Origin: Anaerolineales bacterium
GTDB taxonomy: Bacteria; Chloroflexota; Anaerolineae; Anaerolineales; Villigracilaceae
DNA: 47,182 nucleotides
Direction of reading: 5' to 3'
NCBI GenBank assembly: GCA_030680795.1
Contig: JAUXUL010000004.1
Span: 1-47,182, forward strand
In this document: positions 1-47,182 of the stretch, piece by piece
Layout: each line of letters begins with the position of its first letter
How positions within the stretch are numbered: position 1 is the stretch's first letter
Position numbers and translations under genes: made by a program
Notes under the pieces: generated by a model
Databases searched by the model: none
What the model saw: only the letters and a program-made list of their open reading frames with translations
What the model was told of the DNA's origin: nothing

Positions 1-21
1 GTAATTCGTAATTCGTAATTT
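1..21. repeat. Tandem GTAATTC heptamer
   Basis: The heptamer GTAATTC occurs in tandem (two full copies plus a partial third) at the very start of the window and runs off it. Related AATTCG-rich sequence occurs as a palindrome at 20810-20848. It reads in frame at the end of the membrane protein on the minus strand. Confidence 0.6.
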
Positions 22-634
22 TTGATGCTGTTAGCAGAGTGATGAAACCTGCGAGAATTGCAACCACAAACTGCCAACCCAGCATGGCAACGCCAGGTTC
101 GCCCCAATAGCCGGTGTCTGGCGTTACTCCGATTTTGGTTATGGCAATAAAGAGAAGAATAGAAAGCAGAAGGCTGAAGGAAAAAAGTGCAGAAATATAA
201 ATTGGTTTACGTTTGAAAAACCCTTGTGCATTGAAACCCTTTTTTATGAGCAGGAGAAATAATACAGCTTGAATCCCAATTGCAAGAAAATACCATAACA
301 AGGGACTCAAGCGTTCGTAATATGGCAGGAGTCTCTCAGGGTTGAGATAACGCAGGAGGAACAGGAGCAGGCTTGAGGTCAGAAAAAGAAGCGCACAGGA
401 AAAAATTATGGGCGCACGCGCAAATTTATCGAAGCGGGTCAAATCCCGGCGGGTTACAATGCCCAAATAAATCCCCAAAACAAAAAAGGATAATAAGATG
501 GCCAGCAGGGCAACGCGCGCAAGAGACAGCCCGCCTTCAGACGGGACTAGTAATAACCCGAGCATGGCAGCCAGAGACTCAAAAGCCGCGGCAAAGAAAA
601 ACCACGGCCAAAATTTGGAAGGTGAATTTATCAT
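1..634 (-). CDS. Polytopic membrane protein, 3' end off the window
   Basis: The frame runs open from an ATG at 634 to the window edge, giving about 211 residues with no stop. The protein is very hydrophobic and shows about six membrane segments separated by short basic loops (for example the loop with TRRDLTRFDKFAR). Near the visible end is GYWGEPGVAMLGWQ followed by another membrane segment, then TASKITNYEL. That last stretch is translated from the AATTCG-type repeat at the window start, so the gene probably ends a few codons outside. No ribosome binding site is clear. I do not recognise a family; the arrangement only says integral membrane protein of unknown function. Confidence 0.6.
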   Translation of the reverse strand, partial: MINSPSKFWPWFFFAAAFESLAAMLGLLLVPSEGGLSLARVALLAILLSFFVLGIYLGIVTRRDLTRFDKFARAPIIFSCALLFLTSSLLLFLLRYLNPERLLPYYERLSPLLWYFLAIGIQAVLFLLLIKKGFNAQGFFKRKPIYISALFSFSLLLSILLFIAITKIGVTPDTGYWGEPGVAMLGWQFVVAILAGFITLLTASKITNYEL

Positions 635-695
635 ATAAGTTAATCAGCCGCGTCCACAGGATGCTGCGCAAATGAATGCGGCTTAAGCAGGTTAT

Positions 696-998
696 TTAAA
701 ACTGGAAGCCGCCCCGGACAGGCACAACCTTGTGTGAATAATTTTTTACATATCCGAAAAGGCGTTCCTGCAAGAGCACCCAATCTGCGGAGGCCAGGAT
801 GCGGCGCGCCTGGGGACCATCAGTGGCGAGCAAGCCAACTTGAATTTGGGGGTAGGAACCGTAAATGGTGGCCCATGCTTCGGCAGGCTGCAAACCAAGC
901 CTTTGCACACCGGGCACAAATTCGCCGATGATGAATTCAAAATATTCCTGATCGCGCTCTGCGGCGATGTCCCAGGTCATGATAACTTTTACTGGCAT
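696..998 (-). CDS. Small conserved-looking hypothetical protein
   Basis: The gene encodes 100 residues beginning MPVKVIMTWDI. Its ATG lies one base after the stop of the MBL-fold hydrolase gene, so the two are almost certainly co-transcribed and possibly translationally coupled. The length and the opening beta strand followed by a helix (DIAAERDQEYFEFI), then a second strand after TIYGSYPQIQ, suggest a small alpha/beta barrel of the ferredoxin-like type, but this is only a shape guess. A longer start at 1028 would overlap the upstream gene and has no better ribosome binding site. No function can be assigned; the neighbour suggests a link with the hydrolase. Confidence 0.6.
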   Translation of the reverse strand: MPVKVIMTWDIAAERDQEYFEFIIGEFVPGVQRLGLQPAEAWATIYGSYPQIQVGLLATDGPQARRILASADWVLLQERLFGYVKNYSHKVVPVRGGFQF

Positions 999-999
999 G

Positions 1000-1653
1000 T
1001 TAATCTTTTTGATAATCCAATACAACAACTTTTGTTTCGTCAGGCAAACTCGAGCGGGTTACTTTCAAGGAAGGCTGCGATTCGATCATGCCAAGACCCA
1101 TTTCCTTTAAGAACTTGTTAAGCGAATCGAGATTCACTTTTGTATCGGGCGTGGAATAGTGCATGGGGATGACGATATTCGGCTCCAGCAGGCTGACAAC
1201 CTCTGCGGCTTTGGCGGCATTAAGGCCGCTTCCGCCTCCCACCGGGACCAGAAGCACGTTGACCGTTCCGAGAGACTCCACCTCGCTTTGAGTGGGTGTG
1301 TCTTGCATATCGCCGAGGTGGGCTACGGTAAGGCCGTCGTAATCGTAAACATAAAGCGTGTTGCTGACCTTGTCCTTTGCTTTCGTGGAGCGGCCGCTGC
1401 CTGCGGTTTGAATGGCTGTGATAAACACCCCGCCAATTTCAAATTCACCCGCGCCCGTCAGGACGTGAGTTGTGCTCTTCACTGCATCACTATAGCTGTG
1501 GCCGGGCGCATCATGGCTGATTGTGACGATTTCAGCCTTGAGCTTGAGTGCATCGTATCCAACTGTCTTTTGATCAAATGGATCCGTCACCACCGTGGCA
1601 TAGTTACGTTCAGTGAGACGAAAGCAGGAATGTCCGTACCAGGTTATTTCCAT
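1000..1653 (-). CDS. MBL-fold metal-dependent hydrolase (UlaG-like)
   Basis: A 217-residue protein starting MEITWYGHSCFRL, a start typical of UlaG-type metallo-beta-lactamase-fold hydrolases. Metal-site features seen are GHSCF near the N-terminus, the DPFD turn, ISHDAPGHS (HxDxxH-like), HLGDMQ and the C-terminal IPMHY histidine. Such proteins hydrolyse phosphoester or ester bonds in the cytoplasm; the substrate here is unknown. The ATG at 1653 follows GGAGG at good spacing. An upstream ATG at 1752 would add 33 residues encoded across the terminator hairpin of the preceding gene, so it was rejected. It is the first gene of a two-gene unit with the 100-residue protein. Confidence 0.85.
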   Translation of the reverse strand: MEITWYGHSCFRLTERNYATVVTDPFDQKTVGYDALKLKAEIVTISHDAPGHSYSDAVKSTTHVLTGAGEFEIGGVFITAIQTAGSGRSTKAKDKVSNTLYVYDYDGLTVAHLGDMQDTPTQSEVESLGTVNVLLVPVGGGSGLNAAKAAEVVSLLEPNIVIPMHYSTPDTKVNLDSLNKFLKEMGLGMIESQPSLKVTRSSLPDETKVVVLDYQKD

Positions 1654-1691
1654 GAAGTGAAGCCTCCGAAGGGCAATTATACACGTAATAA

Positions 1692-1723
1692 AAGCCGCAC
1701 GTACAGATTTGTACATGCGGCTT
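1692..1723 (-). terminator. Rho-independent terminator of the serine hydrolase gene
   Basis: The 8-bp arms AAGCCGCA (1692-1699) and TGCGGCTT (1716-1723) pair, extended by an inner GTAC/GTAC pairing. On the minus strand the stem is followed by TTTTATTA. It lies about 20 bases after the stop of the gene ending at 1743. Confidence 0.8.
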
Positions 1724-1742
1724 GTTTTAAGAATATTATTTT

Positions 1743-4025
1743 TTACGGGCACATTGGGCTTAGCTTGTTGGTTTCTTCGAGCTGGTCTTTCCAGATGAAT
1801 TCTCCCTTATCGCTGGTAATGTAATATGTTGCGCCATTGGGGGCCATGGCTACTGTAATACCACCATAACCAGACATGAACGGCACCCAAGGGGTACAGG
1901 TAAAGGCTGCATTGTCCGCTGTGGTGTATTGATATGCCCAGAATGAATTGTTATACATGTAGTTTATCGAGGTGTCGAAACCACGATCTGCTGAATTTTT
2001 CTGCATTCCGGCCGCAAGTACGGATGTCTCAAGGATTTGCGTGCCATTGGCTGCGCCGTTGTTGTTATTGATCAGTTTGGCGAGTTTTGCAAGATCATCC
2101 TGTGTCCAGAATAATCCGTAACCGCCAAAGGGCACACCGGTCGGGCTATTATCTGTGCGAATGGTGGTCATGGCGCCAGCAGACAAATTGATGGGCGTAT
2201 AAACTTCGTCGCGCACCATATTGAAGATATCACTTCCGCCGCCCTGCGCGACAAGGTAATTATTCATGGCTCGCGCAAGAAGGAAGGTATCATGGGAATG
2301 ATAGATCCAAACCGTTCCGGGGTTAACCTTCCAGGGGAAGTTGAAGGCGGCTGTGATCTTATCAGTGTATGGTTCGGCAAGGAAGAAGGTTTCCTCGTAG
2401 GAACCGCCCTCGTCTGATTCAAACCCAGCAAGGCGGTAGTTACCGCTTGCCATGTCAATCATGTGGCCAAAGGTGGTGTTAGTCCATGTGCCGCCCTGTG
2501 TGTATTCGGGCACATAATCCTTGATCAGCAGGTTGGTGACGCCCGTGCCATACTTCTGAGCCAAACGCATGAGTGCGACGCTTGTAAACGCGGTCTTGGC
2601 TGTGGAATACGAGGGAGTTCGCATACTTTCACAATAGGCATATGAGCCATAACGCGTTGTACAACCACCAATATAATTGACGCCGTTGTAGTACACGCCA
2701 TAACTGGTCACGGTGCCGGCAGTACCGCTGCCAAATATGCTGACATTGATTCCAGAAGACGGGTAATCAGTGGCGAGAGCAGATATCGACTTGGTGGGCA
2801 GGCGGTTTGCAACTTCGATCACGTGGCTGTCTTTGATGGTGGCTGCATTCGCAACCGCACCAGCAGTATAAGTTGCGCTTAACTGACCCCACATGTTAAC
2901 CTGATAATAAACACAGGTTTCCTGAGTGATCTGGTAACGCACATTGGAGACCGATGTAGCGTTGAACAGGAACGTCATTACGCCGTTATGGGTGCAGTTT
3001 GAATTGCGCTGCACAAGTGCAAATGGGAAGGAAGCACGAGACCAGCCATTATCCGTTGTCTCTGACCAGGCGCGTCCCGGGCCGACAATGTAATTCCAAT
3101 AGGGATGACCTGTATAGGATAATCCTTGAACAGATGGGATCAGATGGCTGCCGTTTTGAACGAATTGAAAACTAAATTCAGGCAAATGTTTGCGGGGGTT
3201 ATCACTTTTACCCGTGTAACGATAGGTATCCTTAACTTCACTAAAACCACCGCTGGTCGCTTCGTTATTCAAAGTCAGCGTGCCTTCAAACGTATGCAAA
3301 GGCATGGCGGCAGTGGCTGGCAATGCGAATGCGCTGTCATCCACAGGTGCCGCACTTGAACCGCTGGTCAAATCCGCATACGTCAATAAAGTGCGCGAGA
3401 CGATGCCGGAACCCGTTAAAGGATCGCCGGGTACTGCGCCGCCTGGAATAGGTGTGGGTGAAGGTCCTGGAGTAGCCGTAGGCGGAATCGGGGTATTGGT
3501 GGGGGCGGGGCCTGATGTGCCACTTACGGTAGTATCTTCCGCATAGCAGTGATCGGCTGTTGAGTCCTGCCCGCGGTAACGAATCTGGAAATTGGCATTA
3601 TTGTCTGCGCCGGCGATGTTGCTGACTGTGACCGAGGAAAACGCATAATCATCCTGCCCGTCAGTTTTTTGCTGAATCACCACCCAGCCACTGCCGGTAT
3701 TGTACTCTGCATAGCACCAATCAGCCGATTCCAATAAACCCGCAGCCAGATTCGTGGTAACAGAAATCGAGTTGTAACCAACCGTGGAAACGGTGCGTGT
3801 GATGTCGCCGGTGTTGAGTATATGCACTGAGCTTCCGGTAATGATGCGTGCGGTGTCAAGGCTTATTCCGTCGGTGGCGCTCGTGGCGCTCCAATCTGCA
3901 TAGCCGGAATTGAAATCTGTAAAATAGATGGTACTGGCTGCCTGCACTGTTTGAGGCTTTCCCACTAAAACAAGCGTAAGTACAAGGAACAGAACTGCCC
4001 CTAGACGAAACAACGGTTTATTCAT
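1743..4025 (-). CDS. Secreted beta-lactamase-fold serine hydrolase
   Basis: A 760-residue exported protein. Residues 1-30 form a signal peptide ending near TVQAA. Residues about 30-170 look like an all-beta jelly-roll domain with several Trp and Cys. Residues about 173-196 form a Thr/Pro-rich linker (TNTPIPPTATPGPSPT) of the kind common in Chloroflexota exoproteins. The C-terminal half resembles class C beta-lactamase/esterase-type serine hydrolases: STAK at 474-477 fits the SxxK nucleophile motif, and FMSGYGG fits the third (HxG/KTG) region. The second motif, usually YxN, appears as YHS in WIYHSHDTFLLA, so activity may be altered. The ATG at 4025 follows AAGGAGA; a longer start at 4121 lies in the upstream terminator. 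Substrate is unknown; cell-wall peptides or esters are possible. Confidence 0.75.
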   Translation of the reverse strand: MNKPLFRLGAVLFLVLTLVLVGKPQTVQAASTIYFTDFNSGYADWSATSATDGISLDTARIITGSSVHILNTGDITRTVSTVGYNSISVTTNLAAGLLESADWCYAEYNTGSGWVVIQQKTDGQDDYAFSSVTVSNIAGADNNANFQIRYRGQDSTADHCYAEDTTVSGTSGPAPTNTPIPPTATPGPSPTPIPGGAVPGDPLTGSGIVSRTLLTYADLTSGSSAAPVDDSAFALPATAAMPLHTFEGTLTLNNEATSGGFSEVKDTYRYTGKSDNPRKHLPEFSFQFVQNGSHLIPSVQGLSYTGHPYWNYIVGPGRAWSETTDNGWSRASFPFALVQRNSNCTHNGVMTFLFNATSVSNVRYQITQETCVYYQVNMWGQLSATYTAGAVANAATIKDSHVIEVANRLPTKSISALATDYPSSGINVSIFGSGTAGTVTSYGVYYNGVNYIGGCTTRYGSYAYCESMRTPSYSTAKTAFTSVALMRLAQKYGTGVTNLLIKDYVPEYTQGGTWTNTTFGHMIDMASGNYRLAGFESDEGGSYEETFFLAEPYTDKITAAFNFPWKVNPGTVWIYHSHDTFLLARAMNNYLVAQGGGSDIFNMVRDEVYTPINLSAGAMTTIRTDNSPTGVPFGGYGLFWTQDDLAKLAKLINNNNGAANGTQILETSVLAAGMQKNSADRGFDTSINYMYNNSFWAYQYTTADNAAFTCTPWVPFMSGYGGITVAMAPNGATYYITSDKGEFIWKDQLEETNKLSPMCP

Positions 4026-4094
4026 GGCAATCTCCTTTTGATGAAAGTGAAAGAAAACGATACGGCTGGTAGACCGCCTGCCAGTCGAAAACAA

Positions 4095-4127
4095 AACGAG
4101 CCACTTCCCCGAAGGAAGCAACTCGTT
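4095..4127 (-). terminator. Terminator of the transporter-nitrilase operon
   Basis: AACGAG (4095-4100) pairs with CTCGTT (4122-4127), with an inner CTTCC/GGAAG stem capped by a TTCG-type loop. On the minus strand TTTTGTTTTC follows. It lies just after the nitrilase stop at 4136 and separates it from the serine hydrolase gene. Confidence 0.8.
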
Positions 4128-4135
4128 AGTTATTT

Positions 4136-5059
4136 TTAAAATGAATTAAGGTTATTCAAATGATCTGATTGGCGAAAGAATTTAAGAGGTCCTAGCTTTT
4201 CAAAACTTCCTTTTTGCAGCGCGCCATCCTGATATATGGGAAATGTGTGTCCTGAGTCACGCAATTGTTTAATGGTTTGCGCCAATCCCAGTGTGCCATA
4301 TTCACGCGAACGTGTGGTGTGATCGAGATCAAGCAATTCGGTCATAAATGTTTGGTTGGTGGAGGCTTCCTGCAAAATGCGTCCATCCGGGTCAATGATG
4401 GTGGAACGTCCGCCGCCCCAGGTTCCAACTCCATTTATGCTGACAAAATAACATTGATTGAACAGGGCATTCGCACGTGCCATCACCAGTTCAAGTTCGC
4501 GGTCAGAGGTTGGTGTAAGTGTGGGTTGAATAATTACTTCCGCGCCCATCCATGCTAGTGTACGGGACACTTCTGGAAACCACATGTCATAACAGATACA
4601 TAACCCAAAACGCCCCACATCTGGAATTTCGAACACACAGAATTCATTCCCAGCTGAAGTGCCTGCTTCATACGGAAGCCAGGGAAACATTTTGCGATAT
4701 TTTGTAATGATCTCACCTTGCGGCGAAATGACAATGGCAGTGTTGTACATTTTGTCGCCATCACGTTCCCACATGGAACCAGGCACAAGCCATTGATGAG
4801 TTTTTCGTGCCAGTGCACACAAACGGTCAGTAAGCGGACCTGGTATCGACTCTGAATTTTTTAAATACCAATCCTTATCCTCAGGCGTGACAAATTGAAC
4901 CAATCCTGGCACGATCAATTCATGGAACACAACCATGTTTACCCAGGGCAAACCTTTTGCGATATTTAATGCAACGTCAGACATTTTATCCAGCGTCCCC
5001 TGTGCGTCAAAGGGAGAGACGGACATTTGCACAGCTGCGATTCCAAACAACCGAGTCAT
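4136..5059 (-). CDS. Nitrilase-superfamily carbon-nitrogen hydrolase
   Basis: A 307-residue cytoplasmic enzyme of the nitrilase/amidase superfamily. The catalytic Glu-Lys-Cys triad is visible as E47 (VFHELIVPG), K123 (KYRKMFPW) and C156 (LCICYDMWFPE). The family cleaves amides, carbamoyl groups or nitriles; exact specificity cannot be read from sequence. The ATG at 5059 is preceded by AGGAG; the alternative at 5098 would overlap the ATPase gene. It starts 13 bases after the oligopeptide-type ATPase gene and is followed by a terminator, so it is the last gene of the ABC transporter operon. This suggests that it processes an imported amide or peptide-like compound (inference). Confidence 0.88.
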   Translation of the reverse strand: MTRLFGIAAVQMSVSPFDAQGTLDKMSDVALNIAKGLPWVNMVVFHELIVPGLVQFVTPEDKDWYLKNSESIPGPLTDRLCALARKTHQWLVPGSMWERDGDKMYNTAIVISPQGEIITKYRKMFPWLPYEAGTSAGNEFCVFEIPDVGRFGLCICYDMWFPEVSRTLAWMGAEVIIQPTLTPTSDRELELVMARANALFNQCYFVSINGVGTWGGGRSTIIDPDGRILQEASTNQTFMTELLDLDHTTRSREYGTLGLAQTIKQLRDSGHTFPIYQDGALQKGSFEKLGPLKFFRQSDHLNNLNSF

Positions 5060-5072
5060 AAATGGCTCCTCA

Positions 5073-6041
5073 TTACTCAACAAAATGACAGGCGACAAAA
5101 CGCCCGTTTCTTACCTGACGGAAAGCTGGTTCTGTTTCTTTACATTTATCCTGTGCAAGGGGACAACGCGTGTGAAAGCGACAGCCCGAAGGAGGATTGA
5201 CCGGGCTGGGGACATTTCCCTCCAACACCGTTAATTCGCGTTTCACAATATCCACAACCGGCATAGGGATCGCACCGAACAAGGCTTGTGTGTATGGATG
5301 CAGAGGTTCGTCGTACACATCCGAAGCATCGCCCAACTCAACCATCTTACCCAAATACATAACACCAATACGATCACTAATATGTTGCACCACATTTAAA
5401 TCATGCGAGATAAACAAATACGTCAACCCAAGCGATTTCTTGAGTTCATCCAACAGGTTGATGATCTGTGCCTGCACCGAGACATCCAACGCGGACGTGG
5501 GTTCATCCAAGACGATTAACTTCGGATTCAATGCGAGTGCACGTGCCACCGCCACACGTTGACACTGTCCACCGGACATTTCATGCGGAAAGCGGTCAAG
5601 GTGTTGTTCGCCAAGACCAACCTGTTCGAGCAATTCAATCACTCTTGGGCGAATCTCATCTTTTTCCAAAACCTTATGCGTGATCAACGGCTCAGCTACA
5701 ATTTGTTCAACACGAAAACGCGGACTCAATGACGAAAGTGGATTCTGAAACACGATCTGCATCTCGCGTCGAAGTGACTTCATCCTGTGTCTATCAAGCG
5801 CTGTAATATCCTGCTCATCAAAAAGGACTGTGCCTTCTGTGGGTTCGATGAGCCGCAAGATCATCCGCCCGAGGGTAGTCTTCCCGCACCCAGATTCGCC
5901 GACCAGACCAAAGGTCTCGCCCGAGGCAATGGAAAGGTCAACCCCATCCACGGCATAGACGAATCGGGCATTTCCAGAAAGCCATCCACCCGGCAATCGG
6001 AAATGTTTTTTGAGGGAGTGAACTTCAACAAGATTTGTCAT
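5073..6041 (-). CDS. Peptide-type ABC transporter ATPase (DppF/OppF-like)
   Basis: A 322-residue nucleotide-binding subunit of a dipeptide/oligopeptide/nickel-type importer. It shows Walker [10 protein letters not shown] (48-56), the Q-loop QNPLSSLSP, signature MSGGQCQR, Walker [14 protein letters not shown]-loop ISHDL, and the C-terminal oligo_HPY region ([23 protein letters not shown]) that marks this subfamily. Its ATG overlaps the stop of the preceding ATPase gene as ATGA, indicating translational coupling. It works as a heterodimer with that ATPase under the two permeases. Confidence 0.95.
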
Positions 6042-7006
6042 TGGTTTACAAGAAAACAAGCGCTTTGATGGACTTCATTTACGTTGATGAGCGCAAGCAT
6101 TTCTATGCGGCATCGATCAAATGCAAACTCACAACGCGGTGCAAATGGACAACCCGTCACCGCCCCGGGGTTGGATGGAACAGTTCCAGGAATTGCCGCC
6201 ATCTTTTTGCCGCGAGAGCCCGGCTTGGGAATGGCATTCATCAGGCCGCGCGTGTAAGGGTGTTGCGGGTTATTGAAGATATCTTTTGTTGTGCCGATCT
6301 CAGCCACCCGTCCTGCATATAGGACTGCCAATCGGTCACATGTCTGCGCAACGACACCGAGATTATGTGTGATGAGGATGACGGAAATATCGAATTGTTT
6401 TTGCAGGTCGCGTAACAATCTCAATATCTGCGCTTGAATGGTGACATCGAGCGCAGTGGTGGGTTCGTCCGCAATCAACAATTGCGGACGACACGAAAGC
6501 GCCATGGCGATCATCACGCGTTGCTGTTGTCCGCCTGAGAGTTGGTGCGGATAGGACTTCATCACACGCTTGACATCTGGCAAACCAACTGCTTCGAGCA
6601 TTTCAGACGCACGCGCCTCTACCGTGTTGTCTTTCAGATCAGTATGCTGACGGATAACACGCTTCATTTGTTCGCCAATAGTAAAGACCGGGTTCAATGA
6701 TGATGATGGATCTTGAAAGATCATCGCGATCTTTCCACCACGCACCTGTTCCATTTCGGAGGCAGACAGGTCGCGCAAGTTCATGTCATCAAAGGAAATT
6801 GTCCCGTTGGTGATGCTTGCAGAACGAGGTAACAACTTCAAGATCGAAAGACCCGTTACGGTTTTTCCGCATCCCGATTCGCCAACGATACCGAACACTT
6901 CTCCGCGTTGGACATCGAACGAAATTCCATTCAAGGCTTTCAGAATTCCGCGTGAGGTTTTGAATTCGAGATTCAAATCTTTGACTTCAAGCAATGACGG
7001 TTTCAT
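6038..7006 (-). CDS. Peptide-type ABC transporter ATPase (DppD/OppD-like)
   Basis: A 322-residue ATPase with Walker [12 protein letters not shown]-loop [10 protein letters not shown], signature LSGGQQQR, Walker [13 protein letters not shown] and H-loop ITHNL. The C-terminal segment [14 protein letters not shown] and [11 protein letters not shown] is the oligo_HPY region with its cysteine cluster. The start and the stop of the upstream permease gene overlap as ATGA, and its own stop overlaps the next ATPase start the same way. It supplies one half of the ATPase dimer of the importer. Confidence 0.95.
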
Positions 7007-7890
7007 TTGTATTGCCTTGGGTCAAAGATGTCGCGCAATGTATCGCCCAATAAATTGAATGCCAGCACGACGATAAATATGGCAATGCCGGGATAAGTGG
7101 AAATCCACCATTGATCCAGAATGAATGTGCGGCCTTCGCTGATCATTAAGCCCCAATCGGGCGAGGGAGGTTGTGTGCCGAGGCCAATAAAAGCCAGTCC
7201 GCCCATTGCAAGGATGACCGTTCCCAGATCCACGGTTGCCTGTACAAGAATGGGCGACAACGTATTCGGCAGGATATGTTTGAAGATAATAACCGTATCG
7301 CTCACGCCGATTGCCTGCGCGGCTTCGACAAAGTATTGTTCCTTCAAACTGACAGCCGCGCCGCGCGCAATACGCGTGTACCAGGGCCACCACGAAACGA
7401 CCAGCGCGATAGCGGCTTTATCCAACCCGCGACCGATGGATGCAGCGATTGCCATCGCTAATAATAAAGAAGGGAAGGCAAGAAACAAATCGGTAATGCG
7501 CATGATAACTTCATCCACCCAGCCGCCTTTGTAACCAGCCAATGCACCGAGCGGCGCGCCGATCAATACCGCAAACAAAACCACACCAATCGGAACCACC
7601 AAAGCGGGGCGTGCACCGTAAATAATCCGGCTTAAAATATCGCGACCCAATCTGTCTGCACCCAATAGAAATTTTGCAGAGGGTGGATGCATGGTGTCAC
7701 TCGCATTAGTGCTTCCCTGCCCTTGATCTGGATAGGGCGCAACAAATGGCGCAAAGATCGCGATAAGAATAAAAAATATAATTATGACCGTACTGATGAG
7801 AGCCAGCGGGTCACGCAGAATGACATTAAACACATGACGTGTCGTACGCATGTTTTGAGATTCGGTGATGGTGTGAGCGGGATGATCCAT
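7003..7890 (-). CDS. Peptide-type ABC transporter permease (DppC/OppC-like)
   Basis: A 295-residue inner-membrane permease. It begins with a short cytoplasmic N-terminus, a first membrane helix (ALISTVIIIFFILIAIFAPF), then a periplasmic loop with GADRLGRDILSRIIYGAR, which is diagnostic for the DppC/OppC group, and five more helices. The EAA loop is seen around AAQAIGVSDTVIIFKHILPN. The ATG at 7890 lies six bases after the DppB-like stop; the upstream alternative at 7926 would overlap that gene by about 30 bases. It pairs with the neighbouring permease to form the channel. Confidence 0.93.
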   Translation of the reverse strand: MDHPAHTITESQNMRTTRHVFNVILRDPLALISTVIIIFFILIAIFAPFVAPYPDQGQGSTNASDTMHPPSAKFLLGADRLGRDILSRIIYGARPALVVPIGVVLFAVLIGAPLGALAGYKGGWVDEVIMRITDLFLAFPSLLLAMAIAASIGRGLDKAAIALVVSWWPWYTRIARGAAVSLKEQYFVEAAQAIGVSDTVIIFKHILPNTLSPILVQATVDLGTVILAMGGLAFIGLGTQPPSPDWGLMISEGRTFILDQWWISTYPGIAIFIVVLAFNLLGDTLRDIFDPRQYK

Positions 7891-7895
7891 AAAGT

Positions 7896-8921
7896 TCACT
7901 TTAGCCGAATTCGTGGGTCCACCCACATTTGTAGCAGGTCAACGATCAGGTTGATGAGCACGTATCCACTTGCGCCGAGCAGGGTCATGCCCATGATGGC
8001 GGGGTAGTCCAATGCCAATAACGAACGGACTGTAAACAAGCCAAGCCCGGGCCAATTGAAAATGACTTCAACGAAGAATGTGCCTGTCAACGCGTATGCG
8101 ACAGTGAGACCGATCACTGTCAGCGTGGGGCTGATGGCATTCTTCAATGCGTACAAATAGGTAATAACCCGTTCCCGAATCCCGTATGCACGAGCGGTAC
8201 GGATGTAATCCTGCCCAAGCACTTCGAGCATGGCGGCGCGGTTCATACGCGCGATCAACCCGATAGGATATGCCGCCAGGGTAAACCCGGGAAGGACAAG
8301 GTGGTGAAAAACATCTTTAAGGGCGATCCAGTTTGAGGTCAGGAATGTATCGAGAAGAAAGAAGGATGTGACAGGATCGATGGGATTCGTAAATCGCAGG
8401 TTTGAATCTACGCGTCCCGAAAGAGGGAATAAGTCCAAATTACGAAAAAATGCGATTTGCATTAATAACCCGAGATAGAAAGCCGGCATGGAAACGCCGA
8501 CGATGGAAATGATGCGAACGAAGACATCTGCCCACGTGCTTTGCCAGCGCGCGCTCAATACGCCGAGAGGCACACCGATCAAGGTGGCAATGAACATTCC
8601 GAAAAATAGAAGTTCAAGTGTGGCGGAGAGACGATCTGTAAGCTCCTGTAGCACAGGGCGTTTGGTGGCGATGGAGTCCCCGAGATCGCCATGTACGAGA
8701 TCCTTCATGTAAATTGCGTATTGCACAGGGAGTGGACGATCCAGCCCCAATTTTATGCGGATGCGTTCAAGGTCTGCCGGGCGCGCCCTGGTTGACCCAA
8801 GATAAAGAGCGGCTGTATCCGTCGGCACCACGTGTGAAATGGAAAACGTGATCAGTGATACGCCGATCAATACGAATATGGCGGTGAGGATACGACGGAA
8901 GATGAATTCGAAGGCGCGCAT
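7896..8921 (-). CDS. Peptide-type ABC transporter permease (DppB/OppB-like)
   Basis: A 341-residue permease starting MRAFEFIFRRIL. It shows the N-terminal helix, the DLERIRIKLGLDRPLPVQY segment typical of DppB proteins, and the GDLGDSIATKRPV motif. The EAA loop reads YIRTARAYGIRERVITYLYA. The start at 8921 was chosen because the sequence upstream encodes no plausible permease and holds a long perfect hairpin (8935-8971). It follows the substrate-binding protein gene and precedes the DppC-like gene by a few bases. Confidence 0.93.
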   Translation of the reverse strand: MRAFEFIFRRILTAIFVLIGVSLITFSISHVVPTDTAALYLGSTRARPADLERIRIKLGLDRPLPVQYAIYMKDLVHGDLGDSIATKRPVLQELTDRLSATLELLFFGMFIATLIGVPLGVLSARWQSTWADVFVRIISIVGVSMPAFYLGLLMQIAFFRNLDLFPLSGRVDSNLRFTNPIDPVTSFFLLDTFLTSNWIALKDVFHHLVLPGFTLAAYPIGLIARMNRAAMLEVLGQDYIRTARAYGIRERVITYLYALKNAISPTLTVIGLTVAYALTGTFFVEVIFNWPGLGLFTVRSLLALDYPAIMGMTLLGASGYVLINLIVDLLQMWVDPRIRLK

Positions 8922-8934
8922 AAGATTGTTTGAT

Positions 8935-8971
8935 GAATTCCCCTTCCCGCTTGTGGCAGGAAGGGGAATTC
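8935..8971. repeat. Perfect 13-bp inverted repeat between binding protein and permease genes
   Basis: GAATTCCCCTTCC (8935-8947) and GGAAGGGGAATTC (8959-8971) are exact reverse complements around an 11-base loop. There is no T-run after it on the minus strand, so it is not a standard terminator. In this position, between a binding-protein gene and the rest of the operon, such hairpins often protect the upstream message from 3' decay and allow higher binding-protein levels (inference). Confidence 0.85.
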
Positions 8972-9000
8972 CGACGAAGGAGCAGTAAGAGAAGAGCGGG

Positions 9001-10629
9001 TTACTTAGCCGCTCGCAAATTGTAGTAGTCGAAATGCCAGAACGGATAGTTAAGGTTGTATTCAAAACCAGTGATGGCATTCGGGATAACGTAGACTGCC
9101 ATGGTGTCGTAGAAGAATACACCGGGTGCTTCTTCAACGAGCAATGTAACAGCTTCCACGTACTTGTCCTTGGATGCGGCGAAATCTGTACCGCTCAATG
9201 CGCTGGCTTCATCCCACAAAGCATTGTATTCGGGGCTGTTCCAGTACGAAAGATTCCAAGATGGCTTCTCGGTGTAGTAGAACAATGACCACAGGTTGTC
9301 TGCGCCGGCATCTGCATAAGCGGGCCAGTAGAGCATCAGAGTCATATCCTGTGCATCTGCGCCGGATCGTCCAAGTTTCAACTGTTCGCCGAGAGAGAGG
9401 GCTTCAATGGTTACATCCACGCCGATCTGTGCGAAGGAATCCTTGATCAATGGAGCAAAGGCTTCTTCTGAAGCATTCGAGGCTGTGTAGGTCATGCGGA
9501 TGCTAAAGCCGCCGCCTTCGTGACCAGCTTCGGTCAAAAGCGCCTTGGCTTTTTCGATATCATAGGTGTACTGACCGACACTATCATCCCACGGATACAC
9601 ACCAGCAGGCACTGGACCAAAGCTTTGTGTGCCGAGTCCGCTTGCACCGATATTGATGATGTCCTGATATGGAATGGCATAGGAAAGCGCCTGGCGGACT
9701 TTTACGTCATCCAATGGAGCGCGCAGTGTATTGAAGTAGGCCATATAGTTGAAGAAGGATGGTTCCTTCATTACGGTGTAATTGGGGTCGCTTTCGAATG
9801 CGCCAAGGTTTTCATTGGGCAAACGTTCGGCGAGGTCAGCTTCACCGCCTTCGAGCATTTGCTGGCGGGTGGTGGCTTCAGGTACGAGAGAAGCGACAAC
9901 TTTTTCATATTGACCGGCTTCCCAGCCACCCCAATATTCGGTGTTTTGAGTGAATACAACTTCAACGTCAGGAGTATAGGATTCGACCATGTAAGGTCCA
10001 GTTCCATAGCTTGTGCCATCGGCCCAGAAGTTCTCATCAGCGGCGAAGCCTTCGAGGGCTTTCGGGCTGACGATGTAAGCGGCATACATGGAGGAAGCGA
10101 TCAGATCAATGGGTTGAGGCGTGCTGAGGTTGAACTTCACGGTCAGGTCATCCACCACTTCCACGTTATCCACTGACCACCAAATGAAGCCGGCACCGCC
10201 ATGATCTTTGACAGCATCGATGGAAGCCTTAACAGCCGCCGCATTCATCGGTTCGCCGTCATGGAAGTTCACACCGGAGCGCAGATTGAATGTGTAGGAC
10301 AAATAATCATCGCTCACCGACCAGCTTTCAGCAAGCACTGGAGTATAAGTTTCAGCGGAGCCAGGCTTGTTGATCTTCAAGAGTGTTTCATACACATTGG
10401 GCAGATAAGCCGCTTCAGTTGAGAAAGAAGCGATCGGATCCCACGTGTCAATTGTTGAAGAATATGCGATCTTCAACACCACAGGGCCAGCGGCGGGAGC
10501 TTCGGTCGCGGCGACTGGGGCTTCTGTAGATGCCACAGGCGCTTGCGTAGCAGTCGCGGCAGAGCCACAAGCGGTCACAAGCAATGCGAGCACCACCAAC
10601 AAAGACAAAACGAACAGATTTCTTTTCAT
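9001..10629 (-). CDS. Extracellular solute-binding lipoprotein, family 5
   Basis: A 542-residue substrate-binding protein of the peptide/nickel-type ABC importer (SBP family 5). The N-terminus is a lipoprotein signal, MKRNLFVLSLLVVLALLVTA then Cys, with lipobox LVTAC. An Ala/Thr/Pro-rich spacer follows, then the mature domain with ESWSVSDDYLSYTFNLRSGVNFHDGEP, the classical family signature region. The C-terminal half holds KARQALSYAIPY-like and GFSIRMTYT segments. The ATG at 10629 follows AAGGAG. It is the first gene of the transporter operon and lies divergent from the BTAD-type regulator, 93 bases away. The substrate could be a peptide, an opine or another amide. Confidence 0.95.
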   Translation of the reverse strand: MKRNLFVLSLLVVLALLVTACGSAATATQAPVASTEAPVAATEAPAAGPVVLKIAYSSTIDTWDPIASFSTEAAYLPNVYETLLKINKPGSAETYTPVLAESWSVSDDYLSYTFNLRSGVNFHDGEPMNAAAVKASIDAVKDHGGAGFIWWSVDNVEVVDDLTVKFNLSTPQPIDLIASSMYAAYIVSPKALEGFAADENFWADGTSYGTGPYMVESYTPDVEVVFTQNTEYWGGWEAGQYEKVVASLVPEATTRQQMLEGGEADLAERLPNENLGAFESDPNYTVMKEPSFFNYMAYFNTLRAPLDDVKVRQALSYAIPYQDIINIGASGLGTQSFGPVPAGVYPWDDSVGQYTYDIEKAKALLTEAGHEGGGFSIRMTYTASNASEEAFAPLIKDSFAQIGVDVTIEALSLGEQLKLGRSGADAQDMTLMLYWPAYADAGADNLWSLFYYTEKPSWNLSYWNSPEYNALWDEASALSGTDFAASKDKYVEAVTLLVEEAPGVFFYDTMAVYVIPNAITGFEYNLNYPFWHFDYYNLRAAK

Positions 10630-10676
10630 ATTTTCTCCTTTTTTATTGGACGAATTTGCGTAATCCTATCACAGCG

Positions 10677-10695
10677 AGTTTGCAGAAAGTTTGCA
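10677..10695. promoter_or_regulatory. Two AGTTTGCA direct repeats at 11-bp spacing (candidate operator)
   Basis: AGTTTGCA occurs at 10677-10684 and again at 10688-10695, exactly one helical turn apart, in the 93-base divergent gap. A degenerate third copy (AATTTGCG) is at 10653-10660. Direct repeats with 11-bp period are the known target form of SARP-type regulators carrying a wHTH plus BTAD, which is what the adjacent gene encodes. Binding is inferred. Confidence 0.45.
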
Positions 10696-10708
10696 ATCCA
10701 TTAGCGGA

Positions 10709-10714
10709 TATAAT
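10709..10714 (+). promoter_or_regulatory. TATAAT -10 box of the regulator gene
   Basis: A perfect TATAAT lies eight bases before the regulator ATG at 10723. No good -35 hexamer is present at 16-18 bp, as expected for an activated promoter; the direct repeats at 10677-10695 occupy that region. If used, transcription would begin within a few bases of the start codon. Confidence 0.4.
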
Positions 10715-10722
10715 TCAAGAGC

Positions 10723-13700
10723 ATGAAACAATCCCCGCTGTTGAACACAAAATTCACGCCTCCCCCAAGTGTTGGATACCTGCCGCGCCCTCATTTAATC
10801 CAATGGCTGGATAATCACATGGGACAGCGACTCACCCTCATTTCCGCGCCGCCTGGATATGGCAAGACCACTCTGCTTGCGGACTTTTTCATCGCTCATT
10901 CTGGACCCGCGGCCTGGTACCAGCTCGAGGCATCTGATTCTGACCCAACAGTTTTCCTGACCCACCTGATCGAGTCGATTCGCCGCATGAAGACAGCAGG
11001 TAAAAAAGCCAGCAAGATCGGGCAAAACGCTCAATCCCTGCTAAACAGCGCCGAATCAGGTGTGGATTCGCGGCGTGTGCTCACTGTTCTAATTAACGAA
11101 CTCTCCGAACAGATCCATGATTCACTGCTCATCATTCTTGAAGATTATCACTTCGTGGCGAGTCCGATCGTCCATCAACTATTGGACTATTTATTGGAAA
11201 ACGCGCCGCCAACCCTGCACTTTATTATTTCCACACGCACTGATCCTCCGCTTGCGCTGGCACGTTTACGCGCGCGTGGATTGTTATCCGAATTACGCGC
11301 CAATGACCTGCGCTTCAGTGATGACGAAGTAGCAACCCTGCTTCGTCGCGAAGTTCCCGACATATCTTCTGAAAGCTTGAGCGTATTAAGTCAAAAAACA
11401 GAAGGCTGGGCTGCGGCTTTGCAGATCGTACGCAGTTCACTGGCTGGGCAGGATGCTGAATCAGCTCGCGAGATCGTGACGTCATTAAGCGGCTCGCATC
11501 GATTCGTTTTTGAATATCTCGCTAAAGAAGTTTTCCAACGTCAACCTGAAACGCGGCAATCCTTCCTGTTGCAGACATCCATCCTCTCGCAAATGAATGC
11601 GGACTCCTGTAATGCCGTAGCGGGAATAAAAAATTCACAGGATATGCTCGAAGAATTGGAACGCGAGAATTTATTCATCACCAGTCTGGATGAAAAGCAA
11701 CTTTGGTATCAATATCACTTTCTCTTTCGGGAATTCCTACAGAACAGGTTACGCCGCGAGAATGGCGGGCAGGTCAAAGGTCTGGAAAAACGCGCGGGCG
11801 CATATTATGAATCCCAGCATGAATATGCAGCGGCTTTCCTCCAGTATATATCCGCACAGGACCATGAATCCGCTGCGCGTGTCGCATCCATCTTTGCAGC
11901 GGACTATGTCGAACGCGGTCGCGTTGAAGTATTACATCGTTATCTCAATATGCTGCCAATCGAAACTCTGCGCGCCAACCCTGAGCTATTGCTTCAAAAT
12001 GGCAACGCGCACCGCAGACTTGGAGAAGCGGGGCTGGCAGTTACCTCTTATGAAGATGCGCGCGCCAGTTTTGCAGCGCAAAAAAATACATCTGGCATGA
12101 GTCGCGCATTGACGAAACTTGCCGAAGTCTATCGCGCACAGGGAAATTATCGTCAGGCAGAAACGCTTGCAGAGCAGGCCTTGCAGGTTGCGCCAGTGGA
12201 AGATTTCACTGCACGCGCCGAAGCCTTGATGGCGCTTGCAAAGACAACAGGCTTTTTAAGCAGTATGGATCGCGGCCGCGAATTGGCTGAGCAGGCCGTT
12301 GAAGAGGCGCGCAAATCCGACAGGCTTTCTGCGTTATTGCGTGCAAACTTTATTCAATCATTGGGACAAATTTGCTGGTGGCATGGAGATCCGATCTCTG
12401 CTGCCAACCATGCGCAGGAAGCCTTGCGCCTTGCACCCGATGAACTTTCACCGATTGCCGCGCAGGCATGTGTATTGTTAGTCACCCCGCATTTATACTG
12501 GCGTGAATTTGAAACCGCCCTGCGTTACGCCGAACGTGGATTAGAGATCGCGCAAACATTGCACTTGAACGAACTATTACCCGCCGCCTATACCGCGCTC
12601 GGTAATGTGTTGACTCGTTTTGGCGAAACCGCGCGCGCCGAAGCCGCCTTACGTCAATCCGTGGAACTCGCTCAACAATTGGGCATTGCATCATACGAAC
12701 AATTAATGGCCACGGGCTATCTGGCTTATAACCTGTACGGTCAGGGACGTGTAGATGAAGCATGGCAATTAGCCGAGGGCGCGTTGTGGGCCTACACAGG
12801 CAGCCCCGATACATACGAAGCTTTTGTTTGCCGAAGCGTGCTCGCAGATGTAGCTCTGGAAAATAATGAACTTAACCGTGCCGAAAATCTCTTTAGTGAT
12901 CTCGCTAAAACCGGTGAACGCCGCCAATTCCGCGTACCGCTTGCCATGGTGTATTTTGGACTTGCTTACATTCACCTCGTCACAGATCGAAAAGAGACGG
13001 GCATCAAACATGCCTGCAAAGCATTGGAATTGATCGAGCCGACCAAAGCTTTCCAGCTTTTTATTGACCAGGGCGAACGTAGCCGCGTGGTGTGTAATGC
13101 ACTTGTAGACGCAGGTCATAAAGGTCCGTTTTTAGATCGTGTGCTTGAAAATTTACCTGGCAAAAAGAAACCAGCGACGATCACGATTGCGAATCAATCC
13201 GTGATTAATATCAAAACCCTTGGCAGTTTTCAGGTTTTCGCGGGGAATGAAGAGATCTCACAGGAACGCTGGGTCTCCACCAAAGCACGTGACATGCTTG
13301 CATACTTCATAACTTTTCGTGGGGAACGTATCCCTGCGGATCGCATCTTCGATGGGATCTGGGCTGAAAAAGGCGGACGCGGCCTGACAGCCTTTCATAC
13401 GGCACTCTCCCGTTTACGCAGCGCTTTGAAAACAGGAGAAAGCTCTCCGCGTTTAATTCTTGTGGAAACGGGAAACTATCGCATCGACGCGGCGCGCTTT
13501 ACAATCGATGTGGACGAATTCGATTTCGCCCTCGCCAAAGCCCGCGCCAGCACAAATGACGAAGCTGCCGCGCGTTTTTATGAACAAGCTATAAATTTAT
13601 ATAATGGTGAATACCTGAAAAACTTCTATTACGATTGGATTTTCCCCGAGCGCAGACGATTAACTCAGGCGTATCTTGGTTCTTTACGCGCGCTCGCAGA

Positions 13701-13947
13701 TCATCATTATGCGCATCGGCGCTACACGCGTTCACTTGAATTACTTGAACGTGCCTTACGGGTGGATAATTTACAAGAGGATCTGCAATGTCAGGTCTTG
13801 CGTGCCTATGCTGCACTGGGAGATCGCGCAGGGTTGATCAGTCAATACCAGGAGATGAAGCGTGTGCTAGCCAAAGAATTGGATATGGAACCCCTGCCAG
13901 CAACTGAAACGCTTTATCAAAGGTTATTGGAAAATTTTAAAAGTTAA
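10723..13947 (+). CDS. MalT-like ATPase/TPR transcriptional activator with C-terminal BTAD
   Basis: A 1074-residue regulator. Residues 1-30 (LLNTKFTPPPSVGYLPRPHL) are the usual start of MalT/LuxR-type STAND ATPases. Walker A is SAPPGYGKTT (41-50) and Walker B LLIILEDYH (135-143). Residues about 380-800 are helical TPR-like repeats. From about 827 (VINIKTLGSFQVF) comes a winged helix of the OmpR/SARP kind, then from about 928 a bacterial transcriptional activation domain with its own TPR helices. The architecture means a signal-responsive DNA-binding activator; here the LuxR-type HTH of MalT is replaced by wHTH-BTAD. It is divergent from the transporter operon and probably controls it (inference). 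The ATG at 10723 has only a weak AAGAG upstream. Confidence 0.9.
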   Translation: MKQSPLLNTKFTPPPSVGYLPRPHLIQWLDNHMGQRLTLISAPPGYGKTTLLADFFIAHSGPAAWYQLEASDSDPTVFLTHLIESIRRMKTAGKKASKIGQNAQSLLNSAESGVDSRRVLTVLINELSEQIHDSLLIILEDYHFVASPIVHQLLDYLLENAPPTLHFIISTRTDPPLALARLRARGLLSELRANDLRFSDDEVATLLRREVPDISSESLSVLSQKTEGWAAALQIVRSSLAGQDAESAREIVTSLSGSHRFVFEYLAKEVFQRQPETRQSFLLQTSILSQMNADSCNAVAGIKNSQDMLEELERENLFITSLDEKQLWYQYHFLFREFLQNRLRRENGGQVKGLEKRAGAYYESQHEYAAAFLQYISAQDHESAARVASIFAADYVERGRVEVLHRYLNMLPIETLRANPELLLQNGNAHRRLGEAGLAVTSYEDARASFAAQKNTSGMSRALTKLAEVYRAQGNYRQAETLAEQALQVAPVEDFTARAEALMALAKTTGFLSSMDRGRELAEQAVEEARKSDRLSALLRANFIQSLGQICWWHGDPISAANHAQEALRLAPDELSPIAAQACVLLVTPHLYWREFETALRYAERGLEIAQTLHLNELLPAAYTALGNVLTRFGETARAEAALRQSVELAQQLGIASYEQLMATGYLAYNLYGQGRVDEAWQLAEGALWAYTGSPDTYEAFVCRSVLADVALENNELNRAENLFSDLAKTGERRQFRVPLAMVYFGLAYIHLVTDRKETGIKHACKALELIEPTKAFQLFIDQGERSRVVCNALVDAGHKGPFLDRVLENLPGKKKPATITIANQSVINIKTLGSFQVFAGNEEISQERWVSTKARDMLAYFITFRGERIPADRIFDGIWAEKGGRGLTAFHTALSRLRSALKTGESSPRLILVETGNYRIDAARFTIDVDEFDFALAKARASTNDEAAARFYEQAINLYNGEYLKNFYYDWIFPERRRLTQAYLGSLRALADHHYAHRRYTRSLELLERALRVDNLQEDLQCQVLRAYAALGDRAGLISQYQEMKRVLAKELDMEPLPATETLYQRLLENFKS

Positions 13948-13968
13948 TATTAAGGACCCCAGGACCAC

Positions 13969-14115
13969 ATGCCCAAAACAAAACTAATTCCCTATCTCGA
14001 AGCCACCTTTGCCGTTGTTATTTGGGGCGGAACATTTATCGCCACCAAGATCGCTCTGCAGGAAGTCTATACCCAAGACCTCCGAGTTCTTTGGGAACTC
14101 GGAGGTCTGGAATAG
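13969..14115 (+). pseudogene. Truncated eamA copy, first ~33 codons only
   Basis: From ATG 13969, about 100 bases match the start of the intact EamA gene at 14987 with few differences (MPKTKLIPYLEATFAVVIWG against MPKSKLLPYLEITFAVVVWG; both continue GTFIATKIAL). The match breaks after GAAGTCT near 14069. What follows is an unrelated hairpin element and a stop at 14113-14115, giving 48 codons. Upstream sequences of the two copies are unrelated. It is best read as the 5' remnant of a duplicated transporter gene cut by a palindromic element, with the toxin-antitoxin pair lying between the copies. Confidence 0.85.
14076..14108. repeat. Perfect 14-bp inverted repeat at the eamA breakpoint
   Basis: AGACCTCCGAGTTC (14076-14089) and GAACTCGGAGGTCT (14095-14108) are exact reverse complements with a 5-base loop. 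The core CTCCGAGTTCTT also occurs in the terminator hairpin at 46384-46418. It begins a few bases after the eamA homology ends. No T-run follows, so it is more like a REP-type element than a terminator. Confidence 0.8.
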
Positions 14116-14150
14116 CGATAGATATAGGGTCTACCTGCCTGAATTTAAGG

Positions 14151-14564
14151 TCAACCCAATTGCCTCATAAATTCCACTGGTGAAATTGCCTTCACAGGTG
14201 ATTTTTTATAATCCTTCAAATCGCGGGTCACAATAAAATCCAAGCCTTCGGCAAGCGCGCTGGCAGATTGAATGGCATCTTCAAAATCTTCCATTTCCAA
14301 ACGCAGGGCAGAACGCAGGACTTCGTGATTTACCGCGCAGACCTCAAACGTGTCGGTCAGATCATTCACCATTCGCAGGGCTTGTTTCTTATCCAATTGT
14401 TTGCGCGCAACATAGAACACGGTGGCGGGTGTGATCGCGCTCAAATAACCCGTAAAGAGTTCATCTTCATGCGCCTGCCATACAGCGGCAACCTGCCCGC
14501 CGAAAGGCTCACGCGCCAGCAAAGCATCCAAAATGATGTTCGTATCCAGCAGGGCGCGGGTCAT
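14151..14564 (-). CDS. PIN-domain ribonuclease toxin (VapC-like)
   Basis: A 137-residue PIN-domain protein. The acidic metal-binding residues are visible: D7 in LLDTNIILD, D93/D96 in EMEDFEDAIQ, and D115 in IVTRDLKDY, the last being the usual TRD-x-x-D/F ending of PIN toxins. Such toxins cleave RNA and are held inactive by the co-expressed antitoxin. Its ATG overlaps the stop of the upstream gene as ATGA, the standard antitoxin-toxin coupling. The pair sits between a truncated and a complete eamA copy, a typical place for mobile toxin-antitoxin modules. Confidence 0.88.
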   Translation of the reverse strand: MTRALLDTNIILDALLAREPFGGQVAAVWQAHEDELFTGYLSAITPATVFYVARKQLDKKQALRMVNDLTDTFEVCAVNHEVLRSALRLEMEDFEDAIQSASALAEGLDFIVTRDLKDYKKSPVKAISPVEFMRQLG

Positions 14565-14788
14565 TTATATTTCCCAACGAGATAATTGACGTAATCCCTT
14601 TTAATTTGTTTGTTGGAAGGAATGCGACCAGTTTTTGGGCGAAGCGCGCCATAAAGATGATTAAGCGTGCGTTTTCGTTTTGTTCTTGGGGCTTCATAAG
14701 CAAGCGTGTCTGCCAGCACTTTCATCAATGCCAGTCTTTCCGCTTGCGACATTCTTCTCACCTGAGTGACAACTTGAGTGTATGTCAT
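14561..14788 (-). CDS. Antitoxin partner of the PIN toxin
   Basis: A 75-residue basic protein (MTYTQVVTQVRRMSQAERLA then a lysine/arginine-rich middle). The N-terminal half looks like a short helix-rich DNA-binding or dimerisation region and the C-terminal half like the disordered toxin-binding tail. It precedes the PIN gene with a 4-base overlap. AAAGGAG lies before the ATG. The call rests mainly on size, order and overlap; I cannot name the antitoxin family with certainty. Confidence 0.75.
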   Translation of the reverse strand: MTYTQVVTQVRRMSQAERLALMKVLADTLAYEAPRTKRKRTLNHLYGALRPKTGRIPSNKQIKRDYVNYLVGKYK

Positions 14789-14950
14789 GTTATGCTCCTT
14801 TCATGTCTATTTTACACCGTTCAACAATGAAAACTGAACACTATATTACTTTCCCTGCGCCTGTCCTTTTTATCACGCCTAACCGCAAGGGCTATCCCTA
14901 CGCCTTGATTTCATTTTACAAGAGATACCCGTCAACGTCAAAGAGGGATT

Positions 14951-14956
14951 TATAAT
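14951..14956 (+). promoter_or_regulatory. TATAAT box upstream of eamA
   Basis: A perfect TATAAT lies 30 bases before the eamA ATG in an AT-rich leader. No convincing -35 is seen at normal spacing, so this is a weak call. Confidence 0.35.
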
Positions 14957-14986
14957 TCGGCCATTATTTTCGCCAAAGGAAACTGA

Positions 14987-15877
14987 ATGCCCAAATCAAA
15001 ACTTCTTCCCTATCTCGAAATCACCTTTGCCGTTGTTGTTTGGGGCGGCACATTTATCGCCACCAAGATCGCTCTGCGGGAAGTCTCCCCCGCCACGATC
15101 GTCTGGCTGAGGTTTGCGATGGGACTGGTCATTCTCGGCGCGGCTGTTTTTGCGCGCAAACAATTCGCATGGCCTGAAAAAAGCGAGTGGCTGTATCTGG
15201 CTTTGCTGGGCTTCCTGGGTGTCACTTTTCATCAATGGCTGCAAGCCACGGGATTGCAAACTGCAAAAGCAACCACCACTGCCTGGATCGTTGCCACAAC
15301 GCCTGTCTTCATTGCCATTCTTGGCTGGCTGGCTTTAAAGGAAAAACTTAATTGGATTCAGACCAGCGGCATTGCCGTGGCGGCCTTCGGCGTTTTACTG
15401 ATCGTCAGCAAGGGAAATTTTTCCGCATTATTTACAAGAGCAGAAGGCACATTCGGTGACCTGCTGATCTTCATCAGCGCATTGAACTGGGCGGTGTATA
15501 CCATCCTTTCACGGCGCGAATTGGCGCGCCATCCTGCGGCGCGCATGATGTTTTACGTCATGCTGCTGGGCTGGCTCTTCACCAATATTTGGATCTTCGG
15601 TTTCGGCCCGGGGTTGAGTGAGATCGGTCAACTTTCATTCGATGGCTGGGGGGCAATCCTTATGCTTGGTATATTCGGCTCGGGCCTTGCCTACATTGCA
15701 TTTTATGACGCGCTTCAAGCCCTGCCCGCTTCGCAGCTTGGCGTGTTCTTTAATATCGAGCCTCTAGTCACGGCATTCCTGGCATCTGTCATGATCGGCG
15801 AAGCACTTACACTGATTTCGTTGGTCAGCGGTGCGATCATTATTTTTGGTGTGTGGCTGGTGAATAGGAAAGGATGA
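14987..15877 (+). CDS. EamA-family (DMT) transporter
   Basis: A 296-residue integral membrane protein with ten predicted helices formed by two EamA repeats: VVWGGTFIATKIAL with LRFAMGLVILGAAVF in the first and WAVYTILSRRELARHPA with the GSGLAYIAFYDALQ and PLVTAFLASVMIGE segments in the second. The family exports metabolites such as amino acids or nucleosides across the inner membrane; the substrate is not readable. GGAAACTG lies before the ATG. A truncated copy of its first third lies about 1 kb upstream. Confidence 0.92.
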   Translation: MPKSKLLPYLEITFAVVVWGGTFIATKIALREVSPATIVWLRFAMGLVILGAAVFARKQFAWPEKSEWLYLALLGFLGVTFHQWLQATGLQTAKATTTAWIVATTPVFIAILGWLALKEKLNWIQTSGIAVAAFGVLLIVSKGNFSALFTRAEGTFGDLLIFISALNWAVYTILSRRELARHPAARMMFYVMLLGWLFTNIWIFGFGPGLSEIGQLSFDGWGAILMLGIFGSGLAYIAFYDALQALPASQLGVFFNIEPLVTAFLASVMIGEALTLISLVSGAIIIFGVWLVNRKG

Positions 15878-15901
15878 AGGCTTGCATTGAGCGAGGTCGA
15901 A

Positions 15902-16648
15902 ATGATGAATGAAAGAGCTACGCGCGGCGCGAGTGTGACTTCAACTAAAAACGGTTGGCGATTGGGAATACAAAAAGGAGATTCTCTCACCTATCGGGAT
16001 GCCCAGCTCGATGACTATTCTCTACTCCCTCGGCATAAGTTTCCGCATCGGACTCTTAGCCTCAGCCTGCTCGCCAGAGCCTCAAGTAGTTCCCTGCCTG
16101 GGACATGGGGCTTTGGGTTGTGGAACGATCCATTCGGCATGTCGCTTGGGTTTGGCAGGAGTCCCTTTCGATTGCCTACATTGCCAAATGCAGTCTGGTT
16201 CTTTTACGGCTCCCCGGAGAATTACTTGTCTTTTGCTTCTGATGATCGAGTTCCGAGACCGCCAGCAAACGGATTCATGGCGCAAGCGTTTCGTTCGCCA
16301 AAGTTTCACCCTCTGCTTATTCCCGCGGGGTTGGCTCTTCCATTTACCCACAGGACCGCAAGAAGATTATTGAGCAGGGTCATTGCCGAGGAGGGAGTCG
16401 CGCTCGGCGTGGATGTCACTCAATGGCACGCATACGGGCTGGACTGGAATCCGAAGCGTGCGCTCTTTTATCTGGACGGCGCGTTGGTGTTTGAGTCGGA
16501 GGTCAGCCCGCATGTCCCGCTAGGATTGGTTATTTGGGTTGATAATCAATATGCGGCATTTACCCCCGATGGAAAGATTGCCGCAGGGGTAGTGGAGAAT
16601 GGAGAGAATTGGGTTGAAGTTGAGAATATCGTAATGAGTGATGCGTGA
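15902..16648 (+). CDS. GH16/concanavalin-like beta-sandwich protein, catalytic motif not seen
   Basis: About 248 residues. The C-terminal part carries WHAYGLDWNPKRALFYLDG, a strong match to the late strands of family 16 glycoside hydrolases and related concanavalin-like folds, and the middle has GTWGFGLWNDPFG where those proteins have the concave sheet. The GH16 catalytic E-x-D-x-x-E motif is not present, and there is no signal peptide. So it may be a non-catalytic or lectin-like cytoplasmic member. An alternative TTG start at 15887 is possible; ATG 15902 has GAGG upstream. It lies 24 bases after eamA on the same strand and may be co-transcribed. Confidence 0.6.
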   Translation: MMNERATRGASVTSTKNGWRLGIQKGDSLTYRDAQLDDYSLLPRHKFPHRTLSLSLLARASSSSLPGTWGFGLWNDPFGMSLGFGRSPFRLPTLPNAVWFFYGSPENYLSFASDDRVPRPPANGFMAQAFRSPKFHPLLIPAGLALPFTHRTARRLLSRVIAEEGVALGVDVTQWHAYGLDWNPKRALFYLDGALVFESEVSPHVPLGLVIWVDNQYAAFTPDGKIAAGVVENGENWVEVENIVMSDA

Positions 16649-16761
16649 AACGTAGCAGGCCCCGATCAAAGCGCGGCATAACCAAAGCGTTTTCATTTCT
16701 TTACATCAGGACCGAGCAAAAACAACAATATTTGTGGAATTCATATTCATTGAATTGGGCC

Positions 16762-16790
16762 TTGACATTTTTCCTCAAGTCCTGTATATT
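16762..16790 (+). promoter_or_regulatory. Sigma-70-type promoter of the arsR-like gene
   Basis: TTGACA (16762-16767) and TATATT (16785-16790) are separated by exactly 17 bases. The -10 box lies inside the left arm of the operator palindrome, so a bound repressor would block polymerase. Confidence 0.85.
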
Positions 16791-16824
16791 ACCACTTAGT
16801 TATATAACCAAATGGTAATATACA
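16783..16824. promoter_or_regulatory. Operator: nested palindromes on one axis
   Basis: TGTATATTACCA (16783-16794) and TGGTAATATACA (16813-16824) are exact 12-bp inverted arms. Inside them GTTATATAAC (16799-16808) is a second perfect palindrome with the same centre. The site overlaps the -10 box and the start region of the ArsR-like gene, as expected for autorepression. Confidence 0.75.
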
Positions 16825-16834
16825 AGCGACTCCG

Positions 16835-17176
16835 ATGACAACTGACATGCTTAGCCTCACCTTCGCAGCTTTAGCCGACCCTACACGCCGACAAATATTG
16901 GCCCGGTTAGCGCACGGCGAAATGTCAGTGACACAGTTGGCGGAGCCCTTTGATATGACCATGCCCGCGGTCTCCAAGCATCTCAAGGTGCTGGAGCGCG
17001 CGGGCTTGATCGTGCGCGGGCGTGAAGCCCAATGGCGTCCGGCCAAATTGCAGGCCGCGCCGCTCAAGGAGGCCTCTGATTGGGTGGAGCAGTATCGTCA
17101 TAACTGGGAAGACAGTTTCGACAAACTGGATGCCTATTTGAAGACCATTCAGAACAAGGAGAAAGATGGTGAGTAG
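16835..17176 (+). CDS. ArsR-family winged-helix repressor
   Basis: A 113-residue regulator with the standard ArsR helix-turn-helix: LAALADPTRRQILARLAHGE-like opening, then VTQLAEPFDMTMPAVSKHLKVLERAGLI and the wing VRGREAQWRPAKL. No metal-binding cysteine motif (ELCVCDL) is present, so it belongs to the non-metal group often paired with SRPBCC proteins. The next gene, 122 bases on, is such a protein. The ATG at 16835 has no clear ribosome binding site; ATG 16847 is a possible second start. The operator over its promoter implies autorepression. Confidence 0.9.
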   Translation: MTTDMLSLTFAALADPTRRQILARLAHGEMSVTQLAEPFDMTMPAVSKHLKVLERAGLIVRGREAQWRPAKLQAAPLKEASDWVEQYRHNWEDSFDKLDAYLKTIQNKEKDGE

Positions 17177-17202
17177 CAGGATCACATAGATGAATGAAAG
17201 CG

Positions 17203-17237
17203 GACAATGTTCCTATGCGCGCGCAAAGGATATTGTC
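17203..17237. repeat. Imperfect inverted repeat between arsR-like and SRPBCC genes
   Basis: GACAAT (17203-17208) pairs with ATTGTC (17232-17237), followed by TCCT/AGGA and a GC-only centre (TGCGCGCGCA). It has no T-run. It could be a second regulator site or an mRNA structure controlling the downstream gene. Confidence 0.55.
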
Positions 17238-17298
17238 ATGCCCGAATCGTTTTATAGTTAGTAAAAATTTCGTCAAACAAAAAAGGAAAAGGTAAAAA

Positions 17299-17766
17299 AT
17301 GAACCAATTAGAAGAAGGACAGATTAAAGTAAGCCACACCTTTGATGCACCCCTCGAAATGCTTTGGAAGGCCTGGACGGAGCCGGAGCATTTTATGAGA
17401 TGGTACGGGCCCAAAGGTTTCACGGCCCCCACATGCGAGATTGATTTGCGCGAAGGTGGCCGCCATTTGTGGAGCATGCAATCCCCAGATGGCAGGAAAA
17501 TGTATTTCACGGGTAACTACAAGGAAGTGCAGCCGATGACACGCCTGGTATATACCGATAGCATGTCGGATGCCAACGGCAATGTGATGTCGGCTGAGAT
17601 GATGGGTATGCCCGAAGGGGCGCCAGTAACCATGGATGTGATCGTGACCTTCGAGCACGCCGATGGCAAAACGACCATCACGGTAAGCCACGTTGGGCAA
17701 GGTGACGCCGGAACGGGTTGGAAGCAGGCCTTTGATAAGCTGGAAGACATGTTGGCACAGGCGTAA
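17299..17766 (+). CDS. SRPBCC (AHSA1-type) protein
   Basis: A 155-residue protein of the START/Bet v1-like AHSA1 group: VSHTFDAPLEMLWKAWTEPE, then MRWYGPKGFTAP, GGRHLWSMQSPDG and the C-terminal helix GWKQAFDKLEDMLA. These proteins bind hydrophobic ligands in a deep cavity; the in vivo ligand is usually unknown. AAGGAAAAGG precedes the ATG. The ArsR-type repressor directly upstream is the common partner of this family and probably controls it. Confidence 0.92.
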   Translation: MNQLEEGQIKVSHTFDAPLEMLWKAWTEPEHFMRWYGPKGFTAPTCEIDLREGGRHLWSMQSPDGRKMYFTGNYKEVQPMTRLVYTDSMSDANGNVMSAEMMGMPEGAPVTMDVIVTFEHADGKTTITVSHVGQGDAGTGWKQAFDKLEDMLAQA

Positions 17767-17806
17767 TTGTTTGATAAGCGAAATGAGTTTAAGCCGGCTT
17801 CGATGA

Positions 17807-18019
17807 AAAGAAAACAAAAAAACAGGGAGAAAAAGTGGTTTCAGCTTTGGCGAAGCAAGAGAAATCACTCGTGACGGATCAAAGGAACTATCCTTAGGAT
17901 TGGATTCAATGACTGGTTATACAATAATTAATGCAGAGAACCTTGATGAAGCAGAAATAATTACTAAAACCTGTCCAATGATTACAGGCATAAGAGGATA
18001 CGAAGCTAGGTCAATGTAA
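17807..18019 (+). pseudogene. C-terminal remnant of a YCII-like small protein
   Basis: The open frame from 17807 ends at the stop at 18017-18019. It reads GFSFGEAREITRDG, then DSMTGYTIINAENLDEAEII and TKTCPMITGIRGYEARSM. This is the ending expected of a YCII/DGPF-type protein (the G-Y-x-I-I-x-A-x-x-L-D-E-A segment and the closing E-A-R-x-M), which is normally about 110-120 residues. The first half is missing: the frame is blocked by TGA at 17804 and there is no good start. A start at ATG 17909 would give only 36 residues. It is followed by a strong terminator, which fits a decayed gene. Confidence 0.55.
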
Positions 18020-18041
18020 CTGTCAAGGAAGTTGTTTATGG

Positions 18042-18077
18042 AGAGGTAACTCCGTATCGGGGTTACCTCTTTTGTTG
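18042..18077 (+). terminator. Rho-independent terminator after the YCII-like remnant
   Basis: AGAGGTAAC (18042-18050) pairs perfectly with GTTACCTCT (18062-18070); the stem extends by a T.G and two C-G pairs, leaving a GTATC loop. TTTTGTTG follows on the plus strand. Confidence 0.9.
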
Positions 18078-18293
18078 CCCACCTAACTAAATACTCGGAC
18101 ACCATCCGACCGCCGAATGGCTTATCTATCTCTTGGATTCTAATGCCTATCCTAATTAGAGGTTTAGGCCGTCATAGGTTAAAAATCCCTAATCTAGTTT
18201 CGCCGATTTTAGCATCTCAACGGCGAATTCGCTATGTCTCAAAAATCAACTTCCACTACGCGGAAATCCATAAACTCATGGACCAGGTCAGCG
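18078..18293. other. Non-coding stretch between two terminators
   Basis: I see no credible gene here. A short plus-strand frame (18143-18367) exists, but it reads straight through the strong terminator hairpin at 18294-18321 and resembles nothing I know. The second terminator may mark the end of a gene that has been deleted. Confidence 0.5.
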
Positions 18294-18321
18294 ACGCCCT
18301 TCCACAAAAAGGGCGTTTTTT
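18294..18321 (+). terminator. Rho-independent terminator without an upstream gene
   Basis: ACGCCCTT (18294-18301) and AAGGGCGT (18309-18316) form an 8-bp stem with a 7-base loop, followed by TTTTTTATT on the plus strand. No intact plus-strand gene precedes it. Confidence 0.85.
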
Positions 18322-18415
18322 ATTGCTAGAGAGCTATTTCAATTTCAAACGGAATGAGACGTGTTGAGTCTGACGCGCTAACTCGGAGCCTTTTTTATGG
18401 GTCACGGATTGCCTT

Positions 18416-19450
18416 CTAGAACAATCCGGGCCAGAACTGTGGCATGAAAGCGCGCAGCAAAGCGTCAATGATGAGACCGAGGATAAGAAAGCCGCCAAAC
18501 CTGCGGTTGTGCTGGAATGCGAAGCCGGAGAACCAGACGGGCCAGGCCGGCCAGCCTGCGGGGGCTTGCGCGGGGCGCGGGTTGTTCATCACCTTGAGAA
18601 CGGTCAACGCTTCCTTGTAGGCCAGGAAAACGATAAGCATGGCAGGAGTGAAATAGCGCGGTACAAAGACCAGATAAGCAATGACAGCATAGATCATGAC
18701 GATCGCGATCTGATCCACGCGGCGGGCAACGGCTTCACCGACGCGCACGGGAAAAGTGCCGACGCCCTTGGTTTTGTCGTCGTCATGCTTGTCAATGTGC
18801 TTGGCTACGTTGATGCTGGCAACGCTCAACCCAAACGGAATACCCGCGAGGACAACATTCCAATTCCAGAACCCTGAAAGAACGAAGTACACGCCTGCAA
18901 TCATGATCGGTCCCCAGATCAGGAAGATGGCTAGTTCGCCAAGCCCCCAATATTTGAAGGGATAGGTGTACGCAAGCAGGACAACCGCGCCAAATGCAAA
19001 CAAGCCGATTGTGGTGGCGGAAAAGTTTGTATAAATTATGGCATACACACCAGCCAGGGTTGCCAGCACACCACTGACAATGAACCAGCGGATCGAGGTG
19101 GCGTTATCCCAAAATTTTTGGACGAGGGGATGCACGCCATACTGTGTGCGGAAGTAGTTATCCTTGTCGACACCGCGGTTGTAGTCGGTGTAGTCGTTGA
19201 GGATGTTGTTCGTGCCGTGCGCGATGAACAGACCAAGGGTCACAATGAAAAATGGGAGCCATGAAAAGTATCCATCACGGGCGGCCAAAATTCCCGCAAT
19301 CACGCAGGAATATACGGTGACCAAAGTCACTGCAGAACGGGTGGCAATCAACCATTTGGAAACGACATCCAGTGCATCCCACTCTTTTTTGTCTTCCATC
19401 TTGATCAGCTGCCAGGAGGCTTTACGCCACATTGCAAAATTAATATTCAT
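18416..19450 (-). CDS. UbiA-family polyprenyl/aromatic prenyltransferase
   Basis: A 344-residue integral membrane enzyme. The first Asp-rich motif is NDYTDYNRGVD (N85-D86, D89, D95) and the second is HIDKHDDDKTKGVGTFPVRVG; both bind the prenyl diphosphate through magnesium. About eight or nine hydrophobic helices follow the UbiA pattern. The MenA-like spacing and the KGVGTFPVRVG tail suggest a menaquinone-type or related prenyltransfer, but other UbiA substrates cannot be excluded. The ATG at 19450 follows AAGGAGAG. It stands alone, with 183 bases of upstream sequence showing no gene. Confidence 0.85.
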   Translation of the reverse strand: MNINFAMWRKASWQLIKMEDKKEWDALDVVSKWLIATRSAVTLVTVYSCVIAGILAARDGYFSWLPFFIVTLGLFIAHGTNNILNDYTDYNRGVDKDNYFRTQYGVHPLVQKFWDNATSIRWFIVSGVLATLAGVYAIIYTNFSATTIGLFAFGAVVLLAYTYPFKYWGLGELAIFLIWGPIMIAGVYFVLSGFWNWNVVLAGIPFGLSVASINVAKHIDKHDDDKTKGVGTFPVRVGEAVARRVDQIAIVMIYAVIAYLVFVPRYFTPAMLIVFLAYKEALTVLKVMNNPRPAQAPAGWPAWPVWFSGFAFQHNRRFGGFLILGLIIDALLRAFMPQFWPGLF

Positions 19451-19633
19451 ATACTCTCTCCTTGAGTAAATATTGAACGGTTTGTGCCACAGTCATAACG
19501 ATCAAAACGAGATTATACAACCGTTTTGTGAAGTGCGGAACTTTTAGCCTCAGATAGCCAGACTTCAGAAATTTTTATGGACTCCCCATTATTGTGAATC
19601 ATGGAAGATTACCGAAATCTGTCATCGGGTTTG

Positions 19634-20791
19634 TTACATCCCCAGTTTCTTGGCCTCTTTCCACAAGGCCTCCATTTCATCCAAAGACATGTCGGATAAA
19701 TTTCGTCCTTTTCCCTTTGCGCCTTTTTCAACATATGCGAATCGCATTTTGAATTTTATATTTGCCTCTCGCAAGGCAGATTCAGCATCCACTTTGCGCC
19801 AACGGGCGAGGTTAACCAGTACAAAGAAGAGATCGCCCAATTCACCAGTGATCTGCCCGGGATTTTCGGCATGCTTGATCTCTTCGATTTCTTCACGGAT
19901 TTTATCCAACACACCTTCTATCTCAGGCCAGTCAAAGCCGACACGCGCAGCACGGTCCTGATATTCCTGCGCCTGGGTCAATGCGGGTAACGCAGAAGGA
20001 ACACCATCAAGCAAGCCCTTGTTTTCTATTTTCCCTTCGACTCCGCTCACATCGTCCTGGTGTTCTTTCAGAAGGGCAAGCTCTCCTCTTTCTTTTTCCT
20101 TCAATTTTTCCCAATTTTGCAAAACGCCATCTACACTGTTTAGTTCCTCATCCCCAAACACATGCGGATGGCGACGCACGATCTTGTCGTAAATGCTTTT
20201 GATGACTTTGGTCATCGAAAATTCATCGGTTTCGCTTGCAATTTGGGAATTCAACAAAATCTGTAAAAGCAGATCGCCGAATTCTTCGCACATGCCAGCG
20301 GGATCATTTTCATCCATGGCAGCTAATGTTTCATAGGTTTCTTCAAGCAAATGCGTGCGCAGGGTTTGGTGCGTCTGCTCCTTGTCCCATGGACAGCCGT
20401 CCGGGGCGCGTAAATGAGCCACGATCTCGGCGAACGATTCAAAGGATGTCCCCTCCCCCAGCGCTGGAAGGTAAAGGCAAGTGGTTGAAGAAAAATCACC
20501 CGTTCCAAATTTTCCCAATCTTTCCTTTTTCTTCCCTTCGAGAGTCTCAGGGCGGCGCTTTCCTGCATCCACAACATAAACCTGATGTTCTTTCGGGTAC
20601 ACTGCCAGCAATACCTTCTTCACCTGCAAAGCCAGATCATGTGAATCAACCCCCATCAACAAAGCTGGCATATCGGGTGGGAAGGGAGGATAATGCGCGG
20701 ATGAAAGAGTCTGCGCTTCGAGCAGAATCAGTTTCGAGGGCGGGGTGAGGCGCAGCGTTTCAAATGTGGAAGAGATCAAATTAAGGTCCAT
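19634..20791 (-). CDS. mazG: MazG nucleoside triphosphate pyrophosphohydrolase with partial methylase-like N-terminus
   Basis: A 385-residue protein. Two MazG domains are visible. The first (about 122-235) has RAPDGCPWDKEQTHQTL, the metal ligands E150/E151/E154 and E170/D173 (EEFGDLLLQ). The second (about 265-385) has REEIEEIKHA and E317/D320 (ELGDLFFVLVN). MazG cleaves NTPs or dNTPs to monophosphates and pyrophosphate, cleaning the nucleotide pool. The first 110 residues resemble the second half of the tetrapyrrole methylase domain that is fused to MazG in YabN-type proteins, but the SAM-binding first half is absent. GGAGA precedes the ATG at 20791. Confidence 0.88.
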   Translation of the reverse strand: MDLNLISSTFETLRLTPPSKLILLEAQTLSSAHYPPFPPDMPALLMGVDSHDLALQVKKVLLAVYPKEHQVYVVDAGKRRPETLEGKKKERLGKFGTGDFSSTTCLYLPALGEGTSFESFAEIVAHLRAPDGCPWDKEQTHQTLRTHLLEETYETLAAMDENDPAGMCEEFGDLLLQILLNSQIASETDEFSMTKVIKSIYDKIVRRHPHVFGDEELNSVDGVLQNWEKLKEKERGELALLKEHQDDVSGVEGKIENKGLLDGVPSALPALTQAQEYQDRAARVGFDWPEIEGVLDKIREEIEEIKHAENPGQITGELGDLFFVLVNLARWRKVDAESALREANIKFKMRFAYVEKGAKGKGRNLSDMSLDEMEALWKEAKKLGM

Positions 20792-20809
20792 GGAAATCTC
20801 CGTTAAAAG

Positions 20810-20848
20810 CGTAATTGGTAATTCGTAAATACCGAATTACCAATTACG
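20810..20848. repeat. Perfect 16-bp inverted repeat between mazG and rpsI
   Basis: The arms at 20810-20825 and 20833-20848 (core AATTGGTAATTCG) are exact reverse complements with a 7-base loop. It lies just after the ribosomal cluster end and before mazG, both on the minus strand. With no T-run it is not a textbook terminator, but such a hairpin may still end or protect the ribosomal message. The AATTCG core is shared with the repeat at the window start. Confidence 0.85.
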
Positions 20849-20872
20849 AACTGAGTTCGGGTTTATGGAAAA

Positions 20873-21265
20873 TTAACGCTTGGTATAAGTAGGAGCCTTG
20901 CGAGCTTTCTTGAGGCCTGGTTTCTTGCGTTCCTTGACGCGGGCGTCGCGGGTCAGCAAACCATTTTTGCGCAAGGCGGATGTCCAGTCTGCATTGATGA
21001 TCTGGAGCGCGCGGGCAATGCCGAGACGCACCGATTCGGTTTGTCCGGTTGTGCCACCGCCGTTAACTAGTACGCTCACGTCGTATTTCGTCGCTTCCTG
21101 GCCCACAGCGCCGAATGGGCGCAGGATGTCTTCGAGATCGCCCATGCGTGTAAAAAACGCGGCGAAATCTTTTTCATTGACGGTAAACTTACCGCTGCCA
21201 GTCGTCAGGCGCACGCGGGCGGTGCTTTCCTTGCGACGGCCAATGCCTTCATAATATTGAGCCAT
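20873..21265 (-). CDS. rpsI: Ribosomal protein S9
   Basis: A 130-residue 30S head protein. YYEGIGRRKESTARVRL at the start and the basic tail DARVKERKKPGLKKARKAP with YTKR at the end, which reaches into the P site, are diagnostic. ATG 21265 is chosen over a GTG at 21271 because S9 starts at MAQYYEGIG-like sequences and GAGG lies nine bases upstream. It follows L13 by 14 bases, the normal rplM-rpsI pair. Confidence 0.97.
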   Translation of the reverse strand: MAQYYEGIGRRKESTARVRLTTGSGKFTVNEKDFAAFFTRMGDLEDILRPFGAVGQEATKYDVSVLVNGGGTTGQTESVRLGIARALQIINADWTSALRKNGLLTRDARVKERKKPGLKKARKAPTYTKR

Positions 21266-21279
21266 ATTCACTTACCTCT

Positions 21280-21723
21280 TTATCCCGAAACTTTCGGGGT
21301 TTGCACTTGGTGCGGATGATTGGGACCGGCATAGATCTTCAAACGCTTGAGCGTGGAGCGTCCCATGCGGTTATGAGGAAGCATACCCCAGACAGCCTCG
21401 CGCAGGGCGCGATCAGGGTGCTGGGCCAACTGATCCCGCAGGGAAATACTCTTCAAGCCGCCTGGATAACCGGAGTGACTATAGTAGGTCTTGCTGTCCA
21501 ATTTACTATGAGTTCTGGTGCCGGTCACAGTTACGCACTCGGTATTAACCACCACCACAAAATCTCCCATCTCCACACCGGGTGTGAAGGTTGGTTTGTG
21601 TTTGCCAAGCAGAATATGCGCGATGCGGGCGGCCAGGCGGCCCAGATTCTGTCCTTCGGCATCCATTACAACCCAGTCGCGCTGAATTTCAGCGGCTTTC
21701 GGATAATATGTTTTCTGTTGCAC
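21280..21723 (-). CDS. rplM: Ribosomal protein L13
   Basis: A 147-residue 50S protein with RDWVVMDAEGQNLGRLAARIA, GDFVVVVNTE and the C-terminal AVWGMLPHNRMGRSTLKRLK, all typical of L13. A GTG at 21723 with GGAG eight bases upstream is preferred; a GTG at 21732 directly abuts that GGAG and so is unlikely. It forms the usual pair with rpsI and lies 22 bases after truA. Confidence 0.96.
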   Translation of the reverse strand: MQQKTYYPKAAEIQRDWVVMDAEGQNLGRLAARIAHILLGKHKPTFTPGVEMGDFVVVVNTECVTVTGTRTHSKLDSKTYYSHSGYPGGLKSISLRDQLAQHPDRALREAVWGMLPHNRMGRSTLKRLKIYAGPNHPHQVQTPKVSG

Positions 21724-21745
21724 TTTCGTCACTCCGTTTCATAAT

Positions 21746-22492
21746 CTAATCACGTGATCCATACGTTACTTCAACCAGCGTCAGCCCGTACGCGGGAGCC
21801 AGCCCGGCGAGAAGTACTCCCTGCTTCGACAAAGCATGTCGGACTTTCTCGAGCGGACATTTTCCCTGAGCAAGAGATACTTGCACAAAAACCAATCTTC
21901 TTACCATGCGATATAAAAACGCATCCGCTCTGACCTCGAACTGCCACTCACCATCCGGCATTTTCTTCCATTCGGCTTTTGTGACCGTGCGCATGGTCGT
22001 GCCTTTCGGCGTCGTCCGTGAACCAAAGGCGGCAAAATCATGTTTTCCGAGGAAGATGCCTGCATTCCGTTTGAGGGCATCTTCATCCACAGCAGGCCAT
22101 GTGCGCCACAGGAATCTATCTCGCAGCGGATCACGGATCGGTTCGAAAAACACCCTGTAACGATACTCACGCGAAGCGGCATCAAAACGAGGATGAAAAT
22201 CCGCCGAGGCTGGACACAAGCTTCTGATGACAAGGTCAGAGGGAAGGTCTGCGTTGAGCGCCCAAAGCAGTTTGTCTGCTGAGTGCGTCCATTCTAAATC
22301 GAATGCGGCCACCTGCCCGGTTGCATGAACTCCTGTATCCGTCCTGCCAGCCATAAGAAGCGACCGATCAGACCAACCCAAATTGCGGAGCGCTTTTTCC
22401 AACTCGCCCTGCACTGTGCGGGAATTCGCCTGCCGCTGGCTTCCGCTAAAACCGCTGCCATCGTAGGCAAGGATCACCTGGTAACGTGCCAT
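21746..22492 (-). CDS. truA: tRNA pseudouridine(38-40) synthase
   Basis: A 248-residue enzyme that converts uridines 38-40 in the tRNA anticodon arm to pseudouridine. The catalytic aspartate lies in AGRTDTGVHATGQVAAFD, the TruA signature. YQVILAYDGSGFSGSQRQ at the N-terminus and DAFLYRMVRRLVFVQVSLAQGK near the end are also standard. The ATG at 22492 has no strong ribosome binding site. Order rplQ-truA-rplM-rpsI is the common bacterial one. Confidence 0.95.
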   Translation of the reverse strand: MARYQVILAYDGSGFSGSQRQANSRTVQGELEKALRNLGWSDRSLLMAGRTDTGVHATGQVAAFDLEWTHSADKLLWALNADLPSDLVIRSLCPASADFHPRFDAASREYRYRVFFEPIRDPLRDRFLWRTWPAVDEDALKRNAGIFLGKHDFAAFGSRTTPKGTTMRTVTKAEWKKMPDGEWQFEVRADAFLYRMVRRLVFVQVSLAQGKCPLEKVRHALSKQGVLLAGLAPAYGLTLVEVTYGSRD

Positions 22493-22496
22493 TTTG

Positions 22497-22547
22497 CAGT
22501 AACCAGTGATCAGTGAACAGTAATCAGTGACTGATCACTGGCTACTG
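22497..22547. repeat. Near-perfect 18-bp inverted repeat between rplQ and truA
   Basis: The arms at 22497-22514 and 22530-22547 (core CCAGTGATCAGT) match at 17 of 18 positions with a 15-base loop that itself contains CAGTAATCAGT. The CAGT-rich repeat occupies nearly the whole 71-base gap. It is probably a dispersed intergenic element; it has no T-run. Confidence 0.8.
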
Positions 22548-22563
22548 ATGACTGAATACTGAA

Positions 22564-22941
22564 CTACTCTTCCACCAACTCAAGAAGTACCATCTCAGCC
22601 GCATCTCCGCGGCGTGGGCCGAGTTTTAACACACGGGTGTAGCCGCCAGGGCGTGTCGCAAAGCGCGGGGCGATCTCGTCAAACAGGCGTTTGATGATCT
22701 GGTTGTCGCCTAATTTGGAAATGGCCAGGCGGCGGGCGTGGACTTTCTGCTCGGCTGTACCGCTTTCGCTGTTCTTTGCAAGAGTGATCAAGCGTTCGGC
22801 ATCACCGCGGATTGCAGCGGCCTTGGCTTTGGTGGTTTGAATACGCTCATGCGTAAAAAATTGTTTGATCAGGTTGCGGCGCAGGGCAATCCGTGCGCCT
22901 TTGGTACGTCCTAATGTATAACCTGCCATTGAATGTCGCAT
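22564..22941 (-). CDS. rplQ: Ribosomal protein L17
   Basis: A 125-residue 50S protein placed near the exit tunnel. MRHSMAGYTLGRTKGARIAL followed by IKQFFTHERIQTTKAKA is the family start, and GGYTRVLKLGPRRGDAAEM the end. It follows rpoA by four bases, as in most bacteria. Confidence 0.97.
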   Translation of the reverse strand: MRHSMAGYTLGRTKGARIALRRNLIKQFFTHERIQTTKAKAAAIRGDAERLITLAKNSESGTAEQKVHARRLAISKLGDNQIIKRLFDEIAPRFATRPGGYTRVLKLGPRRGDAAEMVLLELVEE

Positions 22942-22945
22942 CTCT

Positions 22946-23917
22946 TTAGCTCTCCGAGGATGATTCGTCTTTTATAAAGCCTTTTTCACGCATCTTGTCA
23001 CGAAGTTCATCAAGACTCTTCTCGCCAAAATTGCGGATGGACATGACCGCGGTCTCGCCTTTTTCAAGCAGGTCGAGCACGTCACCAACAGTGGTGATGC
23101 CGGTGCGCTTCAATGAGTTGAAGACGCGCACGGAAAGGTCTAAGGCTTCCACTGGCGTTTCGGCCAGCTCACTGCTCAAACGGCTTGCGGATGATTCGCG
23201 TTCCACAGGTACTGCAAGCATTTCTTCATTGATGCCTGCAATGTAACGCAGGTGGTCAATCAAAATGCGTGCGGAGGAGCTGAGCGCGCGTTCCGGGGAA
23301 ATGGTTCCGTCTGTCCAGATTTCCAAAATCAATTTGTCGTAGTTGGTGCTCTGTCCCACACGGGCAGAAACCACTTCCCAATTGACGCGCTTCACAGGGC
23401 TGAAGATGGCATCCACCGGCAGTTCGCCGATGGGCATGTGCCCCGCACGATCGTTGGCCGGGGAATAACCGCGGCCGCGCTCCACGACGAATTCAATATC
23501 GTGCTTGGTCTTGGCGCCGTCAACAGTGAAGAGATATGTGTCGGGGTTGACGATCTCGATCTCGGCGGGTGTGATGATATCCGCCGCAGTGACCGTTCCC
23601 TCGCCACGCACTTCAAGCTGCATACGAGCGCTGTCAACGCCATCCATCTTGATGCGGATCTGTTTGACCTGCAGCGTGACCTGGATGACATCTTCGCGCA
23701 CGCCGGGAATGTCGCTAAATTCATGCAGGACATCAGCAATGCGCACAGATGTAATTGCAGTTCCCTCCAGAGAAGAGAGCAGGACGCGACGCAGGGTATT
23801 GCCCAACGTCACGCCGTAGCCGCCCTCTAGGGGGCTGATTGTGAATTTGCCATAATTTCGAGCTTCTGCTTCGCGCTCAATTTTTGGCATAACCATGTTC
23901 GTGATGATACCCGTCAC
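22946..23917 (-). CDS. rpoA: RNA polymerase alpha subunit
   Basis: A 323-residue subunit that nucleates polymerase assembly and contacts upstream promoter DNA. The N-terminal domain shows TISPLEGGYGVTLGNTLRRV and LLSSLEGTAITSVRI; the C-terminal domain shows LDLSVRVFNSLKRTGITTVG with RNFGEKSLDELRDKM, the helix-hairpin-helix that binds DNA. A GTG at 23917 with AGGTGA upstream is chosen; ATG at 23896 or 23890 is possible. A strong hairpin lies in the gap to rpsD. Confidence 0.97.
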   Translation of the reverse strand: MTGIITNMVMPKIEREAEARNYGKFTISPLEGGYGVTLGNTLRRVLLSSLEGTAITSVRIADVLHEFSDIPGVREDVIQVTLQVKQIRIKMDGVDSARMQLEVRGEGTVTAADIITPAEIEIVNPDTYLFTVDGAKTKHDIEFVVERGRGYSPANDRAGHMPIGELPVDAIFSPVKRVNWEVVSARVGQSTNYDKLILEIWTDGTISPERALSSSARILIDHLRYIAGINEEMLAVPVERESSASRLSSELAETPVEALDLSVRVFNSLKRTGITTVGDVLDLLEKGETAVMSIRNFGEKSLDELRDKMREKGFIKDESSSES

Positions 23918-23941
23918 GGTTCACCTGTCCCTTTTGATAAA

Positions 23942-23983
23942 GCGCCGGGTCTAGTACCGGATTTACGGTACGACCCGCAGCGC
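23942..23983 (-). other. Stable hairpin in the rpsD-rpoA gap
   Basis: On the minus strand the 76-base gap folds into a long GC-rich stem: GCGC...GGGTC...GTACCG pairs with CGGTAC...GACCC...GCGC around a short loop, with two small bulges. There is no T-run. Because S4 (rpsD) is a known alpha-operon autoregulator in other bacteria, this may be an mRNA control element or a processing site (inference). Confidence 0.55.
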
Positions 23984-23993
23984 AATTGGAGGA

Positions 23994-24653
23994 TTAGCGT
24001 CGGGAGTAGTATTCGACGATCAATTGTTCGTCGAGACTTCCGTCAATTTCAATGCGTTCGGGCATGCGAGCCACGGAACCAGCCATGGATTTAATATCAC
24101 GGCTGAGCCAGATTGGGGCGCTGCGCTTTTCGGTATACACAGCCAGGTCTTTAAAGTAGGTTAGTTTGCCTGAACCTTCGCGCACTGCAATGACATCCCC
24201 TTCACCAAGAAGCATGGAGGGGACGTCCGTGCGGCGGCCGTTTACAGTGAAGTGACCGTGGGTCACAAGCAAACGGGCCTGCGAACGACTGGATGCAAAG
24301 CCGAGGCGGAAGACTACATTGTCGAGGCGAGACTCAAGGATCTGAAGCAAGTTCAATCCTGTGAGACCGCGGCGCGTGATCGCTGTATCATAATAGCGGC
24401 GGAACTGGCGTTCCAGCACACCGTAGATGCGACGAGCCTTCTGCTTGGCACGCAACTGGCGGGCAAAGTCGGAGACGCGCCCCGTGCCCTTCCCTCTACC
24501 GCCGCCGCGTCCTGCGGTACGGCCGTGTTGACCAGGCGCGAAGCTGCGTTTTTCAAAGGAGCATTTGGGGGTAAAACAACGCTCACCTTTTAGAAAAAGT
24601 TTTTCACCTTCACGCCGGCAAAGTTTACAAACCGGACTTAATGTTTTAGCCAT
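23994..24653 (-). CDS. rpsD: Ribosomal protein S4, zinc-binding form
   Basis: A 219-residue 30S assembly initiator. The N-terminus holds four cysteines (C9, C12, C26, C31; CKLC and CFTPKC), the zinc-binding C+ form. The S4 RNA-binding domain is seen at [20 protein letters not shown] with [17 protein letters not shown]. The family is usually about 205 residues; the extra length is a glycine-rich loop ([15 protein letters not shown]) at about 45-60. It lies 20 bases after rpsK. Confidence 0.97.
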
Positions 24654-24672
24654 ATATCAAGAACCTCACCTG

Positions 24673-25077
24673 TTACACGCGTCGCTTTTTCGGAGGACGG
24701 CAGCCATTATGCGGTACTGGCGTAATATCTGAAATTGAGCGAACTTTCAAACCCATGGACTGTACGGCACGGATGGCGTTTTCACGACCGGGACCGGGGC
24801 CCTTCACAAAAAGTTCCACTTCCTGCAAGCCTAATTGCTGAGCGGCTTTCAAAGCCTGTTCAGCGGCCAGGCGTGCGGCAAAGGGTGTGCTTTTACGTGA
24901 ACCTTTGAAGCCTGCAGAACCCGCAGAGCCCCAGGAAATTGTGTTGCCTTCAGTGTCGGTAACAGTCACAATGGTATTGTTAAAGGAAGCAAAAATATGG
25001 ACCTGTCCGGAGGACAGGGTACGCTTCCCTTTTTTCGCGCCACTGGCGCGGCGGGTGGAACGAACACTCTGAGCCAT
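24673..25077 (-). CDS. rpsK: Ribosomal protein S11
   Basis: A 134-residue 30S platform protein. [35 protein letters not shown] and the C-terminal [18 protein letters not shown] are the classical S11 signatures. It follows S13 within the alpha operon order rpsM-rpsK-rpsD-rpoA-rplQ. Confidence 0.98.
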
Positions 25078-25103
25078 TTTTCTTTTTTACCTTTCGGACA
25101 GGA

Positions 25104-25490
25104 TTATTTCTTGGCGCCCTTACGGCGACCACGACCTGCAACCGTTTTCTTGGTGCCTTTCCTGGTGCGCGCGTTTGTCTTCGTGCGCTGGCCATGAACG
25201 GGCAGGTTGCGACGATGGCGCAAGCCGCGATAAGAGCCGATTTCGATCAAGCGCTTGATGTTCATTTGAACTTCGCGGCGCAGGTCACCTTCGATCTTGA
25301 AATTTTTTGAAATATATTCGCGAATTGTGGATACATCCGCTTCGCTTAAATCTTTGATACGCGTATCAGGGTTGACTTTGGTCTGAGCCAAAATCTTCTG
25401 AACGCGTGTTGGTCCGATACCAAAAAGGTAGGTCAGGCCAACTTCAACCCGCTTATTGCGGGGTAGATCAACACCTTCAATTCTCGCCAT
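25104..25490 (-). CDS. rpsM: Ribosomal protein S13
   Basis: A 128-residue 30S head protein that contacts the 50S subunit and the P-site t[24 protein letters not shown]-like opening, [14 protein letters not shown], and the end [20 protein letters not shown] followed by a very basic tail are typical. It starts 12 bases after the rpmJ stop. Confidence 0.98.
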
Positions 25491-25501
25491 AGGTCACCAC
25501 A

Positions 25502-25615
25502 CTACCCCTGTCTTTGTTTATGTTTTGGATTTTCGCAAATGATAAAGATTACTCCCTTGCGCCGAACAATTCGGCACTTGGCACAACGCTTGCGAATGGA
25601 GGGCGAAACTTTCAT
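25502..25615 (-). CDS. rpmJ: Ribosomal protein L36
   Basis: A 37-residue protein, [20 protein letters not shown] then [17 protein letters not shown]. Zinc ligands are C11, C14, C27 and H32, the C+ form. The ATG at 25615 has AAGGAGA nine bases upstream. It sits between map and rpsM, where infA usually precedes it; no infA frame is present in the gap. Confidence 0.97.
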
Positions 25616-25662
25616 GAAAAATCTCCTTACTTGCAACTGTTCTTATGACAGCCAAAAGTTTG

Positions 25663-25691
25663 ATTATACTGTTTATTTTACAAATCGTCCA
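25663..25691 (-). promoter_or_regulatory. Internal promoter upstream of rpmJ
   Basis: On the minus strand TGGACG (25686-25691) and TATAAT (25663-25668) are 17 bases apart in the AT-rich 100-base gap between map and rpmJ. It would drive the alpha-operon block rpmJ to rplQ independently of the upstream S10/spc genes. Confidence 0.6.
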
Positions 25692-25715
25692 GTTATTATC
25701 GGTTGTCTGTGATGT

Positions 25716-26486
25716 TCACAAGACAGTCAGGATGAGGGGCTCTCCTTCGGTGACGGCAATTGTATGTTCAAAATGCGCCGTCAAAGATCCATCAGCAGAG
25801 ACAACCGTCCAATGGTCCGGCAGGACGCGGGTTTCATGCGTTCCGATGAGCACCATAGGCTCGAGAGCGATGGTTACGTTCGGGCGAAGGGACACGCCAC
25901 TTCCCGCCGACCCGATATTTGGCACCTGCGGACCTTCATGCATTTCCTTCCCGACGCCGTGCCCGGTATATTCACGGGTGACATGGAAGCCGTTGCTTTC
26001 CACATAATTCTGTATCGCCGCCGAAACATCCCCTGTGCGTTTGCCTTTGCGCATATTTTCAATTCCAGCAAATAACGCGCCTTCGGTAACCTGGAGCAGT
26101 TTCGCAGCTTCGGGAGAGATCTCCCCTACTCCGGCAGTGAAAGCGGAGTCGGCAATGAAACCATCAAAGAAGGTGCCACAGTCTATTGAAACAATATCCC
26201 CTTCCTTCAACTTGCGTTTCAGGTGAGGGACTCCATGAACCATCTCGTCATTGATACAGACAGTGATGGATGCAGGAAACGGCGGACGGCCATAACCTTT
26301 GAATGGCGATACACAGCCGCATGACTTCAGCACTTCCTCAGCAGCCGCGTTGAGGTCTGCTGTCGTCACACCTGGTTGTAAACGTTCTCTTACTGCGGCC
26401 AGAGCGGTTGCATTGATGCGCCCTGCTTCCCGCATGATCCTGAGTTGCGCAGGGGTTTTGATATTGATCTGGCGTTCCCGGCTCAT
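25716..26486 (-). CDS. map: Methionine aminopeptidase, type I
   Basis: A 256-residue metalloenzyme that removes the initiator methionine from nascent proteins. The pita-bread fold metal ligands are visible in VSIDCGTFFDGFIADSAFT (two Asp), GHGVGKEMHEGPQVPN (His), ALEPMVLIG (Glu) and FEHTIAVTE (Glu). The start MSRERQINIKTPAQLRIMR is normal for type Ia. It lies between adk and rpmJ, the standard neighbourhood. Confidence 0.97.
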   Translation of the reverse strand: MSRERQINIKTPAQLRIMREAGRINATALAAVRERLQPGVTTADLNAAAEEVLKSCGCVSPFKGYGRPPFPASITVCINDEMVHGVPHLKRKLKEGDIVSIDCGTFFDGFIADSAFTAGVGEISPEAAKLLQVTEGALFAGIENMRKGKRTGDVSAAIQNYVESNGFHVTREYTGHGVGKEMHEGPQVPNIGSAGSGVSLRPNVTIALEPMVLIGTHETRVLPDHWTVVSADGSLTAHFEHTIAVTEGEPLILTVL

Positions 26487-26538
26487 TCAAACCTACTTTT
26501 CAACAGAGCATTTTCGGCTCTGCATACTCACAATTAAT

Positions 26539-27189
26539 TTATTTATTCAAGGCGGAGAGCAGTTCTTTTGTGACCTGCTCCACAGCTTGTGTTCCATCGA
26601 TCTCGAGCAATTTACCGCCTTTACGATAATACTCAACCAGGGGCATGGTCTGTCTGAGATAAACGCGAATTCGTTTTGTGACCGTTTCGACCTTATCATC
26701 TTCGCGCTGATATAGTTCCGAGCCATCCATATCGCAAACACCGGTTTTTTTGGGCGGGCTGAATGTTTGATGATAAATATGTCCTTGCTCGCGACAGGTC
26801 CAGCGTCCGCTTGCACGTTCAACGAGGATTGACTCGGCTGCCGTAATATAAGGAACTACGTCTACTTCGCCGCCAAATTCAGTCAGCATATTCTCAAGTG
26901 CATCTGCCTGTGCAGGGGTGCGGGGAAATCCGTCCAGAATCGCACCAGCTTCACAGTCCGAACGAGCGATGCGGTCACGGATCATACTGATAGTCACATC
27001 GTCCGGCACCAGTTCGCCTTTATCTATGAAGGATTTGGCGAGCCTGCCCAGTTCTGTTTGATTTTTAATGTTCTCACGAAAGAGGTCTCCCGAGGAAACA
27101 TGCGCGAGTTTCGTCGTTTCAGCCAAAATCTTGGCCTGGGTTCCTTTACCAACACCGGGGGGACCGAGCAGGACGATAAAGGCCGCCAT
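26539..27189 (-). CDS. adk: Adenylate kinase
   Basis: A 216-residue long-form enzyme that interconverts ATP, AMP and ADP. The P-loop is GPPGVGKGTQA (9-19), the AMP site includes SSGDLFREN and DGFPRTPAQA. The LID domain has C132, H137, C152 and D155 where the common zinc site is Cys4 or Cys3-Asp, because position 135 is Gln; a Cys-His-Cys-Asp site is likely. It starts nine bases after secY, as in many bacteria. Confidence 0.97.
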   Translation of the reverse strand: MAAFIVLLGPPGVGKGTQAKILAETTKLAHVSSGDLFRENIKNQTELGRLAKSFIDKGELVPDDVTISMIRDRIARSDCEAGAILDGFPRTPAQADALENMLTEFGGEVDVVPYITAAESILVERASGRWTCREQGHIYHQTFSPPKKTGVCDMDGSELYQREDDKVETVTKRIRVYLRQTMPLVEYYRKGGKLLEIDGTQAVEQVTKELLSALNK

Positions 27190-27198
27190 GCTAACTCC

Positions 27199-28578
27199 TT
27201 AGCGGACGAGCAGTGAATCTTGATAGCCATGTAGTTTAAGTTCGGCATCAATGTTTTGGAAGGTATCACGCACCACGCCTACGACGATGAGCAAGCCTGA
27301 TGATGAGACGAGAAATATACCGGTTTGCGAACTTGCGGCCGCAAGGTTGAAAAGTTTCAACAATAAGCCTAGTAAAAATGGCATGATCGCAACAATGCCA
27401 AGGAATACTGCGCCGACCAGGGTAATACGCCTTTGAACCGTGCTCAAATATTTTTGCGTTGGAGCGCCCGTGTGCACACCTGGGACGGTTGCGCCGACTT
27501 TCTTCAGGTTATCACCATAATTTTGCTGATCGAACAACACGGAAGTATAGAAGAAGGTGAAGATAACAACCATGAAGAAGTAAATTGTCCAGTAACCCCA
27601 GTTGCTGGTTCCAGTGGCGCCAAAGAAATTCTGAACCCCGACAAAAAATGAAGCGACACTTGCGTTTTCACTTTGTGTGAAATAACTCGACAGGATGGTT
27701 GGAAATTGTAAAATAGCGCTTGCAAAAATCAACGGGATCATACCGGAGAGATTTACCATCAATGGCAGCGTGCCTTTAACCGGCATGGACATACGATTAC
27801 CCATGCGCCGTCCAGGATACATGACCGGCACGTTGCGGCGTCCCTGTTGAACAAAGACGATAGCGAATACTGTCAGCACAATGATCACAATGGTAAAAAT
27901 AAGCATGAACCAGCGTGTCTCTTGATCCGCAAGAAGTGAGGCCAGGTTTCCTGGCAATTGCGAAACGATACCTGCAAAGATGACCAGGGAAAGCCCTTGT
28001 CCGCGAATTCCATATTCCGAGATCAATTCACCCAGCCAAATGGCAAACATAGTACCGGCAGTCATTGCGATTAGGACCGTCAAAGATGGCAGCCATGATT
28101 GCGCTGAAAAGCCAAAAGGCAGGATGGCCTGTCCGATGGCTTGAATTGACAGGGAGTTGAAAATATTGATCTGACCGATCGCAGAGAGCGCAGCCATCGG
28201 CACCGCAAGATAGTATGTCCATTTTTCCTGCCAACGGCGGCCTTCGCGAGGATCTTCCTTCATTTTCCGCTGCAAGGCAGGGATGATCGGAATTAATAAT
28301 TGTAGAATGATCTGGGCGGTGATGTAGGGATAGACACCCATTGATAACAATGAAAAATTTGAGACCGTACCGCCTGAAAGCAGATCAAGGAAGCCAAGAA
28401 AATTTCCCTGACCTGTTGCTGAACTACGGAATGCCGCCAGAATTTCAAAATTCACTCCGGGAGCAGGCACATTCGCCGCAATTCTGTAAATAGCCAGAAT
28501 CACGAATGTGATAATCAACTTGCGACGAATATCTTCCGACTTCCAGAGGTAACGCCAGCCTGAAAAGGTGTTCTTCAT
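27199..28578 (-). CDS. secY: Protein translocase subunit SecY
   Basis: A 459-residue, ten-helix channel of the Sec translocon in the inner membrane. Signatures include GVYPYITAQIILQLLIP (plug/helix 2 region), the YPGRRMGNRMSMPVKGTLPL loop, and NLKKVGATVPGVHTG before the last helices. It follows rplO by 23 bases and precedes adk, the standard spc-operon end. Confidence 0.97.
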   Translation of the reverse strand: MKNTFSGWRYLWKSEDIRRKLIITFVILAIYRIAANVPAPGVNFEILAAFRSSATGQGNFLGFLDLLSGGTVSNFSLLSMGVYPYITAQIILQLLIPIIPALQRKMKEDPREGRRWQEKWTYYLAVPMAALSAIGQINIFNSLSIQAIGQAILPFGFSAQSWLPSLTVLIAMTAGTMFAIWLGELISEYGIRGQGLSLVIFAGIVSQLPGNLASLLADQETRWFMLIFTIVIIVLTVFAIVFVQQGRRNVPVMYPGRRMGNRMSMPVKGTLPLMVNLSGMIPLIFASAILQFPTILSSYFTQSENASVASFFVGVQNFFGATGTSNWGYWTIYFFMVVIFTFFYTSVLFDQQNYGDNLKKVGATVPGVHTGAPTQKYLSTVQRRITLVGAVFLGIVAIMPFLLGLLLKLFNLAAASSQTGIFLVSSSGLLIVVGVVRDTFQNIDAELKLHGYQDSLLVR

Positions 28579-28601
28579 ACAAAGTATCCTTTAAGTACGG
28601 G

Positions 28602-29057
28602 TTAGGCGATCAATTCAACAGTGCCGCCAGCCTTTTCGATCTTGGCTTTGGCGCCGGCACTGACGCGATGGACACGAATCTTAAGAGCGATGGTCATTTC
28701 ACCGCGGCCAAGAACAACTGTCGGGTTGCGTGAATCGCGCAGGAGACGCGCTTTTTCAAGGGTTTCCGGCGTCACTTCCCCATTAGCTTTATAGGCCTGT
28801 GAAAGTTGATCTAGGTTTACCTCGTTATAGAAAACTTGATTGGGCGGGGTAAAGCCTTCACCGCGGATGAATGGCAGGCGGCGGAAGAAGGGCAAGTTAC
28901 CACCCTGGCGATAGGCGTGACCGCCTTCACCGGAGCGTGAACCCTGACCCTTGGTGCCGCGTCCAGCAGTCTTACCCTGCCCTGCCGAGATACCGCGCCC
29001 CACTCGTTTTTTATTCTTTTTAGACCCAACATTGGGTACGAGATCGTGTAGTTTCAT
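28602..29057 (-). CDS. rplO: Ribosomal protein L15
   Basis: A 151-residue 50S assembly protein. The glycine/arginine-rich start with KKRVGRGISAGQGKTAGRGT, then GQGSRSGEGGHAYRQGGNLP and the C-terminal AGAKAKIEKAGGTVELI are typical. It follows rpmD by 10 bases. Confidence 0.97.
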   Translation of the reverse strand: MKLHDLVPNVGSKKNKKRVGRGISAGQGKTAGRGTKGQGSRSGEGGHAYRQGGNLPFFRRLPFIRGEGFTPPNQVFYNEVNLDQLSQAYKANGEVTPETLEKARLLRDSRNPTVVLGRGEMTIALKIRVHRVSAGAKAKIEKAGGTVELIA

Positions 29058-29067
29058 ATCTATTAAC

Positions 29068-29265
29068 CTACTCTTCGATCTTGAGCAAATGGATGATCTT
29101 GTTCAACATACCGCGCAAAGCGGGTGTATCCTTGTGCTCAACAGTTTGATGTAAACGGCGCAGACCCAGCGCCTTGACGGTGGCTTTTTGATCCTTGGGA
29201 AAACCAATGGAACTCTTAACCCAAGTCACGCGCAGGGTTTTGCCAGAAATTTCTTTCTTAGGCAT
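29068..29265 (-). CDS. rpmD: Ribosomal protein L30
   Basis: A 65-residue 50S protein. [20 protein letters not shown] and [20 protein letters not shown] are the family signature. Its start overlaps the end of rpsE by eight bases, with GGAGG inside rpsE, so translation is coupled. Confidence 0.96.
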
Positions 29266-29809
29266 GTTGCTTCCTCCGCTCCCAGAACGGCATTAGGTCT
29301 TCGACACGTTTGCCGCGACGGGCTGCTTCAACAGCAGGTGAGCGCAGGCCATCCAAAGCATCAAAGGTAGCCATAACTACGTTCAGAACATTCGCACTTC
29401 CCATGGACTTGGTGAGGATATCACGCACGCCAGCCAATTCCAATACAGCGCGTACGCCGCCTGCCGCAATAACGCCGGTACCTGCTGAAGCGGGCTTGAG
29501 GAATACTCGTGCCCCTGCCACTTTACCCAATGATTCATGAGGGATAGTGGTGCCAGAGACGTTTACTACACGCAAGTCCTTGCGGGCGCGCTCAGAAGCC
29601 TTTCGCATCGCATCTGGAACTGCATTGGCCTTGCCAACGCCCATGCCAATGTTGCCTTTCTTATCGCCGACAACAACGGTCACGCGGAAGCGAAAGCGGC
29701 GACCACCCTTGACAACTTTCGCAACGCGGGCGATTTCAATCACGCGTTCTTCAAAAGCGTCCTGCGGTTCAAATTGTTGCTGCTTTTCGGTAAATTTCTT
29801 TTCTGCCAT
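29258..29809 (-). CDS. rpsE: Ribosomal protein S5
   Basis: A 183-residue 30S protein involved in decoding accuracy. The double-stranded-RNA-binding-like domain shows [20 protein letters not shown] and [20 protein letters not shown], then the ribosomal-fold domain with [20 protein letters not shown] perfect palindrome lies in the 45-base gap before it. Confidence 0.98.
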
Positions 29810-29823
29810 ATTTTCTCCAAACG

Positions 29824-29849
29824 GTAATGCCGAATTAATTCGGCATTAC
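29824..29849. repeat. Perfect 26-base palindrome between rplR and rpsE
   Basis: Positions 29824-29849 equal their own reverse complement over all 26 bases (half-site GTAATGCCGAATT). There is no loop and no T-run. It interrupts an otherwise tightly packed ribosomal operon and shares GAATT-rich composition with the repeats at 1-21 and 20810-20848. Confidence 0.85.
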
Positions 29850-29854
29850 GTTTC

Positions 29855-30220
29855 TTAGAATTGCAGGCCGCCTTCACGCGCGCCGTCAGCCAAAGCCTTG
29901 ACGCGCCCGACATAACGAAAGCCACCACGGTCAAACACGACGGAAGAAATTCCCCTGGACTTGGCGCGTTCAGCAACTGCCTTTCCAATGACTTTCGCCT
30001 GTTCTGTTTTCTTCAAACCCTTCATCCTCTCACGCAGTTCTTTATCATTTGTGGAGGCCGAGATCAGAGTGTTGCCTTGAACATCGTCAATGACCTGGGC
30101 ATAAATGCCGGTGAGACTCTTGAATACGTTCAAGCGGGGACGACTCGGTGTGCCGGATACATGCTTGCGAACGCGTATATGACGGCGCTCACGAGCGAGA
30201 GATCGACTCTTTTTAGCCAT
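29855..30220 (-). CDS. rplR: Ribosomal protein L18
   Basis: A 121-residue 50S protein that binds 5S r[40 protein letters not shown] and [20 protein letters not shown] with the ending GAREGGLQF are standard L18. It starts three bases after the rplF stop. Confidence 0.98.
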
Positions 30221-30223
30221 GGA

Positions 30224-30778
30224 TTACTTGGCTCCTTTTCCGGCCTTGCCAGCTTTGCGGCGAACACGCTCGCCAAGATAGCGCAACCCTTTACCGTGAT
30301 ACGGTTCCGGTGGGCGTACTTTGCGGATATTCGCGGCCACTTGGCCGACCAGTTCCTTATCGAAGCCCAGCACCTTGATCTGGCGGGTCTTCGGATCTGT
30401 TTCAAATGTCACACCCGCCGGGGGTTCCATCTTAACCGGATGTGAATAACCAACATACAGGGCAAGGTTCTTCCCTTCCATTTCAGCGCGGTATCCCACC
30501 CCTTCCACTTCGAGGATCACTTCAAATCCCTTATTAACGCCATGAATCATATTCGCGAGCACGGCGCGTGTTGTGCCATGCAGGGCGCGTTCCGCGGGGT
30601 TTTCCGAATTGCGGGTAATGTTCAATTGATTACGCTCCGCGTCCATCTTGATCCCGATCAAGCGGGAGAATGATCTTATTAGTTCACCCTTCGGGCCCTT
30701 CACGCGGACGTCAAAACCGTTTACGTCCACCTGCACGCCACTGGGAATATCTACTGGCAATCGGCCAATTCTAGACAC
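30224..30778 (-). CDS. rplF: Ribosomal protein L6
   Basis: A 184-residue 50S protein near the factor-binding site. It begins with GTG at 30778 (read as MSRIGRLPVDIPSGVQVDV), with GGAGG six bases upstream; this replaces a longer frame start at 30814 that would overlap rpsH. The C-terminal RPPEPYHGKGLRYLGERVRRK is the L6 signature. Confidence 0.97.
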   Translation of the reverse strand: MSRIGRLPVDIPSGVQVDVNGFDVRVKGPKGELIRSFSRLIGIKMDAERNQLNITRNSENPAERALHGTTRAVLANMIHGVNKGFEVILEVEGVGYRAEMEGKNLALYVGYSHPVKMEPPAGVTFETDPKTRQIKVLGFDKELVGQVAANIRKVRPPEPYHGKGLRYLGERVRRKAGKAGKGAK

Positions 30779-30788
30779 AGTAAACCTC

Positions 30789-31202
30789 CTACCAGACCTT
30801 GCAAATGATTTCACCGCCCACGCCCAACTGTCGAGCGCGTACGCCGGTCATAACACCCTTGGGAGTCGAGAGAATGGCAACGCCAATTCCCGATAATACC
30901 CAAGGGATGTCCGTCTTCTTGGTGTAGATGCGGCGGCCTGGTTTGCTGACACGTTCCAAACCAGAGAGCACTGCGCGTCGTTGGCGGCGGTCGCCAACAT
31001 ACTTAATCTTTACACGCAGGACCTTTTGTCCTTCGTGTTCACCATCAACCACCTCAAATCCTTCGACAAAGCCTTCATCTTTTAAGATCTTGGCGATCTC
31101 TACTTTAATTTTTGAGTTGGGCATTGCAACCTGAGCATGGCCTGCTAGCACAGCATTGCGAATGCGAGTCAACATATCAGCGATCGGATCAGTAAATGAC
31201 AT
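30789..31202 (-). CDS. rpsH: Ribosomal protein S8
   Basis: A 137-residue 30S assembly protein. DPIADMLTRIRNAVLAGHA at the start and VLSGIGVAILSTPKGVMTGV with GGEIICKVW at the end are diagnostic. In other bacteria S8 represses the spc operon by binding its mRNA near rplE; this is known biology, not seen here. Confidence 0.98.
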   Translation of the reverse strand: MSFTDPIADMLTRIRNAVLAGHAQVAMPNSKIKVEIAKILKDEGFVEGFEVVDGEHEGQKVLRVKIKYVGDRRQRRAVLSGLERVSKPGRRIYTKKTDIPWVLSGIGVAILSTPKGVMTGVRARQLGVGGEIICKVW

Positions 31203-31221
31203 GATCTACCTCCACCTGGGG

Positions 31222-31404
31222 CTACCAGGACGCCTTTTGGACGCCAGGAATTTTGCCCGTCAACGCTAATTCACGGAAGCAAATACGGCACAGGCCGAAG
31301 CGGCGGATAAACCCGCGCGGGCGTCCACAACGCTGACAGCGATTCCGAACCTGCACAGCATACTTGCGGCGCAGCTCACGATATTGCATACATTTCTTTG
31401 CCAT
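31222..31404 (-). CDS. rpsN: Ribosomal protein S14, zinc type
   Basis: A 60-residue short S14. Zinc ligands are the two CxxC pairs, C23-x2-C26 ([10 protein letters not shown]) and C39-x2-C42 ([10 protein letters not shown]). The short zinc form is typical of Gram-positives, Chloroflexota and others. It lies between rplE and rpsH. Confidence 0.98.
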
Positions 31405-31407
31405 AGG

Positions 31408-31959
31408 TTAAGCTTCCTTCTTGCTACTGAACGGCATTCCGAGCAATTGCAACAGTGCGCGCGCCTCATCATCATTTTTGGCAGAGGTCACGATGGTGAC
31501 TTCCATACCGCGCAATTTATCGATTTTGTCATACTCGATTTCAGGAAAAACTAACTGATCCTTAAGACCGAGAGTGTAATTTCCACGCCCATCAAAGGCA
31601 TTCGCTGAAACGCCTCTGAAATCGCGCACACGCGGCAGGGCAATGTTCAACAGCCGGTCCAGAAAAGCCCACATACGCGCACCGCGCAGGGTTACCTTGG
31701 CGCCAATCAAACGACCTTCGCGTAACTTAAAGTTCGCAATACTTTTGCGGGCTTTTGTCTGCACCGGTTTTTGGGTGGTGATCTGCATCAAATCTGCCGT
31801 AGCGGCATCGAGAACTTTGGGGTTGTCCATCGCTTCTCCCAGCCCAATGTTCACCACAACTTTTTCGACACGCGGCACCTGCATCACGTTCTTCAATCCG
31901 AACGATTTGAACAGGGCTGGGGCTACTTCTTTGTTATAGAGTTCTTGCATTCTGTTCAT
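31408..31959 (-). CDS. rplE: Ribosomal protein L5
   Basis: A 183-residue 5S rRNA-binding protein of the 50S central protuberance. [20 protein letters not shown] then [16 protein letters not shown] and [20 protein letters not shown] are typical. ATG 31959 has GGAG at good spacing; a GTG at 31974 is less likely. Confidence 0.97.
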
Positions 31960-31977
31960 CTTTATTCGCTCCACGGC

Positions 31978-32310
31978 CTAGTCAATCGCGGCCTCACAGT
32001 TCTTGCAAACGCGATGAGCGCCATCGTCATCCCGTTGAACGCCAACACGAGTAGGTTCACTGCATTTGGGGCACACAAGCATCACGTTCGAGATGTCGAT
32101 TGGCCCTTCAAGCTTGATGCGGCCAGGGTCCATTTTGCGTCCTGCCTGCGTCTGCACCTGTTTCTGATGTTTGGTGCGAATATTCACACCTTGCACGACC
32201 ACGCGGCGGTCATCCAGTAACACATTGATGACCTCGCCTCGCTTGCCTTTATCTTCGAGGCGGCCGCTGATCACTTCCACTGTATCGCCTATTCGAATCT
32301 TAACTTTCAT
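31978..32310 (-). CDS. rplX: Ribosomal protein L24, zinc-ribbon form
   Basis: A 110-residue assembly initiator of the 50S subunit. The KOW motif is in VKIRIGDTVEVISGRLEDKG. The C-terminal half carries a zinc ribbon with C80, C83, C102 and C105 (CPKC and CKNC), which some lineages have lost. It follows rplN by nine bases. Confidence 0.97.
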   Translation of the reverse strand: MKVKIRIGDTVEVISGRLEDKGKRGEVINVLLDDRRVVVQGVNIRTKHQKQVQTQAGRKMDPGRIKLEGPIDISNVMLVCPKCSEPTRVGVQRDDDGAHRVCKNCEAAID

Positions 32311-32319
32311 TCTTTGCTC

Positions 32320-32691
32320 CTACAGCACTTCCGGGGCAAGCGATACGATCTTCATATAGCCCATGTCGCGTAGTTCACGCGCCACAGGCCCAAAGATACG
32401 AGTACCCCTCGGGTTTTCGCCATCAGCATCCAGAATGACCGCGGCGTTATCATCAAAGCGAATATACGAACCATCCTCACGACGCCATTCCTTCGTGCAA
32501 CGCACAATGACGGCTTTCACAACTTCGCTTTTCTTCACAGAACCTTGCGGCGCAGCTGCTTTTACAGTTGCAACCACAATGTCGCCAATTGATCCATATT
32601 TGCGGCGGGAACCGCCCAATACCTGAATAACAAGTATTTCACGTGCCCCGGTATTATCGGCAACTTTTAATCGAGATTCCTGCTGAATCAT
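32320..32691 (-). CDS. rplN: Ribosomal protein L14
   Basis: A 123-residue 50S interface protein. [20 protein letters not shown] and the C-terminal [20 protein letters not shown] with LAPEVL are the universal L14 signatures. It starts three bases after rpsQ. Confidence 0.99.
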
Positions 32692-32694
32692 GGC

Positions 32695-32967
32695 TTATTC
32701 TCCTACACCCTGATCTGCAGTCCGTGTCTCACGCTTGATAATGGACTCAACAGCCCAGCGCTTATCACGGGACAGCGGGCGGGATTCTACGATCTGAACC
32801 TGGTCACCCATCTGACAGCCAACTTCATCGTGGGCCTTCACCCGCATGCTCGAATGCACCACCTTTTTATAAAGCGGATGCCGGAACTTGCGTATGATCT
32901 CCACTACGACCGTTTTGGTCATTTTATTACTGGTGACAATACCAGTCATACGACGACGATTATTCAT
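32695..32967 (-). CDS. rpsQ: Ribosomal protein S17
   Basis: A 90-residue OB-fold 30S protein. RRMTGIVTSNKMTKTVVVEI and GDQVQIVESRPLSRDKRWAV are typical. Its first base overlaps the last base of the rpmC stop, so translation is coupled. Confidence 0.98.
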   Translation of the reverse strand: MNNRRRMTGIVTSNKMTKTVVVEIIRKFRHPLYKKVVHSSMRVKAHDEVGCQMGDQVQIVESRPLSRDKRWAVESIIKRETRTADQGVGE

Positions 32968-33182
32968 TAAACACCTTCCACTACGGCACGCTCGGTTTCG
33001 CGCAGGATTGTTACCATACGAGCGATATTACGGCGTAGAACTTTCAAATGGCTGGAGTCAGTCAACTGACCAGTGACCTGCTGAAAACGCAGCTTCATCA
33101 TCTCATCACGCGCATCCACGATCTTAGTGCGAATCTCTTCCACCGATAATTTGCGAATCTCTTCCACTTGCATGGCCTTCAT
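32967..33182 (-). CDS. rpmC: Ribosomal protein L29
   Basis: A 71-residue helical 50S protein near the exit tunnel. EIRKLSVEEIRTKIVDARDE and MKLRFQQVTGQLTDSSHLKV are the family pattern. ATG 33182 has GGAG seven bases upstream; it lies two bases after rplP. Confidence 0.97.
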   Translation of the reverse strand: MKAMQVEEIRKLSVEEIRTKIVDARDEMMKLRFQQVTGQLTDSSHLKVLRRNIARMVTILRETERAVVEGV

Positions 33183-33184
33183 AA

Positions 33185-33604
33185 TTATTCTCCTCCTGGA
33201 TGGCGACCCACAACTTTGGTCTTGATGGAGAATTTATACTGGGCACTCTTCAATGCGGCCATCGCAATATCCGCAGACAAACCACTCACCTCAAACATAA
33301 TACGGCCAGGTTTGACAACAGCAACGTAATACTCCACATTACCTTTACCGGAACCCATACGGGTCTCTGGTGGTTTGTGGGTGAACGGCTTGGCCGGGAA
33401 AATACGTATCCAGATCTTACCGCGACGCTTCATCCCACGAACGATGGTGCGACGAGCCGCTTCAATTTGGCGGGCTGTCACCCAACCCGGTTCCAACGCC
33501 TGCAGACCGAATTCGCCGAAGGAAACTTCCGCACCGCGGAGAGCTTTACCCTTCATGCGACCACGCATCTGCTTGCGCCACTTTACACGTTTCGGCATCA
33601 ACAT
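33185..33604 (-). CDS. rplP: Ribosomal protein L16
   Basis: A 139-residue 50S protein beside the A site. [20 protein letters not shown] and [20 protein letters not shown] with [18 protein letters not shown] are diagnostic. ATG 33604 is kept because GAGG is eight bases upstream and MLMPKR is the common L16 start. Confidence 0.98.
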
Positions 33605-33636
33605 ATCAAATACCTCATCTCAAAGCGACGTCGCGA

Positions 33637-34386
33637 TTACTCGCTGACGTACACGCCTTCCGTCGCTTCGGCTTTTTCTTCAATTTCAGGAGTAACTTCA
33701 CCTTTGTAAATCCAAACCTTAATACCAATCTGACCATAGGTGGTTAACGCTTCGGTTGCGGCAAAATCCAGATTCGCGCGCAGAGTTTGCAAAGGTACAC
33801 GACCCTCACGCAGCCATACATCGCGGGACATTTCCGCTCCACCCAAACGACCGCCTACCAAAATCTTGATGCCTTCAGCGCCTTGCTTAATGGCTTGCTG
33901 AATGGCGCGCTTCATCGCCCGACGGTAAGCGATACGGCGGACAAGCTGGTCGGCAATATTCTTGGCAACCAGCATCGCATCTGTATCTGGGGAGGAAATT
34001 TCCTTAATATCCAATTCAACTTTTTTGCCCACCAGAGTTTCAAGCGCCTGGCGGATTTTCTTCACACCCTCGCCCTTGCGGCCGATCAATATGCCGGGCT
34101 TGGCAGTATGAATTGCAATGCGGACCTTGCCCGGTGTGCGCTCCACATCAATACGGGAAATGCCAGCCTTGCCATCTTTAACAGCATCCGGCATTTGCTT
34201 GCGAAGCCCGTGAACCTTCTCATTAGCAGAGGTTCCGCCTTTTGAGAATTTGCCAACCAGCAAATTGCGGATGGCAAAATCCTGGTGCAACTGCTGGCGA
34301 TATGTGCTTCCTTCAGCGAACCAGCGGCCGCCCCAGGGTTGGTTGATACCCAGACGAAAACCAACGGGATGTACTTTACGACCCAT
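33637..34386 (-). CDS. rpsC: Ribosomal protein S3
   Basis: A 249-residue 30S entry-tunnel protein. [20 protein letters not shown], the KH-domain GxxG as [20 protein letters not shown], and [10 protein letters not shown]-like [14 protein letters not shown] near the end are S3 hallmarks. A short acidic tail ([14 protein letters not shown]) is present. It follows rplV by 10 bases. Confidence 0.98.
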
Positions 34387-34396
34387 AAAATTCTCC

Positions 34397-34738
34397 TTAA
34401 ACTCCGCGCTCGCGCAAAATAATAGTTACGTGTGAACTGCGGCGTAATATCGGTTTGAAACGACCACGAGCGCCGAAACGTCTCCACTTGCGAGTAGGGG
34501 CTTCGTCAGCAGTGATTTTTTCTACGTACAAATCATCGCGGCTCACACCGAAGTTCTCCTCGGCATTTGCCACCGCAGAAGCAACCAGTTTCTGCACAGG
34601 CGCTGCGGCGCGTTTATTAACAAAACGCAGAATCTCCATCGCTTCATTGGCGCTCTTGCCGCGCACCATATCAATTACGATGCGTACCTTCTGTGCAGAG
34701 AGGGAAAGATAGCGAATTTTTGCTTGAATGTCTTGCAT
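34397..34738 (-). CDS. rplV: Ribosomal protein L22
   Basis: A 113-residue 50S protein lining the exit tunnel. [20 protein letters not shown] and the C-terminal [20 protein letters not shown] are typical. It lies 11 bases after rpsS. Confidence 0.98.
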
Positions 34739-34749
34739 CTCACGATCTC

Positions 34750-35022
34750 CTACGCGGCTTTCTCGCTGGTTTGATGACCGCGGAATGTGCGGGTGGGGGC
34801 AAATTCTCCCAAACGATGACCGACCATGTTTTCGGTAATGTAGATCGGGACATGGCGGCGTCCATCATGAACCGCAATGGTGTGTCCTACCATCTGGGGG
34901 AAAATCACAGAAGGGCGGCTCCAAGTGCGGATAACCTTTTTTTCATTTTTCTGGTTCATGGCTTCAATACGCTTGAGCAATTTCGGCTCAATGTAAGGGC
35001 CTTTTTTCAATGATCGTGACAT
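34750..35022 (-). CDS. rpsS: Ribosomal protein S19
   Basis: A 90-residue 30S head protein. [20 protein letters not shown] and [20 protein letters not shown] with [13 protein letters not shown] are diagnostic. It lies 22 bases after rplB. Confidence 0.99.
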
Positions 35023-35044
35023 ATATGCGTACCTCGTCTAATTC

Positions 35045-35881
35045 TTAGCGGCTCGTCTTACTACGACGGCGCACAATGTACTGATCGGTCTGCTTGTTGC
35101 GGCGGGTCTTCTTACCGAGCGTGGGTTTGCCCCACGGACTCTTGGGACCTGCAAGACCGATTGGCTGGCGACCTTCACCACCACCATGAGGATGGTCGCG
35201 TGGACTCATCGCAGAACCGCGAACTGTAGGACGAATGCCCATGTGACGTTTGCGACCGGCTTTCCCTAGTTTAATGTTACCGTGATCAAGATTACCAACC
35301 TGACCAATCGTTGCGTAACAAACCTGATGAATGAGGCGAACTTCACCGGAGGGCATACGTACCTGGGCAAAATCGCCTTCTTTGGCGAGCAATTGTGCTG
35401 CTCCACCTGCGGAGCGAACGAGTTGCGCGCCCTTGCCCGCTTTCATTTCAATATTGTGGATCAAAGTACCGACCGGGATATTGCTAATTGGGAGGGCGTT
35501 GCCGGGCCGAATTTCAGCGTTAGGGCCAGATACAATGGTATCGCCAACCTTCAGTTCCAAAGGCGCAATAATATATCGTTTCTCGCCGTCTACATAAAAT
35601 AGAAGAGCAAGGCGAGCAGTACGATTTGGATCATACTCAACAGCGGCTACTTTCGCAGGGATACCATGTTTGTCGCGCTTGAAGTCAACAAGACGAATGA
35701 AGCGACGAGCACCACCACCACGATGTCGAACCGTAACGCGACCATGAACATTACGACCGCCATGTCTTGGTCTGGTCACCAATAAAGAACGCTCGGGCGT
35801 GCTTTTGGTTATTTCTTCAAAGGTATAGCCGGTCATACCGCGTGTGCCAGGCGTTACCGGTTTATATTTTTTTACTGCCAT
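35045..35881 (-). CDS. rplB: Ribosomal protein L2
   Basis: A 278-residue 50S protein near the peptidyl-transferase centre. [40 protein letters not shown] and the highly conserved [20 protein letters not shown] are present. Its start overlaps the last base of the rplW stop, indicating coupling. Confidence 0.99.
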
Positions 35882-36186
35882 TACTGCACCCCTTCAAAGA
35901 TCTCGAGGGGCTTACTTCCCTCGGCTAGGGTCACAATGGCCTTTTTGAACGCAGGACGACGAACCAACATGCGACGGGCACGAGTACGGCGTCCGCGCTT
36001 TGCAGGCGCATTGAGAATATTTACGCGAGCCACGGTGACATCAAACAGTGTTTCAATTGCATCCTTCACCATGGTGCGAGTCGCTCCATCGGTGACAACA
36101 AAAACATACTGACCCAGTTTGCTGGATTGATAACTGGATTTCTCAGTTATCAACGGGCGGACGAGGACATTATATAAATTGGTCAT
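35881..36186 (-). CDS. rplW: Ribosomal protein L23
   Basis: A 101-residue exit-tunnel protein that docks trigger factor and [43 protein letters not shown] and [20 protein letters not shown] are the L23 pattern. It lies nine bases after rplD. Confidence 0.98.
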
Positions 36187-36195
36187 GTCTCTCTC

Positions 36196-36825
36196 CTATC
36201 CGAGGTGCGCTACAAGCGCATCAATTGTCTTGAGCGGCAAGACAACTTTGTCAAATTTAAGTATGTCACGCACATTTATGTAACTAGCGAGCAATACCTT
36301 GGCGCTCTCAATATTATCAGCAGAGCGCATGACAGTGTCATAGTTCTGGTCTTTGGCGGGCATCAACACCAACACAGATGATGTACCAATCAAATTTCCC
36401 AACATCTCAGCCATCAGGCGGGTCTTGGCTTCTTTAACATCGAATTCATCCACGACCACAATTCCGGCCTCGGCGGCTTTTACAGATAACGCAGATCGAA
36501 GTGCGGCCAACCGCATTTTTTTAGGCATGCGTTGTTCATAACTGCGGGGATGGGGGGTATGAATACGACCACCACCAACCCATTGCGCCGCACGTGTGGA
36601 CCCTTGGCGGGCTCGGCCTGTCCCTTTCTGTTTCCACGGCTTTCGGCCACCGCCTGCAACTTCAGAACGTACTTTTGTCTCATGCGTACCGAGACGTGCG
36701 TTCGCCATCTGGCGGGTATAAGCCTGATGCATCAGGTCAACATTAACAGGGGCTTCGAACAATTTCGCGGGCAATTCGATCTCGCGAACTTTCTTACCCT
36801 TCAAATTAAGAACATCTACTTTCAT
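36196..36825 (-). CDS. rplD: Ribosomal protein L4
   Basis: A 209-residue 50S protein with a tunnel loop. The loop region RSEVAGGGRKPWKQKGTGRA and RQGSTRAAQWVGGGRIHTPH is the signature. In E. coli L4 represses the S10 operon by attenuation; no such leader is visible here. It lies 29 bases after rplC. Confidence 0.98.
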   Translation of the reverse strand: MKVDVLNLKGKKVREIELPAKLFEAPVNVDLMHQAYTRQMANARLGTHETKVRSEVAGGGRKPWKQKGTGRARQGSTRAAQWVGGGRIHTPHPRSYEQRMPKKMRLAALRSALSVKAAEAGIVVVDEFDVKEAKTRLMAEMLGNLIGTSSVLVLMPAKDQNYDTVMRSADNIESAKVLLASYINVRDILKFDKVVLPLKTIDALVAHLG

Positions 36826-36854
36826 GGTTAATACGGCTCCCGTTTCCTGCGCGC

Positions 36855-37487
36855 TTATTGCTTGCGCGCTTCCTTAATCATGACGAGACTACCCTTGCCA
36901 CCGGGAACAGCGCCATTAATAGCAATCAGGTTACGTTCCGCATCCACCATGACAATTTTGATATTCTGAGCAGTGACTCGATCCACGCCCATATGACCAG
37001 AACTACGCGCGCCTTTATAGACCCGGCCTGGTGTGGTACCCGATCCGCGAGAACCGGGCGCACGATTGCGGTCAGATGTACCGTGTGTGGCATTCATACC
37101 ATGGAAGTGGTAGCGTTTTACGACACCGGCAAAGCCCTTGCCTTTGCTAACACCGATCACATCCACACGCTCGCCAACTATAAAAGCATCGCCGACTGTT
37201 ACTTTATCACCGATCTTTAATCCGTGGTCCTTGGCGCGAAATTCACGCAGGAAACGCATAGGGGAAATCTCACTGGCTTTCAAGTGACCCAATTGACCGC
37301 CAGTAAGGCGTTTGGGATTCGCTTCGCCAAAACCCAGTTGCACCGATGAATAACCTTCCTTTTCGGGCATACGAATCTGGGTAACAAAACATGGCCCAGC
37401 TTCGATGAGTGTTACCGGATAGGCAACGCCTTGTTCATCGAAGATCTGGGTCATGCCAATCTTCTTTCCTATTAGCCCTTTCAACAT
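36855..37487 (-). CDS. rplC: Ribosomal protein L3
   Basis: A 210-residue 50S protein reaching the peptidyl-transferase centre. MLKGLIGKKIGMTQIFDEQG, KGKGFAGVVKRYHFHGMNAT and the GxxGxxTTPGRVYKGARSSG region are typical. ATG 37487 has GGAG ten bases upstream; a TTG at 37493 is rejected. Confidence 0.98.
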   Translation of the reverse strand: MLKGLIGKKIGMTQIFDEQGVAYPVTLIEAGPCFVTQIRMPEKEGYSSVQLGFGEANPKRLTGGQLGHLKASEISPMRFLREFRAKDHGLKIGDKVTVGDAFIVGERVDVIGVSKGKGFAGVVKRYHFHGMNATHGTSDRNRAPGSRGSGTTPGRVYKGARSSGHMGVDRVTAQNIKIVMVDAERNLIAINGAVPGGKGSLVMIKEARKQ

Positions 37488-37502
37488 AATCAATTTTCTC
37501 CT

Positions 37503-37661
37503 TCAGAAGATATTGACGAGACTGCCAGCCGGGGCATCGGCCGCATCATCTCCGTGCAGCGCAGTCAGAAAGTCTGGTGCGAAGCGGTTGTGTCGGTTCC
37601 ACAACACAGACCTGCTCTTGCGCTGTCTCAAATAAACCGCAACGTTTTCGCGGTTACTCAT
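37503..37661 (-). CDS. Unannotated 52-residue basic protein between S10 and L3 genes
   Basis: An ATG-started frame fills the unusually long 177-base rpsJ-rplC gap: it starts three bases after the rpsJ stop and ends 15 bases before rplC, directly ahead of the rplC ribosome binding site. It reads MSNRENVAVYLRQRKSRSVL, WNRHNRFAPDFLTALHGDDA, ADAPAGSLVNIF. The first 30 residues are strongly basic (R/K/H-rich, two aromatic patches), the last 20 acidic to neutral. No signal peptide or cysteine is seen. I do not recognise the family. The tight packing argues for a real gene, a small ribosome-associated protein or a leader peptide controlling rplC. A weak GAG lies upstream of the ATG; coupling from rpsJ is likely. 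Confidence 0.6.
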   Translation of the reverse strand: MSNRENVAVYLRQRKSRSVLWNRHNRFAPDFLTALHGDDAADAPAGSLVNIF

Positions 37662-37664
37662 AAA

Positions 37665-37973
37665 TTAAATTTTAATCTCGATATCAACACCGGCGGGCAA
37701 GTTCAAACGCATCAACATATCAATAGTCTTTGAATCCGGGTCAAGAACATCTATCAAGCGGTTATGTGTGCGAATCTCAAAGTGCTCGTGAGAGTCTTTG
37801 TCAATAAATGCAGAGCGACGTATTGTAAAGCGTTCCTTCTTGCTTGGCAAGGGGACAGGCCCAACTACATGGGCTCCGGTGCGCTCTGCGGTTTCGACAA
37901 TCCGCTTTGCAGACTGGTCAAGAACGCGATGATCATACGCTTTAAGTCGGATACGAATTTTTTGTTTTGCCAT
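37665..37973 (-). CDS. rpsJ: Ribosomal protein S10
   Basis: A 102-residue 30S protein, also NusE in transcription antitermination. [40 protein letters not shown] and [18 protein letters not shown] are diagnostic. Two ATG codons are adjacent (37976, 37973); the second matches the family start [11 protein letters not shown]. It lies 11 bases after tuf. Confidence 0.98.
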
Positions 37974-37984
37974 CATATCTCACT

Positions 37985-39184
37985 TTACTCGCTGATCTTG
38001 GTCACGACACCCGCGCCGACGGTCAGACCGCCTTCACGAATGGCGAACTTGGAACCCTGCTCAAGAGCCACAGGCACGATCAACTCAACTGTCAAGTTCA
38101 CATTGTCGCCGGGCATGACCATTTCCACGCCTTCAGGCAGGGTAATATCACCCGTCACATCCATCGTGCGTATGTAGAACTGCGGACGATAGCCGCTGAA
38201 GAAGGCTTTGTGTCGTCCGCCTTCTTCCTTCTTCAACACGTACACTTCCGCAAGAAATTTCTTGTGCGGCGTGATCGACTTCGGCTTGGCAAGCACTTGC
38301 CCGCGCTCGACATCTTCGCGCTCGATACCACGCAGCAGCAAACCAACGTTATCGCCTGCCATACCTTCATCCAACTGCTTGTGGAACATCTCCACACCCG
38401 TCACAACTGAATTCCTGGTTTCGCGCAACCCGATAATCTCGATCGGCTCACCGATCTTGATGATCCCGCGGTCAATCCGTCCGGTCACAACTGTACCACG
38501 TCCCTTGATCGAGAACACGTCTTCCACTGACATCATGAAGGGCTTGTCTGTTTCGCGCTTCGGTTCGGGGATGTATTCGTCCACCACACGCAGTAATTCC
38601 TTGATGCAGGCATATTCGGGCGCATCCTTGTCCGTGCTGGCGCTTTCCAGTGCCTTCTTGGCAGAGCCGCGCACGATCGGGGTGGTCTCGCCCGGAAAAC
38701 CGTAGCTGGTCAGCAGTTCGCGCAATTCGAGCTCAACCAGTTCGAGCAGTTCGGGATCATCCATCATGTCCACTTTGTTCAGGAAGACGACGATGGATGG
38801 TACTTCCACCTGACGAGCGAGCAAAACGTGCTCGCGGGTCTGAGGCATGGGACCATCCGGAGCAGCTACCACTAGAATCGCGCCGTCCACCTGAGCTGCA
38901 CCCGTGATCATGTTCTTGATGTAGTCACGGTGACCGGGCATATCCACATGCGCGTAATGACGCTTGTCGGTTTGATATTCCACGTGCGCGATGTTGATCG
39001 TGATCCCGCGCGCTTTTTCTTCCGGCGCATTGTCGATGCTATCGTATGCGCGAAAATCCGCCTGACCCGAGAAGCCGGCTACTTTCGTTATGGCCGCTGT
39101 CAGCGTGGTCTTGCCGTGGTCGATGTGTCCCATGGTCCCCACGTTCAGATGCGGCTTGCTTCTGTCAAATTTTGCCTTCGCCAT
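37985..39184 (-). CDS. tuf: Elongation factor Tu
   Basis: A 399-residue GTPase that delivers aminoacyl-tRNA to the ribosome. G1 is GHIDHGKT, G3 is DMPGHRDY (with Arg after His, a form I associate with Chloroflexota), G4 NKVDM, G5 RGSAKKAL. Domain II and III landmarks [20 protein letters not shown] and [16 protein letters not shown] are present. ATG 39184 has GGAG seven bases upstream; a TTG at 39190 is rejected. It lies 47 bases after tRNA-Thr(GGU) with no terminator between. Confidence 0.98.
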
Positions 39185-39231
39185 TATCAAACTCCTTTTT
39201 TATATTAGACAAGAATGCTTTTCAGCAACTG

Positions 39232-39304
39232 AGCCCTCAACGAGATTTGAACTCGTGACCTCACCCTTACCAAGGGTGTGCTCTGCCAACTGAGCTATGA
39301 GGGC
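39232..39304 (-). tRNA. tRNA-Thr (anticodon GGT)
   Basis: A full 73-base cloverleaf: acceptor GCCCTCA/TGAGGGC, D arm GCTC/GAGC, anticodon stem CACCC/GGGTG with loop TTGGTAA, T arm ACGAG-TTCAAAT-CTCGT. CCA is not encoded. It decodes ACC/ACU. Confidence 0.97.
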
Positions 39305-39332
39305 TTAACGTGCTGTTTCCCAAAACTGGGAG

Positions 39333-39415
39333 TGGGCAGTGAAGGATTCGAACCTCCGAAGTCTTCTGACAACTGATTTACAGTCAGTCCCCTTTGGCCA
39401 CTTGGGTAACTGCCC
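39333..39415 (-). tRNA. tRNA-Tyr (anticodon GTA)
   Basis: An 83-base class II tRNA with a long variable arm. Acceptor GGGCAGT/ACTGCCC, anticodon stem ACTGA/TCAGT with loop CTGTAAA, T loop TTCGAAT. CCA is not encoded. Confidence 0.97.
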
Positions 39416-39471
39416 ATGATAAATTGTTAATGCTGATCACCAACCGATAGTCCTTCAATCAGCGATCACAG

Positions 39472-39544
39472 AGCCGACGACGAGAATCGAACTCGTAACC
39501 TCCCGCTTACAAGGCGGGTGCTCTGCCGATTGAGCTACGTCGGC
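39472..39544 (-). tRNA. tRNA-Thr (anticodon TGT)
   Basis: A 73-base cloverleaf: acceptor GCCGACG/CGTCGGC, anticodon stem CCCGC/GCGGG with loop CTTGTAA, T arm ACGAG-TTCGATT-CTCGT. CCA is not encoded. It is the first gene after the promoter at 39563-39590. Confidence 0.97.
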
Positions 39545-39562
39545 AAGGGATTAAGCAGAACG

Positions 39563-39590
39563 ATTATACCAAAACAACTCGCATCGTCAA
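39563..39590 (-). promoter_or_regulatory. Promoter of the tRNA-tuf-ribosomal transcription unit
   Basis: On the minus strand TTGACG (39585-39590) and a perfect TATAAT (39563-39568) lie 16 bases apart. Transcription would start roughly 12 bases before the mature tRNA-Thr(UGU) end. It is the only clear promoter seen ahead of tuf and the S10 genes. Confidence 0.85.
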
Positions 39591-39638
39591 GATAAATTCG
39601 CAATTATGGATTTATTGTGAAAATCAGGAAACTGCCTC

Positions 39639-39667
39639 TTGACATTCAAAACCAGAGAGGTTATTAT
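39639..39667 (+). promoter_or_regulatory. Promoter of the FtsK/HerA-like ATPase gene
   Basis: TTGACA (39639-39644) and TATTAT (39662-39667) are separated by 17 bases on the plus strand. The predicted start point falls inside the adjoining palindrome, giving a leader of roughly a dozen bases. Confidence 0.8.
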
Positions 39668-39685
39668 TAGAACAGGTGTTCTAAT
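39666..39685. promoter_or_regulatory. SOS-box-like palindrome abutting the ATPase start codon
   Basis: ATTAGAACAGGTGTTCTAAT has exact 9-base arms around GG. Its core GAAC-AGGT-GTTC fits the GAAC-N4-GTTC LexA site of Gram-positive-type SOS systems, including the purine/pyrimidine preference of the central four bases. It overlaps the -10 box and ends at the ATG; AGGTG inside it may also serve as ribosome binding site. Confidence 0.6.
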
Positions 39686-40552
39686 ATGGATATAACAAAC
39701 CGCTTCGCCATGATGGTTGACGTATTAGCAGAAATTGCTCAGGAGGAGCAGGCGCATTCCCATTCCGGGACGCCACAATCTCCGCCCTTACCTAGTTTGC
39801 CAACTTTGAAATCCGTCCTCGCTGATGCCTCTCCACTTCCGCATGAAACGCTTTTCCTCGGCCTGGCCGAAGACGGCTTGCCTGTTCTGTTGAATCTATT
39901 GGACCCGATCCCCGGCCCGATCCTTATCACCGGCGACCAGGCCAGCGGCAAGACCACCCTCCTGCAAACCATCGCGCGCGCAGCAGACTTGCTCCATTCA
40001 CCCTCCGCTGTGCAATACGGTGTCATCACACCCCATCCAAATGAGTGGAAGAATTTTCATCGCAATCAAAACAACGTCGGGATTTATCTCACACAAGACG
40101 ACAACGCTGAAGAGCTTTTACATTCCCTGGTTACATGGGCGCATAACAACAAAGGTGAGCAGAAGTCCATCCTGCTATTGATTGACGATGTTGAAGCCGT
40201 TACTAACTTGAAACAACAAGCCGAGCAAAATTTACGCTGGCTGCTCCTGCGCGGCCCCGCCCGCCGCGTATGGCCCATCGTCACCTTGAATACAACTCGC
40301 GCACAAAGCATGAAAACATGGCTGGAATTCTTCCGCACACGCTTGTTTGGTTACATTGAAAATCCAGATGAAGCAAATTTTGTCACTGGCTGTTCGAACC
40401 ACACACTAAATCACTTGAGTGCAGGTTCGCAATTTTCCATGCGCGAAGGAAATAAATTAGTAAATTTTCTGGCTCCAACCATTGATTACTCACCTTACAC
40501 ACCCAAGCATGATTCCCTGAGCGACAGCGAAGGGTCTTTGAGACAATCGTAG
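39686..40552 (+). CDS. FtsK/HerA-like P-loop ATPase
   Basis: A 288-residue soluble protein. Residues 1-25 are helical; 54-75 (TLFLGLAEDGLPVLLNLLDP) resemble the strand pair preceding the P-loop in FtsK/SpoIIIE/EssC-type ATPases. Walker A is GDQASGKTT (83-91) and Walker B SILLLIDDVE (161-170). RGPARRVWPIVTLNT has an arginine pair as in a sensor or finger region. No transmembrane or DNA-binding domain is visible. The last 13 residues (after YTPKHDS) come from a dispersed repeat. It starts right after an SOS-box-like palindrome, so expression on DNA damage is suspected. Function unknown; DNA or protein translocation by a small standalone motor is a reasonable guess. Confidence 0.7.
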   Translation: MDITNRFAMMVDVLAEIAQEEQAHSHSGTPQSPPLPSLPTLKSVLADASPLPHETLFLGLAEDGLPVLLNLLDPIPGPILITGDQASGKTTLLQTIARAADLLHSPSAVQYGVITPHPNEWKNFHRNQNNVGIYLTQDDNAEELLHSLVTWAHNNKGEQKSILLLIDDVEAVTNLKQQAEQNLRWLLLRGPARRVWPIVTLNTTRAQSMKTWLEFFRTRLFGYIENPDEANFVTGCSNHTLNHLSAGSQFSMREGNKLVNFLAPTIDYSPYTPKHDSLSDSEGSLRQS

Positions 40553-40573
40553 AGATGCTTCGCTATCGCTCAG
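40517..40573. repeat. Inverted repeat covering the ATPase gene end
   Basis: CTGAGCGACAGCGAAG (40517-40532) and CTTCGCTATCGCTCAG (40558-40573) are complementary at 15 of 16 positions. The left arm lies inside the coding sequence and supplies its last codons; the right arm follows the stop. AGAGATGCTTCGCT-type sequence of this kind looks like a dispersed genomic repeat. Confidence 0.75.
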
Positions 40574-40623
40574 CATGACATCGCTTAAGGTGAGTTAATT
40601 AGTTCATAAGAAAGGAAAATCTC

Positions 40624-40860
40624 ATGCACACTGGAATGTTATGGTTTGACAACGACCCGCGTACAACCTTGAGCGTAAAAATCCAAAAAGCAATGGATTA
40701 TTACAGCAAAAAATTCGGACGTATACCCAACCTATGTCTGGTTCATCCAAGCATGTTGGAAAGCGGCCAAAAGCAATTTGAATTGGGAAATATAGCCATT
40801 CGTCCCTATCGGCCTGTTATGCCCGGCCACCTTTGGATTGGGGTTGAGGACCAGAAATAA
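40624..40860 (+). CDS. Small hypothetical protein linked to the ATPase gene
   Basis: A 78-residue protein, MHTGMLWFDNDPRTTLSVKI then QKAMDYYSKKFGRIPNLCLV and HPSMLESGQKQ, ending RPYRPVMPGHLWIGVEDQK. The regular helix (KIQKAMDYYSKKFG), the N-terminal strand LWFDND and the C-terminal HLWIGVE suggest a compact alpha/beta fold. No catalytic motif is recognised. AAGGAAAA precedes the ATG. It lies 71 bases after the ATPase gene in the same direction, with no promoter or terminator seen between them, so one transcript from the SOS-like promoter is likely. Confidence 0.7.
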   Translation: MHTGMLWFDNDPRTTLSVKIQKAMDYYSKKFGRIPNLCLVHPSMLESGQKQFELGNIAIRPYRPVMPGHLWIGVEDQK

Positions 40861-40878
40861 AATTTAAGCGATGATAAT

Positions 40879-41247
40879 CTATTCGCCCATCGCAATCACA
40901 AAAGCCACCGCTTGGCCTTCAGTATGACTCAAACTGACTGACCAGTTCGACAACCCCAGTTGATTGGCAAGTCTCTCCGCCTCCCCATGCAATATCAAAT
41001 ACGGCGCTTTATTTTCACCTGACCTGATTTCAATATCCAGCCAACTGACAATCCCTATGCCGCAACCCAATGCTTTCGCGGTCGCTTCCTTGGCCGCAAA
41101 CCTCGCCGCAAAGGAGGCAACTTGTCCGCCACAATCACACTGTTCTGCCTCTGTAAAAACACGCGCAACAAAACGCTCCCCATGACGCTCCAGCGCTTCA
41201 CGAATACGGGCAATCTCAATCAGGTCAACGCCTGTGGCTAGTTTCAT
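40879..41247 (-). CDS. acpS: Holo-[acyl-carrier-protein] synthase
   Basis: A 122-residue enzyme that transfers 4'-phosphopantetheine from CoA to acyl carrier protein. The magnesium ligands are D8 (GVDLIEIARI) and E54 (FAAKEATAKALG), and SVSLSHTEGQAVAFVIA closes the fold. Length is normal for AcpS. The ATG at 41247 lacks a clear ribosome binding site. It stands downstream of the M16 peptidase pair but is separated from it by a repeat element. Confidence 0.96.
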   Translation of the reverse strand: MKLATGVDLIEIARIREALERHGERFVARVFTEAEQCDCGGQVASFAARFAAKEATAKALGCGIGIVSWLDIEIRSGENKAPYLILHGEAERLANQLGLSNWSVSLSHTEGQAVAFVIAMGE

Positions 41248-41279
41248 GGGAGGTGCTTTGCTTCGCTACTAAGAAACAA

Positions 41280-41380
41280 ATGTCGTTGCGAGGAGCGAAC
41301 GATAGTGAGCGACGAAGCAATCTCCTCGTCGTGTTGGGAATTGCTTCGGGCGAAAAACAAGAACGCCCTCGCAACGACAT
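41280..41380. mobile_element. MITE/REP-like palindromic element
   Basis: A 101-base element bounded by exact 14-bp inverted arms ATGTCGTTGCGAGG (41280-41293) and CCTCGCAACGACAT (41367-41380), with a second inner pair GAAGCAAT (41314-41321)/ATTGCTTC (41340-41347). It carries no gene and fills the gap between acpS and the peptidase genes. The nested symmetry and lack of coding capacity fit a non-autonomous dispersed repeat. Confidence 0.75.
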
Positions 41381-41445
41381 GGCTCTTTTGTTTCTTCTCC
41401 TTTGAACAGCGACGTTCTTTCGCTATGGTTTTACTCAGCATAACA

Positions 41446-42723
41446 CTACGGTCCTGCCGTTGCGATCACCAGACGATCCGGGTCAATGTATTTGCGCGCA
41501 GCCTCCAGCACATCAGCGCGAGTGGTTCCGCGCACTATGCCCTCGTAACGCTGGTAGTAATCCATGCCAAGATCGTAGCGATGAATGTTTAACACGGCAC
41601 TCACCACGCCTCTGTTTGATTCCAATGACAAGGGCAGACGTCCAATGTAATTCGCCTGGCTATCGGTAAGTTCCTGCTTTGTGACGCCATGTTTTACAAA
41701 GCGGCGCAACTCTTTCCCGATCAAATCAATGACATTCTTTAAGTTGGCCGGGTTCACCCCTGCATTCACTTCCCAAGTGCCGGGGCCCAGCCCGGAATTT
41801 AACGAGGAATAAGCATAATAAGCCAGCCCTGATTTTTCACGCACCGCATCACCAATGCGCCCCATCATGCCAAACTGCCCCAAGACCGAATTGCCCAAAG
41901 ACGCAGACATATATTCAGGATCTTTGCGCGCCGGCCCCACCATGCCGATCACAAGATCAGATTGGGACTTACCTGCAATCGTATGATGACGCTTCAACGT
42001 TTTCTTAATAAGCCTGTGCGGAGGCAGAACCTGCGCTTCCACCTGTCCTGGAACCTGCCAGCCACCGAGGACACGTTCCACCTCTGCGACTGCTTTCCTC
42101 GGGTGGATCGCTCCCACGATTGCAATGACCAGGCCCCTCGGTCCAAAAAAGAGGCGATGGAATTCCCTCATATCCTTCCGTGTAATGGACTGGATCGTCT
42201 CCGGAAACCCATCACTGGGTCTGGCATATGGATGCCCGTCGAACAACATTTGATCGAAAGCCATATCAGCCATTTCGGAGGTACCCTGTGCCCGGATCGA
42301 AAGACCAGTGAGCAATTGCGCACGCAATCTTTCAATTTCATCTTTTGGAAAAGTTGGCGTTTGCAGTGACTCGGAAAGTAACTTGAGCAAAAGCGGAAGG
42401 TCTTCAACGAGCGACCGTCCGCCAAAACTTGTGTTGTGCACACCTGAATCAAAGCCCATACTGGCACCCACCGATTCAAGCTCATTGTAGATCGCATCAA
42501 AACTTCGCGTTTGCGTGCCGCGCATTAAAGAGGATGCAACAAAATCCGCCAACCCCAATTTCTGATCGCTTTCAAAGATCGCGCCGGCTGGCAGGTATCC
42601 GCCCATGCTGACGGATGGACTGTTGAAATTTGATCGCGCAAGGACAGTGATGCCATTCGATAGAACAACCTGATAAATATCCTTTGGACCCGGCAAGGAT
42701 GGTTTTGCTCGAGGTATTGCCAT
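41446..42723 (-). CDS. M16-family peptidase, inactive partner subunit
   Basis: A 425-residue M16 (pitrilysin/processing-peptidase type) protein. The place of the zinc motif HxxEH reads GLADFVASSLM, so the catalytic residues are missing, while the overall order (VLSNGITVLARSNFN, DGHPYARPSDGFPETIQSIT, SVLGQFGMMGRIGDAVREKSGLAYYAYSS) is that of the family. Such proteins pair with an active subunit. Its ATG directly follows the stop of the active partner gene (TAA then ATG), so they are translated together. Confidence 0.9.
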   Translation of the reverse strand: MAIPRAKPSLPGPKDIYQVVLSNGITVLARSNFNSPSVSMGGYLPAGAIFESDQKLGLADFVASSLMRGTQTRSFDAIYNELESVGASMGFDSGVHNTSFGGRSLVEDLPLLLKLLSESLQTPTFPKDEIERLRAQLLTGLSIRAQGTSEMADMAFDQMLFDGHPYARPSDGFPETIQSITRKDMREFHRLFFGPRGLVIAIVGAIHPRKAVAEVERVLGGWQVPGQVEAQVLPPHRLIKKTLKRHHTIAGKSQSDLVIGMVGPARKDPEYMSASLGNSVLGQFGMMGRIGDAVREKSGLAYYAYSSLNSGLGPGTWEVNAGVNPANLKNVIDLIGKELRRFVKHGVTKQELTDSQANYIGRLPLSLESNRGVVSAVLNIHRYDLGMDYYQRYEGIVRGTTRADVLEAARKYIDPDRLVIATAGP

Positions 42724-43986
42724 TTATCCACCATTGCCCTTTGGGATATAGATGCCAATTACGCGGCTGCTGGATTGAAAATATTTTCGCGCCACACGCT
42801 GCACATCCTGCGGGGTGACCTTGGCGAGCTTATTCAAATAAGTTGTAAACCAACCATACGTTGAGAACATGGCTGTGTAACCCATCCAGAACGCCTGGTG
42901 AGTGATGTTCTCGCTTCCATAAGCAAAGACGGCGCGAGCCTGCTTGACTGCACGTTCGATTTCATCACTGTTTATCAGTTCATCCTGCAATTTTTTGATT
43001 TCCGCATCCAATACTGCGATAGTTTCTTCAGGTTTGCGTTTGGGATGATTGGTGATGGTAATGCGGTAAAGGTAAGGGTCTATCGAGGCATCAGACCAGC
43101 CGGAGACATCCACAGCATAGCCATTATCAACCAGAGCGCGATAGAGGCGGGACGTTTTATTGGATAGTCCACTTGCGCCATTGAGCAGACTATCCAACAC
43201 CTGCAGAGGAAAGTAATCCGGGTCTGTGGCATTGGGGGAATGATATGCCAATTGAACAAAAGTCGTTTCACCAGGACCTTCCATGGAAAACCGCAATTCC
43301 CCTTTTTGTTCCGGTTCCGGGCGCGCAAGCCGAGGCGGGGCTGCTCCTTTGGGAATACGCTCAAATAATTCCTTGATGCGCTTCAACATGGATTTCGTTT
43401 CGAAATCACCGGCAATTGCGAGCACCGCGTTATTTGGGACATAATATCTGCGGTAATGTGTGTACAGGTCATCACGGGTGATGGTACGCAAATCGGCCAC
43501 ATCTCCGATGATCTCATGGTGATATGGATGCACACGAAAGGCATAATGTTGAACCGCCTCCCCCAGCCTGAACATGGGTTCGTTCTGACTGCCCTCCCGC
43601 TCAGAGATAATCACCGTACGCTCGGAGGCAACCTCTTTTTCATTAAAGATGCTGTTCTGCATGCGGTCTGCTTCGAGGCGCAGGACAAGGTCAATTTTAT
43701 CGGCGGGCATAGTTTCATAGTAACGGGTTGAATCATGAGAGGTGGATGCATTCCAGCTCCCGCCTTCGCGCGAGATGGCTTTATCCAGCTTGTTCGCGGG
43801 GAATTTTTTCGTCCCTTTGAACTGCATGTGTTCGGTCCAGTGTGAGATGCCTGTTTTGCCGGTCGGTTCATCACGTGAGCCGACCCGAAACCAGAGCCAC
43901 GAGGAAATGATCGGCGCAGTATGAATCTCTTTGAGCATGACCTTCATATCGTTTTTAAGGGTAACTTGCGTAATGGGGTTTGCCAT
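42724..43986 (-). CDS. M16-family zinc peptidase, active subunit
   Basis: A 420-residue insulinase-family metallopeptidase. The inverted zinc motif is HWTEH (H49, E52, H53) in GISHWTEHMQFKGT, and the third ligand is E129 in VIISERE, 76 residues on as expected. GSWNASTSHDSTRYYETMPA and HPYHHEIIGDVADLRTIT follow the family. No signal peptide is seen, so it is probably cytoplasmic. It precedes its inactive partner with no gap; the two likely form a heterodimer that degrades peptides. Confidence 0.94.
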   Translation of the reverse strand: MANPITQVTLKNDMKVMLKEIHTAPIISSWLWFRVGSRDEPTGKTGISHWTEHMQFKGTKKFPANKLDKAISREGGSWNASTSHDSTRYYETMPADKIDLVLRLEADRMQNSIFNEKEVASERTVIISEREGSQNEPMFRLGEAVQHYAFRVHPYHHEIIGDVADLRTITRDDLYTHYRRYYVPNNAVLAIAGDFETKSMLKRIKELFERIPKGAAPPRLARPEPEQKGELRFSMEGPGETTFVQLAYHSPNATDPDYFPLQVLDSLLNGASGLSNKTSRLYRALVDNGYAVDVSGWSDASIDPYLYRITITNHPKRKPEETIAVLDAEIKKLQDELINSDEIERAVKQARAVFAYGSENITHQAFWMGYTAMFSTYGWFTTYLNKLAKVTPQDVQRVARKYFQSSSRVIGIYIPKGNGG

Positions 43987-44005
43987 TTATCTCCAAAAAA
44001 TACCG

Positions 44006-44818
44006 TTATTTACAGATCGGTTCTCCATCCAAATTAACTGCGTTGCTATTGAGCATACAATAAAAAGGTTTTACAACTTCCTGCAAGCCGCTAAATGGCT
44101 CGTGCAGTTGTGTTTCATTCAGCGGAATATCCACCGGTACAATGAGAGTAAGAGGCACGGTCGTATCCACGGGGACGGTCAAGTTTAGCACAACTGGCAG
44201 GATGGTTCCCTGTGGTAAGACGATGGTTGTATTCGCCCTTGTGATGTTAAGACCGCCAGTCTTCACTGTGACGAGGGCATTATTGATGGTCACATCCTGG
44301 CTTAGGACGACATTCGTCTGCTGGTTCAGCAGTAGGTCAAACTGCACGGGGATGGTTGTGTTTACTTCAATATTGGTCGTGATGTGAGCGCGGTCCATTT
44401 TTTCAAAGTTGCCGTACAAGCCGCCCAGCAGTTCTGTTCCCATGCCCAACATGGATGACAAGCTCGAACCATATCTATTCAAGCCGATGGCAAGAACGAT
44501 CAGGACGAGAATGAGAATCACGTTGACAGTAAGAGAAACGACACTCGCCACGTTCCAAAGAGGAGGCCCAAAGATGGGATTCTTGCTTTTCGAAACAGAA
44601 GCAGATTTCCCCTTGGGAGTTGAGGCGGGCGGAAGATTCGGAGGTTCAGGGGCTGCGGTCTCCTGTTCGGGAGACGCATCCTCTTTTTCATCTTCCTTAA
44701 GTTCGGTAAGAAAAGAGATGTCGTTTGTATTCTTTTTTGGCAGGCGCAACATGGGAGATGAATCTTCCAATAACTTACGCATTTTTTTGACTGGATCGTC
44801 TTTGGGTTCGTCGGTCAT
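44006..44818 (-). CDS. Single-pass membrane protein of unknown function
   Basis: About 270 residues. Residues 1-75 are acidic and Pro/Ser-rich with no fold expected; one membrane helix follows (NVASVVSLTVNVILILVLIV). The C-terminal 150 residues are beta-rich with repeating Val/Thr-Thr strands (NTTIVLPQGTILPVVLNLTV, PVDTTVPLTLIVPVDIPL), probably outside the membrane. The ATG at 44818 has AGGAG upstream; a start at 44875 is rejected. It lies 19 bases before the M16 peptidase start region in the same direction and may share their transcript. I do not recognise the family. Confidence 0.7.
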   Translation of the reverse strand: MTDEPKDDPVKKMRKLLEDSSPMLRLPKKNTNDISFLTELKEDEKEDASPEQETAAPEPPNLPPASTPKGKSASVSKSKNPIFGPPLWNVASVVSLTVNVILILVLIVLAIGLNRYGSSLSSMLGMGTELLGGLYGNFEKMDRAHITTNIEVNTTIPVQFDLLLNQQTNVVLSQDVTINNALVTVKTGGLNITRANTTIVLPQGTILPVVLNLTVPVDTTVPLTLIVPVDIPLNETQLHEPFSGLQEVVKPFYCMLNSNAVNLDGEPICK

Positions 44819-44992
44819 GGTGACTCCTGGTGTGAAACGAGGCCTAATCTTAACATAGATATAAACACACGGCACATTTATTTTACTGCTTCTTAAATAA
44901 TTGGCTAAACTTTCAAGTCAATTTTTTCCAGGAAAAATGAGAATTTTGATTTAGATATTTACGCAGTAAAATGATAAAGTGCTTAAAATCAC

Positions 44993-45021
44993 TTGTGACA
45001 GGTGATGTTCTCAAATATAAT
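44993..45021 (+). promoter_or_regulatory. Promoter of the ferredoxin reductase-like gene
   Basis: TTGTGA (44993-44998) and a perfect TATAAT (45016-45021) are 17 bases apart on the plus strand, about 40 bases before the start codon. Confidence 0.7.
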
Positions 45022-45060
45022 GATACAGTATTTGACTCAAATCGAGGAGGAGTTTAAATC

Positions 45061-46371
45061 TTGGAAAATCAATATTTTGTGGCTGTAATCGGCGCGGGAC
45101 CGGCTGGTCTGTTTGGCGCACGCGAACTTGCAAACCAGGGCGTGCGTGTGGTGATTTTTAATCGGGATATTAAACATGGCGGACTCGCGGAATACGGCAT
45201 TTATCCTGAAAAGCATATAATGAAAGAGGGACTGCGCAAACAGTTCCGCCAAACGCTTGAGCTGGCAAACATTGATTATTATGGAAATGTTTCTGTTGGC
45301 ACAAATGACGACCTGGCGCTCGATGAAATTCGCGCGCTCGGTTTCGATGCTGTGCTTGTTACGGCCGGCGCGCAGGGAACGAAATCTCTCGGCTTGCCGG
45401 GCGAGGAGCTTGAAGGCGTTTATCACGCCAAGGATATTGTTTACTTTTATAACAAGCTCCCGCCTTTCAGCCAGAAAAAATTTCGCTTTGGAAAACGCTG
45501 TGCCATCATTGGCGCGGGCAATGTGATGGTGGATATTGCGCGTCATCTCATTGACGTACAAAAAGCGAAGGAAGTAACCGCCGTTGTCAGACGCGGTCCT
45601 GCCGAAGTGAATTTCAGCAAAGATGAGATGAAACATTTAATTGGCTATCTCGACAATGCAGAATTTGACCGGGAAATGGAACGCGTCCGCCCGGCCCTGG
45701 ATGCGATCAACCAGGACCTGGAAATTGGCCGCCATAAAATTTTAGATTCTCTCCCGAAAGCCGACCCGAAGACCTCGGATGCAAAATTCCATTTTGATTT
45801 TCTGGCTTCCCCGATTGCCTTGTACGGCGAGAAGGGACTTCTGACCAAATTGGAAATGGAAGATAATATCCTGACTGAAAAAGATGCCAAGACCAGCGCC
45901 AAAGGCACAGGCGTAAAACGAAAATTGGATGTGGACACAGTCATCTTCGCCATTGGCGATAAAGTGGATAATTCCTTTGGCTTGCCAACGGAATGGAATG
46001 AGTTTGTCAAAAATAAAAATCCGCGCTTCCCCATAGATGACCTGTCTTTTGAATCAACCGTGGAAGGTGTGTTCGTCGGCGGCTGGTCCCGCAAAGCCAG
46101 CGAGGGCTTAGTCGGGTACGCCCGCAAAGATGGAATCAGCGCAGGCAAAGCCGTCTGGGAATATTTGCAGACCAAACAACCTGCCAACGTAAATTCAGAA
46201 GCACTTGCCACAAAAATGAAGGAACTCAACAAACCGATCATCACGAAAGATGACATCAAACGGCTTGAAGTTGTAGAAGCAGAAGAAGCCAAAAAGCGCG
46301 GACTTGAAGAATTCAAGTTCGCGAGCAACGAAGAAATGCTGCAAGCAATGGGATTGACAGAGACTGCGTAA
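45061..46371 (+). CDS. FprA-like ferredoxin-NADP(+) reductase
   Basis: A 436-residue flavoprotein of the adrenodoxin-reductase/glutamate-synthase-small-subunit group. The FAD site is IGAGPAGLFGARE (G11, G13, G16) and the NADP site is IGAGNVMVDIARHL (151-163). HGGLAEYGIYPEKH and AIGDKVDNSFGLP with VFVGGWSRKASEGLVGYARK complete the pattern. It transfers electrons between NADPH and ferredoxin or a related carrier. Translation starts at TTG 45061 after GAGGAGGAG. The last 60 residues (after TKQPANVNSE) form a lysine-rich helical tail beyond the usual end. Confidence 0.88.
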   Translation: MENQYFVAVIGAGPAGLFGARELANQGVRVVIFNRDIKHGGLAEYGIYPEKHIMKEGLRKQFRQTLELANIDYYGNVSVGTNDDLALDEIRALGFDAVLVTAGAQGTKSLGLPGEELEGVYHAKDIVYFYNKLPPFSQKKFRFGKRCAIIGAGNVMVDIARHLIDVQKAKEVTAVVRRGPAEVNFSKDEMKHLIGYLDNAEFDREMERVRPALDAINQDLEIGRHKILDSLPKADPKTSDAKFHFDFLASPIALYGEKGLLTKLEMEDNILTEKDAKTSAKGTGVKRKLDVDTVIFAIGDKVDNSFGLPTEWNEFVKNKNPRFPIDDLSFESTVEGVFVGGWSRKASEGLVGYARKDGISAGKAVWEYLQTKQPANVNSEALATKMKELNKPIITKDDIKRLEVVEAEEAKKRGLEEFKFASNEEMLQAMGLTETA

Positions 46372-46383
46372 CCAATGTAAAGC

Positions 46384-46418
46384 AAATCTCCGAGTTCTTG
46401 AAAAACTCGGGGATTTTT
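46384..46418 (+). terminator. Rho-independent terminator of the reductase gene
   Basis: AAATCTCCGAGTT (46384-46396) pairs with AACTCGGGGATTT (46404-46416), with one T.G pair, and runs into TTTTT. It follows the reductase stop by 12 bases. The core is shared with the inverted repeat at 14076-14108. Confidence 0.9.
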
Positions 46419-46609
46419 AGTTTAACTATTGCCCACAAGGGATGGACACTATTGCTGACGATATGTCATATTCAGAAGCAAGAATTACAATTCAATTTCC
46501 AGTAAACTCGCCACCATTGCAGAGAGTACACTTACAATAGAGCCAAAGCGCATTCGGCGTGGGACTTCGCGAAGCATCCCTGCCGAGACGGGACCGTAGG
46601 TCTATACAA
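46419..46609. other. Stretch without a recognisable gene
   Basis: No frame or known repeat stands out in this 191-base stretch. It contains a GC-rich segment (46545-46600) with weak internal symmetry, possibly old repeat sequence. Confidence 0.4.
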
Positions 46610-46741
46610 TTAGCCCATCAATAATGCACTGACTCTGCTCCACAACTTTCGCACTGACCATGCTGCAAGAAAAGCAATGACCATTCCTGCAACGAATCCC
46701 GCCCACAAGCCAAAGGATGCTCCCAGCCACATCCCTACCAT
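46610..46741 (-). CDS. Possible small glycine-rich membrane protein or remnant
   Basis: A 43-codon frame reads MVGMWLGASFGLWAGFVAGM then VIAFLAAWSVRKLWSRVSAL and LMG. It is one membrane helix with a regular glycine pattern (G-x3-G) and a short basic tail, a plausible small membrane protein. No ribosome binding site is seen and the frame is stopped shortly upstream, so it may be the 3' remnant of a longer gene. Confidence 0.3.
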   Translation of the reverse strand: MVGMWLGASFGLWAGFVAGMVIAFLAAWSVRKLWSRVSALLMG

Positions 46742-46769
46742 GCTACCCAAATGCGTCGCATTTTAAGGA

Positions 46770-47182
46770 TTATACAAAATCATTATCGTCCTTGTATACT
46801 ATAAGCCACGGAGGTGATGAATCGAGTCCTCGGGGCACAAGGCGAAATCTCTCAAGATTGTTAGGATCACGTTGCTCCTTTGGAATCTCAATTACATAAA
46901 TTGGAAATCTGCAATTTCTCTGCATAGCGAATACCATCATGTTTTCAATAAATAGTAATACGCGGTTCGCTGTTGAACTCGCAAAAGTATCAACCGGAAT
47001 ACCTTGAATATTAGGGAGGTTTAACTCGACTTTATTAGGTGCAACAAGATGATAGGTTATCATTTCCAATGCCCGGCCTTGGTGTTCATGTTGGGTGCGC
47101 AAATCTCGCAAGGTAGAATGCCATTTTGATCTAACATCTTCAAGATATTGCGCCAATAAATCATCGCCTGATGTTCGGAGTT
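46770..47182 (-). CDS. Hypothetical protein, 5' end off the window
   Basis: The frame is open to the window edge, giving about 136 codons; a TTG at 47156 is not a convincing start because the frame continues upstream (LRTSGDDLLAQYLEDVRSK). The visible part is mixed alpha/beta: a charged helix, VELNLPNIQGIPVDTFASST, a helix with IENMMVFAMQRN, then strands FPIYVIEIP and WLIVYKDDNDFV. I do not recognise the family. It converges with the reductase gene. Confidence 0.55.
   Translation of the reverse strand, partial: LRTSGDDLLAQYLEDVRSKWHSTLRDLRTQHEHQGRALEMITYHLVAPNKVELNLPNIQGIPVDTFASSTANRVLLFIENMMVFAMQRNCRFPIYVIEIPKEQRDPNNLERFRLVPRGLDSSPPWLIVYKDDNDFV

Follow-up and report, generated by a model that had tools for sequence, protein, structure and literature searches.

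LexA-controlled operons and an SOS-induced FtsK have both been described. The LexA operator GAAC-N4-GTTC is of the type found in B. subtilis and M. tuberculosis, as given in excerpts of two reports (PMC3323433, PMC4234289), and the E. coli ftsK gene is SOS-induced from the promoter dinH, according to the sections cited here (PMC4080785). For Chloroflexota, the literature searched holds no description of an SOS response or regulon, and the gene pair analysed here has no match among the regulon papers searched, as far as their available sections go. Nor did that literature describe the module, its link to LexA in this phylum, or DUF6504; the operon, the family of its 78-aa protein and the Chloroflexota operator were likewise not found there. 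Here, we follow up an initial annotation of one locus in the window, a stretch of DNA of 47,182 nucleotides. The explanation that we favour, with rather better than even confidence as a whole, is a LexA-repressed SOS operon of Anaerolineae with a role at damaged chromosomes.

Table 1 Features of the locus, in positions of the window.
Feature	Position	Strand	Basis and remarks
−35 hexamer TTGACA	39639–39644	+	Promoter match; bases 80–96% conserved in 46 family loci
−10 hexamer TATTAT	39662–39667	+	Promoter match and comparison of family loci
Putative LexA-type operator TTAGAACAGGTGTTCTAA	39667–39684	.	No mismatches; family loci; sites at lexA and recA
FtsK/EccC-type motor-domain protein, 288 aa	39686–40552	+	Open reading frame; Pfam; fold and sequence matches
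Walker A GDQASGKT, residues 83–90	39932–39955	+	Intact in this protein; altered or missing in some of the family
Walker B ILLLIDD, residues 162–168	40169–40189	+	Motif reading
78-aa alpha/beta protein, constant module member	40624–40860	+	Open reading frame; homologue searches; model

The initial annotation had described a promoter overlapped by a palindrome ahead of an ATPase gene and a 78-residue reading frame, and the arrangement and both frames are present (Table 1). The promoter, TTGACA-N17-TATTAT at 39639–39667, matches at 11 of 12 positions. The palindrome TTAGAACAGGTGTTCTAA is perfect over 18 bp, with the core GAAC-N4-GTTC and zero mismatches. Its 5′ end is the final base of the −10 box and its 3′ end lies one base short of the ATG (39686). 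It spans the last −10 base, the expected transcription start and the stretch directly ahead of the start codon, and a bound LexA dimer would thus block transcription.

Taken singly, these motifs are unremarkable. Promoter-like sites are not enriched relative to shuffles (2 found, 2.5 expected), the 12-bp core occurs three times in the window against 0.67 expected, and genome-wide there are 39 cores against 45 for a reversed control pattern. Allowing up to three mismatches, the 18-mer has 17 sites in the genome and the control 21; without a mismatch, the palindrome of this locus is the only one. The core motif alone was rejected as evidence, as it stands at chance level in the genome, and conservation was therefore needed to decide. 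Of 51 family loci (the window included; G045, cut by a contig end, is omitted), 46 carry an exact core close to the start, mostly at −16 from the ATG. Four of the remaining five match at 7 of the 8 core positions close to the start, while L167 matches at no more than 6. Conservation in the family loci extends to the flanks TTA/TAA and to the −35 hexamer, but not to the promoter spacer around the core. Because the core is conserved across the family loci, the question of chance is settled.

The same core precedes lexA. The best LexA-domain match of the genome (C19) was named lexA because it lies above the NCBIfam lexA cut-off, and TTGACA-CAGAACAGGCGTTCGAG-TATTAT lies ahead of it. The operator in the spacer of this promoter, GAACAGGCGTTC, shares its core with GAACAGGTGTTC, which stands before the FtsK-like gene. 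In all 30 lexA loci fetched, which come from the genus only and are the best 30 of 89 genomes with a match, the spacer holds GAAC-N4-GTTC. The possibility raised in the initial annotation, that lexA carries a different motif, is not borne out by this identical core, and for recA the picture is divided. The recA promoter of the genome reads TTGACT-TACTGAACATCTGTGC-TATACT, and the same place in the spacer is occupied in 22 of 22 genus loci of sufficient length (L444 was too short and a second recA of G016 was left out), with a form, GAAC-N4-GTGC, that deviates by one base. This form is also in place at recA in three of seven fetched loci from outside the family. A scan for the best core is weak on its own at recA, 81 of 600 shuffled windows reaching 7 of 8, and the fixed position in the spacer was relied on.

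Two further proteins of the genome (L027, L028) pass the LexA_DNA_bind cut-off weakly, and the palindrome might bind another dimeric repressor, its likeness to a LexA box being incidental. The core shared with lexA in every genus locus and the near form at recA make this highly improbable. The lexA core, the one-mismatch recA site and the operator conserved before the operon together argue, at the level of sequence, for SOS control of the pair, which we consider nearly certain. They also yield a candidate Chloroflexota LexA operator with sites at lexA, at recA and at the gene pair.

Two other sites were observed. At L034:986–1822 (G000 C21), TTGACA-N17-TATATT holds GAACAAATGTTC in its spacer, the same build as the operator promoter, and precedes a 261-aa reading frame with hydrophobic segments and no Pfam match at E ≤ 0.01; this reading frame is a probable further SOS target. 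At L033:985–1025 (G000 C41), ATAGAACACATGTTCTAT lies between a 130-aa HTH_3 regulator and an oppositely read 85-aa reading frame.

Conservation of the pair, and of the palindrome before its orthologues, had both been proposed for checking in the initial annotation, and both are seen. Of 101 genomes, that of the window included, 70 have a match to the first gene and 72 a match to the 78-aa gene; in family genomes with both, the two are mostly adjacent. Beyond these, the 78-aa family extends to 315 GTDB stretches, 34 viral contigs and 147 of 396 class genomes. Three wider sets of loci were fetched: L130–160 (31 loci, among them L159, a second copy from the genus of the window), L170–249 (the best 80 of the 315 GTDB relatives) and L338–397 (60 places from the 147 matching class genomes, 20 mostly from multi-copy genomes and 40 hand-picked down the list outside the family). 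In these overlapping sets, 13 of 31, 56 of 80 (best 80 of 315) and 22 of 60 loci have the box ahead of the motor gene or of the 78-aa gene. With duplicates removed (seven shared records), it is found at 88 of 164 fetched loci, the best 80 of 315 GTDB loci included.

By setting, the box occurs at 55 of 89 distinct fetched loci that have a motor gene, at 33 of 57 that have the 78-aa gene alone, and at none of 18 in the cell-wall (dcw) cluster; the 'alone' counts use a search that reaches motor genes sitting further upstream of the 78-aa gene. Outside the dcw cluster, this corresponds to 88 of 146 distinct loci, the other 58 having no exact core in the tested windows, where exact cores only were scored. 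Across these loci, 107 of 139 cores fall in the tested windows, against 2.2 predicted from the rate of the other 32. In family f49 (L358–L382), a second core recurs (for example CACCGAACACTTGTTCGTGT) roughly 2.1 kb ahead of the 78-aa gene and roughly 850 bp ahead of the motor gene, and probably marks another regulated gene.

The 288-aa protein is confidently modelled (AlphaFold2, pLDDT 88), and its best Foldseek matches are EccC (E 2e-12) and the FtsK motor (E 1e-10). The model superposes on the FtsK motor with a Z of 24.4 (rmsd 2.7, 234 residues aligned) and on 9jv8, of the EccC/EssC type, with a Z of 24.1; the sequence matches 4nh0, also of that type, at E 3e-17. NCBIfam EccCb is hit at E 6e-8, far below the family cut-off. 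Pfam FtsK_SpoIIIE is found at E ≤ 0.1 in 28 of 44 members (best 7.6e-10), while the window protein alone passes only the AAA_22 cut-off, its FtsK_SpoIIIE match (E = 0.01) lying below the curated one. A segment scan found no hydrophobic segment, and the Pfam matches include neither an FtsK alpha nor a gamma domain, in agreement with the initial view of an FtsK-like ATPase that lacks membrane and gamma domains and is not a normal FtsK. Relatives from sister lineages are mostly longer, at about 350–430 aa; of four scanned, L147 and L397 pass the Pfam FtsK_alpha cut-off and L144 and L365 fall short. These comparisons support a reduced descendant of an FtsK-type motor.

The Walker A motif has a different history in the two halves of the family tree, which were split at the midpoint root. 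In the half that contains the window protein, it has been altered or has disappeared in 22 of 58 rows, with eight state changes by parsimony, at least four of them forced by supported branches. The P-loop is intact in all 38 rows of the other half, which includes one short protein (L136, 273 aa). Scoring used GK[ST], as G....GK[ST] is too strict where the first glycine is replaced, which it is in many, and L110 is counted among the 22 although it keeps the lysine (DKT). Thirteen of 21 Walker A-altered rows (19 distinct) still carry the operator. The P-loop of the window protein itself looks functional. Since Walker A has been changed or lost repeatedly, an obligatory motor is unlikely in this half of the family; of the 'small DNA motor' first suggested, the FtsK-type ancestry stands and the motor activity is weakened.

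The end of the first gene has a feature of its own. A 15-bp inverted repeat with one mismatch (arms 40518–40532 and 40558–40572) spans the stop codon, and the gene continues for about 20 residues after the point at which the match to most relatives stops. Among the fetched loci, the sequence of the right arm is confined to those of the genome of the window.

The 78-aa protein was initially described as having no known family, and the searches agree: neither a Pfam family at E ≤ 1 nor a PHROG is matched, and NCBIfam gives a single match at E = 0.081. Its model is alpha/beta with a pLDDT of 91, and the segment scan finds no hydrophobic segment. Fold searches returned nothing significant (Foldseek best E 0.28), and the sequence search run alongside them gave no match at E ≤ 0.1. 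Identity within the genus is 72–91%, a range that leaves out G015 (broken frame), a partial match in G024 and a second copy in G047 (36%). Five residues hardly vary among boxed, dcw and viral copies, namely Trp7, Asp9, Ala23, Tyr27 and Trp71, with Phe in place of Tyr27 in 7 of 32 viral rows. This shared set of residues indicates that the protein probably has one and the same activity wherever it occurs. Groups are not resolved in a tree of the 78-aa proteins, which offer too few columns. Judged by sequence, the protein is probably an SOS target; it falls in no known family and turns up repeatedly across the class, in the dcw cluster and on viral contigs.

The 34 viral contigs, from IMG/VR (L250–L283), raise the possibility of another origin for the gene. 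In two of them, the 78-aa gene is adjoined by a ParA-type gene (L250) or a ParB-type gene (L258); a primase beside the copy in L275 was dropped, having no Pfam match. The gene could accordingly stem from a phage and have come under LexA after its capture by hosts, in the service of defence or prophage control, a reading with which the viral rows nearest to the window protein in the weak tree and a weak fold likeness to the HK97 capsid A-domain (Z 5.3, rmsd 3.9, 77 aligned) are consistent. Against it, the pair and its operator are conserved through the family, the window protein is unmatched at E ≤ 0.01 in 50,697 phage and 72,556 plasmid records, and none of the 34 viral copies has an operator within 300 bp, five of the loci having a core further off. 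We judge such a mobile-element remnant very unlikely.

Paralogues of the 78-aa protein also lie beside mraY and/or murD, at 19 loci (18 distinct); holA, mraY and murD are named in L132, L138 and L142 and were recognised by similarity elsewhere. Four genomes (G109, G175, G383 and G473) hold one copy with an FtsK-type gene and the operator and one dcw copy without it (L338–L354). This association, together with an FtsK-type partner and the two-helix membrane protein described below, which would suit the divisome, would fit an SOS division checkpoint in which the 78-aa protein, in the manner of SulA, YneA, SidA or SosA, holds back septation or the synthesis of septal wall after damage, and the FtsK-like protein only delivers it or poisons the FtsK ring. 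Loss of Walker A is compatible with such a dominant-negative or scaffold role. However, the 78-aa protein is well conserved and has no hydrophobic segment, unlike the small membrane inhibitors in the sections of the report cited (PMC6051672), and the dcw copies have no core before them. A checkpoint of this kind is therefore unlikely in our estimate.

Operons of the sister lineages often have further members. In 26 of 60 class-level loci, the 1.2 kb upstream of the 78-aa gene encode a two-helix membrane protein; no motor gene was found in four of these loci. Two hydrophobic segments were seen in each of the 11 membrane proteins scanned. The same 1.2 kb encode a DUF6504 protein in 11 of 60 loci at the class level and in 3 of 31 at the order level. 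With the membrane protein often and DUF6504 sometimes before the 78-aa gene, the sister operon looks like a split SOS-inducible FtsK with accessories. In the part of the family to which the window belongs, what remains, going by predicted genes, is the motor domain with the 78-aa protein, or the 78-aa protein alone.

DUF6504 also leads to the polymerases. In L421 and L425, from other families of the phylum, it lies between Y-family and DnaE-type polymerase genes. Among 30 DUF6504 loci fetched, five have a DnaE-type match, two of these (L421 and L425) also a Y-family match, and six a 78-aa homologue; in six genomes of family f92 (L422–L424, L426–L428), DUF6504 is paired with a divergent 78-aa homologue. 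As a general marker DUF6504 was rejected, since the high-scoring loci of family f1 that were read have other neighbours. A stand-alone ImuB-C domain of about 80 residues, with a conserved C-terminal tryptophan, lies near many SOS repair genes, according to excerpts of one report (PMC3765255), and we infer that DUF6504 may be such a stand-alone ImuB-C-like domain.

If so, the module could work with error-prone synthesis as an accessory of a translesion mutasome, which both the polymerase neighbours of DUF6504 and its position upstream of the 78-aa gene would suit. Several observations run against this. No DUF6504 was found in the genome of the window or in the 80 GTDB loci (best 80 of 315), and the one Y-family polymerase match of the genome has no exact box in its fetched locus. 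Neither imuB nor dnaE2 was read among the reading frames neighbouring the window genes, and across 255 fetched loci with the pair or the 78-aa gene, a DnaE-type match occurs in one only (L391, at the edge) and a Y-family match in none. We hold a mutasome accessory to be unlikely as well.

The favoured LexA-repressed operon would work as follows. DNA damage would lead to a RecA filament and to self-cleavage of LexA, releasing both genes. The 78-aa protein would act as the effector, and the FtsK-like protein, interacting with it, may serve as its DNA-bound carrier or scaffold, for which ATP-driven pumping would be useful and dispensable. For as long as repair takes, the pair would then deal with chromosomes that are damaged or unresolved, probably at the division machinery or close to it. 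This role, with its division into effector and carrier, is a tentative proposal to which we give somewhat less than even weight. A fuller scheme, which we put forward as speculative and on the whole rather doubtful, is an undescribed Anaerolineae SOS system made of a split damage-inducible FtsK (motor and membrane anchor), a DNA-binding helper and the 78-aa effector, which would couple damage to septum or wall synthesis and whose gene is also present in the dcw cluster and in phages. In this scheme, the effector would stay under LexA control even as the motor turns into a pseudo-ATPase and finally disappears.

An SOS-type switch before both genes in many related species suggests that the pair is probably an uncharacterised part of the response to DNA breaks. 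If the 78-aa protein is a damage effector, it would represent a new family for damage tolerance or a division checkpoint, and carriers among cultured thermophiles make the effector idea testable. The operator is present in two cultured carriers, Anaerolinea thermolimosa IMO-1 (L196) and Thermanaerothrix daxensis GNS-1 (L241).

Compared with known systems, the module shares with the ImuA-ImuB-DnaE2 mutasome a linkage through DUF6504 in other lineages of the phylum, but the genome of the window has no DUF6504 and its ATPase is of the FtsK type. ATPase domains 2 and 3 of EccC/EssC, from type VII secretion, are among the best sequence and fold matches of the 288-aa protein, which differs in being a single domain with an SOS-type operator. 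SulA, YneA, SidA and SosA resemble the 78-aa protein as small SOS-controlled proteins, a control that is predicted here, and its paralogues in the dcw cluster add to the likeness. Division inhibitors of the YneA, SosA and SidA type carry a membrane segment, whereas the 78-aa protein has no hydrophobic segment and a conserved alpha/beta model. The nearest precedent, in the sections of the sources cited, is E. coli ftsK with dinH, where an FtsK-type motor domain is likewise under LexA-type control. The window protein departs from it in lacking hydrophobic segments as well as matches to the alpha or gamma domain, and in belonging to the half of its family in which Walker A is dispensable; a separate division FtsK is assumed to be present in the genome. 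The operator itself is most like that of the GAAC-N4-GTTC SOS regulon: the core is identical, the operator lies over the promoter, lexA carries it, and recA has it in a one-mismatch form.
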